Shown: piece by piece, positions 1 through 64,000 of the stretch
Layout: every line of letters starts with the position of its first letter
Position numbering within the stretch: position 1 is the first letter of the stretch
Origin: Albibacterium bauzanense
GTDB lineage: Bacteria > Bacteroidota > Bacteroidia > Sphingobacteriales > Sphingobacteriaceae
Length of the DNA: 64,000 nt
Direction: 5' to 3'
NCBI RefSeq assembly: GCF_004339765.1
Contig: NZ_SMGO01000001.1
Span: 186,001-250,000, forward strand
Made by a program: the position numbers and the translations under genes
Notes under the pieces: generated by a model
What the model saw: the letters and a program-made list of their open reading frames with translations, nothing else
What the model was told of the DNA's origin: nothing
Databases searched by the model: none

Positions 1-763
1 TAAATTTACATGGAGCTCAGACATTAACTTAAGTATCAATAAAAACAAGGTAACCAGTTTAGGAAGCAGTACAGAATCATTAGATTTCGGCGGAATTTAC
101 GAACGTACTTCTGTTATTAAAATTGAACCAGGTCGTCCGTTAGGATCCTTCTACGGTTATGTTTTCGAAGGTGTTAATCCTGAAACAGGTGATGCAGTTT
201 ATAAAGATATCGACGGTGTTGATGGAATTACTCCAGATGATCGTACTTATATCGGTTCTGCCCAACCAAAATTCACTTATGGATTCAACAACACATTAAC
301 TTACAACAACTGGGGATTATCTTTATTCTTCCAGGGTGTACAAGGAAATGATATGTTCAATGCTTCACGCATTGATTTAGAAAGCATGAACGATTCAAAA
401 AATCAATCTTCAGCAGTATTAGACCGTTGGAAAAAACCAGGTGATATAACCAATATTCCAGGAGCTAAACTTAGCAATACAGACAACACGCTTACAAGCA
501 GTCGTTTTGTGGAAAATGGTTCTTACTTGCGTCTTAAAACAGCAACCCTGTCTTATAATTTCGGAGATTCATTCTTAGCTAAAACAAAACTTAGCAAGTT
601 TATGGTGTATGCCACCGGATACAATTTATTAACAGTTACAAACTATACAGGTTTTGATCCGGAAGTTAACCAGTACGGTGCAAACGGTCCTTCTATGGGT
701 GTAGATTATGGAACTTATCCACAGTCGCGTACCTTCATGATTGGTATTAATGTTGGATTTTAA
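1..763 (+). CDS. SusC/RagA TonB-linked outer-membrane transporter, C-terminal part (truncated by window edge)
   Basis: The reading frame is open from base 2, with no start in the window, and stops at 761-763. About 253 residues of the C-terminal beta-barrel of a SusC-type TonB-dependent transporter are visible. It has typical SusC tail features: an RPLGSFYGY segment, a DGVDGITPDD calcium-loop-like segment, the 'YIGSAQPKFTYG' family signature and a final aromatic strand ending in GF. SusC forms the outer-membrane pore that imports glycans captured by its SusD lid. The susD gene follows after 11 bases, so the two are surely one operon. The plug and TonB box lie outside the window. Confidence 0.93.
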   Translation, partial: KFTWSSDINLSINKNKVTSLGSSTESLDFGGIYERTSVIKIEPGRPLGSFYGYVFEGVNPETGDAVYKDIDGVDGITPDDRTYIGSAQPKFTYGFNNTLTYNNWGLSLFFQGVQGNDMFNASRIDLESMNDSKNQSSAVLDRWKKPGDITNIPGAKLSNTDNTLTSSRFVENGSYLRLKTATLSYNFGDSFLAKTKLSKFMVYATGYNLLTVTNYTGFDPEVNQYGANGPSMGVDYGTYPQSRTFMIGINVGF

Positions 764-774
764 ATCTTAAGAAA

Positions 775-2187
775 ATGAAAATTAAATTAAATAATTATAT
801 AGGAATGGCGGCAGTGCTTTTATTAAGCTTGCAGGCCTGTAAAAAGGATTTTCTCGATAAACAACCCATTACACAAGTAACTCCTGATAAGGCTTTTTCA
901 GATGCAGAGGCAGCTGAAAAGTTAATCCAAGGTGTGTATGACGGTATGTATATAGATTATTTTATCTGGGATTATATGACCAATGGCGATGTTACATCTG
1001 ATAATGCTTATGCAGGTGGTGATAACTCAGCCAACTTTCAAATAAACGATTTTACCACAAACTCTACCAATGGTAACCTCGGACGTGACTGGTCAGGTTT
1101 ATATACTACCATTAAAAATGCTAACCTGGTACTTGATAACGTGCCTAATATTGAAGATCCGGCATTGGACGAAGGTAATCGCCGTAATCAAATTTTAGCA
1201 GAAGCAAGAGCTATCAGAGCTTACAGTTACTTTCATTTGGTTCGTTTGTGGGGGCCAGTTCCACTTGTTGTAAAGGTGCCTGCTAATATCAATGAAATGC
1301 AGCCAGCAAGAGCATCGGTTGATGAAGTATATGCACAAATCATTGAAGATCTTGATTTTGCAGTTGCCAATGCCCGTACCTCTGCACCTAATAAAGGCTT
1401 TATTACACAAGGTGTTGCTCATGCAATTTTAGCACAAGTATATGCTGCATTACCAACCCCTAACTGGGCTAAAGTTTTAGAAGAAACCAATGCAACTATA
1501 GCTAGCGGATATTCTTTATTCGGAAGCTATGATGGATTATTTCAAATGGCAAATGAGAACAACTCTGAGTCTATCTGGGAAATGCAATACGATGGATGGA
1601 GTGGTGCTCATGGAAACTGGATGCCTAGCGTTATTGTTGGTAGCGGTTGGAAAAAATTCAACACGCCTTCCGTAGACCTGGTAAAAGCTTTTGATAGTGA
1701 GGGCGATGATATTCGTAAAAACTCGTCTATCAAATTTATAGATGCCAGTACAGAAGCATGGTCAGATTCTTATTGGTCAAAGGATAGCTATCCATTTATC
1801 AATAAATACCGTTATGACGATAAAAACAATGCTTATTTTATTCGTTTAGCAGAAATTATCCTTCTAAAAGCTGAAGCTCTAAACGAGCTAAGTGCTACCG
1901 GATGGTTACAAGCAAAACCATTGGTTGATCAAATCCGTGGCCGTGTAAATTTATTAGGAACTACTGCTATTACTCAAGCAAGCATGCGCGCTGCTATTTT
2001 AAAAGAACGCAGACTTGAATTGGCTTTCGAAGGATACCGCTGGTTTGATTTACTTCGTACTAAAACTGCCGTAACAACTATGAATGCTGAGACAGATGCT
2101 GACGGTAAAAAGCTACATTCAATTACTGAAGCTGATTTATTGTGGCCAATACCGCAAGCAGAAGTTGACAGAAACCCTAATCTATAA
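775..2187 (+). CDS. SusD/RagB family nutrient-binding outer-membrane lipoprotein
   Basis: This 470-residue protein begins with a lipoprotein signal (hydrophobic run, then LQAC with Cys22), followed by the 'KKDFLDKQP' start that is nearly universal in SusD proteins. The helical SusD body follows, with a C-terminal 'RRLELAFEGYRWFDLLR' segment and the 'LWPIPQAEVDRNPNL' end, both family hallmarks. SusD sits on the cell surface as a lid over SusC and binds the glycan. Length is normal for the family (about 450-550). Its genetic partners are the SusC directly upstream and the GH30 enzyme directly downstream. The glycan cannot be told from this protein alone. Confidence 0.96.
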   Translation: MKIKLNNYIGMAAVLLLSLQACKKDFLDKQPITQVTPDKAFSDAEAAEKLIQGVYDGMYIDYFIWDYMTNGDVTSDNAYAGGDNSANFQINDFTTNSTNGNLGRDWSGLYTTIKNANLVLDNVPNIEDPALDEGNRRNQILAEARAIRAYSYFHLVRLWGPVPLVVKVPANINEMQPARASVDEVYAQIIEDLDFAVANARTSAPNKGFITQGVAHAILAQVYAALPTPNWAKVLEETNATIASGYSLFGSYDGLFQMANENNSESIWEMQYDGWSGAHGNWMPSVIVGSGWKKFNTPSVDLVKAFDSEGDDIRKNSSIKFIDASTEAWSDSYWSKDSYPFINKYRYDDKNNAYFIRLAEIILLKAEALNELSATGWLQAKPLVDQIRGRVNLLGTTAITQASMRAAILKERRLELAFEGYRWFDLLRTKTAVTTMNAETDADGKKLHSITEADLLWPIPQAEVDRNPNL

Positions 2188-2202
2188 TCTTTAATTTTGG
2201 AC

Positions 2203-3636
2203 ATGAAAATTGCTATAAAAGGAATCATCTTTGCTGCTGTTATTCTCACGTTTGCAGGCTGCAAAAATACCAGTGAGAATAATGGTCCAAACGAAGAACC
2301 TATAAATTCAGAAGTTAGCCTATGGCTAACTTCTGCTAATGAAACAACCTTATTAGAGAAGCAAAATGTTGCTTTAAACTTTGCACCAGCCGCACCGGGA
2401 GGTACTATCATCGAAATCAATGATAATCAGAAATATCAAGTAATTGATGGATTTGGCTTTACCCTAAGTGGCGGAAGTGCAGAACTTATCAATGCCCTTC
2501 AAACTCCTGAACGTGAACAGCTTATTCAAGAATTGTTCTCTCGCAAGGATGATGCTATTGGTATTAACTACCTGCGTGTCAGTGTTGGAGCATCCGATCT
2601 TTCATCAGAACTCTTTACATATGATGAAGTTCCAAAAGGATCAACCGATGTAAAACTTGAACAATTTAGCATCGAAAAAGAAAAGAAAGATCTGATCCCT
2701 GTGCTGAAAATGATATTGACTGTCAATCCGGATATCCAAATCATGGCATCGCCCTGGACAGCACCCACCTGGATGAAAGACAATGAATCATACATAGGAG
2801 GGAGCCTAAAACCAGAATACTATCAGGCATATGCCGATTATTTGGTTAAGTATATCAAAGCTATGGAAGCTGAAGGTATTAAAATTGATGCATTAACTCC
2901 ACAAAATGAGCCTTTACATCCCGGTAATAATCCAAGCATGTATATGGAAGCAAGCGATCAGGCAGAATTTATTAAAACTGCACTGGGGCCAACCTTCCAA
3001 ACAGCTGGTATAAAAACCAAGATTGTAATTTATGATCATAATGCTGATCGTCCAGATTATCCTATATCTATTCTGAATGATCCGGATGCTAAAAAGTATA
3101 TTGATGGTTCTGCTTTTCATTTATATGGCGGAAGCATTGATGCTTTAAGTGAAGTACATAATGCACATCCTGATAAGAATATCTATTTCACAGAACAATG
3201 GGTAGGTGGGCCACAAAACTTTGGTGGCGAACTACAGTGGCATGTTGAAAACTTAATTGTTGGTGCTATCCGTAATTGGAGCAAGACCGTTCTAGAATGG
3301 AACCTTGCTGCCGATAAAGATTATAATCCACATACAGATCAAGGCGGTTGTACAAATTGCTTAGGTGCCCTTACCATAGATGGGCAAAATGTATCCCGTA
3401 ATGTTGCTTATTATATCATCGGGCATGCTTCTAAGTTTGTTCCAACTGGTTCTCAACGAATAGAATCAGGTATTGTAGCAGGATTACCGAATGTTGCATT
3501 TATTACTCCTGAAGGTAAAAAAGTTTTAATCGTACTTAATACTACGAAAGAAAGAAAAAGCTTCTTTATTCAAGACACGGAAAAAGCTGTAAATACCTCT
3601 CTAGCTGCAGGATCGGTTGCTACCTTTGTTTGGTAG
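2203..3636 (+). CDS. Glycoside hydrolase family 30 lipoprotein (glucosylceramidase / beta-1,6-glucanase type)
   Basis: I place the start at ATG 2203 rather than the in-frame TTG at 2197, because the ATG gives a clean lipoprotein signal (hydrophobic run ending FAGC). The catalytic domain starts with the GH30 motif 'DGFGFTLSGGSA'. It carries 'TPQNEPLHP', where Glu near residue 236 is the expected acid/base, and 'YFTEQWVGG', where Glu near residue 331 is the expected nucleophile. A C-terminal beta domain follows. GH30 members of this kind cleave beta-glucosides, often beta-1,6-glucan. As a lipoprotein encoded 15 bases after susD, it probably acts at the cell surface or in the periplasm on the glycan bound by the SusCD pair. 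The exact substrate is inference. Confidence 0.92.
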   Translation: MKIAIKGIIFAAVILTFAGCKNTSENNGPNEEPINSEVSLWLTSANETTLLEKQNVALNFAPAAPGGTIIEINDNQKYQVIDGFGFTLSGGSAELINALQTPEREQLIQELFSRKDDAIGINYLRVSVGASDLSSELFTYDEVPKGSTDVKLEQFSIEKEKKDLIPVLKMILTVNPDIQIMASPWTAPTWMKDNESYIGGSLKPEYYQAYADYLVKYIKAMEAEGIKIDALTPQNEPLHPGNNPSMYMEASDQAEFIKTALGPTFQTAGIKTKIVIYDHNADRPDYPISILNDPDAKKYIDGSAFHLYGGSIDALSEVHNAHPDKNIYFTEQWVGGPQNFGGELQWHVENLIVGAIRNWSKTVLEWNLAADKDYNPHTDQGGCTNCLGALTIDGQNVSRNVAYYIIGHASKFVPTGSQRIESGIVAGLPNVAFITPEGKKVLIVLNTTKERKSFFIQDTEKAVNTSLAAGSVATFVW

Positions 3637-3651
3637 GAATATATTATAAAT

Positions 3652-3702
3652 CAATAAACAAAGAATGCTTAAGCTAATCGCTTAAGCATTCTTTGTTTAT
3701 TG
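3652..3702. terminator. Bidirectional hairpin terminator with a 23-bp perfect stem
   Basis: Bases 3652-3674 pair perfectly with 3680-3702 around a five-base loop (TAATC). The arms hold A-rich and T-rich tracts in both directions, so the structure can end transcription from the GH30 gene on the plus strand and from the beta-helix gene on the minus strand. The minus-strand stop codon at 3697-3699 lies inside the right arm. Confidence 0.85.
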
Positions 3703-5271
3703 TATAGTTTTTAGCGGTTTGTCATTTCCTGCCCATCGACTCAAATCTGTCCAGATCGAACTGTTTAATTGCTTTGCAGTAACTATGTCTCTTACCTTAG
3801 CTTCACCAATTCTTTCGGTTAGCTGTTCTATAAATAAACTTCTTGGTTCTACCGGGTGACCTATACTAGCTGTATAGGAATCACCGGCTACAGTTCCAAC
3901 ACCTCCAACAAGCCAATTAACAGCTCCTGGAGGATTCTCAATCTTAAATGATATGGCAGCTTTGCAGTTCCAGAACATATTAAAAGCTCCCGACCATCCA
4001 TGGCCACTTCCTCCAGACTCTCTATTTCTTGCTGCAATTACTCCACCATATATATTGTCATAGAGAGTTCCTGTAGCCCAACGATGATGAGGTCCTATTT
4101 CGTGAATTGAGGTAGCAGCATAGCCATCTAAAAACACATTTGGGCCGGAAACCCGAGCTGCTGTCACAAAATCATGTCTCCCTCTGTCTGAAAAACACCG
4201 TTGAAATAAATTACCTGTACCGGAAATAACATGAAAGGCATATCTTCGATCTCCAACAGCTAGTGATTTTGGTTCAAGCATGGCACAATCCTGTATGGTA
4301 TTAAAATCAGAATTTCCATAAAGACCTACGGTACTATATGCATAATACATGCTTGTTACGTTCCTTACCCAACAGTCTTGTACTCCTATTAAATGAATTG
4401 CACTCCAAATGTGAAGTTCATCTTCATCACTGGTATAGCTTGATTCCATCCTTAGGTTTTCAACTCCTGAATTAGATATTCGTTTTGGATAAGATACCTT
4501 AACAATCTTACCTCCACCTTCTATAGCTTTTATTTGATCATCCATCGGGATATTTAGATATATTGTATTCCCTTGAATATTAGAGATTACCCGAGTATGT
4601 TCAATTTGATATTGATCAGTTGTCCACCCAAACTGTCGCATACTTAACTCATCTATCCAACTATCATTGGTAGTTTTAATAACCGAAATAGTATCACCTA
4701 CCGAAAACCCAGGATTTTTATCAATTTCAAATGAAGTAGCAGCTACTTTTACAAAGTCGGTTTTTATCAACGCTGCACGACTGTAATCATAATCTACTTG
4801 AGTAGATCCCTGTATGACTAATGAAGACAGGGCTTTTCGTTTCGATACCTGCGCTGATATTACTTTACTACCTGCCCTAGTATCAATAACTACAGTTCCG
4901 TTATATCCTTGTCCTTCTCCACGAAGCACAACTCCACTTGCTTTGATTCTGAGGGTATTATTAATTTGATAAGTTCCTGCTTTTAATAATATAGCACCCC
5001 TAAAACCATTAACCAATGGCATATTTGACAACACATCAATTGCATTCTGAATGTTTACAAAGTCTTTTCCTTCTTTAGGAAACAGTGTTATCACTTCCTT
5101 TACAAAAGGAATAGGAGACTCACTTTGTTTATATCCGGCATAAGAGAAATCCGGGATATTCTCTTTTTTATATTCGATATGTACAATGGGTTCAGGTTCT
5201 AACTGGTCTTTTTTACACGAAAATAAGCATAAGAGTAGACCAACTATAATTAGTTTCCGAAGTTTTAACAT
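3697..5271 (-). CDS. Right-handed beta-helix (pectate-lyase-like) lipoprotein
   Basis: This 524-residue protein has a short lipoprotein signal (hydrophobic run then FSCKK). A segment starting 'FPKEGKDFVNIQNAIDVLS' resembles the N-terminal cap of pectate-lyase-type beta-helices. Later come 'LLKAGTYQI', 'GVVLRGEGQ' and repeated short beta turns rich in Asn and Gly. The middle has His/Arg-rich loops (RGRHDFVTAARVSG, HEIGPHHRWATG) that could form an active site. Proteins of this type bind or cleave acidic polysaccharides, but I recognise no specific lyase family. It is transcribed away from the exopolysaccharide operon from overlapping divergent promoters and converges on the GH30 gene. A role in degrading or remodelling the neighbouring polymer is possible but unproven. 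Confidence 0.7.
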   Translation of the reverse strand: MLKLRKLIIVGLLLCLFSCKKDQLEPEPIVHIEYKKENIPDFSYAGYKQSESPIPFVKEVITLFPKEGKDFVNIQNAIDVLSNMPLVNGFRGAILLKAGTYQINNTLRIKASGVVLRGEGQGYNGTVVIDTRAGSKVISAQVSKRKALSSLVIQGSTQVDYDYSRAALIKTDFVKVAATSFEIDKNPGFSVGDTISVIKTTNDSWIDELSMRQFGWTTDQYQIEHTRVISNIQGNTIYLNIPMDDQIKAIEGGGKIVKVSYPKRISNSGVENLRMESSYTSDEDELHIWSAIHLIGVQDCWVRNVTSMYYAYSTVGLYGNSDFNTIQDCAMLEPKSLAVGDRRYAFHVISGTGNLFQRCFSDRGRHDFVTAARVSGPNVFLDGYAATSIHEIGPHHRWATGTLYDNIYGGVIAARNRESGGSGHGWSGAFNMFWNCKAAISFKIENPPGAVNWLVGGVGTVAGDSYTASIGHPVEPRSLFIEQLTERIGEAKVRDIVTAKQLNSSIWTDLSRWAGNDKPLKTIQ

Positions 5272-5287
5272 GAAAAATTAGTAAAGG

Positions 5288-5319
5288 TTTGTTTTAAGCA
5301 TCGTAAAGATATACTTTTG
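5288..5319 (+). promoter_or_regulatory. Bacteroidota-type promoter for the exopolysaccharide operon
   Basis: TTTG at 5288-5291 and TACTTTTG at 5312-5319, separated by exactly 20 bases, match the Bacteroidota primary sigma consensus (TTTG-N19 to N21-TAnnTTTG). Transcription would start near 5325, about 20 bases before the ATG at 5347. It is the only strong promoter seen before the long plus-strand gene run. Confidence 0.65.
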
Positions 5320-5335
5320 TTGCTATTCTTGCAAA
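5304..5335 (-). promoter_or_regulatory. Probable divergent promoter for the beta-helix lipoprotein gene
   Basis: On the minus strand TTTG (plus 5332-5335) is followed after exactly 20 bases by TATCTTTA (plus 5304-5311), a 7 of 8 match to TAnnTTTG. It overlaps the plus-strand promoter, so the two polymerase sites should exclude each other. The leader to the ATG at 5271 would be about 25 bases. Confidence 0.5.
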
Positions 5336-5346
5336 TATGAAAGATT

Positions 5347-5856
5347 ATGCTTAAAAAATCTAGTTTTAGATATTATGTGATTGTTATTTTATTAATATAC
5401 GTACCTATAAATCATAGTTTAGCGCAAATTCGCTATTCTGCAAATGCTGAATATCTCATACCATTGGGAGATTTAAAGAATAATTATACTTCTGGAGTAA
5501 ATGCAGGCTTAGGTGTTAAGTATATATTTAATAGACAGTATGATATAACTTTTAATACAGGGTATACCTATGTGCAAGGTAAAAGTGTTGAAGACGATTA
5601 TTTTATTTATAGTGTGCGGCCAATTGCCGGAGTACCATTAGGATTAGGCTTTCGCTTTAAGCCAGATAATTTGTTTTTCATTCAAGCTTCTGGAGGGCCA
5701 GTAATTGTTATGAAACCAGCAAGTGATTTTGGATGGCATTATTCTGGCGGTGCAGGAATCCATTATAAGATGCTTGAAGCCCAAATCAGATTAATGCAAT
5801 GGAATAAACCTGAAATTGCTAACTTCGCGGGATTTCAATTATCATTTGTATTTTGA
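5347..5856 (+). CDS. Small outer-membrane beta-barrel protein
   Basis: The 169-residue protein has an N-terminal signal segment (hydrophobic run, then a likely cleavage after SLAQ). Alternating beta strands follow, ending in aromatic FQLSFVF, the usual C-terminal signature of an outer-membrane barrel. It resembles the generic porin-like OmpA/OmpW-sized 'outer membrane beta-barrel' proteins of Bacteroidota. It is the first gene after the main promoter and is followed after 22 bases by a glycosyltransferase, so it is probably made together with the polysaccharide genes. No specific function can be read from the sequence. Confidence 0.7.
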   Translation: MLKKSSFRYYVIVILLIYVPINHSLAQIRYSANAEYLIPLGDLKNNYTSGVNAGLGVKYIFNRQYDITFNTGYTYVQGKSVEDDYFIYSVRPIAGVPLGLGFRFKPDNLFFIQASGGPVIVMKPASDFGWHYSGGAGIHYKMLEAQIRLMQWNKPEIANFAGFQLSFVF

Positions 5857-5878
5857 AAACCTAAGTGAATAAGCATAC

Positions 5879-6766
5879 ATGTTTCAAGTATCAGTAATAA
5901 TACCTGTTTATAATGCTGTAAATTTTATTGAAAAAGCTGTTGAATCTGTTGTTCATCAGCATGGAGTAGGAGAAGTAATCTTAATAGACGATGCTTATCC
6001 AGATGGTGCTTTAGAGATTTGCAAAGAGCTCGAAAGTAAATATGAACAGGTGAAATTGCTTCAACATCCAAATGCAGAGAACAGAGGTGCTGGTGCTAGT
6101 CGCAATCTAGGTATTCAAAATGCTCAGTTTGAATACATCGCTTTCTTAGACGCAGATGATTATTATTTAGCTGATAGATTCAGTATTACAGAGCAAAAAT
6201 TTAAAGAAAACCTGAAAGCTGACGGTGTTTATGAACCGGTTGGTACAAAATACGAAAATGATCAAGCTAGATTAGGTTTTTGTAATTGGAAGAAGATAAC
6301 ATTAGCTATGTCTGATAAATATCTTACCTATCCGTCAATAGAATCAGAGGGGTATGTGTTTTTTGAAAATTTAATAGCTGGATTATCCTCATACCCTCAT
6401 TTGAATGGTATTACATTAAAAAAATCCATATTTAATAAAACTGGATATTTCGACACTTCCTTAAAACTTCATCAAGATACTGAGTTAATAATTCGTTTAA
6501 CTTATTTAGGTTATTTCATTCCGGGAGATTCCAAGCATGTTGTAGCTATCAGGTTTGTTCATTCAGAAAATAGAATAGCACATTTAAATTACAAATCTCG
6601 GTATCAGTTAACACAAAAACTTTTAAATTGGAGTATTAGTAATAACATTCCAGAGAAATATATTAAAATAATAAAGAAAAAAAACATCCTTGCTAAAACA
6701 CACTATTTGTTCAATTCAAATAATATTTTAGTAAGATTTATATGTAGTATCCTTTATCGTATATAA
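5879..6766 (+). CDS. Family 2 glycosyltransferase
   Basis: This 295-residue cytoplasmic protein opens with the GT-A signature 'VSVIIPVYNA' and contains 'EVILIDDAYPDG' and the metal-binding 'FLDADDYY' (DXD motif). These are typical of inverting GT2 enzymes that add a sugar from a nucleotide donor to a growing lipid-linked repeat unit. There is no transmembrane anchor. The stop codon is immediately followed by the start of the next glycosyltransferase, so the two are translationally close. Donor and acceptor sugars cannot be deduced. Confidence 0.9.
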   Translation: MFQVSVIIPVYNAVNFIEKAVESVVHQHGVGEVILIDDAYPDGALEICKELESKYEQVKLLQHPNAENRGAGASRNLGIQNAQFEYIAFLDADDYYLADRFSITEQKFKENLKADGVYEPVGTKYENDQARLGFCNWKKITLAMSDKYLTYPSIESEGYVFFENLIAGLSSYPHLNGITLKKSIFNKTGYFDTSLKLHQDTELIIRLTYLGYFIPGDSKHVVAIRFVHSENRIAHLNYKSRYQLTQKLLNWSISNNIPEKYIKIIKKKNILAKTHYLFNSNNILVRFICSILYRI

Positions 6767-7891
6767 ATGAAAATAGTATATGTAGCGCAATCATTTGTAC
6801 CTTCTAGAAGAGCGAATAGCATCCATGTAATGAATATATGTTCTGCGCTAGCCAAAATGGGACATGAGGTCACTATTTTATTACCAAAGATGGAAAATGA
6901 TGAAGATCAATCTAAAATATTTGAATTTTATGGATTGGAACCGGACTTCAAAATTGAAAAACTTTTCTTTCCAACATTTAAAGGCAAAACAGTTTATTTT
7001 TCTTTGGCTATTTATCGAGCTTTAAATCGAATCCAACCAGATTATGTGGTTGGACGTTTTTTAAACGGTTGCTTCATCTCATCTTTAATGGGAATTCCCA
7101 CAACTTTTGATTCACATGGCCCCATCTGGGAGAACGGTCGATTAACAACATGGCTTTTTAAGAAAATGCTGAACCTAACAGCATTTAAGAAAATAACTCT
7201 GAACTCAAATGCACTGAAAGAAATATATCTAAAATCAGGTATATTCAAAGGATCGCGGTTTGATACAAAGAACTTAGTAGTAGCTCATAATGGAGCGAAT
7301 ATCTATGATTTAAATGAAAAGGTAATTTTACTAGGCAGGCAGGATAAACTAAAAGTAGGGTATTTTGGGCATTTATATGCGGGCAGGGGAATAGAAATTA
7401 TTTTAGAACTGGCAAAAAGAATTCCGGAAATTGATTTTTATATTACTGGTGGTGAAGATAAAGATATTGAGTATTGGAAAAGTAAAGTTCAGTATGAGAA
7501 TCTTCATTTTCTGGGTTATGTTCCATTTGCAAATGTTTATAAGTATCGTAATTCATGCGATATTCTTTTAGCTCCCTACCAAAAAATAGTTTCTCCTGGT
7601 GAAATAACAGGAGATCAAGGTCCTTATATGAATCCTATAAAGTATCTTGAATATATGAGCAGCAAGAAAGCTATTGTAGCCTCTGATCTACCATCTACAA
7701 GAGAAGTTTTAAATGAAAAAAATGCTATTTTAGTAGAATATAATAATGTTGATCAATGGGAGAGTGCTATAAGTACGTTAATCAAAAGTCCTGATTTAAG
7801 TCATCAGTTAGCTGAAAGGGCCTATCAAGATTTTGAAAAACAATTTACATGGAAAATACGTGCAGAACGATTGATTGAAGGAGCAATATAG
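6767..7891 (+). CDS. Family 4 glycosyltransferase
   Basis: The 374-residue protein has the GT-B layout. The N-terminal Rossmann half starts 'MKIVYVAQSFVPSRRANS', and the C-terminal half has 'KVGYFGHLYAGRG' and the family 4 EX7E-type region around 'YMNPIKYLEYMSSKKAIVASD'. It is a retaining GT acting in the cytoplasm on the lipid-linked oligosaccharide. It starts directly after the preceding GT2 stop and is followed by the wzz-like gene. Substrate specificity is unknown. Confidence 0.9.
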   Translation: MKIVYVAQSFVPSRRANSIHVMNICSALAKMGHEVTILLPKMENDEDQSKIFEFYGLEPDFKIEKLFFPTFKGKTVYFSLAIYRALNRIQPDYVVGRFLNGCFISSLMGIPTTFDSHGPIWENGRLTTWLFKKMLNLTAFKKITLNSNALKEIYLKSGIFKGSRFDTKNLVVAHNGANIYDLNEKVILLGRQDKLKVGYFGHLYAGRGIEIILELAKRIPEIDFYITGGEDKDIEYWKSKVQYENLHFLGYVPFANVYKYRNSCDILLAPYQKIVSPGEITGDQGPYMNPIKYLEYMSSKKAIVASDLPSTREVLNEKNAILVEYNNVDQWESAISTLIKSPDLSHQLAERAYQDFEKQFTWKIRAERLIEGAI

Positions 7892-7910
7892 TATTAGATT
7901 AATAAAGACT

Positions 7911-8969
7911 ATGGAGAGAATATCTTTTAAAGAACTAACCGAACAAATCCTCAGAGGAAAATATTTATTCATTGCTTGTATGGTAGTATCTCTATTAATA
8001 GGTTTTTTTGTATATATGATTAAACCTAAAGAATACGCAAGTTCAATTGAGTTCCTCATCTCTAATAATGAGGAACAATCGAATGCTTCCCGTTTAGGTT
8101 CTTTAGCCTCTTTAGCAGGCATTAGTAGCAATTCATCTGCAGGTATACCTGTGTCGGCTTATGAGTTTATTCTATCAAGTACTAATTTTTTATCCGATGT
8201 TGTTGCAGAGAAGATCGTATTTGAAGGAGACACCATTTTTATATCCAATTATCTTACACAAAGAATGGTACTTGGTTTTAAGAATCAATTAAAAACATTA
8301 TCCGATGATGATAATTTAAAAGTAGTTTATAAGAATGTCATTGATTCAAATAATGCTTCAAAAATATCCAGGCTTTCTCCCGGAACATTGCCAGTATTGA
8401 TATTGAGTGGGGAAATTTCGCAAGCTGTAGGTATATTGAGAGGAAGTATTGTGTTTAGCAATGAAGCTCCCAAACCGATTCTCCTTACTGTAAAACTTCA
8501 AGACCCTGAAGCAAGTGCAAAAGTAGCAAAAGTAGTTCTCCAAAAACTAGAGGAATATATTAATCTATACAGTAAAGAAAACAAGATCGATAATACAGAT
8601 TTTCTTGAACAGGAAGTAGAAAAATCGAAACAAGAGCTTTATCAGCTACAGAATGCACTTGCAGCTGCTCAAGATAGAAATATCAATGCAAATAAAGCCA
8701 TTGCTAATTTAGAAATTGAGAGGTTAAATCTAAGATATTCTCAGGCTCGAAGCACTTATTCCGGACTTTTGGCACAGTTAGATAATTCAAAGATCCAAGT
8801 CGAAAACCAACGTCCTTTATTTATAATTATCGAAGCTCCGATACAGCTTAATGAGCTTTCTCCATCTGAACCACGTTTGGTAAATTATATAATATTATCA
8901 ATCATACTTGGTGTGTTTGTATCTTTAACTTTAATTTTTGCTAAAAGTTTTTTTGAAAGGAACCTATAA
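7911..8969 (+). CDS. wzz: Wzz-type polysaccharide chain-length determinant (co-polymerase)
   Basis: I use ATG 7911; an in-frame TTG at 7875 would overlap the previous gene. The protein (about 352 residues) has a transmembrane segment near residues 20-40 and a periplasmic domain with a long Gln/Ala-rich coiled coil (about 215-290). A second transmembrane segment at the C-terminus is preceded by the Pro-rich 'PSEPRLVNY' stretch typical of Wzz/PCP proteins. It has no C-terminal kinase domain, so it is the PCP-1 type that sets chain length with Wzy. The next gene, 2 bases downstream, is the predicted Wzy, which supports the call. Confidence 0.85.
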   Translation: MERISFKELTEQILRGKYLFIACMVVSLLIGFFVYMIKPKEYASSIEFLISNNEEQSNASRLGSLASLAGISSNSSAGIPVSAYEFILSSTNFLSDVVAEKIVFEGDTIFISNYLTQRMVLGFKNQLKTLSDDDNLKVVYKNVIDSNNASKISRLSPGTLPVLILSGEISQAVGILRGSIVFSNEAPKPILLTVKLQDPEASAKVAKVVLQKLEEYINLYSKENKIDNTDFLEQEVEKSKQELYQLQNALAAAQDRNINANKAIANLEIERLNLRYSQARSTYSGLLAQLDNSKIQVENQRPLFIIIEAPIQLNELSPSEPRLVNYIILSIILGVFVSLTLIFAKSFFERNL

Positions 8970-8971
8970 GA

Positions 8972-10237
8972 ATGTTGGAAGAAACAACTTTCTGGGAAAG
9001 AGCCAAACTTAGCCATGTCTTTTTGTTGCTTTTTTTTATATTTTCTGTAAAGTTTCTATTTATCCCTTTAAATAGTAGTCGTTTTGTAATATTAGGATGC
9101 TTTGTTACACTACTGATTATAAGAAGAAACGAACTGATCTTTTACTTTAATAAAAATGCTTTCAAAGCATTTTCCATTTTGGTTCTTTATGCTCTGTATA
9201 CCGCTATTATTACATTATTTAATGGTAGTGGAAATATGGCAAACCTGTTTGTGATTATCCTTTTATTATTTCAAATTGCTGGAGGAGCCTATCTATTGTC
9301 TGCCTTTTTTATAAAAGAAGATTTGAATCAACTGCTTTATTTATTGCTTCTTGTTTTTGGTATTCAGGGTATTCTTATATTTATTAATTTCATTTTTCCT
9401 GCATACAGAGAATTAATGTTCGTCATTATGCCTTTAGAGGGCAATATTACGGAAGATAGCATTACCTCAGTTTTTCGGACTAGGGGATTGATGCAATCAT
9501 CTGGGGCATCCGTTTCTGCCTATTTAGCTACCGGTTTATTAATGGGCGCCTATTTCCTGACCTCCTTTAAACTCTCCAAAATTGATAGACGTATTATAAT
9601 TGCCTGCCTGCTCTGTATTGTAATCGGAATCGTTTTTACAGGAAGAACAGGTTTTATTATGATACCTGTCGCCCTTTTAGCATACTATACCTTATTGATT
9701 ATCAATAATAAGTTTAGTTGGAAGAGCCTTCTCCTTTTAATATATATACCTATTGGTTCTGTTTTATTCTATTTTCTTATTAAGGAAATGTATATCCTTA
9801 TACAGCCTGAAGGGGAAATCATAATAAGAGCATGGGAAAAATGGGCTTTTGATCAATTCTTAGATAGCTTTAATGGTAGTTCGGGTAAATCAAACACATT
9901 GGCTGCTTTACGATCCTTTATTTTTCTTCCAGAAGATGATAGTCATTTATTATTTGGAGATCCGACAAGTTGGGGAGTAGTTCGGACAGATGTTGGCTAT
10001 ATCCGAATGATTTATGCTGTGGGTGTTATAGGAGCAATCTTATTTTATGCCGGTATTATAAGATTATATTTTTTCATGATGGCACACGCAAAAACATTAT
10101 CCATCCAAGTGTTTTACGGGTTTTTATTATTATGGGGGGTAATTATTGAATATAAAGAGCCTATGTTTTCTCATTTCTACTTTACTTCCACCATAGCTCT
10201 GATGGTATTTTTTAATATGAGAGAGGTCAAAGATTAA
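8972..10237 (+). CDS. wzy: Wzy-like polysaccharide/O-antigen polymerase
   Basis: The 421-residue integral membrane protein has roughly ten to eleven hydrophobic segments. One large extracytoplasmic loop near residues 280-335 is followed by 'DVGYIRMIYAVGVIGA', a pattern seen in Wzy/O-antigen ligase family proteins. Polymerases of this type link flipped repeat units at the periplasmic face. Sequence conservation in the family is poor, so the assignment rests on topology, the directly preceding wzz and the Wzx present in the same locus. WaaL-type ligase is the main alternative. Confidence 0.75.
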   Translation: MLEETTFWERAKLSHVFLLLFFIFSVKFLFIPLNSSRFVILGCFVTLLIIRRNELIFYFNKNAFKAFSILVLYALYTAIITLFNGSGNMANLFVIILLLFQIAGGAYLLSAFFIKEDLNQLLYLLLLVFGIQGILIFINFIFPAYRELMFVIMPLEGNITEDSITSVFRTRGLMQSSGASVSAYLATGLLMGAYFLTSFKLSKIDRRIIIACLLCIVIGIVFTGRTGFIMIPVALLAYYTLLIINNKFSWKSLLLLIYIPIGSVLFYFLIKEMYILIQPEGEIIIRAWEKWAFDQFLDSFNGSSGKSNTLAALRSFIFLPEDDSHLLFGDPTSWGVVRTDVGYIRMIYAVGVIGAILFYAGIIRLYFFMMAHAKTLSIQVFYGFLLLWGVIIEYKEPMFSHFYFTSTIALMVFFNMREVKD

Positions 10238-10286
10238 TTGGCATGGTTTTGTAGACCTATCATTGTTTTTGACTTCTTAAACTTTT

Positions 10287-12461
10287 ATGAACATGCATTC
10301 AAAAGAATTTAGAATCTTTTATATCGTATTTTTCCTGGTAACTATAGGCTTATATTCATGTTTTGCCCAAACTGCAAACAAATTAAAAATTAAGCATACG
10401 GTAGTTGCTCCGGTACCTAATTATTCAAAGAGTGGACAAAGCAGAGATCCACTTATCTTAATTGATGGAAAATTAGCAAGTCATAAAATTTTATGGTTGG
10501 ACAATAATACATTAGGATGGGAAAATTACGGTCAAATAACGATCGATCTGGAATTACAAGAAACCTCTTCAGTTTCTAAAATAGCTATTCATACAGCAAA
10601 GAATGAAGCAGCAGGGGTATATCTGCCGCTTAACATTAATATCTTTACCAGTATAGATGGAAATAATTATAGCTATGCCGGCGATATTAGTGGTTATGAT
10701 GAAAGTGCAGTCAATACATATAAAGCTGTCGAATTACAAAACGACAAGATTAATAGCAATGCTAAGTTTATTAAACTCGTTATAAATCCACAAGGAAGAA
10801 TGTTCTTCACGGATGAAATAACGATTACTGGTAAAAGTAAATCATTAAGTCTATTTCAATCTTCTAACATATTATCCAAGGGTCAACTTCAAAATATAAT
10901 TTCGAAGAATAAATCAGCAGAAATAAACCGCAGAGCCTTAATTGATAAACTCTACTCGATGACGGGAAATGCCAATAATAAGAATGAAATCAGGTTGCAG
11001 TTATTGAATGAAAAGGATTTAGCCAATCAACAAATTTATCAAAAATATCAATCTTTAATTTCGGGCTTATCAGTTTCTAAAAATACTGTTGAAGGGTTGA
11101 GTTTCGAAGTTTTATCTTCCCCTTGGGGTAATGGCAAAAGTGAGGGTAAGAGTAAACTTATACTTACTCCAACAAATGTAACACATTATGTTGCTGTTCG
11201 GGTCAAAAACAATCAAAACAAAGAGGTATCGAGTTCTTTTGTATTAAAAGGAATTAATAATATAGAAACCTCTGTATATGAAACTCAGGAAATTAATACA
11301 CGCAGTTCGAAAAATGTAAGTGATGTGTTGTTGCCTATTACTGTTAATAGTAAATTAGACTTCAATCCCGGAGAAACAAAAGTCCTAATACTTGCATTAA
11401 AGTCAAGTCAGGAAAGAAAATCAGCCATTAATTTATCTTTAACTGGCTCTAATGATCAGGCTTTGGTGATAGATTATCAATCTATTAATTTAGGGATTGA
11501 TAAAAACTATAAAAATACCCTTAATTTTAATGTTAATGTTTGGCCCTATTATACCTATCCCTTTTTTAAGGGTCGCGAACAGCAGATTAAACAGGATTTA
11601 GCCGATCATTATTCCAATATTTTTGTGATACCTGCTAAGGTTCTGGAGCCAAACAATATTACTACAAATCACAACAGTTTAATAAACTATCTTAAGAACT
11701 ATCAAGCAGGTGATAAGGTGATGCTGTTCATAAATCACAAAGGCTATGTAAAAAGTCCTGGCAACTATATGCAAGCTTCCTGGCAGAAGAAATTTCTAAC
11801 CTGGTATGATACTATCTATAAGATATTAAAAGATCATAATATTAGTGATCAGGATATCTATTTATATCCTTTTGATGAGATACGGGAGAATGAGCTGCCA
11901 TTGTTCAAATCTTTCGCAACATGGGTTAAATCTGTTCGTCCTCAATCACAAATATATCTAACTATTTATTATGAAAAGTTCCTTCCACAAGTTCAACCTC
12001 TCGCAGACGTTTATCAATTGTTAGTAAAAAGCAATGATTTGGGCTTAATTAAGCCTAATAAAGGCCATGAATTCTGGATTTATGATATCATGGATGATTC
12101 AAAAAATGTAGACCCTTATTCCCGCTATCGTTTATTAGCATGGAAAGCCTTTCAATATAATGCCCGAGGCATAGGGTTTTGGGCTTATGGTGATCAGTTT
12201 GGAAGTTCTGTATGGGATGATTTTGATGGCGGTCAAGGCGACTACAATGTGGTTTATGACAAAGGAAATTCTATTATACCAAGTAAAAGGTGGGAGGCAT
12301 TTAAACAAGGTGTAGAGGACTATTTTATTCTCAATAAATACCAGCAGAAATTCGGTGAAGCAGCTGCTAAGAAACTAGCATTGCAAGTACTCTCTGTACC
12401 AACTAATCAAGAAAAGGCAGAAGACATACGTAGGATTATGACACAGCAGCTTTCTAAATAA
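10287..12461 (+). CDS. Secreted discoidin-like plus DUF4091 protein (putative glycoside hydrolase)
   Basis: This 724-residue protein has an N-terminal export signal ending near YSCFAQ; a lipoprotein at that Cys is also possible. It is followed by a region resembling an F5/8 type C (discoidin) sugar-binding domain (about 35-190). The C-terminal third has the DUF4091 pattern: 'YLYPFDEIRENE', then 'WKAFQYNARGIGFWAYGDQ' and 'SKRWEAFKQGVEDYF'. DUF4091 proteins look like TIM-barrel glycosidases, and the acidic 'PFDE' loop is a plausible catalytic site. Its place between wzy and the glycosyltransferases suggests that it trims or remodels the exported polymer. No substrate is known. Confidence 0.7.
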   Translation: MNMHSKEFRIFYIVFFLVTIGLYSCFAQTANKLKIKHTVVAPVPNYSKSGQSRDPLILIDGKLASHKILWLDNNTLGWENYGQITIDLELQETSSVSKIAIHTAKNEAAGVYLPLNINIFTSIDGNNYSYAGDISGYDESAVNTYKAVELQNDKINSNAKFIKLVINPQGRMFFTDEITITGKSKSLSLFQSSNILSKGQLQNIISKNKSAEINRRALIDKLYSMTGNANNKNEIRLQLLNEKDLANQQIYQKYQSLISGLSVSKNTVEGLSFEVLSSPWGNGKSEGKSKLILTPTNVTHYVAVRVKNNQNKEVSSSFVLKGINNIETSVYETQEINTRSSKNVSDVLLPITVNSKLDFNPGETKVLILALKSSQERKSAINLSLTGSNDQALVIDYQSINLGIDKNYKNTLNFNVNVWPYYTYPFFKGREQQIKQDLADHYSNIFVIPAKVLEPNNITTNHNSLINYLKNYQAGDKVMLFINHKGYVKSPGNYMQASWQKKFLTWYDTIYKILKDHNISDQDIYLYPFDEIRENELPLFKSFATWVKSVRPQSQIYLTIYYEKFLPQVQPLADVYQLLVKSNDLGLIKPNKGHEFWIYDIMDDSKNVDPYSRYRLLAWKAFQYNARGIGFWAYGDQFGSSVWDDFDGGQGDYNVVYDKGNSIIPSKRWEAFKQGVEDYFILNKYQQKFGEAAAKKLALQVLSVPTNQEKAEDIRRIMTQQLSK

Positions 12462-12495
12462 TAAGGCTTCTCTACATTATACTCCATCGTTTTTG

Positions 12496-12525
12496 TTTGT
12501 TATATTGTATTTAATATTAATTTTG
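12496..12525 (+). promoter_or_regulatory. Probable internal promoter before the 12597 glycosyltransferase
   Basis: TAATTTTG at 12518-12525 is a full match to TAnnTTTG, with TTTG at 12496-12499 (18-base spacer) or 12492-12495 (22-base spacer). The gene-free gap of 135 bases here is one of the largest in the run, fitting a secondary promoter for the downstream genes. The leader to the ATG is about 65 bases. Confidence 0.45.
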
Positions 12526-12596
12526 CTGATAGATGTACGAAATATACCTAACCAACATTCTTTTTGAGAATGAAAAAATCGTTCGCTGAATAGATC

Positions 12597-13673
12597 ATGA
12601 AAATACTTTGTGTTATAGATAGCCTCGGTTCCGGTGGTGCACAAAAGCAATTAGTTGAGTTAGCCAAAGGTTTTCATGAAAAGGGACATCAAGTGTCTTT
12701 TCTTACCTATCACAATCTTGATTTCTTTAAAGAGGAATTAATAAAGAATAACATCACGGTACATTGTATTGAAGATCCCAGTTATTTAAAACGAGTATGG
12801 AAAATGCGAACCTTTATTCGCAGTGGCCGTTACGATGCTGTATTATCTTTTTTAGAAACTCCTAACTTTATCTGCGAAATAGCTGGTCTTCCATTCAGAA
12901 AATGGAAGCTTATTGTTGGTGAGAGAAGTGCTAACCCCAACATTGAAAAATCATTTAAACTAAAGTCATACAGGTGGTTTCATTTCCTTGCAGATTTTGT
13001 AGTGTCTAATTCGAATACAAATAGAGATATTGTAAAGAGGGTAAATCGATTGATTCCTTTGGAGAAATTGAAGGTTATTTATAATTTAGTCGATACAGGA
13101 AGTTATAAAACAATTAAAAGAAGTACTTCCCAGAATAGATTGGTTTTACTGATTGCTGCAAGCCATCAGAAACTAAAGAATTTAAACGGGTTAATTGAAG
13201 CAGTAAACCTGCTAACTGAAACTGAAAAGAGCAAACTTCGTATCCATTGGTATGGTGATGAAGCAGACTCCTCTTTTAATAATGCTAAAAATAAGATACA
13301 GAAATATAGCTTAGAAGATAACTTTGTTTTTTATAAGGCTACACAGGATATTAAAAACAGAATGTTGGAGGCCGATATAATAGGTTTATTTAGTTTTTAT
13401 GAAGGCTTTCCAAATACAATTTGCGAAGCAATGTCATTAGCTAGACCTGTTATATGCTCATCCGTATCAGATATACCATTGATAATGACTGATGCAAGAT
13501 ATTTATTTGACCCTAATAAAACCGATGAAATTGTTCAGGTTTTATCTGATGTTCTCAAATTAAACGATGTGGAATTGGACGCAATGGGAAAGGCAAATAA
13601 AGAAATTGCCAATTCGTTATTTGATAAAGAACAAATAGTTTCACAGTATTTGAATTTAATGCAACAGAAATGA
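12597..13673 (+). CDS. Family 4 glycosyltransferase
   Basis: The 358-residue GT-B protein begins '[18 protein letters not shown]', the classic GT4 N-terminal glycine loop. It has the C-terminal nucleotide-binding region '[24 protein letters not shown]' with the EX7E motif. It would act in the cytoplasm on the lipid-linked repeat unit. Its stop overlaps the start of the following acetyltransferase gene (ATGA at 13670-13673), showing tight translational coupling. Donor and acceptor are unknown. Confidence 0.92.
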
Positions 13674-14230
13674 GATTCATAGCCGTACTTGTTCTTAATT
13701 TATTTAGGGCTTATGATAGATTAATTATGATTCTATTTCGAAGCTTATTTAAATCTTGTGGAAAAAAAGTTCGATTTTTTCCAACGAAATCCGATTTCTA
13801 TTATCAAACTATCAGTATTGGAAGTGATGTTTTTATCGGAACCGGTGCTTCTTTTATTGCAACAAAGAGTTTTATAGAAATTGGGAATAAAGTAATGTTT
13901 GGCCCCAATGTTACAATACGAGGAGGCAATCATTCAACACATATTATTGGGAAATACATGGCTGATTATACTCCTAAAGATAAACTCAAGACAGATGATC
14001 AACCTGTTATTATTGAAGATGATGTATGGGTTGGAACGGGCGTTATTATTTTAAAAGGAGTTCGCATTGGACAGGGTGCAATTATTGCTGCGGGTGCTGT
14101 AGTAACTAAAGATGTGGAAAAATATGCAATTGTTGGAGGTATTCCGGCCAAAAGATTAAAGTATAGATGGACTGATGAAGAGATAAAACAGCATGAATTA
14201 ATAGTAAACTCTGAATACAAATCTAAATGA
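13670..14230 (+). CDS. Hexapeptide-repeat (left-handed beta-helix) O-acetyltransferase
   Basis: The 186-residue protein has the LbH repeat pattern (for example '[21 protein letters not shown]') and the likely catalytic His in '[11 protein letters not shown]'. The C-terminal '[11 protein letters not shown]' is found in WcaF/CatB-like acetyltransferases. It would transfer acetyl from acetyl-CoA to a sugar hydroxyl during repeat-unit assembly. It overlaps both flanking glycosyltransferase genes by four bases, so the three are probably made in equal amounts and act on the same unit. Confidence 0.85.
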
Positions 14231-15336
14231 AATCTATCCCCAAAATATTACTTGTTTCTCCATTACCGCCTCCGGTAGGTGGCATTGCCAGTTGGACAGT
14301 TTATATGCTGGACTTTATAGGAAGGAAAGAAAAGGATTATGAGTTGATTCATTCAAACAGTGCAATAAAAAACAAACGAATTACGGACAAGAGAGTTATT
14401 AACCGGCTTGTTAATGGAACCCGAGATTTTATTAGTCAATATAATTCTTTGGTTAAAAAAGTGAAAACAGATAAGCCAACTATAGTTCATTTAACTTCAA
14501 GCGCATCCTTAGCTTTGTTCAAAGATTACCTTTTTGCACGGGTACTTAAAAAAAGAGGTATTCGATCTATTATCCATTTTAGATTCGGTCGGATTTGTGA
14601 GGTTAAAGAAAGGAATAACTGGGAGTGGTTCTTATTAAAGATGGTAATGAGAGCTTATGATGAAGTGATTGTATTAGATATGAAATCTTATGAATGCCTG
14701 TTTTCTTCGGGAATTGAACATATAAATTTGGTTCCTAATCCTCTTTCTAATGATTTTTTAGCTAATGTTAATAAAAACCGAATTATTGGAGAAAGAAATA
14801 AGGATGTAATTCTCTTTGTAGGGCATGTTATAGAAGATAAAGGAGTTTATGAGTTGGTTGAAGCTGTGTGTAATTTGAAATCGGTTCGAGAGCTAAGACT
14901 AATTGGACCTTATGAGATACATGTTAAAGAAGAATTATTAAGTTTTGCTGGTAAAGAACAAAATAAAATTAAATTTATAGGCACTCAATCGTCTGAAGAA
15001 ATAGCAAAGGAAATGGCAAATTGTGGAATATTTGTTTTACCATCTTACTCTGAAGGATTTCCAAACGTTATTTTAGAAGCCATGGTGTCTTCGTGCCCTA
15101 TTATAGCAACGAATGTTGGTGCAATACCTGAAATGTTAAAAAAGGACGCAGGGATAAGTATTCCACCAAAATCCGTTAAAGGACTAAACGAAGCAATTGA
15201 AACATTGATAAACGATCCTCCTCTTGCAAAGAAAATGGGAGAATATGCACGCAGAACAGCAATGAGTAATTATAGAATTGAAAATATAGTGAATCAAATG
15301 GAGCGTATTTGGTTTAAAAATGAAGATTATGTTTAA
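14227..15336 (+). CDS. Family 4 glycosyltransferase
   Basis: The 369-residue GT-B enzyme has an N-terminal '[13 protein letters not shown]' loop and the C-terminal '[18 protein letters not shown]' nucleotide-binding signature with the EX7E spacing. It is a retaining transferase in the cytoplasm, joined to the preceding gene by an ATGA overlap and running 8 bases into the next (fnlA-like) gene. Its direct link to the UDP-L-FucNAc genes makes a FucNAc-related or adjacent linkage plausible, but this is inference. Confidence 0.92.
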
Positions 15337-16363
15337 AAATAAAGTTTTATTAATAACAGGTGGTACTGGCTCATTTGGTAATGCAGTTCTAAATCGCTTT
15401 CTGAATACAGACCATTTTAAAGAGATCCGTATCTTCTCTCGTGATGAGAAAAAGCAAGATGATATGCGTATTCAGCTTAAAAATGACAAGTTAAAGTTTT
15501 ATATAGGTGATGTGCGTGATTATAATAGTATTGAACGAGCTATGCGAGGGGTCGATTATGTATTTCATGCTGCTGCTTTAAAACAAGTACCTTCCTGCGA
15601 GTTTTTCCCAATTGAAGCAACCAAGACAAATGTTTTTGGCACTCAAAATACGATTGATGCAGCCATCGCCAATAATGTAAAAAAGATGATTTGTTTGAGT
15701 ACCGATAAGGCAGCATATCCTATTAATGCAATGGGTATTTCAAAAGCGTTAATGGAGAAAGTGGCAATCGCAGCTTCTCGTAATGCGTCTAATACAACTG
15801 TTTGCTTAACTCGCTATGGTAATGTAATGGCATCCAGGGGTTCCGTTATTCCGTTATTCTTAAAACAAATACAATCTGGTAAGCCTTTAACCATTACAGA
15901 CCCTAAAATGACCCGCTTTTTAATGTCATTAGAAGAAGCTGTTGAACTTGTGCTGTTTGCATTTGAAAATGGGAATCCAGGTGATTTATTTGTGAATAAA
16001 GCACCCGCAGGTACGATTGGTGATTTAGCTCAGGCATTAAAAGAGCTGTGTAATGCTAATAATGAAATAAAAATTATTGGAACTCGCCATGGAGAAAAAC
16101 TTTACGAAACTTTATGTACACGTGAGGAAATGTTAAAAGCAGAAGATATGGGTGATTTTTATCGTATTCCTGCAGACAATCGCGATTTAAACTATAAACA
16201 ATATTTCGTTGAAGGCGATATTGACATGGCTTCTGTTCAAGATTATCATTCTCATAATACACAACAACAAGATGTTGAAGGGATGAAACGTTTGTTATCT
16301 ACGCTTCCTTTAATTAGAAGAAAGGTATTCGGAGAAAAAGATATTGTTCAATACCCTGATTGA
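15329..16363 (+). CDS. fnlA: UDP-GlcNAc 4,6-dehydratase/5-epimerase, FnlA/CapE/WbjB type
   Basis: Start at ATG 15329 gives the usual family start '[17 protein letters not shown]' with the NAD-binding glycine loop (an ATG at 15320 is the alternative). The extended SDR protein (344 residues) carries 'LSTDKAAYP' and 'NAMGISKALMEK', that is MxxxK (about M135/K139) in place of the usual YxxxK, as known for CapE-type enzymes. These enzymes convert UDP-GlcNAc to UDP-2-acetamido-2,6-dideoxy-beta-L-arabino-hexos-4-ulose, the first step to UDP-L-FucNAc. CapF- and CapG-like genes downstream complete the pathway. The same intermediate is the PseB product, which matters because pseB at 51708 is broken. 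Confidence 0.9.
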   Translation: MFKNKVLLITGGTGSFGNAVLNRFLNTDHFKEIRIFSRDEKKQDDMRIQLKNDKLKFYIGDVRDYNSIERAMRGVDYVFHAAALKQVPSCEFFPIEATKTNVFGTQNTIDAAIANNVKKMICLSTDKAAYPINAMGISKALMEKVAIAASRNASNTTVCLTRYGNVMASRGSVIPLFLKQIQSGKPLTITDPKMTRFLMSLEEAVELVLFAFENGNPGDLFVNKAPAGTIGDLAQALKELCNANNEIKIIGTRHGEKLYETLCTREEMLKAEDMGDFYRIPADNRDLNYKQYFVEGDIDMASVQDYHSHNTQQQDVEGMKRLLSTLPLIRRKVFGEKDIVQYPD

Positions 16364-16364
16364 T

Positions 16365-16790
16365 ATGGAAAACAAACCTGCAATCATAAATGGAGGAGTC
16401 CACAAAGATCAAAAAGGGACTTTACGATTCTTTAATGATTTTAATATGGAACCTATAAAACGGTTCTATATTATTGAACATTCTGAGACAGAAACAATTC
16501 GGGGCTGGCGAGCTCATCGAATTGAACAGCGTTGGTTTCAAGTCACAGAAGGAGCATTTAAGATTCAATTGGTAAGAATAGATAATTGGGAAACTCCGAG
16601 TAAGAACCTTCCCATCGAAGAGTTTATTATTTCAGCATCAGACAATCAAGTTCTGCATGTTCCTGTAGGCTTTGCCACTTCAATACAGGCATTAGAAAAT
16701 AATTCTAAAGTGATCTTATTCGCTGATTATGGAATCGAAAATGCAAAATTAGATGACTATCTCTATCCTGTTGATTATTTTATAAAGTAA
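16365..16790 (+). CDS. WxcM-like cupin sugar isomerase/epimerase-type protein
   Basis: I use ATG 16365 directly after the fnlA stop; the in-frame TTG at 16344 would overlap that gene. The protein (about 141 residues) is a single small cupin with 'GTLRFFNDF', 'RGWRAHRIEQRWFQV' and 'LHVPVGFATSIQAL', resembling WxcM/FdtA-type nucleotide-sugar isomerases and 'sugar epimerase' proteins found in O-antigen loci. It sits between the two enzymes that make and reduce the 4-keto-L-arabino intermediate, so it may act on or protect that sugar. The exact reaction is not known. Confidence 0.7.
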   Translation: MENKPAIINGGVHKDQKGTLRFFNDFNMEPIKRFYIIEHSETETIRGWRAHRIEQRWFQVTEGAFKIQLVRIDNWETPSKNLPIEEFIISASDNQVLHVPVGFATSIQALENNSKVILFADYGIENAKLDDYLYPVDYFIK

Positions 16791-16794
16791 TAGA

Positions 16795-17916
16795 ATGAAA
16801 TTAAAAGTAGGTATAACGGGTCAGAATGGTTTTGTAGGAAAACATCTTTACAACATGCTATGTCTTTTTCCTGACGAGTTTGAAAGAATTGAATTTAAAA
16901 AAGAATACTTTGCTGATTTAAGCTCGCTAGATCAATTTACTTCATCCTGTGATGTAATAGTGCATTTAGCGGCAATGAATCGCCATAGCGATCCCAAAGT
17001 GATTTATACTACCAATATAGCACTCGTAGAGAGCCTTATTGAATCTTTAATTAGAACTAAAAGCAAAAGCCATATTCTGTTTTCTTCTTCCTCACAAGAA
17101 TCAAAAGATAATATGTATGGGAAATCAAAAAAAGAGGGCAGAGAACTTTTTATAAAATGGGCAGAGGAGTTTAATGGACAATTTACAGGAATGGTAATAC
17201 CCAATGTGTTTGGACCATTCGGTCGACCATTTTACAACTCGGTCATTGCAACCTTTTGCCACCAATTAACACATGCTGAAATGCCTGTTATTCAAATTGA
17301 TGGAGAACTTAATTTAATTTATATTGGAGAGCTGGTTGAAGAGTTTATTCAACAAATAAGAAGTAAAAAAAGCAATTTGAATTATCAGGTTATTCATACC
17401 GCTCATTCAAAAGTTTCAGAGATCCTGTCTTTATTAAATCGATATAAAGAAGATTATTTAGAGAAAGGGGGCATTCCTGCAATAAACTCACGATTTGAAC
17501 TAAACTTATTTAATACTTTTAGGTGTTACATAGATACTGAGAATCACTTCCCGGTAAAATTCACGCAGCATATAGATCCACGTGGAGCCTTTGTGGAGGT
17601 AATTCGATTAAATGTAGGTGGACAAGTTTCTTTCTCGACAACTGTACCTGGAATTACAAGGGGTAATCATTTTCATACTCGTAAAATAGAACGCTTTGCC
17701 GTAATTAAAGGGAAAGCGCTTATTCAGTTACGGCAGATCGGTACAGATCAAATATTAGATTTTTATCTTTCCGGAGAAGAACCGGCCTATGTTGATATGC
17801 CTGTATGGTATACGCATAATATTAAAAATATTGGAGAGGAAGAGCTCTTTACTATTTTTTGGATTAACGAATTTTTTGATCCAAATGATACTGATACCTA
17901 CTTTGAAAATGTTTAG
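16795..17916 (+). CDS. capF: Bifunctional UDP-sugar 3-epimerase/4-reductase, CapF/FnlB/WbjC type
   Basis: The 373-residue protein has an N-terminal SDR domain ('GITGQNGFVGKHLYNML', 'MYGKSKKEGRELF' with YxxxK). A C-terminal cupin domain from about residue 250 carries 'GNHFHTRKIERFAVI' metal-binding His residues. This two-domain layout is diagnostic of CapF, where the cupin epimerises C3 and the SDR reduces C4 to give UDP-N-acetyl-L-talosamine. Length matches the family. It follows the FnlA-type dehydratase and cupin genes and precedes the CapG-type 2-epimerase, in pathway order. Confidence 0.92.
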   Translation: MKLKVGITGQNGFVGKHLYNMLCLFPDEFERIEFKKEYFADLSSLDQFTSSCDVIVHLAAMNRHSDPKVIYTTNIALVESLIESLIRTKSKSHILFSSSSQESKDNMYGKSKKEGRELFIKWAEEFNGQFTGMVIPNVFGPFGRPFYNSVIATFCHQLTHAEMPVIQIDGELNLIYIGELVEEFIQQIRSKKSNLNYQVIHTAHSKVSEILSLLNRYKEDYLEKGGIPAINSRFELNLFNTFRCYIDTENHFPVKFTQHIDPRGAFVEVIRLNVGGQVSFSTTVPGITRGNHFHTRKIERFAVIKGKALIQLRQIGTDQILDFYLSGEEPAYVDMPVWYTHNIKNIGEEELFTIFWINEFFDPNDTDTYFENV

Positions 17917-17942
17917 CTTAAATTGAAATATAAGGAAATAGA

Positions 17943-19079
17943 ATGGAAAAGAAATTAAAGGTAATGACTGTTGTGGGTACTCGCCCTGAAATTATTCGTT
18001 TAGCACGAGTAATGGCAGCATTAGATGCTTCCGAAGCGATAGAGCATATCATCGTCCATACTGGTCAGAACTATGATTATGAGTTAAATCAGATTTTTTT
18101 CGATGATCTTTCTATCCGTAAGCCTGATCATTTCTTAAATGCTGCTGGAAAGACTGCAACTGAAACAGTTGGACAGATTCTAATAAAAATAGACCCCTTG
18201 CTTGAAGAAGAAAAGCCAGATGCATTCCTAGTTCTAGGAGATACCAATAGTTGTTTATGTGCTATTCCAGCCAAGAAGCGTCACATTCCAATCTTCCATA
18301 TGGAAGCTGGAAATCGCTGCTTTGATCAACGCGTTCCTGAAGAAACCAATAGAAAGATTGTTGATCACATTTCCGATGTTAATATGACCTATAGTGATAT
18401 TGCCAGAGAATACTTGCTAAGAGAGGGTCTACCAGCCGATCGGATTATTAAAACGGGGTCTCCGATGTTCGAGGTTTTAAACCACTATTTACCTGAAATA
18501 GAAAAATCTGATGTTTTAAGTCGATTAAAACTGGAATACGGCAAGTATTTTGTTGTTTCTGCCCATCGAGAAGAGAATATTAATAGCGAAAAGAATTTCA
18601 ATGGCTTAATGACTAGCTTAAATCTGATTGCTGAAAAATACGGTTATCCAATTATTGTTAGTACCCATCCTCGTACACGCAATATGATTGAGGCCAAAAA
18701 GGTTGAAATGAGATCTGAAGTTCAATTCCTAAAACCTTTAGGTTTTAATGATTATAATGCACTTCAAATGAATTCATTGGCAGTTCTTTCTGACAGTGGC
18801 ACCATTTCTGAAGAATCTTCTATTTTGAATTTCCCAGCTTTAAATATACGCGATGCACATGAAAGGCCAGAAGCAATGGAAGAAGCTTCTGTAATGATGG
18901 TTGGAATGAATACAGAACGAATATTGCAAGGTTTAATTCAATTAAGCTCACAAAAAAGGGGTAAAGAAAGAACATTTAGACCTGTTGCAGATTATTCTAT
19001 GCCCAATGTTTCAGATAAAGTAGTACGAATTATCATTTCTTATGTTGATTATATCAAACGCGTAGTTTGGTCTGAATAA
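17943..19079 (+). CDS. capG: UDP-N-acetylglucosamine 2-epimerase family protein, CapG/FnlC type
   Basis: This 378-residue WecB-fold protein has 'VVGTRPEIIRLARVM', 'VLGDTNSCL', 'HMEAGNRCFDQRVPEETNRKIVD' and 'SAHREENI', all conserved in non-hydrolysing nucleotide-sugar 2-epimerases. Directly after fnlA/capF-type genes, the expected reaction is UDP-N-acetyl-L-talosamine to UDP-N-acetyl-L-fucosamine (C2 epimerisation). WecB (UDP-ManNAc) is the alternative, but the gene order fits CapG better. It acts in the cytoplasm. Confidence 0.88.
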   Translation: MEKKLKVMTVVGTRPEIIRLARVMAALDASEAIEHIIVHTGQNYDYELNQIFFDDLSIRKPDHFLNAAGKTATETVGQILIKIDPLLEEEKPDAFLVLGDTNSCLCAIPAKKRHIPIFHMEAGNRCFDQRVPEETNRKIVDHISDVNMTYSDIAREYLLREGLPADRIIKTGSPMFEVLNHYLPEIEKSDVLSRLKLEYGKYFVVSAHREENINSEKNFNGLMTSLNLIAEKYGYPIIVSTHPRTRNMIEAKKVEMRSEVQFLKPLGFNDYNALQMNSLAVLSDSGTISEESSILNFPALNIRDAHERPEAMEEASVMMVGMNTERILQGLIQLSSQKRGKERTFRPVADYSMPNVSDKVVRIIISYVDYIKRVVWSE

Positions 19080-19092
19080 GTATTTACCCATT

Positions 19093-20352
19093 TTGAAGAA
19101 AAAAGTCTTAATCCATAGCATCGTATTTAGTCCAGATGGTGTATCTACCGCCTATCTATACAACGATATTGCTTTGAAATTTAAAGAAAGTGGTTATGAT
19201 GTCACAGTATTAACAACTACTCCACATTATAACGTATTAGCTGATGCTTTGAAAAAGCAGCCTATGCAAAGTAAGCTCTTTGGTTTATTTTATGAGAGCA
19301 ATTTTAAGGGAATTAAAGTAATACATGTTCCTCAGAAGAAATTCAAGCAAACTTCCTTACGAATTTTAGGGTTCATATATTGGCATATTTTATCTTTCTT
19401 CTTAGGACTTTTCGAAAAAAGAGTGGATGTTATAATTTCTCCTTCTCCACCATTGAGCATTGGCTTAATTAACATAATCCTCTCAAGACTGATTGGGGCT
19501 AAAGTAATTTATAATGTACAAGAAATCTACCCTGACTTTTTGATAGAACAAGGAAGTCTAAAATCGAAACCTCTTATCTTAGTTTTGAAATGGATTGAAC
19601 GTGTAGTATACAATCAATCCGATGCTGTAATTACCATCGATTCAGTTTTTTATGATAGTATTATTAATAGGTTTAAAAATAAAAGTAAACTTCATGTAAT
19701 ACCGAATTTTGTTGATACCGATCTTTATAAGCCCATGGATCCAGTCTCAGTAATCCTAGATAAATCCCTGTTTCCTGATAATCCGGAAACCTTAAAGGTT
19801 ATGTATGCAGGAAACATTGGGCATGCACAAGATTGGAAGCCTTTAATTGAGGCTGCTATTCAATTAAAGGAGGAATCTATTGAGTTTTTTATTATTGGTG
19901 AAGGAGTATTAAAGGAGTATGTTGAATCACAAGTGAGGTTGCATAAGCTTAGCAATGTCCATGTTTTGCCCTATCAACCTAGAGAGCTAATGCCGAGTCT
20001 GATTGCTTATTCTGATTTACAGTTTATTTTTATGGCTCCAGAGATGGAAGCTAATGGATTCCCTTCCAAAGTATACACCATTATGGCTTGTGCAAAACCC
20101 TTGTTAATCTGTTCAGGAAAGGACACACCTATCTATAAATTCTTAAATGATAAGAATTGCGCGTATTTGGTTCAGGATAGGGAACTAGCAACTAAAGTTG
20201 AAAAGATTGTCTCAATATTAAGGAATGCAGATAAAAGTACTTTAAAGGAAATGGGTTGGTTGGGCCTCCATGAGATTGATACTAATTATTCAAAACATCA
20301 AGTTACTATTAAATATGTTAATCTTGTTGAAGAGTTGTTTACTAAACAATAA
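19093..20352 (+). CDS. Family 4 glycosyltransferase, WbuB-like (probable L-FucNAc transferase)
   Basis: The start is TTG at 19093; no ATG lies close enough to keep the conserved 'KKVLIHSIVFSPDGVSTAYLY' N-terminus. The 419-residue GT-B protein has 'SPSPPLSIG', 'YNVQEIYPDFLIEQG' and 'YAGNIGHAQDWKPLIEAA', typical of WbuB/WcaI-like enzymes. WbuB-like genes sit next to fnlABC in other L-FucNAc-containing O-antigen and capsule loci, where they add FucNAc as the second sugar. The same position here supports that role by context. Confidence 0.82.
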   Translation: MKKKVLIHSIVFSPDGVSTAYLYNDIALKFKESGYDVTVLTTTPHYNVLADALKKQPMQSKLFGLFYESNFKGIKVIHVPQKKFKQTSLRILGFIYWHILSFFLGLFEKRVDVIISPSPPLSIGLINIILSRLIGAKVIYNVQEIYPDFLIEQGSLKSKPLILVLKWIERVVYNQSDAVITIDSVFYDSIINRFKNKSKLHVIPNFVDTDLYKPMDPVSVILDKSLFPDNPETLKVMYAGNIGHAQDWKPLIEAAIQLKEESIEFFIIGEGVLKEYVESQVRLHKLSNVHVLPYQPRELMPSLIAYSDLQFIFMAPEMEANGFPSKVYTIMACAKPLLICSGKDTPIYKFLNDKNCAYLVQDRELATKVEKIVSILRNADKSTLKEMGWLGLHEIDTNYSKHQVTIKYVNLVEELFTKQ

Positions 20353-20367
20353 AATCATTAGTAGCTT

Positions 20368-21291
20368 ATGTTTGGAATAGGAAATGATAATAAAATAATC
20401 TTAACAGGTTATTCGGGGTTTGTTGGTCAAAATATTTTGAGCTACACCGAAAAAACCCGGAATGACAGCATCATTTCTCTTAATCTTAGAGAAAACTTGC
20501 CTAATATACTTCCACAGGCAAATTCAATTATCCATTTAGCTGGTAAGGCACACGATTTAAAAAATAGCGCAGATCCACAAGCGTACTTTGATATCAACTA
20601 CGGTTTGACGAAAGAACTGTTTGATCGCTTTTTGAAGAGTAATATTAATGATTTTGTCTACTTCAGCAGTGTTAAGGCTGTAGCAGATACTGTGGATGGT
20701 AAATTAACAGAAGATGCTGAGCCAACACCAGAAACTGCTTATGGGCAATCAAAACTACAGGCAGAACGATATTTATTAAGTAAAGAATTACCACAAGGAA
20801 AACGTTTATTTATATTGAGACCCTGTATGATTCACGGTCCCGGCAATAAGGGAAATCTCAATCTTTTATACAAAGTAGTGAAGCTGAGAATACCCTATCC
20901 TTTGGGTGCCTTTCATAACAGCCGTTCTTTTCTTTCCATTGAAAACCTTTTGTTTATTCTAGATCGAATTCTTACAAATGCATCTATCCCGGGAGGAATA
21001 TATCATTTAGCCGATGATGAAGCTCTGTCTACAACCGAAGTAATAAGGATAATAGCAAAGGCGGCTAAAGTCAGAGCCAGAGTATGGAACATATCGTCTA
21101 GTTTTATAATAAAATCAGCCAAGATTGGAGATAAAATTCATTTGCCACTAAACTCTGAAAGATTGAAAAAACTTATCGAAAGCTATGAGGTAAGTAATGA
21201 AAAAATAAAGAGAGCATTGGCGATTAAAAAATTACCGATAAGCGTGCGAGAAGGCTTAGCTAAAACCATCAGAAGCTTTTCAAATTCATAA
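20368..21291 (+). CDS. NAD-dependent epimerase/reductase, WbpV-like SDR
   Basis: The 307-residue extended SDR protein has 'LTGYSGFVGQNIL' (cofactor loop), 'FSSVKAVADT' and 'YGQSKLQAERYLL' (YxxxK). A C-terminal hydrophobic/basic region follows. WbpV-like enzymes reduce a UDP-4-keto-6-deoxy-HexNAc to UDP-QuiNAc or UDP-FucNAc and are usually paired with a WbpL/WbcO initiating transferase. Such a transferase is the next gene, so this SDR probably makes the first sugar of the repeat unit. It would need a 4-keto substrate from a dehydratase such as the LegB-type or FnlA-type enzyme, or one elsewhere. Confidence 0.72.
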   Translation: MFGIGNDNKIILTGYSGFVGQNILSYTEKTRNDSIISLNLRENLPNILPQANSIIHLAGKAHDLKNSADPQAYFDINYGLTKELFDRFLKSNINDFVYFSSVKAVADTVDGKLTEDAEPTPETAYGQSKLQAERYLLSKELPQGKRLFILRPCMIHGPGNKGNLNLLYKVVKLRIPYPLGAFHNSRSFLSIENLLFILDRILTNASIPGGIYHLADDEALSTTEVIRIIAKAAKVRARVWNISSSFIIKSAKIGDKIHLPLNSERLKKLIESYEVSNEKIKRALAIKKLPISVREGLAKTIRSFSNS

Positions 21292-21347
21292 TTTTTAATA
21301 TCCCGATTTTATCCTATTTTTGCCAATATAGGGGCCAACAGGAATCA

Positions 21348-22292
21348 ATGATCTATATTATCGTATTCTTAATACTTTTTGCAGGGATGTTACTATACAT
21401 AAAGCTAGCAAATAAGTATTTGATTATTGATAGACCGAATGACCGTAGTTCCCATACTACGCCTACCGTCCGTGGGGGAGGAGTCATTTTCGTTTTATCC
21501 ATTCTTATTGCAGGTGTTTATTATTATTCAGATTACGGAATACCTGTATTAGGAGTTTTACTTATTGGTACCATAAGTTTTTTGGATGATAATATGAATA
21601 TCTCTAAACTGTTGCGTTTCTTCTTTCATCTATTGGCTGTGACACTCCTTTTTGCTTATGATCAAGTCTTTGTTCTACCTATCTGGGCTATTATAGCACT
21701 TTACATTCTAGTTGTTGGTATTATTAATGCCTATAACTTTATGGATGGAATAAATGGCATTACGGGTTTGTACAGCCTGGTTATTCTTGGCGCACTCCAG
21801 TATGTAAATATCTATCAGTTCTCTTTTATCGAACCAGATCTCATCTGGTTTCCAATGCTTGCCTGTGTTGTTTTCTTATATTTTAATTTCCGTAAAAAAG
21901 CCTTGGTCTTTGCAGGAGATGTAGGAAGTATTGTTATGGCATTTTGGATTGTCTTCCTTCTTTTAGATTTGATACTAAAGAGCAGCAATTGGTTATATAT
22001 CCTATTTCTTACAGTTTATGGAGTAGACAGCATCTTAACTATAATTCATAGATTAATTTTGAGACAAAATATTTTTGAAGCTCATCGTTTACATTTCTAT
22101 CAGGTATTGGCAAACGATCAAAAAATGTCACATCGTTTAGTTGCGTTTATCTACGCATTCCTACAAGTCGCTATCTGTGTATTTGTAATTCAATCAAATC
22201 TGAACCCAATATTAACTTTCCTCTTAACCCCCTTGTTTTTAGTAATTATTTATATCATAGTTAAGCCGAAATTAATGCAACAAAGCATGTAA
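21348..22292 (+). CDS. Undecaprenyl-phosphate glycosyl-1-phosphate transferase, WecA/WbpL/WbcO type
   Basis: This 314-residue integral membrane protein has about ten transmembrane helices. It has the family motifs 'DRPNDRSSHTTPTVRGGGV' near the N-terminus, 'FLDDN' and 'NAYNFMDGINGITG' (Asp-rich Mg binding), 'FAGDVGSI', and the cytoplasmic 'EAHRLHFYQVL' His loop. It would transfer a HexNAc-1-phosphate to undecaprenyl phosphate and so start repeat-unit synthesis. It resembles the WbpL branch because of the short length and the preceding WbpV-like gene. It is the only initiating transferase recognised in the window. Confidence 0.92.
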   Translation: MIYIIVFLILFAGMLLYIKLANKYLIIDRPNDRSSHTTPTVRGGGVIFVLSILIAGVYYYSDYGIPVLGVLLIGTISFLDDNMNISKLLRFFFHLLAVTLLFAYDQVFVLPIWAIIALYILVVGIINAYNFMDGINGITGLYSLVILGALQYVNIYQFSFIEPDLIWFPMLACVVFLYFNFRKKALVFAGDVGSIVMAFWIVFLLLDLILKSSNWLYILFLTVYGVDSILTIIHRLILRQNIFEAHRLHFYQVLANDQKMSHRLVAFIYAFLQVAICVFVIQSNLNPILTFLLTPLFLVIIYIIVKPKLMQQSM

Positions 22293-22439
22293 TATAAGTG
22301 AATTTAACACGTTTGCTTTACCCCATAATATATGATAATACAAAAAAAAACCGTTTCTTTGTTAGAATTACACGCTTTTATTAAAGTGAAAAATAATTAT
22401 TCGTTTTTACAGTTAGATATAGTAAATAAGATTTCTTTT

Positions 22440-24959
22440 ATGCGGAAAACACTTCGATTAGCCAGTCTGTTACTATTTATTTTTATAGGTGTAGGCACGC
22501 ACTATTCCTATGCTCAGGATATGTCAAATATTCGTGTAGATGAACTTTCAGATACACAGGTCCGAAATTTTGTAAATCAGGTGCAGGCTTCAGGCCTTTC
22601 TGAGGCACAGTTAGAGCAAGTGGCAATATCTAGAGGGATGAGTACTACAGAGGTTCAAAACCTTCGTCAGCGTGTTGATAAAATGAAATTAGCTAATCAG
22701 AAAACTGACAGCCTTTCAACTCGTGCTCAACAAAACCTTCGTCAACCTTTGCAAGATACTCTTAACTCCATATCCTTTCTTAATCCAGAACAAGTAAAGA
22801 CAGAAGCAGAGAAAGCATTGGATGAATTAAAATCTAAAGTATTTGGTGCCTCTTTATTTCAGAATGCCGATCCTCAGTTTGAGCCCAATCTTAATTTAGC
22901 TACTCCAAAAAACTATGTAATTGGTACTGACGATGAAATAATGATAGAGATTTATGGCTATTCAGAAGCAAGCTATAAATTAACAGTAAGTCCGGAAGGA
23001 AATATTAATATCCCTAATATAGGTGTAGTATCTGTTGCCGGTTCTACCATCGAAAGTGCCAGTACAAGAATCAGAAACAGTTTGTCAAGTATTTATTCTG
23101 GTATAAGTAACGGAACCACTAATGTAAATATTACTCTAAGTAATATTCGGAGTATTAAAGTAATTCTTACAGGATCAATCGTTAAACCAGGAACTTATAC
23201 ATTACCATCTGTAGCTTCGGCTTTTAATGCACTCTATGCTTCCGGAGGACCAACTTTAAATGGAACGATGCGTGATATTCGTATCATTCGTAACGGACAA
23301 GTAATTTCGACTTTGGATGTTTATGATTTTTTAGTTGATGGAAGTTTAAAAAACAATATTACCCTTCAAGATCAGGATGTTATATTCGTCCCTCCCTATT
23401 CCAAGAGAGTTGAATTAATCGGGCAAGTTAAACGTCCGGCACTATTTGAATTAAAGGCTGGAGAAACTTTTGATGACTTATTGAAATATGCAGGTGGTTT
23501 CACTGAATATGCTTATCAAGATCGTATTCAGGTACTAAAAAATACAGATAAAGAAAGACGTATTGAAGATTTGCTGTCTAGCCAGTTTAATCAGTATGAA
23601 CCTGTGAGTGGCGATAAATTTACAATTTCCAGAATATTAGAACGCTTTGAGAATAGAGTAACTATCAATGGAGCTGTATTTCGTCCAGGTGACTACGAGC
23701 TTAGTCCAGGTCTAACACTTTCTATGCTTATTAAGAAAGCAGATGGTGTAAAAGAAGATGCTTTCTTAAATCTTGGATACATTACGAGATTAAAGCCTGA
23801 TTTACAGCCCGAACAAGTTACCTTTAATGTGGCTAATATCTTAGCAGGGACGGATCCTGATATTCAGTTGAAAAAAGAAGACAAAATCTTTATCTCTTCC
23901 ATTTTTGACTTAAAAGATGAATATTCTGTAAGTATAGATGGAGAGATTCGTAATCCGGGAACATATAATTATGCAGAGGGGAGAACAGTCAAAGATTTGA
24001 TCTTAGAAGCTGGTGGTTTTAAAGACAGTGCTACACCTTTAAGGATAGAGGTATCCAGAAGAGTTACTGATACTGATATTACTTTGAAAAATGGTGAATC
24101 AGCTGAAATATTCCAGATTGATTTAAATAAAGATTTCGAAGGTACCAATGCAAATTTTCTATTGAAACCTTTTGATATGGTATTCATTAGAACAGCTCCG
24201 GGTTATGAAACTCAAAAAACTGTTCGGATTGAAGGAGAAGTGCTTTATCCTGGAAGCTATGCTATTAGTAAAAAAGATGAGCGTATTACCGATATTATAA
24301 AAAGAGCAGGAGGATTTACTCCCTTTGCTTATATTAAAGGAGCTTCGCTTAAAAGGGTGGGTACTTTAAGTCTACAGGCGGGTGCAACCAGAGATGATCA
24401 AATAGCCTTACAAATGGAGAAGGAAGAAAGTCAACAAACCTTACAGACTCTTACAGCTATACAACAAGATCAAAATGTAGCTTTAAATCAAGGAGAACTT
24501 CAGCAAAAAACTAAAAATGATTATGTTGGAATAAACTTTACAAAAATTCTTGAAAAACCAGAAGATAAGGAGAACCTTTTATTACATGACGGAGATATTA
24601 TTTTTATTCCGAAAGAACTCCAAACCGTAAAAGTAGGAGGAGATGTCTTATCGCCAGTAACGGCTGTTTATGTACCTAATCGTGGTCTTAAATATTACAT
24701 CTCACAAGCAGGCGGATTCTCAGAGCAAGCCTTAAAGAAGCGTTCTTATGTAGTTTATGCAAATGGCTCTGTTAAAAGCACAAATAACTTTATAGGAATT
24801 CGTACATATCCTCAGATAGAACCAGGAGCAGAGATCTTTGTTCCAAAGAAAGAATTTCGTCAACGGCAGACAATCAGTCCACAGGCATGGGTAGGTATTG
24901 GTTCAACCATTGCATCCATGGCTGCAGTTATTTTCTCCATCATAAACAGCAGTAAATAA
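22440..24959 (+). CDS. Multi-SLBB polysaccharide export outer-membrane protein
   Basis: I start at ATG 22440, which gives a signal peptide ending near SYAQ; an upstream in-frame start at 22332 would put 36 non-signal residues in front. The mature protein (about 815 residues) has a Wza-like export domain ('[15 protein letters not shown]') and then about six SLBB repeats, each seen as a G-x-V/I-x-x-PG-x-Y/F pattern ('GSIVKPGTY', 'GQVKRPALF', 'GAVFRPGDY', 'GEIRNPGTY', 'GEVLYPGSY', 'GGDVLSP'). A C-terminal hydrophobic segment follows. This long SLBB type in Bacteroidota is thought to form the outer-membrane export channel and part of the periplasmic conduit. Confidence 0.92.
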
Positions 24960-24972
24960 TTTTAACGTAATA

Positions 24973-26364
24973 ATGATTATAAAGAATATATGTTGCATTG
25001 GGGCTGGCTATGTAGGTGGTCCTACCATGACTGTAATTGCGAATAAAAATCCGAATGTTAAGATAACCGTTGTAGATTTAAACCATGCCCGTATTAATGC
25101 ATGGAATGATCCTGATGTGAATAATATTCCTATCTATGAGCCTGGTTTATCCAAACTGGTAGAAAACGCCAGAGGAAAAAACCTTTTCTTTAGTACCGAT
25201 GTAGATAAAGCTATTCATGAAGCAGAAATGATCTTTATTTCTGTTAATACGCCTACCAAAACCTATGGTAAAGGGAAGGGGATGGCAGCCGATTTAAAGT
25301 ACATTGAACTGTGTGCAAGGCAAATTGCCCGTATAGCCACCTCAGATAAGATTGTCGTAGAGAAATCTACTTTACCTGTTCGTACTGCGCAAGCTTTAAA
25401 AGCAATCCTAGATCATACAGGGAATGGTGTAAAGTTCCAGATCTTATCCAATCCTGAATTTCTGGCGGAAGGAACTGCAGTACAAGATCTATTGAGTCCA
25501 GATCGTGTACTAATTGGGGGAGAACAAAGCGAAGAAGGAATTGAAGCAATTCAGGCATTGGTTGATATCTACGCAAGTTGGGTGCCCTTAGAAAGAATAT
25601 TAAGAACCAATGTTTGGTCATCTGAGCTTTCTAAACTTACCGCCAACGCTTTCTTGGCACAGCGAGTTTCTTCTATCAACGCTATCTCTGAACTTTGTGA
25701 AGCTACCGGTGCAGATGTTGATGAAGTATCAAAAGCCATTGGTATGGATAGTCGCATTGGCCCTAAATTCTTAAAAGCTTCTGTTGGGTTTGGAGGTTCC
25801 TGTTTTCAAAAAGATATCCTAAATTTAGTTTATATCGCAAAAACTTATGGTTTGAATGAAGTAGCTGATTATTGGGAGCAGGTAATCATTATGAACGATC
25901 ACCAAAAAGGAAGATTTGCTGATAAGATTGTAAGTACCTTATATAATACTGTTTCTGGCAAAAAGATAGCTTTTTTAGGTTGGGCATTTAAAAAGGATAC
26001 CAATGATACGCGTGAATCTGCCGCTATTTATGTAGCCGATGCTTTATTGCATGAGCAGGCAGAAATAACGGTATACGATCCGAAAGTTACTGCAGAACAA
26101 ATCTACGCCGATTTGGACTATCTAAACTTACGGTCCCCAGAAGAAAACAGAAAATACGTTAAAGTAGTTAACGATCCATACGAAGCTTGTAAAGCTGCCC
26201 ATGCAGTTGCAATCTTAACTGAATGGGATGAGTTTAAAACCTACAATTGGAAGAAAGTATACGATGCAGTTATTAAACCTGCGTTTTTATTTGACGGAAG
26301 AAGTATTTTAAATGCAGATCAATTATCAGCGATCGGTTTCAAATATACCGGAATAGGAAAGTAA
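24973..26364 (+). CDS. ugd: UDP-glucose 6-dehydrogenase (eukaryote-like class)
   Basis: The 463-residue protein has the NAD loop '[11 protein letters not shown]' at the N-terminus, a '[12 protein letters not shown]' substrate loop, catalytic Cys277 in '[10 protein letters not shown]', and C-terminal '[16 protein letters not shown]'. It oxidises UDP-glucose to UDP-glucuronate with 2 NAD+. The extra residues after the Rossmann domain ('[18 protein letters not shown]') and total length are like animal and plant UGDH rather than the shorter Ugd of E. coli. The UDP-GlcA made could enter the polymer directly or be converted further. Confidence 0.93.
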
Positions 26365-26374
26365 TTATAAAACA

Positions 26375-27562
26375 ATGAATATCCTGAATCTAATAGGGAG
26401 AGACAAAGAGCTTTTCCAACATGATATTGAAGAACATGAACTTGACTTAAAGAATAAAATATCAAATTCACGTTTTTTAGTTATTGGAGGAGCAGGCTCA
26501 ATCGGACAAGCTGTTACCAAAGAAATATTTAAGCGAAAACCAAAAAAACTTCATATTGTTGACATCAGTGAAAATAATATGGTTGAATTGGTACGAGATA
26601 TCCGCAGTTCTTTTGGCTACATTGATGGCGATTTTCAAACTTTCGCGCTCGATGTAGGATCTATTGAATATGATGCTTTTATCGAGGCGGATGGTCGGTA
26701 CGATTACGTTCTTAACCTCTCTGCATTAAAACATGTAAGAAGCGAAAAAGACCCCTTTACCTTAATGAGGATGATTAAGGTGAATATTTTCAATACCGAT
26801 AAAACCATACAGCAATCCATTGATAAAGGCGTCAAGAAATACTTCTGTGTTTCTACCGATAAGGCTGCTAACCCGGTTAATATGATGGGGGCTTCTAAAC
26901 GAATCATGGAAATGTTTCTTATGCGGAAAAGCAAGGATATTGCTATATCTACAGCCCGCTTCGCAAATGTTGCCTTTTCTGATGGTTCATTACTCCATGG
27001 TTTTAATCAACGTATCCAAAAGCGTCAACCTATCGTTGCTCCCAATGATATTAAGCGTTATTTCGTTGTACCAAAAGAATCGGGCGAGCTTTGCTTGATG
27101 TCTTGTATTTTAGGTGAGAATAGAGATGTGTTTTTTCCAAAATTAAACGAAAACTTACATTTGATTACATTTGCTGATATTGCAATTAAGTATCTCAAAA
27201 ACCTTGGTTATGAGCCTTATTTATGCAATAATGAAGATGAAGCCAGGTCTTTAATGGCAACCTTGCCCCAACAAGGAAAATGGCCTTGTTTATTTACAGC
27301 GAGTGATACAACTGGTGAAAAAGACTTCGAAGAATTCTTTACTGATGAAGAAGTACTTGATATGGAGAGATTTGAGAACCTGGGTATTATTAAAAATGAA
27401 TATAAGGTTGAAGATGATAAGTTGAACTTATTCAGCGAAAGGATCAATGAACTTAAATCACGTAAGTCTTGGACTAAGAAGGATATTATAGATTTATTCT
27501 TTCAAATGATTCCTGGTTTTGGACATAAAGAAACTGGTAAATATTTAGATTCAAAGATGTAA
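26375..27562 (+). CDS. legB: Nucleotide-sugar 4,6-dehydratase, LegB type
   Basis: The 395-residue protein has the cofactor loop 'VIGGAGSIGQAV', 'VSTDKAANPVNMMGASKRIME' (MxxxK-type active site) and a C-terminal extension that lacks membrane segments, like LegB and unlike PglF/CapD. LegB removes water from UDP- or GDP-GlcNAc to give the 4-keto-6-deoxy sugar with retention at C5. The following genes are LegC, LegI, LegG, PtmE and LegF types in one coupled run, which supports the assignment strongly. The PtmE-like gene points to a GDP-linked donor. Confidence 0.88.
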   Translation: MNILNLIGRDKELFQHDIEEHELDLKNKISNSRFLVIGGAGSIGQAVTKEIFKRKPKKLHIVDISENNMVELVRDIRSSFGYIDGDFQTFALDVGSIEYDAFIEADGRYDYVLNLSALKHVRSEKDPFTLMRMIKVNIFNTDKTIQQSIDKGVKKYFCVSTDKAANPVNMMGASKRIMEMFLMRKSKDIAISTARFANVAFSDGSLLHGFNQRIQKRQPIVAPNDIKRYFVVPKESGELCLMSCILGENRDVFFPKLNENLHLITFADIAIKYLKNLGYEPYLCNNEDEARSLMATLPQQGKWPCLFTASDTTGEKDFEEFFTDEEVLDMERFENLGIIKNEYKVEDDKLNLFSERINELKSRKSWTKKDIIDLFFQMIPGFGHKETGKYLDSKM

Positions 27563-28704
27563 TGAAACATATTCAAGATATTATATCGTTTATCCGAGAT
27601 TCTTTCCAAACCAAAGAGTTTATTCCCTTGCATGAGCCCCGTTTCAGAGGAAATGAAAAAAAGTATTTAATAGATACAATTGATTCAACCTTTGTTTCTT
27701 CAGTTGGTGCCTATGTTGACCGATTCGAAGAGATGATGGAAACTATTACCGGAACTCAAAAAGCAGTTGCAGTAGTCAATGGTACTGCAGCTATCCAGGT
27801 AGCTTTACGCTTAGCTGGTGTTAATTCGGGAGATGAAGTCATTACGCAGGCTTTAACTTTCATTGCCACAGCAAATGCAATTGTGTATAATGGAGCTATT
27901 CCTGTTTTTGTGGATGTAGATCTTGATACCATGGGTCTTTCGCCCAATGCTCTGAATAATTTCTTAGAAGAGCATGCGGAACTTCGTGAAAACGGGTGCT
28001 ATAATAAAACTACCGGAAGAAAGATAGCTGCCTGTCTCCCCATGCATACTTTTGGGTTTCCTGTTCATTTAGATGAACTGATAGAGGTTTGTAAAAAATG
28101 GAATATTGCCATTGTAGAAGATGCTGCAGAATCCCTTGGAAGTAAGTATAAGGGAAAACATACAGGTAGTTTTGGCAAACTTGGCACATTTTCCTTTAAT
28201 GGCAATAAAACAGTAACTTGTGGTGGAGGTGGTGCAATAGTTACCAATGATACGGTGTTGGGTGAAAAAGGAAAGTATTTAACTACTACTGCAAAGAAGC
28301 CACATCCTTATGAGTTTTATCACGATGAATTGGGTTATAATTATCGAATGCCAAATTTGAACGCAGCTTTAGCCTGTGCTCAATTAGAGCAATTAGACAG
28401 TATGTTGGAGAACAAGAGAGAGCTTGCCAATTTATACAGTAATTTCTTTAATGAGAAAGGCATTATATTTAGAACAGAATTACCAAACACAAAAGCTAAT
28501 TATTGGTTAATGTGTGTTGAGTTAAAGGATAAAAATGAGCGAGAGCAATTCTTAAAAGAAATGAATTCCAATAAGATCATGTCCCGACCTATTTGGCAAT
28601 TGATGTTTCGATTACCAATGTATGCTACATGTCAGCGAGATGAGCAAGTTAATGCTCAGTTTTTAGAAGATAGAATTGTAAATATTCCAAGCAGTGTCAG
28701 ATAA
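27562..28704 (+). CDS. legC: LegC-family PLP-dependent aminotransferase
   Basis: The 380-residue DegT/DnrJ/EryC1 aminotransferase has 'VNGTAAIQVALRLAGV', 'IVEDAAESLGSKYKGKHTG' and 'TFSFNGNKTVTCGGGGAI', where the Lys after GN is the PLP lysine. The end 'NIPSSVR' is typical of LegC proteins. It would aminate C4 of the 4-keto sugar made by LegB, using glutamate. It is joined to legB by a TAATG overlap and overlaps the next gene by 11 bases. Confidence 0.9.
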   Translation: MKHIQDIISFIRDSFQTKEFIPLHEPRFRGNEKKYLIDTIDSTFVSSVGAYVDRFEEMMETITGTQKAVAVVNGTAAIQVALRLAGVNSGDEVITQALTFIATANAIVYNGAIPVFVDVDLDTMGLSPNALNNFLEEHAELRENGCYNKTTGRKIAACLPMHTFGFPVHLDELIEVCKKWNIAIVEDAAESLGSKYKGKHTGSFGKLGTFSFNGNKTVTCGGGGAIVTNDTVLGEKGKYLTTTAKKPHPYEFYHDELGYNYRMPNLNAALACAQLEQLDSMLENKRELANLYSNFFNEKGIIFRTELPNTKANYWLMCVELKDKNEREQFLKEMNSNKIMSRPIWQLMFRLPMYATCQRDEQVNAQFLEDRIVNIPSSVR

Positions 28705-29722
28705 AAATAAAAATGTAATCATTATTGCCGAAGCAGGTGTTAATCATAATGGAAGTATTGAAAATGCTTTTAAGTTGGTTGATGCTGCAGTAGAGGCTGG
28801 AGTTGATTATGTTAAATTCCAAACATTTAAAGCGAATAAACTTGTATCAAATAAGGCAAAAAAAGCCGATTATCAAATTGAAAACACAAACAACAATACA
28901 GAATCTCAATTAGAAATGCTTCAACGTTTAGAGCTTTCTGAGTCTGCACATGAACAACTGATTAAATATTGTAATTCAAAGAATATTAATTTCTTTTCTA
29001 CAGCTTTTGATCTCGACTCATTAGATTATCTGTTAAGCCTGGGAATGCAGATGGTAAAGATTCCATCTGGTGAAATCACCAATCTTCCTTATCTGAGAAA
29101 TGCAGCTAAGCTATTTAAAAAGATAATTCTTTCTACTGGTATGTCAACCTTAGAAGAGGTTAGAGATGCTTTAAAAGTATTTTTAGATAATGGAATACTA
29201 AGAGAGAATATTACCATTCTTCATTGCAATACAGAGTATCCAACTCCCATGAAGGACGTTAATTTAAAAGCGATGCTCCACATCCAGAAAGAATTTGGCA
29301 CCCTTATAGGATATTCTGATCATACATTAGGCATTGAAGTGCCTATTGCAGCAGTGGCATTGGGAGCAACTATGATTGAGAAGCATTTTACTCTTGATAA
29401 GAACATGAAAGGTCCTGATCATAAAGCTTCCTTAGACCCCGATGAGTTAAAGGCCATGGTTTCTGCAATCAGGAACATTGAATCAGCTGTTTCTGGAACA
29501 GGATTAAAAACACCATCAGAATCAGAAATGAAGAACATTACAATAGCCAGAAAAAGCATTATTGCAAAAACAAGGATTGCAAAAGGAGATATCTTTTCTG
29601 AAGAGAATTTGACAGTAAAGAGACCAGGCAACGGTATTTCCCCTATGTTATGGGATACAGTTATTGGGAAAATAGCTACCCGTGATTTCTCCGCGGATGA
29701 CTTAATCGTTATAGAAAACTAA
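28694..29722 (+). CDS. legI: NeuB-family nonulosonic acid synthase, LegI type
   Basis: The start is GTG at 28694 inside the legC end; the nearby ATG at 28713 is in another frame. The 342-residue protein has an NeuB TIM barrel ('IIAEAGVNHNG', 'KFQTFKANKLVS', 'GYSDHTLGIEVPIAAVALGA', 'EKHFTLDKNMKGPDHKASLDP') and a C-terminal SAF/antifreeze-like domain from about residue 285 ('RKSIIAKTRIAKGD'). It condenses phosphoenolpyruvate with a 2,4-diacetamido-6-deoxymannose to give legionaminic acid. Context distinguishes it from sialic acid synthase. Confidence 0.92.
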   Translation: MSDKNKNVIIIAEAGVNHNGSIENAFKLVDAAVEAGVDYVKFQTFKANKLVSNKAKKADYQIENTNNNTESQLEMLQRLELSESAHEQLIKYCNSKNINFFSTAFDLDSLDYLLSLGMQMVKIPSGEITNLPYLRNAAKLFKKIILSTGMSTLEEVRDALKVFLDNGILRENITILHCNTEYPTPMKDVNLKAMLHIQKEFGTLIGYSDHTLGIEVPIAAVALGATMIEKHFTLDKNMKGPDHKASLDPDELKAMVSAIRNIESAVSGTGLKTPSESEMKNITIARKSIIAKTRIAKGDIFSEENLTVKRPGNGISPMLWDTVIGKIATRDFSADDLIVIEN

Positions 29723-30828
29723 TGGCTATGAAGATCGCTGTATTAACAAGCTCAAGAGCTGATTTTGGCATCTATTTACCTTTGTTGAATCGGTTAAAAA
29801 GCGACTCTTCCTTTCAATTGGAAATTATCGCTTTTGGAACACACCTTTCTAAATTTCATGGTTACACGGTCGATCAGATCAGAGAATCAGGTTTCACTAC
29901 TATTCATGAAATAACGTCCTTACTTACCAACGATGATGAAGTTGCTATAGCAACTTCGTTTGGATTAACCGTTTTAAAATTCGCGGATTTCTGGAATAAT
30001 AATCAGTATGATTGGGTTCTATGCTTGGGCGATCGCTATGAAATGGCTGCTGCCGTTCAAGCTGGAATTCCATTTCGTGTCCGTTTTGCTCATCTACATG
30101 GTGGTGAAACAACACTAGGTGCAATAGATAATATTTACCGCCATCAAATATCTTCAGCATCTCAACTTCATTTTCCTGCCACTGAAGATTTTGCAGAACG
30201 TATAAAGGCGATTACAGAAACTTCCGAAAACATATTTACGGTCGGCTCCTTATCCATTGATGAATTAGAAAGTATGGATATTCCTTCAGAAGGAGACTTT
30301 CGCAAAAAGTATCAAATTAATGATGAATTTGCATTGCTAACCTTTCATCCGGAAACCGTATCTCCTGAAAGAAATAATGAATATGCTCGCGAATTGCTTG
30401 ATGCTTTACTAAATATATCTGAAAAGATATCCTTGGTTATAACCATGCCTAATGCCGATACTTTCGGATCTATATTTCGTAGAACCCTAACCAAGTTAAA
30501 TGAGAAGAGGCTTACACAGGTAAAACTCATTGAAAATTTCGGAAAATTGAACTATTTTGCCGCAATGCGTTCCTGTAAATTCCTATTGGGCAATACCTCT
30601 AGCGGAATTATTGAAGCTGCTTCCTTTGGAAAATATGTAATTAATGTGGGCGATCGACAGAAGGGGAGAGCACAAAGTAAAAATGTAATTAACTGTCCCT
30701 TTGATAGCTTAAAAATTCAAAATGCAGTCAAAGAGGTCTCAAAATTACCTGCATTTACAGGAGAAAATATCTATAAGAAAAGCGGTACTGCTGATTCAAT
30801 TATAAAAATATTAAAACAATATAAATGA
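29722..30828 (+). CDS. legG: NeuC-family hydrolysing 2-epimerase, LegG type
   Basis: The 368-residue protein has the NeuC start 'KIAVLTSSRADFGIYLPLL', 'LHGGETTLGAIDNIYRHQIS' and 'GNTSSGIIEAASFGKYVINVGDRQKGR'. Members both epimerise C2 and remove the nucleotide, here giving 2,4-diacetamido-2,4,6-trideoxymannose for LegI. ATG 29722 overlaps the legI stop (TAATG); ATG 29728 is an equally possible start that matches the usual family N-terminus. It is followed by an ATGA overlap with the ptmE-like gene. Confidence 0.9.
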   Translation: MAMKIAVLTSSRADFGIYLPLLNRLKSDSSFQLEIIAFGTHLSKFHGYTVDQIRESGFTTIHEITSLLTNDDEVAIATSFGLTVLKFADFWNNNQYDWVLCLGDRYEMAAAVQAGIPFRVRFAHLHGGETTLGAIDNIYRHQISSASQLHFPATEDFAERIKAITETSENIFTVGSLSIDELESMDIPSEGDFRKKYQINDEFALLTFHPETVSPERNNEYARELLDALLNISEKISLVITMPNADTFGSIFRRTLTKLNEKRLTQVKLIENFGKLNYFAAMRSCKFLLGNTSSGIIEAASFGKYVINVGDRQKGRAQSKNVINCPFDSLKIQNAVKEVSKLPAFTGENIYKKSGTADSIIKILKQYK

Positions 30829-31874
30829 GTGATTTCGATAAACATATAATTTCCCAAAGTGAATCAGTAAGAGATGCCTTAAGTAAATTAGATGCATTAG
30901 CTTCGGATGCGATTTTATTTGTTGTTGATAATGAATTGCATTTGATTGGATCTTTAACAGATGGAGATTTGCGCAGAGGCTTTATTAAAGGGCTCGGCTT
31001 TGAAGATTCCTTACTTCAGTTTATTCAAAAGAATCCAATTTATATTACTCGTACAAATTATACTTTAGAACAATTAGAGGCCTATAAGGAGAAGCATTAT
31101 AAAATTATTCCAATTGTTGATACCGACAAAGTAATTATAGACGTTCTAAATTTTCGAATACAAAAAACGATTATTCCAGCAGATGGAGTATTAATGGCAG
31201 GAGGACAAGGTAAAAGGTTAAGACCTTTAACTGCAAATACTCCAAAACCGCTATTGAAAGTAGGAGATAAGCCCATTATTGAATATAATATAGATAGGTT
31301 GGTTCAATATGGGATTAGAAATATAAATTTAAGTATTAATTATTTAGGCGAACAGATAGAAAGCTACTTTGGCGATGGTGAGCGAAATAAGGCCAGAATA
31401 AGTTATGTATGTGAAAGTAAACCATTAGGTACGGTTGGTTCCATTCATCTTGTTGAAAGCTTTGAGCACGATGATATATTGATCATGAACAGTGATCTGT
31501 TGACCAATATTGATTTTGCAGATTTCTATGTAACCTTCAAAAATTCAGGAGCCGATATGGCTGTAGCCGCAACTTCATATCATGTTGATGTTCCTTATGC
31601 CGTATTAGAGGTTGATGGCAAGAACCTGGCAACTTCATTAAAAGAAAAGCCACGTTATACTTATTATTCAAACGCTGGAATTTATTTTATAAAGAAATCT
31701 CTTTTAGAGATGATTCCTAAGAATGATTATTTTGATATAACCGATTTAATGGAGGCTGTATTAGCACAAAATAAAACCATCATAACCTATCCCATTACAG
31801 GATATTGGCTAGATATTGGCAAGCATGAGGATTTTCAAAAGGCTCAAGAAGACATTAAACATATAAAATTTTAA
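30825..31874 (+). CDS. ptmE: CBS-domain nucleotidyltransferase, PtmE type
   Basis: The 349-residue protein joins an N-terminal pair of CBS repeats (about 1-110) to a sugar-1-phosphate nucleotidyltransferase domain ('VLMAGGQGKRLRPLTANTPKPLL' near residue 125, 'MNSDLLTNIDF', 'GYWLDIGKHEDFQKAQ'). PtmE of Campylobacter jejuni, a glucosamine-1-phosphate guanylyltransferase, has this layout and lies in the legionaminic acid locus. The gene here sits between legG and legF, so a GDP-sugar route is likely. The CBS pair suggests allosteric control by a nucleotide. Confidence 0.85.
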   Translation: MSDFDKHIISQSESVRDALSKLDALASDAILFVVDNELHLIGSLTDGDLRRGFIKGLGFEDSLLQFIQKNPIYITRTNYTLEQLEAYKEKHYKIIPIVDTDKVIIDVLNFRIQKTIIPADGVLMAGGQGKRLRPLTANTPKPLLKVGDKPIIEYNIDRLVQYGIRNINLSINYLGEQIESYFGDGERNKARISYVCESKPLGTVGSIHLVESFEHDDILIMNSDLLTNIDFADFYVTFKNSGADMAVAATSYHVDVPYAVLEVDGKNLATSLKEKPRYTYYSNAGIYFIKKSLLEMIPKNDYFDITDLMEAVLAQNKTIITYPITGYWLDIGKHEDFQKAQEDIKHIKF

Positions 31875-31898
31875 TCTTCCTGTTTTAAATATAATTGA

Positions 31899-32588
31899 AT
31901 GTTAGCAATAATTCCTGCAAGATCGGGTTCTAAAGGTTTACCAAACAAAAACATAAAACCATTATTGGGCAAACCATTAATCAATTATGCAATTGAAGCC
32001 GCCTTAAAATGCCCTCAAATTACAGATGTTTTAGTTTCAACCGATAGTGAAGAAATAGCAAATGTTGCAAGAGAGGCAGGAGCTTGGGTTCCTGAATTAA
32101 GGCCAGATAGCCTTGCCGGAGATAAATCATCCTCATTGGATGTTATTATCCATACATTAAATTATCTGAAAGAGCATTATTCAAAAGAATACGAGGCAAT
32201 CGTTTTTTTACAACCAACAAGCCCATTAAGGGAATCAGACGATATTAATGCGGCAATCAATCTTTATCAAGAAAAAGAAGCAGATTCTGTTATCAGCTAT
32301 ACACAAGAAGCCCATCCAATTTTCTGGCATAAATATATTAATGAGAATGGTACAATAAGTGATCTCTTCGAAGGGAAAGACTTATTTAATCGACAAGAAT
32401 ATCAGCAAACCTATTTTCCCAATGGTTCCATTTATGTTGTTAAAACTAAGTTAATTCTAGAGGAACGTAAGTTTTATACACCTAAAACCTATGCCTACAT
32501 CATGCCTAAAAACAAATCGGTAGATATTGATGATATCGATGATTTTCAATATGCCGAGTACCTGTTAAAGACCAAAATCAACCCATAG
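31899..32588 (+). CDS. legF: CMP-nonulosonate cytidylyltransferase, LegF type
   Basis: The 229-residue acylneuraminate cytidylyltransferase family protein has 'IIPARSGSKGLPNKNIKPLLGKPLINY' (split by normal family spacing), 'VSTDSEEIANVA', 'LQPTSPLRESDDI' and the closing 'DIDDIDDFQYAE' acidic motif. It activates the nonulosonic acid with CTP to CMP-Leg, the donor for the final transfer. It closes the legionaminic run and is followed after one base by the flippase gene. Confidence 0.92.
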   Translation: MLAIIPARSGSKGLPNKNIKPLLGKPLINYAIEAALKCPQITDVLVSTDSEEIANVAREAGAWVPELRPDSLAGDKSSSLDVIIHTLNYLKEHYSKEYEAIVFLQPTSPLRESDDINAAINLYQEKEADSVISYTQEAHPIFWHKYINENGTISDLFEGKDLFNRQEYQQTYFPNGSIYVVKTKLILEERKFYTPKTYAYIMPKNKSVDIDDIDDFQYAEYLLKTKINP

Positions 32589-32589
32589 A

Positions 32590-33981
32590 ATGCTTAAGAA
32601 GCTTTTCTCACATACCGCAATATATGGGTTAGCTCCTCAAATCCCTCGGATTGTCAGTATTTTTACACTGCCAATCATAACCAAATATTTAACCGAAATT
32701 GATTTTGGTATATATGGAGTCATTACCGCCGTTGCCGGAGGCGTAGCTGTGTTAGGGAATTTAGGGCTTAATGTTATACTTTCAAATAGTTTCTTTAAGA
32801 ATCCCGGTCAATATAAATGGGGCTGGAGACAGATCTATGGTTTCCTGATGTTATGGAATTACCCGTTTGCCATACTGCTGGGCATTCTTTTATATTTCTT
32901 TATTCCGGTTGAAGCAAGCGAAAATGCTTTATATATCATTCTGTTGAATGTATTGCCGGTTGTTTTTTTCGGGCCTACCATGGTGCTGGGTAATATGTAT
33001 TATCAGTTAAAACAACAACCGACACAAATTGCAGTCCGCTCAATAATTGCCGGTATTTTGGGTATTGTGTTAAACGTATATTTCATTGCTGTATTAAAAC
33101 TGGGCTATATGGGCTGGTTTTTGTCTGGTTGTATATCAACTATGCTTGTTCAGGTATCTTATTGGTGGCCATTGAATAAAAAGCTTGGAATTAAACCCAT
33201 CTTCAATTTTAAATGGCGATATATCCGTAATTCTTTAAAAATTGCACTTCCAACAGTTCCTCATTATTATTCTTCCTATCTGTTAGATATATCCGATAGG
33301 GCAGTCATGAAAATCGTGGGAGTAAACACAGGAGATATTGGAAAGTATAATGCTGCCTATACCGTTGCCAACATTGTTCAAAAAATTGGGGTCGCTGCAG
33401 GAAAGGCAGTTAGTCCAATGCTATACCAAACCTATAAGGACAATGATGAATACTCAGCCAGAAAATTGATCTTTATTTTGCAAATCATTTTTCTTTGCAT
33501 GACTTTCATTTTATCAATCTGGCTTAAAGAAATCTTCATGTTTCTGATCAAAAATGAAGAGTTAGCTCAAGTCTATCCATTAGGTATTATTATTATTATG
33601 GCTTACAACTATAGGCCCATGTATTTAGGAGCAAATAACAGATTGTTTTATCATGAGAAAACAAAAGTTCTATTGAAAGTAACCTTTATTGCCGGATTCA
33701 TGAATCTACTTTTGAATCTCGCTTTAATTAAATACTTTGGCTATCAGGTTGCAGCCTATACAACTTTTGCGGCGCTGATGTATATGGGCTATGCAGGCTA
33801 TTTTCTTAAAGATTACAAACAAACAGAAACTCTTAATTACTATCCGCTACTTTGGTTGTTTTTAACTATTTTGTTAACTGTAATAAGTTGCTATTTTGTT
33901 GAGGTCAATTATATATTCAAGATTGCAATAACAGTATTACTACTACTATTAAGCGTTATTTTATTAAAAAGATATCGATAG
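32590..33981 (+). CDS. wzx: Wzx-type polysaccharide flippase (MATE/MOP superfamily)
   Basis: The 463-residue integral membrane protein has about twelve to fourteen hydrophobic helices and an N-terminus 'YGLAPQIPRIVSIFTLPIITKYLT' typical of Wzx/PST exporters. 'DISDRAVMKIVGVNTGDIGKYNAAYTVANI' is the conserved mid-protein motif of the family. It would flip the undecaprenyl-linked repeat unit to the periplasmic face for Wzy. It is the only Wzx in the window, so it probably serves the whole locus. Confidence 0.9.
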   Translation: MLKKLFSHTAIYGLAPQIPRIVSIFTLPIITKYLTEIDFGIYGVITAVAGGVAVLGNLGLNVILSNSFFKNPGQYKWGWRQIYGFLMLWNYPFAILLGILLYFFIPVEASENALYIILLNVLPVVFFGPTMVLGNMYYQLKQQPTQIAVRSIIAGILGIVLNVYFIAVLKLGYMGWFLSGCISTMLVQVSYWWPLNKKLGIKPIFNFKWRYIRNSLKIALPTVPHYYSSYLLDISDRAVMKIVGVNTGDIGKYNAAYTVANIVQKIGVAAGKAVSPMLYQTYKDNDEYSARKLIFILQIIFLCMTFILSIWLKEIFMFLIKNEELAQVYPLGIIIIMAYNYRPMYLGANNRLFYHEKTKVLLKVTFIAGFMNLLLNLALIKYFGYQVAAYTTFAALMYMGYAGYFLKDYKQTETLNYYPLLWLFLTILLTVISCYFVEVNYIFKIAITVLLLLLSVILLKRYR

Positions 33982-33982
33982 G

Positions 33983-35347
33983 ATGACAAGAAAAGAAGTG
34001 CTCTTATTATTGGCGTATTTAGAGAAAACCTTTCCTGTTTGGGATTGGAGATATGGAAGTATAGAGATATGGCCGCTAATTAAAAGGGATATCTTCTTTA
34101 TATTTTTTAATCAGAAAGAAAAGAAACAGTCTCCAACTGAATCAAAGTCAAGTAGAACACTCATCAGAATCTATAATATATGTAATTCTCTTTTATATTT
34201 CCTGAAGATCAAGTTCCGAAAGAAAGGAAAGGTTGCTACGTTTTACTGCGGGTCAGCTGCTCATCGAGTTGACTTTCAATCAAATTTTATTAACAGATAT
34301 TTCTTCCCATATATACAGAACTTAAAGGAGACAGAGTATATTCAATATGAATATGGCCCCGTTCTTAAAAACAAGAACTATAAGAATGAAAAATCAATAG
34401 TATATGCAAGTGAGCTGTATACAATCTTTAATCTATTTAGAAGGTTCAAGAGCCAACCAAATTTAAACCTTTTTAAGTGGGATGAATTTCATTCTTGTAT
34501 ACTAGAACGCTCTGGTCTAGACCTAAATACCTATTATAAAAGATTACCTGTGCGCTTAGAATCTTTAATGGTATACGCAGATATTTCATCTTTCCTGATT
34601 AAAAAGTATCAGCCGAAGGAAGTAATAGGTTTATGTTATTATAATAATAGCATGTTTGCCATGCACTATATGGCCAATAAAATGGGGATTGAAAATTTAG
34701 ATGTTCAACATGGCGGACAAGGAAGCTTACATTCCATGTATACCTTCACTAATCTTCCTAAGGGCGGATCCAATATGATACCCAAAACCTTTTGGTGCTG
34801 GGATCAGGTTTCAGCAAATCATATATTATCATGGTTAGGTTCTCAAAATTATCATCATGTAGAAGTGAATGGAAATCCATGGATCGAATTCCAATTAAAG
34901 AAGTTTTCTAGTCAAGATGATCTTTCAAAGCAGAAAATCATCTTATATACCTTACAAGAAAAGGAACTGGAAGAATATATCCTACAAGCAATTAAATTAA
35001 CACCAAAAGAATTTGTCTGGTGGATCAGACTTCATCCCCGAATGTTAGATGCTCAAGCTATTATTGAAAGTCAATTGGAAAATATTGGCTGTAAAGATAA
35101 AGTTGAGATATCAAAAGCAACTAATTATCCTCTTCCGGTTCTATTAGAAAAAAGCTATGTTCATCTGTCAAAATTCTCCGGTTCTATTATAGAAGCTGTA
35201 CTTGTAAATACACCTAATATAATAATTGATGAAGTCGGTTTAGAGATATATAAAGATTATGTAGATAATCAGGATGCTTCCGTAGTTTTAACAAAGAACG
35301 CAGACGATTTACTTAAAAGCATTCTGGAAATTGAGGGTAATATTTAA
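33983..35347 (+). CDS. Uncharacterised GT-B-like protein, candidate nonulosonic acid transferase
   Basis: I do not recognise a named family for this 454-residue protein. It has no membrane anchor. Visible motifs are 'LDVQHGGQGSLHSMY' in the middle, 'WWIRLHPRM' (an HP pair) and 'VHLSKFSGSIIEAVLVNTPNIII' near the end. This order (H-G loop, HP motif, Ser plus downstream Glu) is that of GT-B enzymes such as bacterial sialyltransferases and CDP-glycerol transferases. It directly follows legF and wzx, so transfer of legionaminic acid from its CMP donor is a reasonable guess. A related polymer-modifying transferase is the alternative. Confidence 0.5.
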   Translation: MTRKEVLLLLAYLEKTFPVWDWRYGSIEIWPLIKRDIFFIFFNQKEKKQSPTESKSSRTLIRIYNICNSLLYFLKIKFRKKGKVATFYCGSAAHRVDFQSNFINRYFFPYIQNLKETEYIQYEYGPVLKNKNYKNEKSIVYASELYTIFNLFRRFKSQPNLNLFKWDEFHSCILERSGLDLNTYYKRLPVRLESLMVYADISSFLIKKYQPKEVIGLCYYNNSMFAMHYMANKMGIENLDVQHGGQGSLHSMYTFTNLPKGGSNMIPKTFWCWDQVSANHILSWLGSQNYHHVEVNGNPWIEFQLKKFSSQDDLSKQKIILYTLQEKELEEYILQAIKLTPKEFVWWIRLHPRMLDAQAIIESQLENIGCKDKVEISKATNYPLPVLLEKSYVHLSKFSGSIIEAVLVNTPNIIIDEVGLEIYKDYVDNQDASVVLTKNADDLLKSILEIEGNI

Positions 35348-35374
35348 TAATTGTAAAATGATACCTATACAAAT

Positions 35375-36043
35375 ATGCTAAAGAAATTAATTGTATATAC
35401 ACTGAAGGCTCTAAACTTAAAGAGGTTATTTCTTGATCAAAATGAAATTGATAGAGCGGTAGTTATTGATCCCAGATCAATCGTTAAGGGATGCCATATA
35501 CGTGGTACTGTAAATATTGGTAGAAAGAGTAAGATCATGTACACTGATATAATTGGAGATGTTAAAATAGGTAAATATACTTCACTTTGGGGACCGAATA
35601 TTTTTATACGTTCAGCATTACACCCGATTTCTATTGGTAATTTTTGCTCAATCGCAAGAAATGTAACAATCCAGGAATATAATCATGATTACAAAAGATT
35701 TAGCACTTATTTTATGGAGCAAAATTTTTTACAAAATGGAAGCTATAAGAATGAAGTCGTTTCAAAAGGAGCTATAACAATTGAGCATGATGTTTGGATA
35801 GGAGTAAATTGTGCTATTTTGAGTGGATCTCATATATCTACAGGTGCTATTATCGGAGCCGGGAGTACCGTTAGTGGTTATATTCCACCCTATGCAATAG
35901 CCGTTGGCTCACCAGCTAAAGTAATTAAATACCGATTTGAAGAATCTGTTATCGAAGCCTTGCTCAAAACTCAATGGTGGGAATGGGAGGATGATAAATT
36001 AAAAGATAACCTGGATATCTTAAATAATATAAACAATAATTGA
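35375..36043 (+). CDS. CatB-like hexapeptide acetyltransferase
   Basis: The 222-residue protein has LbH repeats ('GRKSKIMYTDIIGDVKIGKY', 'EHDVWIGVNCAILSGSHI'), the likely active-site His in 'EYNHDYKRF' and the end 'VGSPAKVIKYRF', like CatB/VatD xenobiotic and sugar acetyltransferases. It probably O- or N-acetylates a sugar of this polymer. No GNAT-type LegH lies in the leg run, so this protein is one possible candidate for that N-acetylation, although its family favours O-acetylation. Confidence 0.8.
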   Translation: MLKKLIVYTLKALNLKRLFLDQNEIDRAVVIDPRSIVKGCHIRGTVNIGRKSKIMYTDIIGDVKIGKYTSLWGPNIFIRSALHPISIGNFCSIARNVTIQEYNHDYKRFSTYFMEQNFLQNGSYKNEVVSKGAITIEHDVWIGVNCAILSGSHISTGAIIGAGSTVSGYIPPYAIAVGSPAKVIKYRFEESVIEALLKTQWWEWEDDKLKDNLDILNNINNN

Positions 36044-36078
36044 TTATTGCATTATTTACCAATTAGCTATTGATAATT

Positions 36079-37974
36079 ATGTTCAAGAAATTATACCAAA
36101 ATTTTAGCCGACTCTACGATAAGCAAATCGACGCAAAAGGTTTAGCTCTATTCAGAATAGCCTTTGCACTGGTTTTGCTCGGAGAAGTAATACAGCTCTA
36201 TTATTTCAGGCATTTAACCTTTGATAAAATTCCCTATGTAGTTCCCGGCGAAATAGAAATGTGGCCGGTTCTCTTATTTTGGATGGGTGCCTTGATATTT
36301 GTAATCTTAGGGTTATTTACCAGAACAGCAGCCATTATAAATTATATTTTAACAGTAGTTGTTGTTGGTACTATCTCGTCTTTTGAATATCACATGTTTT
36401 ATTCATACCTAATCATCAGCTTTCTGTTTATGTTCTTGCCTTTATCCAAAACATTTTCGCTTGATCGCTTAATTTTAAAACTAAAATATTCAAATACCCG
36501 CTTTCGATACAATCCACCACAAACAGTTTCTGTATTGGCATATTATCTCCCTCTTCTGATGGGAATAGGTTTTGTCTATTTTGATTCATTATTTTTCAAG
36601 TATACATCTCACCTTTGGTTAAACGGTTTGGGAATGTGGTTACCTGCATCTATGCCTCAAGCGGTCTTATTTGATATAAGCTTCCTCTTAAATATTAAGT
36701 TTTTAGTAATAGCTCTCGGCTACATTACTTTAATCTTTGAAACTATTTTTCTGTTTACATTCTGGAAAAAAAAATGGCGGATTCCTGTATTAATTGTAGG
36801 TATTGGTCTGCATATTGGCATATTAATTTGCTTTCCAATACCCTTTTTTGCATTAGGAGTAATTGTTCTTTATTTATTAATGATTCCTGTTAGTTTCTGG
36901 GAGAAGATCTTTAATAGAAATAAAGAAGCAAAAAAGAGACTCCAATTTTACTATGATGGAGAATGCCCATTATGTAACCGAACCCGTATAGTCATCAATC
37001 ATTTTGATTCACGTAATAGCATTGAGTTTTTGACCGTACAGGAAAACGCCAAAAAACAAGCAGCATTAGCCAATATATCCATGGATAAGCTCCTGGATGA
37101 TATTCATTCTGTAAATAATAAAGGAAAAGTTTTCGTTGGTTTTGACACCTATATCCAGGTTTTTAATGCTATCTGGTATTTAAAACCCTTATCTTGGATT
37201 TTACAGATACCAGGAATATACCATCTAGGAACAAAAACTTATAAATACATTGCAAGCAACCGCACAACAGAACGATGTACAGAAGATAACTGTGGCTATG
37301 TGTTGCCTGAATTACCAGCGAATGATGCTCGTTTTAAAATCCTAACTAATTATTCGATGAGAGACCTAAAGATTGGTTCTATTTATTTAGGTTTAATAAT
37401 ATTAACATTACTTCAAATTTGTGTTACTTACAACTCGCCACTTATATTTCAGACTTATAATAGATTAGGCATCTCAGATTCTAGAATAATTAGACTTTCA
37501 AAGCAAATCACTACAAGTGTATTTGTTCCAGCAAAGACATTCTTTGGGATTACTCACCATGCAGTTTTTATGGATAGCCATTTTAAAGGATATAATCATT
37601 CAATTGCCGTTTTGTATAAAACACCCGATGGTAATGAAGCTTGGTTACCATTTACTGGCCCTGACGGTATACCAGGTAATTATTTATTCGGTCCTAATTG
37701 GATTAAATGGACATTTAGAACCAATTCACCACTTGTAAATCAAAGTCTATTACAAACAAGTATTCGTGATTTCACAGCTTTCTGGGCACATAAAAATGGT
37801 ATTAACCTAGACGATGCTGAATTTTTAATAAAAGTCAAGAAAAACGAAGACCCTACGGAATGGGAATATGACTTCTTGCATAAACAACTGGCCAATCCTT
37901 GGTTAGATGGAGGGACTGTTCAGTGGAGAAACAAAGAATTCTCCTCCGATATTAAGAACATAGAAGAATTATAA
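36079..37974 (+). CDS. HTTM domain plus DCC1-like thiol-disulfide oxidoreductase fusion membrane protein
   Basis: I use ATG 36079; TTG at 36070 is in frame. The protein (about 631 residues) starts with an HTTM region (about 1-280, eight or so membrane helices, start 'DAKGLALFRIAFALVLLGE'), as found in vitamin-K gamma-carboxylase-like proteins. A DCC/DUF393 domain follows with 'FYYDGECPLCN', a CxxC motif near residues 295-298. Another membrane helix lies near 430-455, and a soluble C-terminal domain closes the protein. HTTM-DCC proteins occur in many Bacteroidota, but their substrate is unknown. A membrane redox or modification role is inferred. Its last 14 codons are duplicated downstream of the next gene. 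Confidence 0.78.
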   Translation: MFKKLYQNFSRLYDKQIDAKGLALFRIAFALVLLGEVIQLYYFRHLTFDKIPYVVPGEIEMWPVLLFWMGALIFVILGLFTRTAAIINYILTVVVVGTISSFEYHMFYSYLIISFLFMFLPLSKTFSLDRLILKLKYSNTRFRYNPPQTVSVLAYYLPLLMGIGFVYFDSLFFKYTSHLWLNGLGMWLPASMPQAVLFDISFLLNIKFLVIALGYITLIFETIFLFTFWKKKWRIPVLIVGIGLHIGILICFPIPFFALGVIVLYLLMIPVSFWEKIFNRNKEAKKRLQFYYDGECPLCNRTRIVINHFDSRNSIEFLTVQENAKKQAALANISMDKLLDDIHSVNNKGKVFVGFDTYIQVFNAIWYLKPLSWILQIPGIYHLGTKTYKYIASNRTTERCTEDNCGYVLPELPANDARFKILTNYSMRDLKIGSIYLGLIILTLLQICVTYNSPLIFQTYNRLGISDSRIIRLSKQITTSVFVPAKTFFGITHHAVFMDSHFKGYNHSIAVLYKTPDGNEAWLPFTGPDGIPGNYLFGPNWIKWTFRTNSPLVNQSLLQTSIRDFTAFWAHKNGINLDDAEFLIKVKKNEDPTEWEYDFLHKQLANPWLDGGTVQWRNKEFSSDIKNIEEL

Positions 37975-37983
37975 AAACTGAAC
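37929..37983 (+). repeat. 55-bp direct repeat, copy 1 (native 3' end of the HTTM-DCC gene)
   Basis: It matches 39811-39865 at 51 of 55 positions. It covers the last 14 codons and stop of the HTTM-DCC gene plus 9 bases. Both differences inside the coding part are synonymous (AAC/AAT, TCC/TCT). Confidence 0.95.
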
Positions 37984-38045
37984 TAGATAGTGTCAATTCT
38001 TAGAGATATACAACAGGAATATCAGATTATTAATAGTGTATAGTT

Positions 38046-39800
38046 ATGTCAGATTTAATTTTTTATTCAAAAAATAGTTATTTTTCAGAGGATCACTATA
38101 CTATAGGTACAAGTACATTTACAGGTGGGGCAGCCTCAGCATCTCGAACTATATTCTTCGATTATATTATTCCAACAAAAATTAGTATTAATAAAATTAA
38201 TGTTGCTGTAAATGGAAATGGTCTATTGTATATTAAAAAATTTACTAAATCTGCAGATGGTTCAACATATATTTTTAAACAGCAGATACAAATTAAAGTT
38301 GTAGCAGGAATTAATAATATAGAAATACTGGAACCTCTATCGTATTCAAATGATGATATTATTGCTGTATTTACTGTTGCAAATATAAAGTTCTTAACTG
38401 GTGCTACATGGAGTCCATATAAGTATGAGTCTACTGGATTAAATGTCTCCAGTGATATATTAACATCAAATTTAATATCAAGTTCTGCCAACCTATTAAT
38501 ATCATTTGAGGTTTCCACACTATTAGTTGCAAATAGAGGTAATGTATTTGATAGGGAAGAATCTAGAAATACTCTTTTTTTAGATGATGACTATACTTCA
38601 TTGTTATATTATGATTCTGATGAATATAGAGATGCATTAGGACGGAGAAAATATGCTGAACCTGTTGGGTTGAATTTTAAATGGGAGTTTAAAGGAAGCT
38701 TGGGGTTGGATGATGTATCTAAATCTACAGGTTTTACTTCTGGATTAATATCAGAAATGTATGATTCTGGAAATAGTTATACTGTTGATATGGGGTTGTC
38801 CTATTTAGCTTATTTGCAATTTGACAACCCTAAATCATTGAATTCTTTTAATTTCTCGATGGAGATTTTTGAGTTTGAATTAACTAGATTTAGCAGCAAT
38901 TCCGCAATATCATCTATTTTCTGTGGTCAAACACTTTATAGCAGAAAATTAGCTCATACTTCCACCTTTTATCCTGGAAATGGTGGTGAAATAAGAATTC
39001 TTGAAGGCAGGATGGAAACTCAAAGTTTCACAATCGGGGCACGTGCATATTTCCCACTTAGTCCTGTAATAGGTCAAGAATTTCGAATAGTGCAGAAATT
39101 TAATGGAAGAACGATCTTTTTTGAACTGTATCAGAAAGCTGGCCAAGATTATAAATTACTGTCTAATATAACTTTTAGCTATGGTGATGGTGAGAATAGA
39201 CCTTCAAATAGGAAGCTAGGAATTATGTTATATGATGTAGGTGTTAAAATAACGAAGTACGAGAACTATAGTTTTGAGCCTTTGGTAACAAGATTATTGT
39301 TTATTGGAGATAGCATACAATCCGGTTTTTCTTGTTCTGATTTTTCAAAATCATATACCAGATTAGCATCAAGATGGAATGGTATAGCTGGAAGTGTGAG
39401 ATCAGGTCACGGTTGTACAACAGATGACTTTATGCCTATGATACCAGAAATATTAGAAAGAAAACCTGAAGTTGTTATATTAGGTCTAGGTCTTAATGAT
39501 ATTAGATATGGAGTTATTGATTATCAGCTAAAGTATAAAAGTATAGTCGATCAATTATATAATATCGGCACAAAAGTTATATTATGCAATTTGATTCCAA
39601 ATAATGTTGATGATGTATTGCCATTTAATACATGGCAACAAGTAACATTTGGAGCGGATTATATCATAGTAAATTATTATGATTTAATGAAGGACCCCAG
39701 TAATCCTACGAAATTAAATCCTTTATATAGTACAGATGGTACACATCCAAATGACTATGGTAATTTATTAATGTTTAATAGATTAAAGCAATATTTATAA
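38046..39800 (+). CDS. SGNH/GDSL-type esterase with large N-terminal beta-rich region, inserted gene
   Basis: This 584-residue protein has a C-terminal SGNH hydrolase domain: 'FIGDSIQSG' near residue 418 (block I Ser), a Gly in 'RSGHG', 'LGLGLNDIRYG' near 480 (block III Asn) and 'DGTHPNDYG' near 564 (Asp/His). The first 410 residues are rich in Ser, Asn and Tyr and look beta-stranded. There is no signal peptide. Such domains remove acetyl or acyl groups from sugars. The gene looks more AT-rich than its neighbours and lies between direct repeats of the neighbour's tail, so it was probably acquired. A long beta-rich N-terminus without a signal resembles phage tail-spike deacetylases, but this is inference. 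Confidence 0.82.
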   Translation: MSDLIFYSKNSYFSEDHYTIGTSTFTGGAASASRTIFFDYIIPTKISINKINVAVNGNGLLYIKKFTKSADGSTYIFKQQIQIKVVAGINNIEILEPLSYSNDDIIAVFTVANIKFLTGATWSPYKYESTGLNVSSDILTSNLISSSANLLISFEVSTLLVANRGNVFDREESRNTLFLDDDYTSLLYYDSDEYRDALGRRKYAEPVGLNFKWEFKGSLGLDDVSKSTGFTSGLISEMYDSGNSYTVDMGLSYLAYLQFDNPKSLNSFNFSMEIFEFELTRFSSNSAISSIFCGQTLYSRKLAHTSTFYPGNGGEIRILEGRMETQSFTIGARAYFPLSPVIGQEFRIVQKFNGRTIFFELYQKAGQDYKLLSNITFSYGDGENRPSNRKLGIMLYDVGVKITKYENYSFEPLVTRLLFIGDSIQSGFSCSDFSKSYTRLASRWNGIAGSVRSGHGCTTDDFMPMIPEILERKPEVVILGLGLNDIRYGVIDYQLKYKSIVDQLYNIGTKVILCNLIPNNVDDVLPFNTWQQVTFGADYIIVNYYDLMKDPSNPTKLNPLYSTDGTHPNDYGNLLMFNRLKQYL

Positions 39801-39810
39801 TGAAGCATAA

Positions 39811-39865
39811 AAATAAAGAATTCTCTTCCGATATTAAGAACATAGAAGAATTATAAATACTCAAC
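39811..39865 (+). repeat. 55-bp direct repeat, copy 2 (duplicated gene tail)
   Basis: This second copy of the HTTM-DCC gene tail encodes the same final 14 residues and stop but has no gene body in front. It lies just before the start of the SDR gene at 39867, where the native tail would have been before the SGNH gene was inserted. Confidence 0.95.
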
Positions 39866-39866
39866 A

Positions 39867-40712
39867 ATGGAAAAAGCATTAATCATTGGTATCAATAGTT
39901 TTTTAGGCGAAGCGATTTATAAGCAGCTGAAAGGCGTTTATCATGTTACTGGTATATACAATAGAAGTAAAGAGAATATTCCTGAGGATATCAAAGCAAT
40001 ACAGGTTGATGAAATTGATAGTTTAGAAGGAACCGAATTTAAACACATCTATCTGGTTAGTTCTTTTATCCCTACTGGGGATAAAAGCATCGAAGATGAA
40101 AATCTCATTCATGCGAACCTGCTCTTACCTGCAAAAGTAAGCAAGCTATTTCCACAATCCCGAATAGTTTTCTGTTCCAGTGTATCTGTTTATGAAAACT
40201 CAGCGAATACAAAGGATATTTCAGCAAAACAAGCACCGACACCCTATTCAAAATATGCACTTAGCAAATTATGGGGTGAGCGTAGCATTGAAAGTCATTC
40301 TTCCTATGCAATCATACGAATCTCATCCATGTACGGTATTGGCATGAAAAAGATAACCTTTCTCCCTAAAATCATAGAAAATGCTTTATCTTTCGGTGAA
40401 ATTAAGCTTTTGGGTAAAGGAGAGCGATTGCAAAATTATATCCATGTAGATGATGTCGCGAAAATTGCTATCAAAGCAGCTCATCAAGATGATAATTTTA
40501 CCATCCATGCTGTGAGCGAACATTCGTATTCAAATAAAGAAATTGCAGAAAGAATTGCAGAGATTACTCCATGTAAACTTATATTAACAGGAGAAGATAA
40601 TTCCAAATCATTTAGCTATGATAGTTCTTTCACCAAAGAAAAATTGGGTATCATCAATTATAAAAAAATAGAAGAAGGAATAAAAGAGATTATTGAATGG
40701 ATCAAAAAGTAG
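39867..40712 (+). CDS. NAD-dependent epimerase/dehydratase family protein (SDR)
   Basis: This 281-residue extended SDR protein has 'LIIGINSFLGEAIY' (cofactor loop), 'VFCSSVSVYE' and 'YSKYALSKLWGE' (YxxxK), plus 'LQNYIHVDDVAKIA'. It is shorter than typical nucleotide-sugar epimerases and more like the reductase/epimerase proteins found in O-antigen loci. It overlaps the ATP-grasp gene by 16 bases, and the two are probably co-translated. The likely role is a reduction or epimerisation of a keto-deoxy sugar in the amino-sugar module that ends at 44110. Confidence 0.8.
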   Translation: MEKALIIGINSFLGEAIYKQLKGVYHVTGIYNRSKENIPEDIKAIQVDEIDSLEGTEFKHIYLVSSFIPTGDKSIEDENLIHANLLLPAKVSKLFPQSRIVFCSSVSVYENSANTKDISAKQAPTPYSKYALSKLWGERSIESHSSYAIIRISSMYGIGMKKITFLPKIIENALSFGEIKLLGKGERLQNYIHVDDVAKIAIKAAHQDDNFTIHAVSEHSYSNKEIAERIAEITPCKLILTGEDNSKSFSYDSSFTKEKLGIINYKKIEEGIKEIIEWIKK

Positions 40713-41674
40713 TATTAGTAACCGGTATCGGAGGGAACGTAGGTCAGGGGATTATTCGAAATATAAGAACATTACAATTGCCAATAAAGGTTGTAGGCTG
40801 CAATGTAACCGAATTCTCTGCCGGCAATCATCTATGCGATAAATTTCATCTGGTGCCATTTTCATACGAAGAAGAGTTTATTCCAGAAATAATCAAGATA
40901 GTTGAAAAGGAGAAAATCGATCTGATCATCCCTTCAACAGACTATGAAGTATATTATTTAGCAAAACACGCTAATCGTATTCCATGTATCATAGCTACCT
41001 CTGCTTTTGAAACAACTGAAATCTATTTAGATAAATACAAATCATTCCTACATCATCAAAAACACGACATCCCCTTTGCTAAAGCATACCTGCCTTCTAA
41101 TTACAACAATGAATTTGCTGAATTTATAGCAAAACCAAGAGAGGGCAGAGGATCGAGGGGTTTAGCTATTAATCCACCATCCTATAAAGATTTCTCAGAT
41201 GAATATATGATCCAGGAACTTTTCAAAGGAATTGAAATAACCACTGCTTTTTACGTAAACAAGCAAAATAAGCTACATGGCTTTATTAACCTTGAACGTA
41301 AATTAGACAATGGAGCAACCAATGAATGCCGGGTCAATAGAGCCTATGATGAACAGCTAGAAGTTATCTTAGAGAAGATCATTCGAAATTCTAATATAAA
41401 GGGCAGTGCAAACCTGCAGTCCATCGTTACGCCAGAGGGAGAAATTATGCCTTTTGAAGTTAACTGCCGCATATCAGGCACCAATTCAATCCGCTCTAAT
41501 TTTGGTTTTGAGGATGTGAAGTATACGTTGGAAGAATATTTATATAATTCACCACTTTCTGAACCTAAAATTATAGATGGTGTCGCTATCCGGATCATGA
41601 TGGATGTTATTTATCCCAATCAGGAGTCAAATTCAAGTTTATCAGATAATTCCAGTAAACATTTTATCTATTAA
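40697..41674 (+). CDS. ATP-grasp ligase, CarB/PylC-like
   Basis: The 325-residue protein starts with a Rossmann-like 'VTGIGGNVGQGIIRNI' pre-ATP-grasp domain. The ATP-grasp fold follows with 'FIAKPREGRGSRGL' (nucleotide loop) and 'MPFEVNCRISGTNS' (Mg-binding Glu/Asn). Enzymes of this kind use ATP to form a carboxyl phosphate and then an amide or similar bond. In a sugar locus, the likely task is joining a carboxylate (amino acid or other acid) to an amino sugar. It is followed after 6 bases by a HAD protein, a pairing seen in other surface-glycan loci. The substrate is not known. Confidence 0.8.
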   Translation: MDQKVVLVTGIGGNVGQGIIRNIRTLQLPIKVVGCNVTEFSAGNHLCDKFHLVPFSYEEEFIPEIIKIVEKEKIDLIIPSTDYEVYYLAKHANRIPCIIATSAFETTEIYLDKYKSFLHHQKHDIPFAKAYLPSNYNNEFAEFIAKPREGRGSRGLAINPPSYKDFSDEYMIQELFKGIEITTAFYVNKQNKLHGFINLERKLDNGATNECRVNRAYDEQLEVILEKIIRNSNIKGSANLQSIVTPEGEIMPFEVNCRISGTNSIRSNFGFEDVKYTLEEYLYNSPLSEPKIIDGVAIRIMMDVIYPNQESNSSLSDNSSKHFIY

Positions 41675-41680
41675 TCAATT

Positions 41681-42331
41681 ATGGACAAATTAAAATACGA
41701 AGTTGTTCTCTTTGATGCAGCCAATACCTTAATACACAAGCCTGCTTTATGGGATAACATGATCCGTGTATTGAAAGATCATGGTCAGGATATAAATCAA
41801 GCTGAGTTAAGAAAAAAGCATAAACTGATCTCGGAAATAATTCATTTCCCCGATCGTACCAATTCTGACTTCTATAGAAAATTCAATAAGGAGCTTCTTT
41901 TATCTTTAGGGATTATTCCGGACGACACACTTTTAGATGATATCTTTAATGCCTGCACCTACCTTCCTTGGCAAGCTTTTGAAGATACCGAATACTTGAA
42001 AGAGATCAATCTTCCAAAAGCAATTCTCTCTAACTTCAATTCTTCTTTAAAAGACCATTTGGATACTTTATTCGGTGAGAATGTATTCAGCGAAATCATC
42101 GGATCGGAAAAGGAAAAAGTAGGTAAACCCAGTGTTGAGTTCTATCAACGTGCCCTTGAAATATTAGCTATTGAGCCAGCAAAAATATTATATGTCGGTG
42201 ATTCGCTGAAGCTGGATGTTATACCTGCGAAATCACTTGGAATTGATGCCTGGCTGATAGACAGAGATGATAATTTTACTTACTTTGATAAACGAATAAC
42301 ATCCTTAAATGAACTAAAAGATATTATTTAA
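41681..42331 (+). CDS. HAD-superfamily hydrolase (HAD-IA)
   Basis: The 216-residue protein has all four HAD motifs: I 'VLFDAANTLIHKP', II 'AILSNFNSSL', III Lys in 'EKVGKPSVEF', and IV 'ILYVGDSLKLDV'. Motif I reads DxAxT, so the second Asp used as acid/base by most HAD phosphatases is Ala. DxA/DxY-type motifs occur in dehalogenase-like and HDHD3-like members. It lies between the ATP-grasp gene and the NeuD-like gene and probably works with the ATP-grasp enzyme, but the reaction is unknown. Confidence 0.85.
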   Translation: MDKLKYEVVLFDAANTLIHKPALWDNMIRVLKDHGQDINQAELRKKHKLISEIIHFPDRTNSDFYRKFNKELLLSLGIIPDDTLLDDIFNACTYLPWQAFEDTEYLKEINLPKAILSNFNSSLKDHLDTLFGENVFSEIIGSEKEKVGKPSVEFYQRALEILAIEPAKILYVGDSLKLDVIPAKSLGIDAWLIDRDDNFTYFDKRITSLNELKDII

Positions 42332-42337
42332 AAGGGA

Positions 42338-42970
42338 ATGAAAAGACTAGCCATTATTGGATCCGGAGATCTAGGTCAGCAAATAGCATATCATGCTCAA
42401 ACTGATAATCATTATGAGGTTATCGGCTTTTTTGATGACTTTAGAAATAAAGGAGAGCGAATTAACGATTTGCCAATCTTAGGAAAAACCAATGCTATTA
42501 TTGATGCTTTTCAACAAAAAATTTTTGATGAATTGTTAATTGGAATAGGCTATAAACATCTCGTCTTTAAAAGAGAAATCTATCAAAAATTTAAGAATAA
42601 AATCCCATTCGGAAAATTAATTCATTCAAGTTCTATTCTTGATTCTTCTAGTATAATCAAGGAAGGTGTAGTTATTTACCCCGGTTGTATAATCGACCAG
42701 CAGGTTATAATAGAAGAAAACACATTAATAAATGTAGGTTGCTGTATAGCGCATGATACAAAGATAGGTGCACATTCTTTTCTTTCTCCGCGAGTAGCCA
42801 TTGCTGGTTTTGTAAAGGTTGGAGAGTCCTGCATTTTAGGAATCAATTCTACTATTATTGATAATATCCAGTTGGTTAATAATACTCAAATAGGAGGGGG
42901 AGCCGTTGTAATAAAAAACATAGAACAAGAAGGTTTATATGTTGGCAATCCTGTAAGATTTATAAGATAA
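42338..42970 (+). CDS. NeuD/PglD-type sugar acetyltransferase
   Basis: The 210-residue protein has the two-part PglD layout. An N-terminal Rossmann-like domain ('LAIIGSGDLGQQIAYHA', 'IGFFDDF') is followed by a left-handed beta-helix ('GVVIYPGCIIDQQVIIEENTLINVG', split over repeats, and 'GAHSFLSPRVAIAG') with a likely catalytic His in 'CIAHDTKIG'. PglD and WeeI N-acetylate UDP-4-amino sugars. The next gene is a 4-keto-sugar aminotransferase, so this enzyme probably N-acylates its product. It could also supply the missing LegH step for legionaminic acid. Confidence 0.82.
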   Translation: MKRLAIIGSGDLGQQIAYHAQTDNHYEVIGFFDDFRNKGERINDLPILGKTNAIIDAFQQKIFDELLIGIGYKHLVFKREIYQKFKNKIPFGKLIHSSSILDSSSIIKEGVVIYPGCIIDQQVIIEENTLINVGCCIAHDTKIGAHSFLSPRVAIAGFVKVGESCILGINSTIIDNIQLVNNTQIGGGAVVIKNIEQEGLYVGNPVRFIR

Positions 42971-42976
42971 AACAAT

Positions 42977-44110
42977 ATGATACCATTTAACAAACCATAT
43001 TTAACCGGAAAGGAAGCACATTACCTGTACGATGCAGTTTATACAGGCAAACTATCGGGCAATGGAAAATATACGCAGAAGTGCCAGAACTTTTTGAAAG
43101 AACAATATGGATTCGGCAAGTGCCTATTAACCACGTCTTGTACAGATGCTTTAGAAATGGCGGCTATATTAATTGATATACAGCCTGGTGATGAAGTCAT
43201 CATGCCATCCTATACCTTCGTTTCGACCGCTAATGCTTTTGTTTTAAGAGGTGCTAAGGTCGTATTTGCTGATAGCAGAAAAGATCATCCGGGAATTGAT
43301 GAAGACCTATTAGAAGCGTTAATAAATAGTAAAACCAAAGCCATTGTTCCAGTACATTATGCAGGTGTAGCTTGTGATATGGATAAGATCATGGATATCG
43401 CAAACAAGCATAATCTGTTTGTCATAGAAGATGCAGCACAGGCTATCGATAGTTTTTATACTGGGAAAGACGGTATTAAAAGAGCATTGGGTTCTATTGG
43501 CCACCTTGCAGCCTTTTCCTTTCATGAAACCAAGAACATCATTGCAGGTGAAGGAGGGATGTTAGCTATCAATGATCCTCAATTTGAAAAGCGTGCTGAA
43601 ATTATATGGGAAAAGGGAACTAACCGTTCCGCATTCTTCAGAGGTGAAGTAGATAAATATGGCTGGGTAGATATGGGATCTTCATTTTTGCCTTCTGAAC
43701 TAATATCAAGCTTTCTATGGGCTCAAATTGAAAACATACAAGATATTCAAAAAGTAAGGGTCGAGCACTGGAATCAATATTACGATGGGTTAAATGAATG
43801 GGTAACCAAACAAGAGATACAAGTACCGAAGATCCCTGATTCTGCAACCAATAATGCTCATATGTTTTACATAGTCTGTAAAGACGGAGAGCAGCGTGCT
43901 GAAATATTAAACAAACTAAAAAGCAATGACATCTATGCTGTTTTTCATTATTTAAGCCTTCATACCAGCCCGTTTTATGCTGAAAAACATGATGGAAGGC
44001 ATTTACCTGTGACTGATCATTATTCAGAATGTTTGATCAGACTACCCATGTATTATGAATTGGAAGATACACAGATAGAGAAAATCATACAAATCTTAAC
44101 CTCTTCTTAG
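42977..44110 (+). CDS. wecE: dTDP-4-amino-4,6-dideoxygalactose transaminase, WecE/RffA type
   Basis: The 377-residue DegT-family aminotransferase begins 'MIPFNKPYLTGKE' and has 'TTSCTDALEMAAILI', 'MPSYTFVSTANAFVLRGA', 'IEDAAQAI' and 'FSFHETKNIIAGEGGML' with the PLP Lys after HET. These features separate WecE/RffA from LegC and PglE types. It aminates C4 of dTDP-4-keto-6-deoxyglucose. No RmlA or RmlB is in the window, so the dTDP-sugar must come from genes elsewhere. Its stop is one base from the end of the convergent gene at 44112. Confidence 0.88.
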   Translation: MIPFNKPYLTGKEAHYLYDAVYTGKLSGNGKYTQKCQNFLKEQYGFGKCLLTTSCTDALEMAAILIDIQPGDEVIMPSYTFVSTANAFVLRGAKVVFADSRKDHPGIDEDLLEALINSKTKAIVPVHYAGVACDMDKIMDIANKHNLFVIEDAAQAIDSFYTGKDGIKRALGSIGHLAAFSFHETKNIIAGEGGMLAINDPQFEKRAEIIWEKGTNRSAFFRGEVDKYGWVDMGSSFLPSELISSFLWAQIENIQDIQKVRVEHWNQYYDGLNEWVTKQEIQVPKIPDSATNNAHMFYIVCKDGEQRAEILNKLKSNDIYAVFHYLSLHTSPFYAEKHDGRHLPVTDHYSECLIRLPMYYELEDTQIEKIIQILTSS

Positions 44111-44111
44111 A

Positions 44112-45695
44112 TTATAAAGGTTTTATTGTAAACTCGAAATATTTGATCAATTCATTTTCTTTTCCGCTCAGAAAGCTGCTATAATAGCTAAAGACCGGAA
44201 AGCGAGGACGCATTTCTGTCGAGTAGTTTATCTCTAATACCGAACTAGGTTCTACTATTTCATAATTAGAAAGGTTATACTGATAGAAATAAGGCTCTAA
44301 ATGTTCGAACTTATTATTATTAAGGTTTTTTATATAATCCTCTTCCCAAACCAGCATAGTGTTTTCTTTAGTAGAATGTAGCTTTAAAATTCCGCTGTAT
44401 TCATAGAAACTTTTGACGTTTCCTTTTTGGGTGAAACTTCCTGTATTGTCTATTATAAAGATGGTTTGAGGGAATTCCTTTTCAGGATTATGAGAAACAA
44501 AATAATCATCCAGTACTTTATACTTTAAATAGCCTTTAAAATAGCTGTATTGAATAAATACATTGAAGCTTACAAATAAACCCAAAGATAAAGCTAAAAT
44601 AACCTTCTTAACAGTAGCTGACTTAATAAGAAACAGTAAATTACAGAATAATAAAGCTAAACCAAATCCAATTAATAATTGATGTCGGGTATCAAAGCCA
44701 CTAAAGAAGGGATATTTATTTACGATAATGTAAGGAATAATACCTAAGAAGATGATAATAACTCCTATCAGTAAAAATTTGATAGATACCCGTATGTTGA
44801 AATCTATATATTTTAGCCTGTATAATATTACTACAACCAAAATTAAAAACAATACAATAAACTCAATGCTTGTAAACATCTCTTGAAGTAGAGGAACCAG
44901 TGTGGTGAAAAAACCTGTTGAGAATTTGATTAAACGGGTTGGCATAGCCACTAAAGAATTTAATCCTATTTCATTGTAATTTAGCGCTGCATATTGCTGT
45001 GAAGGAGCTAAGAAAACACCTTTAAATATCCAAAATATAAAAGGTAGAAGTAAGAAGTCCCAATACCTAAGCGTATTCTTAATTAACATCGAAAACACCT
45101 CTGCAAAGTTCTTTAATCCGCTATTAAGAATATATTTTATTTCATTTGAATATAAGATCCAGATAAATGGAATTAAGTAAAATACAACGAAGGAGTTAAT
45201 CATAAAAGAAAAGAAAAACAACAACAAGCTTAAGGACCTATCCAATGGTTGCTGTTCTAATTTGAACCTTACAAGAAAGTATATTGCCAAAATGAAAACA
45301 GTTAAACACAATGTAAATGGAAGGCATATCATCGCTATTTTAGCATCCCCTAATGGCAGTACACTATAAATTAAAACAGCAAAGTATGCAAAGTTCAGTC
45401 CTTTACTTTCGACAGTAAACCATTTATCAATAATCTTAAATAAAGTATAAATACTTATTAGTTGTAAAACAAAAGTTAACAGATGATAGAAAATCGGTGC
45501 ATTTGGAAGTTTTTGAAGTAAAACATGCATATAACCAAAGATCACCGCTCCATTCCCATGAAATTGAGTCATAATGCCTTTATCAGACATGTTATAGAGC
45601 GTCCAATCATCCCAAAATACACCGGGATTTATAAGCATCAAACAATTTGAAATAACAAAAAGCAGGTATGCTGTTGTTTTTATCTTGCCTTGCAT
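44112..45695 (-). CDS. Polytopic membrane protein, putative GT-C glycosyltransferase
   Basis: This 527-residue protein has about ten to twelve hydrophobic helices. The first periplasmic loop carries 'GVFWDDWTLYN', an acidic pair in the place where GT-C fold enzymes keep catalytic Asp. The soluble C-terminal part (about 400-527) would face the periplasm. I know no close named family. It is the last gene of a three-gene minus-strand run with a polyprenol-phosphate GT2 and an SMR-like protein. This matches the roles of GtrC-type enzymes that add a side-chain sugar from a lipid-phosphate donor. Confidence 0.65.
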   Translation of the reverse strand: MQGKIKTTAYLLFVISNCLMLINPGVFWDDWTLYNMSDKGIMTQFHGNGAVIFGYMHVLLQKLPNAPIFYHLLTFVLQLISIYTLFKIIDKWFTVESKGLNFAYFAVLIYSVLPLGDAKIAMICLPFTLCLTVFILAIYFLVRFKLEQQPLDRSLSLLLFFFSFMINSFVVFYLIPFIWILYSNEIKYILNSGLKNFAEVFSMLIKNTLRYWDFLLLPFIFWIFKGVFLAPSQQYAALNYNEIGLNSLVAMPTRLIKFSTGFFTTLVPLLQEMFTSIEFIVLFLILVVVILYRLKYIDFNIRVSIKFLLIGVIIIFLGIIPYIIVNKYPFFSGFDTRHQLLIGFGLALLFCNLLFLIKSATVKKVILALSLGLFVSFNVFIQYSYFKGYLKYKVLDDYFVSHNPEKEFPQTIFIIDNTGSFTQKGNVKSFYEYSGILKLHSTKENTMLVWEEDYIKNLNNNKFEHLEPYFYQYNLSNYEIVEPSSVLEINYSTEMRPRFPVFSYYSSFLSGKENELIKYFEFTIKPL

Positions 45696-45732
45696 GTTAA
45701 TGTATTTAGGAAAATTGGTTTAAATCTTAAGG

Positions 45733-46659
45733 TTAATTATAAATCTTCTTTATAATATAATTTGGACGGTTTTGTACTTGTTTGAAAATTTTGAATAGGT
45801 AAATCCCCATTAACCCTAAGAAGGTAGAAATAATTCCTAAAATTAATATATTAATAGAAACGAGTGAGGTCCAACCTAGTTGAATAGCATCGCCCCAGAT
45901 GATTTTTTTGGCTATTAAATAAATAATTGAAAGTACGCTTCCAAAAGTAATCAGCAATCCTGAATAAAATAGATACTCCAGTGGTTTTCCCGAAAAAGAA
46001 GTCACTGCCTGGATCATTAATTCCAATCTCTTTCTTGTGCTATAAGTACTTTCCCCTTCGCGTAATCCCTTAGTAACTGGCAAGCCAATTTGGTTATAGC
46101 CTGTCCAGTACATCATACCACCCATAAATAGGTTTGCATCACCCAAAGAATTAAGACTCTTTACATATTGTCTTTTCATCAATCTTTCTGAAAGAATATT
46201 CTCCGGAATCTTAACTTCTGATATCTTATTGATTGACCAATAAAAAAGTCTGCCACCTAAACTTTCTATAAACTTACCCTTCCTTTTTTCTTGATAGCCA
46301 TATACCACATCGACATCTTCCTGACTCTGCATCGCATCAAAACACCGGATTATAAAATTAGGATGAGTTTCCAAGTCATTATCAATTAAGAATACAAAGT
46401 CGCCCTTTGCGTATTGTAGACCTGCTTGCATCGCATAATGATGACCGAAGTTTCGGGACAAGTCAATAACTACGATCTGTTGGATTTCTTTCTTTTTATC
46501 CAATAAGAAACGCAACGAATCATCGGGTGAGCCATCATTTACAAAAATCAATTCATAATCATCGATGTTCAGCTTCCGAATGGCTTCAATCATTTCTAGT
46601 AAAAAAGTATCTAAAAACCTTCTTGATTTATATAGCGTTGTTACTACAGATAAAGTCAT
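45733..46659 (-). CDS. Polyprenol-phosphate glycosyltransferase, GtrB/ArnC/DPM1-like
   Basis: The 308-residue protein has an N-terminal GT2 domain ('SVVTTLYKSRRFL', 'ELIFVNDGSPDDS', 'FLIDNDLETHP' with the DXD-like motif, 'DLSRNFGHHYAMQAGL'). Two C-terminal transmembrane helices are followed by a basic tail. This is the GtrB/ArnC layout, in which the enzyme loads a sugar on undecaprenyl phosphate at the inner face of the membrane. It lies 5 bases from the SMR-like gene and 37 from the GT-C-like gene. Confidence 0.9.
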   Translation of the reverse strand: MTLSVVTTLYKSRRFLDTFLLEMIEAIRKLNIDDYELIFVNDGSPDDSLRFLLDKKKEIQQIVVIDLSRNFGHHYAMQAGLQYAKGDFVFLIDNDLETHPNFIIRCFDAMQSQEDVDVVYGYQEKRKGKFIESLGGRLFYWSINKISEVKIPENILSERLMKRQYVKSLNSLGDANLFMGGMMYWTGYNQIGLPVTKGLREGESTYSTRKRLELMIQAVTSFSGKPLEYLFYSGLLITFGSVLSIIYLIAKKIIWGDAIQLGWTSLVSINILILGIISTFLGLMGIYLFKIFKQVQNRPNYIIKKIYN

Positions 46660-46664
46660 GCTTT

Positions 46665-47027
46665 TTAAAACTTAACGGTGATTAACGTTCCTAAAATAAT
46701 AAAAAATAACCCGATTAATTTTCCCCAGGTAAAAGTTTCCCCTAGAAAATAGATTCCAATAATAAATACCAAAGCAGGAGAGAGGCTCATAAAAGGATAT
46801 GCCTTGGTAATTTCAAATTTAGTCATGGCTGCCATCCAAAAAAGGGAAGCCAGAAATGCACTAATAAAGCCTGAGATAATATAAAAGTCTAATAAGGCAT
46901 GCCCCATAAACTTGAGTTTACCGCTAAACCCTTCAGGCAAACTCCCCAATTGATTAAGTCGCCATTTAAGGATTATCTGTCCATAAATAGTAAATAAGAT
47001 TGTACAGAAAATGTATATATACCCCAT
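46665..47027 (-). CDS. Small EamA/SMR-like membrane transporter, putative lipid-sugar flippase
   Basis: The 120-residue protein has four hydrophobic helices and conserved SMR/EamA residues ('YGQIILKWRLNQLG' at the start, 'FEITKAYPFMSLSPALVF', 'LGETFTWGKLIGLFFIILGTL'). ArnE/ArnF-type proteins of this size flip undecaprenyl-phosphate aminoarabinose. Placed first in a run with GtrB- and GtrC-like genes, it probably flips the lipid-sugar made by the 45733-46659 enzyme, taking the role GtrA plays in phage-borne Gtr systems. Confidence 0.82.
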   Translation of the reverse strand: MGYIYIFCTILFTIYGQIILKWRLNQLGSLPEGFSGKLKFMGHALLDFYIISGFISAFLASLFWMAAMTKFEITKAYPFMSLSPALVFIIGIYFLGETFTWGKLIGLFFIILGTLITVKF

Positions 47028-47096
47028 ATGGTCACAAATATATATGAATTAATGAATAATATTTTGATGTTTCAGTTAATTAAGTAATTGAAATTA

Positions 47097-47104
47097 TATA
47101 TTTG
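47097..47104 (+). promoter_or_regulatory. Possible -7 element upstream of the wbpP/tviB-like pair
   Basis: TATATTTG is a full match to the Bacteroidota -7 consensus TAnnTTTG in the 146-base gap between divergent genes. Only a poor -33 element (TTTC at 47070) is in reach. The following bases up to the ATG at 47174 are AT-rich and gene-free. Confidence 0.35.
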
Positions 47105-47173
47105 CATCACATAAAATCGTTATTTGAATTCATATTACTTTATTAATACTATTTAATTATAACAAAATTAATA

Positions 47174-48163
47174 ATGAGCAATAGTTCATCAGAACCAAAA
47201 ACCATATTAATTACCGGAGGAGCCGGGTTTATCGGTTCCAATCTATGCGAATACTTCTTAAATAAAGGCTATGTGATCCGCGTGTTGGATAACTTTTCTA
47301 CCGGTCATCGTCATAATATAGCCTCCTTTTTAGATCAGGAAAACTTTTCTTTAATTGAGGGAGATATCAGGAATCTGGAAGATTGCAAACAAGCCTGTGA
47401 AAATGCAGATTATATTCTGCATCAGGCGGCACTTGGTTCCGTACCCCGATCTATTAACGACCCCATCACTACCAACGAAGTAAACGTTAATGGATTTTTA
47501 AATATGCTGGTCGCAGCAAGAGATGCACAAGTAAAAAGGTTTGTTTATGCTGCAAGTTCTTCAACTTATGGCGATTCTGAATCTCTACCTAAAGTTGAAG
47601 ATAAAATCGGAAAGCCTCTATCTCCTTATGCAGTTACTAAATACGTTAATGAACTGTATGCCGATGTTTTTTCAAAAACATATGGTTTAGAGTGCATTGG
47701 ATTACGCTATTTCAACGTATTCGGCAGAAAACAAGACCCCAATGGTGCCTATGCTGCTGTGATACCTAAATTCGTTAAACAGTTCATGAGCTATGAAAGT
47801 CCGGTTATTAACGGTACTGGCGATTATTCACGCGATTTTACCTACATTGATAACGTAATCCAGATGAATGAGCTTGCTATCATGACTAATAATTCTGATG
47901 CTCTCAATACGGTTTATAATACAGCTGTAGGAGATCGTACCACCCTCAACGAATTAGTTCAATACCTAAAAGAATACCTAACAGAGTTTGACCCTAAGAT
48001 TGCCAGTGTTACTATTGAACACGGGGAAAATAGGGCAGGAGACATTCCACACTCTTTAGCAAGTATAGATAAGGCTAAAACATTACTGGGCTATAAACCA
48101 TCACACACCATACAGGAAGGTTTAAAAGAAGCTCTTACTTGGTACTGGGGAAATTTAAAATAA
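47174..48163 (+). CDS. wbpP: UDP-N-acetylglucosamine C4-epimerase, WbpP/TviC type
   Basis: The 329-residue extended SDR has 'ILITGGAGFIGSNLCEYFL', 'HQAALGSVPRSINDP' (a mark of WbpP/TviC-type HexNAc epimerases), 'AASSSTYGD', 'SPYAVTKYVNE' (YxxxK) and 'GLRYFNVFGRKQDP'. It interconverts UDP-GlcNAc and UDP-GalNAc, or the corresponding uronic acids. The next gene is a TviB/WbpO-like dehydrogenase, so together they should supply UDP-GalNAcA. Confidence 0.9.
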   Translation: MSNSSSEPKTILITGGAGFIGSNLCEYFLNKGYVIRVLDNFSTGHRHNIASFLDQENFSLIEGDIRNLEDCKQACENADYILHQAALGSVPRSINDPITTNEVNVNGFLNMLVAARDAQVKRFVYAASSSTYGDSESLPKVEDKIGKPLSPYAVTKYVNELYADVFSKTYGLECIGLRYFNVFGRKQDPNGAYAAVIPKFVKQFMSYESPVINGTGDYSRDFTYIDNVIQMNELAIMTNNSDALNTVYNTAVGDRTTLNELVQYLKEYLTEFDPKIASVTIEHGENRAGDIPHSLASIDKAKTLLGYKPSHTIQEGLKEALTWYWGNLK

Positions 48164-48182
48164 TACATAGAATAATATAGAA

Positions 48183-49475
48183 ATGAATAATCTTATAGAA
48201 ACTAGGATTGCTGTTATTGGTTTAGGTTATGTAGGTTTGCCCTTGGCACGTTTATTTGCGACTAAATACCCGGTAATCGGTTTTGATATTAATCAACCTC
48301 GTATCAATGCATTAAATGCAGGTATCGACTCAACATTGGAAGTATCTGAAGAGGTATTGAAAACAGTCTTAGTTGATAAGCCTTCTAATTCAAACGGACT
48401 CTATTGTTCTTCTACTTTATCCGATATTGCAAACTGCAATATCTATGTTGTAACCGTACCAACGCCTGTCGATAAAAACAATCGTCCAGATCTTACCCCG
48501 CTTTATAAATCAAGCGAAACTGTTGCTAAAGTATTAAAAAAGGGAGATATCGTAATTTACGAATCAACCGTTTATCCTGGTGTTACTGAAGATGAGTGCG
48601 TTCCTGTTCTTGAAAGAGTATCGGGTTTAAAATTCAATATTGATTTTTTTGCAGGCTATTCTCCAGAACGTATCAACCCGGGAGATAAAGAACGTACGGT
48701 AGAGAAAATATTAAAAGTAACTTCTGGCTCTACTCCTGCAATTGGGGAGCGGGTTAATGAGCTATATAAATCTGTAATTCCTGCCGGCACTCATTTGGCA
48801 CCTAGTATTAAAGTTGCTGAAGCTGCAAAAGTTATTGAGAATTCGCAGCGCGATATCAATATTGCCTTCGTAAATGAATTGGCAAAAATCTTTAATCGTT
48901 TAGATATTGATACCCATGCGGTATTAGAAGCAGCAGGTACCAAATGGAATTTCTTGCCTTTTAAACCAGGCTTGGTAGGCGGACATTGCATTGGTGTAGA
49001 TCCATACTATTTAGCACAAAAGGCTCAAGAGCACGGTTATCATCCTGAAATTATCTTAGCCGGCCGTCGTTTAAACGATGGAATGGGAGAGTACGTTGCT
49101 CAGGAAGTAATCAAATTAATGGTTAAGAAGGATATTCAGGTTAAAAACTCTAACATCCTTGTATTAGGGATCACTTTCAAAGAAAACTGTCCCGATGTCC
49201 GCAACACCAAAGTTGTAGATGTATTAAATGCTCTAAAGGATTACGATGTAAATATCACGATCTACGATCCTTGGGCAAATCCTGCTGAAGTTAAGCATGA
49301 ATACGGATGGGATAGCATCAAAGAGCTGGGCGATGCAAAAGATTGCGATGCCATTATTCTAGCTGTCGCTCACGATGAGTTCAAGTCTCTTGATCTCACT
49401 CAACTGTGCAAGAAAAATAAAGTTATCTACGATGTGAAAGGAATCTTAGGCGAATTGGCTGACGGGAGATTGTAA
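48183..49475 (+). CDS. tviB: UDP-HexNAc 6-dehydrogenase, TviB/WbpO type
   Basis: The 430-residue nucleotide-sugar dehydrogenase has '[17 protein letters not shown]', '[15 protein letters not shown]', '[11 protein letters not shown]', catalytic Cys269 in '[13 protein letters not shown]' and '[19 protein letters not shown]'. The sequence after the Cys and the length follow TviB (UDP-GlcNAc or UDP-GalNAc oxidation to the uronate) rather than UDP-glucose dehydrogenase. It follows the WbpP-like epimerase by 19 bases and ends the plus-strand run. Confidence 0.9.
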
Positions 49476-49626
49476 TCTTTCTCTCAATTTCAAGCTAGCT
49501 TGCTTTATATAAATCCGTAGTTCTTCCGTATTGCGTCCGTTGTGTCTACGTTAAAACACGCAAAACAACATAGAGATTACGGAAGGATAACCTGAAAAAG
49601 ATTTAAGAATCTAATAGAAGAGCTTT
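49476..49626. other. Convergent intergenic gap with imperfect inverted repeat
   Basis: The gap between convergent genes holds CTTCCGTA at 49523-49530 and its complement TACGGAAG at 49578-49585. A second, inner pair is TTGCG at 49531-49535 and CGCAA at 49559-49563. The wording of the sequence (TTGCGTCCGTTGTGTCTACG, then TTAAAACACG) resembles short dispersed intergenic repeats of Bacteroidota. It may act as a terminator for both genes, but it has no clear T tract. Confidence 0.35.
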
Positions 49627-51465
49627 TTATTGGTATTTATTGATTAATTTATCTAAGAGTGTCATAAAATCAGCGTCGAGGTCTTTTGCCATTTCAACTG
49701 CCCCATACACATTTAGATGACTTTGGTCATAATACATAAGTGTATCTTTATAAAATGGAGGCGAGTTAAAAACCTTGCTTTTTGAGAGATCATAGTAATA
49801 TACATTATCATATTTATTAACAATCTCTTCAATAAGTTCCTTGTTTCGTGATCTGTCACTAACCTGAAATTTAAAATCAGTTGATTTTACAATAGATTTA
49901 TTTACTCGGACAGGATTCCGACCAATAATAGGAAAAGTATTTAAGATTATTAAGCTTTGGTTTGATCGTAAGTTTTTTGCAAAATTATTTAAGGCTATTT
50001 TCATTGATGGCAGTCTGTCAAACCCTATACTATTAATAATTATTATATCATTTTTAGCTACCTCTATTAATGTAGTGTCAATAAAAGTTTGAGCAATCTC
50101 ATAATTAATAGCACTATATGCAGGAACCTCTTCTCTGATGACCCCTCCAATAGATGGATAACCTGATGTTGTAATTGTTCTAAATGAAAAATTATTTTGT
50201 TTGCCAATATAATCCAAAAAAGGCTTGATAGCTAAAGCATGACTATCTCCAAAAAGAAATATCCTATCATACGTAGGTGATGCATTTCCAAATGTTTCAA
50301 TATTCTTTTTCCCATTTGATTCTGTCCCAAAAGTTGGCATAATATATTCGTCTGGCATTGCACTTTTCTTAGCAAGTACAGGAATAGTAAACGCAAGCAC
50401 CAGGAGGAATACAACTACAGGAGAAAAGGATAAAATAAATTTCTTATTCCCTGTAGTTCTAAAGACGTTTTCAATAAATGTATAAGAAAGCCATGCTAGA
50501 ACATAAGTCGAAACTGAGATGAATAGTATTTCATATACCGTAAAATCATAAGCCACATTCATTCCTTCTTGATATCTCATGAATGCCATAATAGGCCAGT
50601 GCCATAAATATAATGAATATGAAAGTTCTCCGATATGAACCATCACCTTTTTCGAAAGTAAGTCCGAGAATATATTTTTCTCGGAGATTAACAGTAATCC
50701 AGTACCGATAGTTGGGATTAATGCTAATACGCCAGGAAATGTGGATTGTCCAGTCATAAAGATTGCACTACCAAATATAGCCAAAAGACCTATCGTGCTG
50801 ATTATAAGACTATTATTCTTATTAATTGGCTTTCGTTTTAAAAAAATCAAACTCAATAGTGATCCGACAAAAAATTCAGGCATTCTTGCTAAAAGAGAAA
50901 AATACATACTTGATGTAGCATGATTAACCATCATTTGATAGGTGCTATATCCCGTAAACAAGATGATTAATCCACCCATAACATAGGGCAGGTATTTATT
51001 TTTTATGAATATTATAAGTAATGGTAGTATAAAATAGAATTGCATTTCTATTGATAATGACCAGGTGTGCAATAATGGGTTATCACTTAATCCTACCCCA
51101 AAATAAGATTCGCCTCTTGCAAATACAATATTGGATATGAATAAGGCGGAGCCTAAAATCGAACCTCTTAGGGTTTTTATATCATAATAAAGATATACGA
51201 AGTATACAGCAATTAATACAAAGATGACTAGGATAAAATGTGCAGGAACAATCCGCTTAATTCTTTTCTCATAGAATGTTAAGAAGCTGAAAGTACCTTT
51301 TGCCTTTTGATGCATCAAGATGGATGTAATGAGATAGCCTGATATTACAAAAAATATGTCTACCCCAATGAAGCCACCAGGAAGCCAAGAATGATTTAAA
51401 TGAAAAATAAAGACAAAAAGAAAGGCTAAAGCTCTTAGCCCTTGGATATCATTTCTGAATTGCAT
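49627..51465 (-). CDS. OafA/OatA-type acyltransferase 3 with C-terminal SGNH domain
   Basis: The 612-residue protein has an N-terminal acyltransferase-3 membrane domain of about ten helices ('MQFRNDIQGLRALAFLFVF', 'GVDIFFVISGYLI', 'FYEKRIKRIVPAHF'). A periplasmic SGNH-like domain from about residue 390 has 'IFLFGDSHALAIKPF' and 'YYDQSHLNVYGA' with Asp/His. OafA and OatA O-acetylate surface polysaccharides or peptidoglycan in this way, passing acetyl across the membrane. It probably acetylates the polymer of this locus. It stands alone on the minus strand and diverges from the pseB relic. Confidence 0.92.
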   Translation of the reverse strand: MQFRNDIQGLRALAFLFVFIFHLNHSWLPGGFIGVDIFFVISGYLITSILMHQKAKGTFSFLTFYEKRIKRIVPAHFILVIFVLIAVYFVYLYYDIKTLRGSILGSALFISNIVFARGESYFGVGLSDNPLLHTWSLSIEMQFYFILPLLIIFIKNKYLPYVMGGLIILFTGYSTYQMMVNHATSSMYFSLLARMPEFFVGSLLSLIFLKRKPINKNNSLIISTIGLLAIFGSAIFMTGQSTFPGVLALIPTIGTGLLLISEKNIFSDLLSKKVMVHIGELSYSLYLWHWPIMAFMRYQEGMNVAYDFTVYEILFISVSTYVLAWLSYTFIENVFRTTGNKKFILSFSPVVVFLLVLAFTIPVLAKKSAMPDEYIMPTFGTESNGKKNIETFGNASPTYDRIFLFGDSHALAIKPFLDYIGKQNNFSFRTITTSGYPSIGGVIREEVPAYSAINYEIAQTFIDTTLIEVAKNDIIIINSIGFDRLPSMKIALNNFAKNLRSNQSLIILNTFPIIGRNPVRVNKSIVKSTDFKFQVSDRSRNKELIEEIVNKYDNVYYYDLSKSKVFNSPPFYKDTLMYYDQSHLNVYGAVEMAKDLDADFMTLLDKLINKYQ

Positions 51466-51707
51466 TGTTTAGGTTTATTTTAGCTCGAAAGTAATTAAAT
51501 TGTAGGAGCTATCATAAATTATAAACAACATAAACGCTCTTTTTCATAAATCTTACTATAAGAAGAATAGATAGCAAGGAGTTTATCCAAGTGCAATAGC
51601 AGGAGTTTGGTATAAGAGATAAGATTGAAAATTGCGAGATAGTTATACAATGATTATTATTGCGCATCGTTTGCCTATATTTAAAAAGAATTTTAATTAA
51701 GATATCT

Positions 51708-51922
51708 ATGCTATCCAACAAATCTATATTAATAACCGGGGGCACAGGCTCTTTGGGAAAGGCATTAATTAAGCACATCTTAACAAATCATCCAGCTGTT
51801 ATGTAATGGGTTCAAGTGGATCAGTTATTCCTTTCTTTACCAGTAAAATGATATACGGTGTATTGCCAATTACTAATCCGAATATGACACGTTTTAATAT
51901 TTCTTTAGATGACAGTGTTGAT
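51708..51922 (+). pseudogene. pseB: pseB relic (UDP-GlcNAc 4,6-dehydratase/5-epimerase, internally deleted)
   Basis: ATG 51708 begins a clear PseB N-terminus ('SNKSILITGGTGSLGKA', about 29 codons) that ends in a TAA at 51804-51806. From 51803, in another frame, 40 codons continue with the middle of PseB: 'VMGSSGSVIPFF', then 'GVLPITNPNMTRFNISLDD'. Between the two parts about 130 codons are missing, and everything after this point up to the C-terminus (again well over 100 codons) is lost. The cofactor loop remains, but the catalytic lysine region is gone, so no enzyme can be made. The relic leads directly into pseC, so it was the first gene of the pse operon. A sequencing or assembly error is unlikely, because two separate deletions are needed. 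The 242 bases before it (51466-51707) hold nothing I can name. Confidence 0.9.
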
Positions 51923-51938
51923 TCAAGTTTTGACTATA

Positions 51939-53138
51939 ATGAAAAAACAATTTATTCCCTACAGCAGTCAACATATAACTGATGAAGATATTCAGGCAGT
52001 AATTGAAACCCTGAAATCAGATTATTTAACGCAAGGGCCAAAAATAGCTGAATTTGAAAATGCCTTTGCAAAATACATTGGAAGCAGCTACGCAGTATCA
52101 GTTGCTAATGGCACTGCTGCTCTTCATTTATGTGCATTAGCGCTGGATGTTAAAGAAGGTGATAAGGTTATCACAAGTCCCATTACATTTGCAGCCTCTG
52201 CAAATTGTGTACGTTATTGTGGTGGAGAGATCGTTTTCGGTGACATAGATCTTCAAACGTATCTATTGGATGTTAACTCAGTCAAATCCTTATTAGAATC
52301 ATCTCCGTCTGGCACGTACAAAGGCATCATTCCCATTGATTTTGGCGGCAGAGCAGTTAACTTAGAAGTTTTCCGTGAACTCGCAGATGAATATAATTTA
52401 TGGATTATTGAAGATGCCTGTCACGCACCTGGTGGTTATTTTACTAACTCGGACAATCAGAAGCAAAACTGCGGAAATGGTAATTATGCAGAACTTGCTG
52501 TATTCTCCTTTCATCCTGTTAAACACATCGCTTCTGGTGAAGGAGGAATGATCACTACAAACGATGAACGGTTATATAAAAAGCTTCTCCAATTAAGAAC
52601 ACATGGTATTGTTAAATCTGATAAGGATTTTACGAATAGCATTGAATTTGCAGGTGGGGAAGAATCTTATCCAGGATGGTATATGGAGATGCAGCTATTA
52701 GGTTTTAATTACCGTTTGACTGATTTTCAAGCTGCATTAGGGCTTAGTCAATTGGGTAGGGCTGATGAAGGCTTGATCAAGAGAAGATCCATTGCCAAAA
52801 CGTATGAAGATGCCTTTAACGGTCAATCGTATATTAAAGGGCAATCTGGAGTGATTGAAGGCCATGCTTATCACCTATATATACTTGAAGTAGAAGATCG
52901 TCTTGGTTTGTATAATTATTTACGCCAGAATAATATTTTCTCTCAGATTCATTATATACCCTGTCATTTAATGCCCTATTATCGTCAATTTGGCTGGAAA
53001 GAAGGCGATCGACTGCATTCTGAAAAATATTACAAACATTGCCTGAGTTTACCAATGTATCCTACCTTGAGCTATGAAGAACAAGAGTTTGTGATTAATA
53101 AAGTAAAAGAGTTCTATAATGAAGTTCGGAATAAATGA
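51939..53138 (+). CDS. pseC: PseC-type UDP-4-amino-4,6-dideoxy-N-acetyl-L-altrosamine transaminase
   Basis: I start at ATG 51939, giving the usual 'MKKQFIPYSSQHITDEDI'. An upstream in-frame ATG at 51909 falls inside the pseB relic and adds 10 residues made from its sequence. The 399-residue DegT-family protein has 'VANGTAALHLCALALDV', 'DACHAPGG' and 'FSFHPVKHIASGEGGMI' with the PLP Lys. It aminates C4 of the 4-keto-L-arabino sugar made by PseB. Since pseB is broken, its substrate would have to come from the FnlA-type enzyme at 15329 or another copy. It overlaps pseG by 20 bases. Confidence 0.92.
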   Translation: MKKQFIPYSSQHITDEDIQAVIETLKSDYLTQGPKIAEFENAFAKYIGSSYAVSVANGTAALHLCALALDVKEGDKVITSPITFAASANCVRYCGGEIVFGDIDLQTYLLDVNSVKSLLESSPSGTYKGIIPIDFGGRAVNLEVFRELADEYNLWIIEDACHAPGGYFTNSDNQKQNCGNGNYAELAVFSFHPVKHIASGEGGMITTNDERLYKKLLQLRTHGIVKSDKDFTNSIEFAGGEESYPGWYMEMQLLGFNYRLTDFQAALGLSQLGRADEGLIKRRSIAKTYEDAFNGQSYIKGQSGVIEGHAYHLYILEVEDRLGLYNYLRQNNIFSQIHYIPCHLMPYYRQFGWKEGDRLHSEKYYKHCLSLPMYPTLSYEEQEFVINKVKEFYNEVRNK

Positions 53139-54105
53139 TGTAATCATATATTCCGAAGGGGGATTTACTCTAGGCCTTGGGAATATTTATCGAATGATCG
53201 AACTTGCAAAGTCCTTAAAAGAAAATCGAGATTTCCACATAAGGTTTGTAACTTCCAGTGAGGCTTATATCGCAGAACTCATTAGGTATAATGGTTTTGA
53301 TGTTCTATTAGCAGAATATGATAAGTTGCTTGAAGTCATTAGTGGACAAAGCTTTGAGCTATTAATTATTGATAAATTAGGTGTCGAATCTGATTTCATT
53401 CAATCAATAAAAGATAAGAAAAGCAATCACTTTAAAACGGTTATTTTTGGTAATTGTACTTCTGCAAATCAGCTTGCTGATTTAGTAGTTAATGCTGTTA
53501 TTGGTACTGATTTTTCAAACAAAATACATACCGATCACTCTGGAACTAAATATCTAACCGGACCAAAGTATCTAACCTTAAGAAAAGAATTTGCATATAA
53601 AGCTTACCAGCATAAAAACATCCTTAATAATATTCTATTATTATTTGGAGGGTCAGATCAAGCCAATCTTTCTTGCAAAATATTAGAATATTTTCGCGGA
53701 TCATCGAACCCATATAAATTTACAGTTATAATAGGTAAGGGCTATCGCTTTCATGCTGAATTAGAAGGTATAACAAGAGGGAATGACAATATAAAGGTCC
53801 TAAGAGATATTGACAATGTGGAAGATGTAATGTTAGAAAATGATTTTCTTATTACTTCTCCTGGTACAACATTATTTGAAGGTTTTTATTTAGGTATACC
53901 TTGTATAGCATTGTATCAAAACGATTCACAGAAAGAAGTTTTCCGCAATTTCTACATGACTTTTTCCTATGAAGGCATTGATAATTTAGAGAATTACATG
54001 AACGATGTTTATTTTAATATCGAAAAGTATTATGAAGAATTAGATAAACTGGAAATAGGGTCGGGAAAACAAGATATAATTAACCATATAAGTGAATTAA
54101 TGTAA
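53119..54105 (+). CDS. pseG: PseG-type UDP-sugar hydrolase with altered active-site loop
   Basis: The 328-residue GT-B-like protein matches PseG/SpsG features: 'GPKYLTLRKEF', 'LLLFGGSDQANLS' and 'DFLITSPGTTLFEGFYLGIPCIAL'. PseG removes UDP from UDP-2,4-diacetamido-2,4,6-trideoxy-L-altrose. The N-terminal glycine loop, normally G-x-GH with an essential His, reads 'GLGNIYRM' here, with Asn22 in the His position. Either the enzyme is inactive or slow, or it acts on a different substrate. It overlaps pseC and is followed by pseI after 19 bases. Confidence 0.8.
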   Translation: MKFGINDVIIYSEGGFTLGLGNIYRMIELAKSLKENRDFHIRFVTSSEAYIAELIRYNGFDVLLAEYDKLLEVISGQSFELLIIDKLGVESDFIQSIKDKKSNHFKTVIFGNCTSANQLADLVVNAVIGTDFSNKIHTDHSGTKYLTGPKYLTLRKEFAYKAYQHKNILNNILLLFGGSDQANLSCKILEYFRGSSNPYKFTVIIGKGYRFHAELEGITRGNDNIKVLRDIDNVEDVMLENDFLITSPGTTLFEGFYLGIPCIALYQNDSQKEVFRNFYMTFSYEGIDNLENYMNDVYFNIEKYYEELDKLEIGSGKQDIINHISELM

Positions 54106-54124
54106 TTTCAAAAAGGCGCTATTA

Positions 54125-55135
54125 ATGGATAAAAAACAAGTATTTATTATTGCTGAATTATCAGCAAATCATAATAATGATTTTGACTTAGCTGTAAAAA
54201 CTATTAAAGCTATTGCAGATTCGGGTGCAGATGCCGTTAAAATTCAAACTTATAAACCTGAGAGCTTAACTTTAAACTTAAATACTGGTCTCTTTGCTCC
54301 ACGCACTGAAGGTTTATGGAAAGGTTACACCCCTTGGGCTCTGTATGAAGAAGCTTCTATGCCATACGAATGGCAACCTAAACTTAAACGAATCGCTGAA
54401 GATTTAGGTTTAACCTTTTTTTCTTCTCCTTTTGATAAAGAAGGAGTAGATTTTCTTGAAAGCATGGACGTATCATTATATAAAGTTGCTTCTATGGAAA
54501 TTACAGATATCCCTCTTATAAAGTATATAGCAAGTAAGGGTAAGCCTATAATTATTTCAACAGGTACTGCCGAACTGGAAGATATCGAATTAGCATTGAA
54601 ATCATGCAAAGAAATGGATAATGATTGTATTACTTTACTGAAATGCACTGCTGAATATCCAGCTCCTATTAATAAAGCTAATTTATTGACGATCCCTAAT
54701 TTCAAAGAAACCTTTGGGACAAAGGTTGGTGTTTCCGACCATACGATTGGTAGCACTGTCCCCGTAGTAGCTGTAGCGTTAGGAGCTACGGTTGTAGAAA
54801 AACATTTTATACTTGATCGAAGTTTAGGTGGTCCGGATTCTGCATTTTCCATGGAACCACATGAATTTAAAGCGATGGTACAGGCAATAAGAGAGGCAGA
54901 AAATGCACTAGGTCAAATTACTTATGATGTATCAGAACAAAGTAAAATGAAAAGGAGATCCTTGTTTGTGGTGGAAGACATTAATGCAGGAGAGAAGCTC
55001 ACTGAAAAGAATATTAAATCAATAAGGCCAGGCCATGGACTACACCCCAAACATTTCCAAACAATTCTTGGGAAATTTGCTAATCAAGATTTAAAAAAAG
55101 GTACGCCAACTAATTTAACGTTTTTTAGAGACTAG
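54125..55135 (+). CDS. pseI: Pseudaminic acid synthase, PseI (NeuB family)
   Basis: The 336-residue protein has an NeuB barrel ('FIIAELSANHNNDFDLAVKTI' over the first strand, 'KIQTYKPESLTL', 'YKVASMEITDIPLI', 'SDHTIGSTVPVVAVALGA', 'EKHFILDRSLGGPDSAFSMEP') and a C-terminal SAF domain ('RRSLFVVEDINAGEKLTEKN'). The 'ELSANHN' and 'GGPDSAFSMEP' wording is that of PseI rather than LegI or NeuB. It condenses PEP with the 6-deoxy-AltdiNAc sugar to give pseudaminic acid. Confidence 0.93.
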   Translation: MDKKQVFIIAELSANHNNDFDLAVKTIKAIADSGADAVKIQTYKPESLTLNLNTGLFAPRTEGLWKGYTPWALYEEASMPYEWQPKLKRIAEDLGLTFFSSPFDKEGVDFLESMDVSLYKVASMEITDIPLIKYIASKGKPIIISTGTAELEDIELALKSCKEMDNDCITLLKCTAEYPAPINKANLLTIPNFKETFGTKVGVSDHTIGSTVPVVAVALGATVVEKHFILDRSLGGPDSAFSMEPHEFKAMVQAIREAENALGQITYDVSEQSKMKRRSLFVVEDINAGEKLTEKNIKSIRPGHGLHPKHFQTILGKFANQDLKKGTPTNLTFFRD

Positions 55136-55154
55136 TAAAAACCTAACATCCAAG

Positions 55155-56264
55155 ATGGCTTCCAACATTTTTATTTACATTTACCCTTTTAATATAAACC
55201 CATACCAATACTTTACCTTAATGAATTTAAAACACACGAAGTTTTCTTTCGTTAATTATTTATTGAGAAGCATTCAACATAAACATCTTTTTAAGATGAA
55301 TGTCTTTAATACAATTTCAATGATGTCAAAGGGTTTTGATGTAGAAAGTATCTATCTTTATTCATTGAATAAAACGAATTATAAAAAATATCTTCCTGAT
55401 TCAGCCATACCTAAGATTAGTTTAAATTCAAATAATGGTTATTGGCCAATTTTACATGATAAGTTTGTCTTTTATAGATTTATAAAAGACAAACTTCCTA
55501 CAGGAGAACTATTAGGAATAGTTTTTAAGGGTGAGATTACTGCAGTTGATGGTGTTTTTGGATATGCAGAACTGTTGGAAGGTTTAAAAAAATCGAATAA
55601 ATATGTTTTGAAACCCCTCCAAGGCGGTAATACTACAGGCATTTTGTTTTTATCTTTAACGAATGAAGCTTTAATTTTACAAGGTAAACCTATAGATCAG
55701 GATATCCTGAAATCAACTATTAATGGATTAAATGAATACGGAATATTTAAATTTTATGAACAGCATAAGTTGTTTGCTAAGATTTATCCCGGGTCGATTA
55801 ATACCATACGATTGGTTACATTATATGATTTTGAACAAAAGAAGCCTTTTATTCATGCGAGTATATTAAGAATGGGCTGGTCAAGATCAGCACCTTTTCA
55901 TAATTTTCAAAAAAGAGGATTGGTTTCGTTAATTGATAATGAAACAGGGCTATTATCCATTTGTAAAAGAAAGGATGAAAATGGAAGAATTACACATCAG
56001 AGCAACCATCCAGACACAAATCAAGTAATTGAGGGAATGGTGATACCTTTCTGGGAAGATATAAAAGGAACTATCTTAGCTTATTTGGAAAAAAATCCTT
56101 TTCTTGATTATGTAGGATGGGACATCTTGGTTACCGATGAAGGTTTCCTGGTTATTGAAGCCAATCATAATCCTGGATTAGGCTTTATGCAAGCTTTTAA
56201 GCCGTTATTAGAAGATCCGAGAGGGGCTAATTATTTCAAAACAAAAAATATTTATGCTTCCTGA
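55155..56264 (+). CDS. Sugar-transfer-associated ATP-grasp protein
   Basis: The 369-residue protein fits the ATP-grasp group found in capsule loci (ATPgrasp_ST-like). It has 'YVLKPLQGGNTTGILFL' (nucleotide loop), 'NTIRLVTLYDF', 'GWDILVTDEGFLVIEANHNPGLGFMQ' (metal-binding Glu/Asn) near the end, and no signal or membrane segment. Such enzymes form acyl-phosphate intermediates and could attach an amino acid or other acid to a sugar. It is placed between pseI and pseF with an 11-base overlap to pseF, so it probably modifies the nonulosonic acid or its carrier glycan. The exact reaction is unknown. Confidence 0.75.
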   Translation: MASNIFIYIYPFNINPYQYFTLMNLKHTKFSFVNYLLRSIQHKHLFKMNVFNTISMMSKGFDVESIYLYSLNKTNYKKYLPDSAIPKISLNSNNGYWPILHDKFVFYRFIKDKLPTGELLGIVFKGEITAVDGVFGYAELLEGLKKSNKYVLKPLQGGNTTGILFLSLTNEALILQGKPIDQDILKSTINGLNEYGIFKFYEQHKLFAKIYPGSINTIRLVTLYDFEQKKPFIHASILRMGWSRSAPFHNFQKRGLVSLIDNETGLLSICKRKDENGRITHQSNHPDTNQVIEGMVIPFWEDIKGTILAYLEKNPFLDYVGWDILVTDEGFLVIEANHNPGLGFMQAFKPLLEDPRGANYFKTKNIYAS

Positions 56265-56970
56265 TAAGACAAAGAATCTAGCCATTATACCCGCGAGAGG
56301 AGGAAGTAAACGAATACCGGAAAAAAACATTAAACTCTTTTTCGGTAAACCGATTATTGCTTATTCTATAGAAGCTGCATTGGCGAGTGACCTTTTTGAT
56401 GAGGTTATGGTGTCTACTGATAATCTGGAAATTGCGGCAATTGCTCAAAAATATGGTGCCAAAGTTCCTTTCATTAGAAGTTTTAGAAATTCAGATGATA
56501 ATGCAGGATTAAATGACGTGTTTTTTGAAGTTCTTAATTATTATCAGGATCAAGGAATGCACTTTACCAACTTTTGTGGCATTTTGTCTACTGCACCCTT
56601 TATTGAGAAAGAGTATTTACAAGAATCTTTCTCACTTTTAAATGAAATGACACATGCAGTTATTCCTGTTGTCAAATATGATTTTCCGATTGAACGATAT
56701 TTAATGATAGAAGATGAAATTTTAAAGGTTGGTGATAGAGATAATTATGGTAAGAGGAGTCAGGATTTACCAGAAAGATTTCATGATGCCGGACAATTTT
56801 ATTGGGCTAATTGTGAATCTTTTTTATTAAACAAAGGTTTTTTTAAATTAATGCCTAAAGCTTATCGTCTCAATAGGAATGTTTTTCAAGATATTGATAC
56901 CCTGGATGACTGGGAAAGAATTGAAATGATCTACCAGTTTTTAAATATGAAGAAAAAACCAAGTCTTTAA
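56254..56970 (+). CDS. pseF: Pseudaminate cytidylyltransferase, PseF
   Basis: The 238-residue protein has 'LAIIPARGGSKRIPEKNIKLF' split as in the family, 'VSTDNLEIAAIA', 'ILSTAPFIEKEYL' and 'QDIDTLDDWERIEMIY'. The 'ARGGSKRIPEKN' start and 'DAGQFYWA' segment are typical of PseF, distinguishing it from the LegF copy at 31899. It makes CMP-Pse from CTP. It is translationally coupled to the ATP-grasp gene. Confidence 0.92.
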   Translation: MLPDKTKNLAIIPARGGSKRIPEKNIKLFFGKPIIAYSIEAALASDLFDEVMVSTDNLEIAAIAQKYGAKVPFIRSFRNSDDNAGLNDVFFEVLNYYQDQGMHFTNFCGILSTAPFIEKEYLQESFSLLNEMTHAVIPVVKYDFPIERYLMIEDEILKVGDRDNYGKRSQDLPERFHDAGQFYWANCESFLLNKGFFKLMPKAYRLNRNVFQDIDTLDDWERIEMIYQFLNMKKKPSL

Positions 56971-56989
56971 ATAGCTGTTTAATTTTATT

Positions 56990-57517
56990 ATGACTATAAA
57001 GAATAGATTTATTGCAAATCTTGATAAATTGGAGTGTATAGCCGGTTATAAGTGGGAACTAATAGCAGATAAACACTCTTCTTATATCTTAAAATGGAGA
57101 AATGATCCAAATAATGCAGTTCTATTTGAAGATATAAGTACATTAACTATTGAAAAACAAAAGGCTTTTTTAAATCGATATGATGAACATGACAGGGTAG
57201 ACCTCGTATTAGTTAAAGATGATTTAATCAGGATAAACACCCCAGTGGGTGTATTTAATATTAAGAATCTAGGAACATCTCCAGAATACGGGGCCTTGAT
57301 AGGCGATGAGACATTGAGGAATAAAAGCTTGGGTTACAATGTTAAAGTAACAATTTTTAGATTTTGGTTTGATGTGATGAAAATGAAAGAGATTTTAGTT
57401 AAGAATAAGATTCAAAATCAAAAAGTCATTGAAAATAATTTAAAAATGGGGTTTAAACCAGTAAAACTGGAACCGGCTTTAATTACGTCGACTTTAACAG
57501 CAGATTTAATGAAATAG
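56990..57517 (+). CDS. pseH: PseH-type GNAT acetyltransferase
   Basis: The 175-residue GNAT-fold protein has 'SYILKWRNDPNNAVLFED' near the N-terminus, 'PVGVFNIKNLG' in the core, 'NKSLGYNVKVTIFRFWF' and 'KNKIQNQKVIENNLKMGF' at the acetyl-CoA-binding C-terminus. PseH N-acetylates UDP-4-amino-4,6-dideoxy-L-AltNAc between PseC and PseG. It closes the pse operon; the following 262 bases have no gene. Confidence 0.85.
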   Translation: MTIKNRFIANLDKLECIAGYKWELIADKHSSYILKWRNDPNNAVLFEDISTLTIEKQKAFLNRYDEHDRVDLVLVKDDLIRINTPVGVFNIKNLGTSPEYGALIGDETLRNKSLGYNVKVTIFRFWFDVMKMKEILVKNKIQNQKVIENNLKMGFKPVKLEPALITSTLTADLMK

Positions 57518-57779
57518 ATTCGCATAAATCTATAATTACCAGGCTCTTTTCAGTTAAATATTTTAATATTTTTTTGATTTAAAAGGGTTATTTTTTTTAT
57601 AAGATATTTTATTATCAATTTTATTTGGTAATATTACATATAATTACTAATCAATAAAATTATACTAAATTAGTCGACATTAAACTTTACAGATAAATTA
57701 TATGACAGGCTTTCTGTATAAGATTTGATTTTTTAAGATAACGATAACGTGTTATTGCATTTTTTTATATATAAATAAT
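57518..57779. other. AT-rich gene-free gap at a locus boundary
   Basis: These 262 bases have long T and A runs and no open frame of note. TTTG occurs at 57573 and 57724, but no TAnnTTTG follows at the right distance, so no promoter can be named. The gap separates the pse operon from the second export gene set and probably holds its control region. Confidence 0.5.
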
Positions 57780-58925
57780 ATGTTTGATAAAATATGGCTT
57801 TCTTCTCCACACATGGGTGATGAAGAATTCTCCTTTGTAAAAAATGCCTTTGATGCCAATTGGATAGCCCCAACCGGACCGGACATTATTGGTTTTGAAA
57901 AGGATTTAGAAAGTTATCTTGAAAATGGTGTACATGTCACTACGGTTAGCTCTGGAACTGCTGCCATTCATTTAGCACTGCTTATTCTTGGAGTAAAAGA
58001 TGGAGACGAAGTTATTTGTCAATCTCTTACTTTTGTTGCAACTGCCAATCCTATTTTATACTTAGGTGCTAAACCTGTTTTTGTTGATAGTGAAAAAGAC
58101 ACCTTTAACATGTCTCCTGAACTTCTGGAGCGAGCTATTTTAGACAGAATCTCTAAAGGTATAAAACCCAAAGCTATTATAGTTGTGCATCTATATGGCA
58201 ATCCTGCAAAGATTGTTGAAATCATGGAAATTGCCAGACGCTATGACATATTGGTCGTAGAAGATGCTGCAGAGGCTTTGGGATCCAGTTATAAAAATCA
58301 GGCTCTTGGAACCTTTGGCGACTTTGGAGTTCTTTCTTTTAATGGTAACAAAATCATTACCACTTCAGGTGGAGGTGCTTTAATCTCTAAAAATAAGGAA
58401 TGGATTGACAAGGCGTATTTTTATGCTACACAAGCACGTGACAATGAGCACTATTACCAGCACAGTGAAATGGGTTATAATTACCGAATGAGTAATATTT
58501 GTGCTGCTATTGGTAGAGGACAAATGACGGTATTAAATAAACGAGTAGCACAACGAAGAGCAAACTTCTACTTTTATAAAGAAAAATTAAAGGAATTTAA
58601 ATCATTTCATTTTATTGAAGAAAGTGATCGCAATTCTTTTTCCAATCATTGGTTAAGCGTAGCTGTATTAAACGGAATTGACCCTAATATAATTCGTTTA
58701 AAATTACAAGAAGTAAACATTGAATCCAGGTTCTTTTGGAAACCAATGCATTTACAACCTCTTTTTGAGAAATATGATTTTTATGGTGACGGTACTTCAG
58801 AATACCTGTTTGAGCGAGGAATATGTTTACCTTCAGGGTCTAGTCTTACTCAAACACAGAAAAACTTTTTGGTTCAAAATTTAAAAGGGATATTGAAAGA
58901 AGAAGAGGTAAATAGCATAACATAG
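57780..58925 (+). CDS. DegT-family aminotransferase, PglE/EpsN-like
   Basis: The 381-residue protein begins 'MFDKIWLSSPHMGDEE' and has 'VSSGTAAIHLALLIL', 'QSLTFVATANPILYLGA', 'VEDAAEALGSSYKNQALG' and 'LSFNGNKIITTSGGGAL' with the PLP Lys. These are typical of PglE/EpsN enzymes, which aminate UDP-4-keto-6-deoxy-GlcNAc on the way to bacillosamine-type sugars. The usual partners (PglF dehydratase, PglC transferase, PglD acetyltransferase) are not adjacent; a partner may lie beyond the right end of the window. Confidence 0.87.
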   Translation: MFDKIWLSSPHMGDEEFSFVKNAFDANWIAPTGPDIIGFEKDLESYLENGVHVTTVSSGTAAIHLALLILGVKDGDEVICQSLTFVATANPILYLGAKPVFVDSEKDTFNMSPELLERAILDRISKGIKPKAIIVVHLYGNPAKIVEIMEIARRYDILVVEDAAEALGSSYKNQALGTFGDFGVLSFNGNKIITTSGGGALISKNKEWIDKAYFYATQARDNEHYYQHSEMGYNYRMSNICAAIGRGQMTVLNKRVAQRRANFYFYKEKLKEFKSFHFIEESDRNSFSNHWLSVAVLNGIDPNIIRLKLQEVNIESRFFWKPMHLQPLFEKYDFYGDGTSEYLFERGICLPSGSSLTQTQKNFLVQNLKGILKEEEVNSIT

Positions 58926-58968
58926 AAATACCAAATTAAATTTTAAGTAACCATAGTACATATTCTTA

Positions 58969-59745
58969 ATGAAGAGAAATTTTTACCCCATCCTTATTGT
59001 ATTTTTATTGATTTTAAGCTCCTGTACCGCAACACAACAGTTGAGGTATTTTAACGACCTTCCAGATACATCCCGCTTTGATCTTCCACCAATGCCTCAA
59101 ATAGAAAGGACTGTTCAAACTGGAGATCGATTATTAATAACCATTGGAGCACAGGATCCTGAAGCTGCAGCATTATTTAATAATTATGGTGGTATACCCA
59201 CCTCCGGCAACACCGGTTCTAGCCAAGGTGGCCAATCTGAAGTAGTTGGCTTTCTTGTGGATGCTGATGGACAAATTGAATTGCCATTTTTAGGGAAAGT
59301 CCTTGCTGCCAAGCTTACTGCTGAAGAATTAAAGAATAATCTGACTACAAGTCTTGAGGAGTATCTTAAAGAACCTTTTGTTACTGTCAAGTTCTTTGAA
59401 ATCAAATTCACAGTTCTTGGTGAAGTACGCAGTCCAGGAACCTATACGCTTCCACTTCAACGAACTACTTTCCTGGACGCTTTAGGTGCAGCGGGTGACT
59501 TGCCTGTTTCGGCAAAAAGATATGATATTCAAATTTACCGTGACTATGATGGCGAACGTGCAATTTTCAAAGTTGATCTTCGCAAAATGGATATACTTTA
59601 TAATTCTGAGTTGTTTCAGATAAGACATAACGATGTAATTTATGTTCAACCCAGAGATAGCCGTAGATTTAGTGAGGAAACTCGTTTTTACGTATCCCTG
59701 TTGTCTCTGGCAGTGGGTTTAGTTGCCATATTTACAAGATTTTAA
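58969..59745 (+). CDS. wza: Wza-type polysaccharide export lipoprotein
   Basis: The 258-residue protein has a lipoprotein signal ending LSSC and a polysaccharide export domain ('VQTGDRLLITIGAQDPEAAALFNN', in two adjoining motifs). One SLBB repeat ('FTVLGEVRSPGTYTLPLQ') and a C-terminal membrane helix follow. This is the standard Bacteroidota Wza, shorter than the SLBB protein at 22440. It forms the outer-membrane export pore together with the Wzc encoded 22 bases downstream. Confidence 0.93.
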   Translation: MKRNFYPILIVFLLILSSCTATQQLRYFNDLPDTSRFDLPPMPQIERTVQTGDRLLITIGAQDPEAAALFNNYGGIPTSGNTGSSQGGQSEVVGFLVDADGQIELPFLGKVLAAKLTAEELKNNLTTSLEEYLKEPFVTVKFFEIKFTVLGEVRSPGTYTLPLQRTTFLDALGAAGDLPVSAKRYDIQIYRDYDGERAIFKVDLRKMDILYNSELFQIRHNDVIYVQPRDSRRFSEETRFYVSLLSLAVGLVAIFTRF

Positions 59746-59767
59746 GAATTTAATATTTATAGACCAC

Positions 59768-62149
59768 ATGGAAGACGTGTTTGAGGATGAGTATCAACGA
59801 TCGGCAAAAGGCTCTTTTAACTTAAAATATTTTTTAACAAAATTGCTTGCTAACTATGTCGTGATTTTGGTAACGATGTTAATAGCTTTACTGGGTGCTT
59901 ACATCTACTTACGCTATTCAACTCCTAAATACCGAATCTCTAGTTATATTTTAGTTGGTGGTGGTGAACTTGAAAGTAATGCCAATAGTATTTTGACAAA
60001 CGTTGGACTAATTAGTAATGTTGATAATACGTTAGCTTCAGTTAATAATGAAATCTTTATTTTAAAATCACATGCCATTAATGGGAAAGTAGTTGATTCT
60101 TTGCAATTGAATGTAATTGTTTCCAAGATGGGGCGATTAAAAAATCAGCCGATAACAAAAGACAATTTACCAGTTACTATCCAGGTACATAAATCCAACC
60201 CAAATAGTAGCAGTCCAGAATATGGGTTAACATTAAATGAGGAAGGCTTTATTATAGATGATAATGGTGAATCAATCAAAGGTATTTATGGAAAATCTTT
60301 GATACTAAATTCTGATACCATAACATTCAATAAAAAGTCGGGTGCAATTATTAATGATGATACTTATTTATTTCAATTGACGGGAAGGTCTCAAACCATT
60401 GCAAAATACATTTCCCAACTAGGGGTTGAAGCTACCAGAAATGGAGGAGTTGGCTTATTAAAATTATCTATTGTTGAAGAAGTCCCTGAAATAGCTGAAA
60501 AGTATATTCAAGTATTAATTCACTCTTATAATGAATCCTATTTAGATTACAAGAACCAGGCAATTAGAAGGGCATTAACATTCCTAAATCAGCGTTTAGA
60601 AACTATCGGTTCAGAATTGAATGCACAAGAACAAGAGATCGGTGAATTTAAGGCAAAAAATAAATTATACGATATCTCTACGACTGCTGCTGAGCTATTG
60701 ATGAAATTACAAGATCTGGATGATCAAAAAAGCCAATATACTTTTCAGAATGAACTGCTCTTGATGATTCAAAGTAGTATGCAAAATGCATCTGATAACG
60801 AAGAAATTATTGCTACTAATAATGGTCTTTCCGATCCAGTCTTACTTTCTCAGGTTCAACAATATAATGAATTAGTTTTACGTAAACAGATGATTCAAAC
60901 AACCGGAGCAAAATCTGATCCCCGGTTAGGTATAGTGAATGAACAATTGGCGAATGTTAGAAGCAATACATTATTAAATATTGCTAATATTCGTAAACAA
61001 TTCCAGGCTAGCAATAATCATCTTTCCTCATTAGAAAACTCACAAAATAATGAATTTAACACTCTCCCAGAAAAGGAAAAGGAATTTGTGGAACTTCATC
61101 GTAAGGTAAGTATTAAGGAAGCACAATACTTATTTTTACTTCAAAAGAAAGAAGAAACCGATATTCAATTAGTTTCCTCTGATACAGAAAGATCAAGAAC
61201 CGTAGATGATGTATTAAATGAAGGGAAGGTTTGGCCTATTACTTTAGATATTTATGGTATCGCATTAATGATTGGATTTCTATTCCCTTGCTTTATTATT
61301 CTACTTAGAGTTTTATTAAATCAAAAAATAGAAACCCGCGAAGAAATAGAAAATGCGATACATATACCAATTCTTGGAGAGCTAAGTCTTAGTCATTCAG
61401 AAGAACCTATTGTTATCTCAAAGAATAACCGATCTGCTATCGCAGAACAGTTTCGTTCTATACGGAGCAATCTTTCCTTTATGGATACGAATGAAACAAA
61501 TAAAGTTTTTGTGATTACATCCTGTACAAGTGGAGAAGGGAAAAGTTTCGTAAGCTTAAATTTAGGAAATAGTTTAGCCCTTAGTGAGAAAAGAGTAGCT
61601 ATTTTAGAACTTGATTTAAGAAAACCAATTCTATCGGAAAAATTAGGATTAAAAAATAAAGTAGGTATATCAAGTTTTATAATTGATAAAACAATGCAAC
61701 CTTCTGATATCATTCAACCATTAAAAGCATATCCTAATTTATTTTTATTAAGTTCTGGTCCAACTCCCCCTAACCCGGGTGAGTTAATTATTCATCCAAG
61801 AATAGCAGAATTGATTAGTTATTTGAAAGAAAACTTTGATTTTGTCATATTAGACACTCCTCCATTTGGATTGGTTGCAGATGCACTTAATTTAGCAGCA
61901 CTTTCCGATTTATCTATATTTATTATTCGACCAGATCATTCCTTACGATCTTCCTTGACTTTACTAAATGACCTGTATAAAAACAAAAAGTTTCCGAACA
62001 TTTCTGTAATAGTTAATGGAATACGCCCTAGAAAAGGTTATGGCTATGTTTATGGCCATGGTTATGGTTACGGTTATTATGCAGATGATGTAATAAAAAA
62101 GGAGAATAGCTTAATTAAATTCTTTAAACGACTATTGAGGATAACCTAA
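59768..62149 (+). CDS. wzc: Wzc-type tyrosine autokinase and chain-length regulator
   Basis: I start at ATG 59768; an in-frame start at 59723 would overlap wza. The protein (793 residues) has a Wzz-like domain with membrane segments near residues 30-50 and 490-510 and a long coiled-coil middle. A cytoplasmic bacterial tyrosine kinase domain follows: Walker A 'TSCTSGEGKSF' near 583, Walker A' 'LELDLRKP' near 612 and Walker B 'FVILDTPPFG' near 693. The C-terminal tail has a Tyr cluster (seven or so Tyr, about residues 756-773) that is the expected autophosphorylation site. It controls chain length and export with Wza. Confidence 0.95.
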   Translation: MEDVFEDEYQRSAKGSFNLKYFLTKLLANYVVILVTMLIALLGAYIYLRYSTPKYRISSYILVGGGELESNANSILTNVGLISNVDNTLASVNNEIFILKSHAINGKVVDSLQLNVIVSKMGRLKNQPITKDNLPVTIQVHKSNPNSSSPEYGLTLNEEGFIIDDNGESIKGIYGKSLILNSDTITFNKKSGAIINDDTYLFQLTGRSQTIAKYISQLGVEATRNGGVGLLKLSIVEEVPEIAEKYIQVLIHSYNESYLDYKNQAIRRALTFLNQRLETIGSELNAQEQEIGEFKAKNKLYDISTTAAELLMKLQDLDDQKSQYTFQNELLLMIQSSMQNASDNEEIIATNNGLSDPVLLSQVQQYNELVLRKQMIQTTGAKSDPRLGIVNEQLANVRSNTLLNIANIRKQFQASNNHLSSLENSQNNEFNTLPEKEKEFVELHRKVSIKEAQYLFLLQKKEETDIQLVSSDTERSRTVDDVLNEGKVWPITLDIYGIALMIGFLFPCFIILLRVLLNQKIETREEIENAIHIPILGELSLSHSEEPIVISKNNRSAIAEQFRSIRSNLSFMDTNETNKVFVITSCTSGEGKSFVSLNLGNSLALSEKRVAILELDLRKPILSEKLGLKNKVGISSFIIDKTMQPSDIIQPLKAYPNLFLLSSGPTPPNPGELIIHPRIAELISYLKENFDFVILDTPPFGLVADALNLAALSDLSIFIIRPDHSLRSSLTLLNDLYKNKKFPNISVIVNGIRPRKGYGYVYGHGYGYGYYADDVIKKENSLIKFFKRLLRIT

Positions 62150-62219
62150 TATATTTAGTTATTAAATTCTGAGCAGTAGAGTAGATGACTGTTTATTTTA
62201 AAAAAATCGAAAGCAATAT

Positions 62220-63377
62220 ATGGGTAATACGATTTTAGTATTTGTTATGATGCGAATTTATAGAGATTCTCATCGCAAAATATTCGATATTGACCGTTTA
62301 GTTAATGAAGGTCATGAAGTGTTATTCCTTTCATTTTGTGGTTGGAATGGATATTCAGCAACTGTAAAAGACCCATATTTGATTGAGAAGACTCTTTTCA
62401 TTAACAATGATAATGATATAGAGAATTTCATTAATAAGTATACTGATAAAACTGTTTTATATATAACAAGTGTAAATTATCCTCGCTCATTTATAAAACA
62501 TTTTAATTCGTTAAAAAATCATCCATCAAGTCAAGTCTTAGGATATAGCACAAGAATGGTACCCTCCATGATTGATTTAAATATTAGAAAATCCATATCT
62601 CATGGAATAACAAAATTCATAGCCTATCGACCCCTAATAAAGAGGCTTCTTTCAAGCTTTAATTTTAATAAAGTGAAGCTTGATTATTTATTAGCCGGAA
62701 CACTTTATCAGACTCCTTTTTTTACTAACTTTTCTAATACAAAAATTATATCGGTGCATACAGATGATGTGAATCAAATATTATCTGTTCAAAATGAATC
62801 ACAACCAATCCATACAGGCAATTATGGTGTTTTTACAGATCAATTGATCCCTTTCGCCTTTAAACACTTATATAATGAATCAGAAAGAGATGAATATTAT
62901 CAAAATCTTAGTGATTTTCTTGAATATCAAAGAGTCAATATGGGGTTAGATATAATATATTTTGCTGCCCACCCTGAAATAGAAGTATATAGTATGCAAT
63001 ATGATTTTTTAAAATATGATTTCAATATAGTAAAGAATGATGTTGTAAGGTTAATCAAAGACTCAACAATAGTATTCACTCATTTCAGCACTACAGTGGG
63101 CGTAGCTGTATATTTTAATAAACCTGTACATATTTTAATCGATAATAAATTAAAGGATCATAAAAGTGTTATAAATCGAATTGAAGTAATATCAACTCTT
63201 TTAAATTCACCGATTTCAAATATGGATAATTATTTAGAAAGTGATTCAAAAATAGTTAAGGTAACAGTAAATAGTGCTTTATATTCCAACTATAAAATTA
63301 AATATTTAAAAGATAATGAAATACAAGAGCACTCGTATTGCCATGCTATTAGAACTATCTTAGAACTCAAAGGTTAA
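62220..63377 (+). CDS. Uncharacterised protein with HP and Ser/Thr motifs, candidate sialyltransferase-like GT
   Basis: I do not recognise a named family. The 385-residue protein has no signal or membrane segments. It contains 'IYFAAHPEIEV' (an HP pair) and 'IVFTHFSTTVGVAVYFNKPVHIL' (Ser/Thr loop then a nucleotide-pocket-like strand), in the order and spacing seen in GT-B sialyltransferases of the GT52/GT38 type. It follows wzc and precedes another transferase-like gene. With CMP-Leg and possibly CMP-Pse made by this locus, a nonulosonic acid transferase is a plausible role, but this is inference. Confidence 0.5.
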   Translation: MGNTILVFVMMRIYRDSHRKIFDIDRLVNEGHEVLFLSFCGWNGYSATVKDPYLIEKTLFINNDNDIENFINKYTDKTVLYITSVNYPRSFIKHFNSLKNHPSSQVLGYSTRMVPSMIDLNIRKSISHGITKFIAYRPLIKRLLSSFNFNKVKLDYLLAGTLYQTPFFTNFSNTKIISVHTDDVNQILSVQNESQPIHTGNYGVFTDQLIPFAFKHLYNESERDEYYQNLSDFLEYQRVNMGLDIIYFAAHPEIEVYSMQYDFLKYDFNIVKNDVVRLIKDSTIVFTHFSTTVGVAVYFNKPVHILIDNKLKDHKSVINRIEVISTLLNSPISNMDNYLESDSKIVKVTVNSALYSNYKIKYLKDNEIQEHSYCHAIRTILELKG

Positions 63378-63385
63378 ACATTAAA

Positions 63386-64000
63386 ATGAACTCTGTATTA
63401 CTTATTATTTCCACAGAAAGACATATTCAGGAAGCGCAGCAATTTTTTAACTGCTGTTTACAAGTAGATTCAGAGTGGAACTTAGATATCGTTTTATTAG
63501 GAAGCCTAGTAATACCCGATCAAGCGAAACGTTTATACTCCATATTTAATAAAATCAGGGTGCTTTCACTCTATGAAAAGACTCATAAGTATAATTCTAC
63601 ATTCTTATTAAAGAACATAATAGAATTCATTAATTTTCGTAAAACCAAATATAAGATATTGATTTTTACTAATTTCATGAGCCACCGTCAACGATGGCTT
63701 ATAAATTTTGTGAAATACAATAGATCAGTATCCCTTACAGATGGTTCTGTAATTCTGTATATTAACAGTAATCGAATTAAAAATATAGACTTAGTTAGAG
63801 ACAATTATAAATTATTTAAACCTCGTAGAATTAAACATATACTGTTTTTTAGTAAATTTCATTTTAACACAAGTGCTCATGACTCACTAATTACATATTC
63901 AGAAAAATACTTAAAAAGCATTATTTCACCAGTTGATGAATGGCATTTTATAGGTTCACCTTTAATTGAACTGAAGAAAATGTCAAGTGTTGATCTTGAA
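63386..64000 (+). CDS. Start of another transferase-like protein (cut by the window end)
   Basis: An ATG at 63386, 8 bases after the previous stop, opens a frame that stays free of stops for 205 codons to the window end. The start 'MNSVLLIISTERHIQEAQQF' looks like a GT-B N-terminal Rossmann strand, and 'VSLTDGSVILYIN' near residue 120 resembles the acidic-Gly loop of sialyltransferase-like enzymes. No definite family can be named. Close spacing suggests the same operon as 62220-63377. Confidence 0.6.
   Translation, partial: MNSVLLIISTERHIQEAQQFFNCCLQVDSEWNLDIVLLGSLVIPDQAKRLYSIFNKIRVLSLYEKTHKYNSTFLLKNIIEFINFRKTKYKILIFTNFMSHRQRWLINFVKYNRSVSLTDGSVILYINSNRIKNIDLVRDNYKLFKPRRIKHILFFSKFHFNTSAHDSLITYSEKYLKSIISPVDEWHFIGSPLIELKKMSSVDLE

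Follow-up and report, generated by a model that had tools for sequence, protein, structure and literature searches.

A gene for an SGNH/GDSL hydrolase of 584 aa (positions 38046-39800, forward strand, of the 64,000-nucleotide stretch of DNA analysed here, referred to as the window) appears from sequence comparison to have been inserted at the junction between an HTTM-like/DCC1 gene and an SDR gene, with duplication of the junction itself. This reading is drawn from a direct repeat on both sides of the SGNH gene, the adjacency of the HTTM-like/DCC and SDR genes in relatives, the deviant codon usage of the SGNH gene and the finding that its residues 1-410 are unmatched in other genomes of the phylum. 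We consider that the SGNH gene was probably acquired horizontally as a single gene and inserted by illegitimate joining with duplication of the target, and we give this reading a probability of roughly 0.55.

All the genes of the locus discussed below are read on the forward strand. The HTTM-like/DCC1 gene (36070-37974; 634 aa from a TTG start in the ORF list, examined with Pfam) is intact, and its last 14 codons and stop together with the following spacer form copy 1 of the repeat (37929-37983). The insert comprises 1827 bp, namely a 62-bp leader upstream of the SGNH start (37984-38045), the SGNH gene including its stop, and 10 bp. At the DNA level the leader does not significantly resemble the HTTM-like gene or any other part of the genome, and its fold is unremarkable. 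Copy 2 (39811-39865) contains the tail and spacer without a gene body and ends one base from the start of the SDR gene (NAD-dependent epimerase/dehydratase; 39867-40712), its stop being located 10 bp upstream of that start. Both copies encode NKEFSSDIKNIEEL followed by a stop. In copy 1 this is the genuine 3' terminus of the 36070-37974 ORF, in agreement with the initial annotation, which had described copy 2 as the same last 14 residues and stop lacking a body. At the right junction, an 18-codon ORF, MKHKNKEFSSDIKNIEEL (39800-39856), was read by eye; its ATG and the stop of the SGNH gene overlap (TAATG), and its C-terminal end is the tail of the old gene. The remaining conserved cluster (40697-44110) encodes ATP-grasp, HAD, PglD-like and DegT aminotransferase proteins, the HAD gene being named by eye from its sequence, outside the Pfam scan.

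The ORF list gives two ORFs of 80 aa or longer for the insert, the SGNH gene and a 118-aa antisense ORF within it. In line with the earlier statement that no transposase is involved, none was seen in this list. The name HTTM-DCC given to the neighbouring gene is borne out by Pfam for the DCC part, as a search to E 0.1 identifies a DCC1-like domain only, with no match to the HTTM family (PF05090) in the N-terminal half. Since Pfam finds only the DCC1-like domain, 'HTTM-like' is kept here merely for continuity of naming.

The two copies of the 55-bp direct repeat are identical at 51 positions, as previously reported, and are spaced 1882 bp apart. The four mismatches occur at positions 4, 16, 48 and 52, two of them among the 45 coding positions and two among the 10 spacer positions, and the longest perfect run is 31 bp. 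A search of the 3.08-Mb genome with positions 37900-38045 returned the query itself and copy 2 (E 7e-17), a match well beyond chance for this genome, with the remainder at E 0.2 or worse. Self-BLAST of the window identified no other same-strand repeat of 28 bp or more with an identity of at least 80%. In 464 kb, comprising the window and twenty sampled 20-kb stretches of the same genome, six direct-repeat pairs were found at E 1e-6 or better with their copies within 8 kb of each other, and the SGNH-flanking pair alone includes the 3' end of an ORF of at least 100 aa. Elsewhere in the genome (5266-12562 of the stretch C1:400001-420000), three copies of a sequence of roughly 52-73 bp were observed within about 7 kb, 88-92% alike and away from the 3' end of any ORF of at least 100 aa. 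Ten inverted-repeat pairs of 20 nt or longer were found, and none of them links both ends of the insert. When the core of the repeat (37933-37975) was extended outwards, similarity on the right continued above chance through the spacer (P 0.006 against random window pairs), and the 4 bp on the left were marginal (P 0.05). Because of these marginal bases, the firm repeat is 37933-37983, with 48 of 51 positions identical, and the difference at position 4 sits in a doubtful end.

Gene order was compared in nine relatives (loci L045-L049 and L065-L068), relatives with partial matches of 31% identity (G034, G733, G764) and weaker ones being outside this comparison. The HTTM-like/DCC gene directly precedes the SDR gene in five of the nine, at spacings of -11 to +9 bp calculated from mechanical ORF starts (L045, 5 bp; L046, an overlap of 11 bp; L048, 6 bp; L065, 2 bp; L067, 9 bp), which supports the claim that the SGNH gene was inserted into an HTTM/DCC-SDR junction. 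In L065, a locus from the same family with 52% HTTM identity, the order HTTM-SDR-ATP-grasp-HAD-PglD-DegT is that of the window minus SGNH. No match to the SGNH protein was found at any of the nine loci, L045-L049 being searched by tblastn (E 1e-3) and the ORFs of L065-L068 by blastp (E 1e-2). Neither the HTTM-like nor the ATP-grasp protein found a match in the genus mate (G001). The adjacency in relatives, together with the stop of copy 2 only 10 bp before the SDR gene, a gap that the initial annotation had predicted for the empty form, supports an insertion; against it stand the remaining four relatives (L047, L049, L066, L068), where the HTTM-like/DCC gene is elsewhere in the cluster and away from the SDR gene, and the donor and the exact empty site, neither of which was found.

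Several further features of the related clusters were observed. The HTTM-like gene is split across two frames in L045 and broken by a stop in L067. The similar clusters of L048 (three, 7986-13738) and L049 (two, 7986-11762) contain HTTM-like/DCC paralogues in tandem, with 36-41% identity to the HTTM-like protein of the window. A gene of about 310-320 aa is located between the HAD and PglD genes in six of the nine relatives (L045, L046, L047, L048, L049 and L067), with no such gene at this place in the window (42331-42338) or in L065. Upstream of the cluster in genome G127 (L065/L071), a 196-bp stretch is repeated about 1.85 kb apart with the copies 96% alike, one copy being inside a 170-aa ORF and the second between listed ORFs. 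The repeat pairs found in L048 (inside two HTTM-like genes), in L065 (further upstream) and in L068 (two stretches 53 bp apart) flank no insert at the HTTM gene.

The initial annotation had proposed a comparison of GC content and codon usage between 38046-39800 and its flanks, and the comparison sets the SGNH gene apart. Among the 54 genes of the window (59 ORFs minus five overlapping antisense ORFs), its codon usage is the most deviant (z 5.3; the next gene has 4.4) and its GC3 of 0.192 is the lowest, its overall GC of 0.308 being low but not the lowest. SGNH/GDSL hydrolases carry the catalytic blocks GDS, G, GxND and DxxH, and the corresponding blocks were found here at residues 421 (GDS), 454 (GHG), 482 (GLND) and 564 (DGTHP). 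The SGNH domain is C-terminal, and Pfam Lipase_GDSL_2 matches residues 419-573 with 43.5 bits against a gathering cut-off of 32.9. Matches to the SGNH protein were found in 56 of 301 genomes of the family, its own included, and all of those besides itself begin at residue 323 or later with 25-32% identity. For residues 1-410 there is no match in 394 other genomes of the phylum, the genome itself being the only one of 395; the genome samples behind the SGNH and HTTM searches overlap and their totals are not additive. The viral-contig scan revealed no relatives and plasmids were without a match. Three phage records match weakly (26% identity, only from residue 399 on), and one PHROG lipase family matches residues 456-582 (E 3e-7). 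Matches to PDB entries are weak (E 0.02 or worse), and AlphaFold2 applied to the SGNH protein alone gave a mean pLDDT of 35. By analogy with the family and from the context of the gene, its product is probably an esterase that takes acyl groups off a surface sugar, or off a related substrate or precursor. The same region of the window also encodes an acyltransferase-3 protein with a fused SGNH domain (49627-51465, reverse strand).

In the reading that we prefer, the SGNH gene would have been gained horizontally as a single gene, entering a conserved polysaccharide operon between its HTTM-like/DCC and SDR genes, and the insertion would have copied some 51-55 bp of the junction, consisting of the last 14 codons, the stop and the spacer. 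A junction duplicated in this way would leave the HTTM-like/DCC gene with its true end and the SDR gene with its native upstream DNA, so that both could still be expressed. The joining may have been illegitimate, for example by a template switch returning about 55 bases upstream of its departure point or, alternatively, by a staggered break that was filled in, and the two copies may subsequently have diverged by drift. Their difference at four of 55 positions would mean either that the event is old or that the two tails were originally different alleles. Illegitimate insertion is favoured because one event suffices and no pre-existing neighbourhood of SGNH gene and tail is required.

The main and serious rival, which we nevertheless hold to be somewhat unlikely, is homologous integration, in which SGNH DNA adjacent to a diverged HTTM tail allele, carried by a circular molecule or coming from a sister strain, recombined in the tail and left hybrid copies on both sides. 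The 31-bp perfect run within the repeat would suit such recombination, and the denser differences in the spacer than in the coding part lean slightly towards two selected alleles. The initial annotation had further read the synonymous differences as a sign that copy 2 derives from a diverged allele under selection. Both coding differences are indeed synonymous; however, since one third of the possible transitions in the coding stretch of the repeat are synonymous, a two-out-of-two result would arise by chance with a probability of about 0.11, and the difference at position 4 falls in the marginal end of the repeat, so that the pattern is suggestive of purifying selection but not strong. The premise that the tail is a conserved site for recombination was not supported by the comparison with 11 homologous proteins from eight loci (L067 left out). 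Only 44 of 154 residues are identical over the last 14 positions (2-7 of 14 in each protein) compared with 33-52% in the body, and the tail is less conserved than the body in nine of the eleven, the exceptions being L049b (6 of 14 vs 35%) and L066 (7 of 14 vs 40%). With a tail that is not specially conserved, any donor that recombined there would need to be a nearly identical allele with the SGNH gene already adjacent, which only shifts the origin of the arrangement back by one step. In addition, a single 55-bp homology leaves both junctions unexplained unless the donor was circular or the arrangement existed beforehand. The mechanism first suggested, capture of the segment by recombination at the gene tail, is only partly supported, in that the insertion with its junction duplicate stands and the premise of a conserved tail finds no support.

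Two other explanations were considered. Copy 2 might be all that is left of a second HTTM gene in tandem, its body having given way to the SGNH gene, as the tandem paralogues of L048 and L049 could suggest, but this appears improbable: the insert contains nothing significant that is HTTM-derived (best tblastn E 0.15), the tails of the two paralogues in L049 differ (DFSSTILPVEQQ vs DFSSSILPVEDL) while those in the window are 93% identical as DNA, and a replacement stopping exactly 14 codons before the stop requires an extra event. Integrase att sites are known to leave duplicated gene 3' ends, and the duplicated gene end seen here has that appearance. Site-specific insertion through a trans-acting recombinase, whether integron-like, Xer/dif-like or by an integrase at an att site in the gene 3' end, is nonetheless very improbable, as no recombinase is seen among the ORFs listed for the insert, five single-strand folds (four of repeat copies and one of the leader) have z values of only -1.2 to 0.9, and a dif-like pattern, searched as a consensus, has 13 matches in the genome, compared with 16 when the control pattern (reversed) is used, and none at the repeat. 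Moreover, no second gene-end repeat was found in the 464 kb of genome scanned. Beyond the insertion itself, it may be asked whether gene 3' ends in such operons are landing sites for transposase-free single-gene units and whether the insertion was shaped so that the overlap of the SGNH stop with the 18-codon tail ORF couples translation into the SDR gene; taken jointly, we regard these two ideas as highly improbable.

Insertion with duplication of the target, the reading that we favour, has a described counterpart. Insertion with long target duplication was reportedly described by Nobusato et al. 2000 (Gene 259:99), in work that is said to have involved no transposase. This type of insertion is described mainly for restriction-modification genes (PMC1643837, PMC4978471, PMC3031569). 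As presented there, a gene is found between direct copies of its target and is recognised by means of another genome, the cargo being restriction-modification genes and the comparison being between two strains of Helicobacter pylori. The present SGNH gene likewise has a direct repeat on both sides, of 55 bp with 51 identical, and its insertion can be seen as resembling the described form with a different cargo. On the other hand, here the cargo is an SGNH gene in a polysaccharide locus, the copies differ at four of 55 positions and the comparison is at the species level only. A narrow search of open-licence papers found no published account of an SGNH insertion at an HTTM/DCC-SDR junction.

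O-antigen and capsule clusters are known for the gain of foreign, AT-rich single genes within a conserved operon, and the SGNH gene would fit this pattern. Such exchange usually occurs through longer shared flanks, whereas only about 55 bp are shared here. With a mechanism that has published precedent, the event would be unexceptional, the insertion of one gene into a gene cluster that changes rapidly. It would nevertheless illustrate clearly how modifying enzymes can enter surface-sugar clusters gene by gene while the operon remains unbroken.
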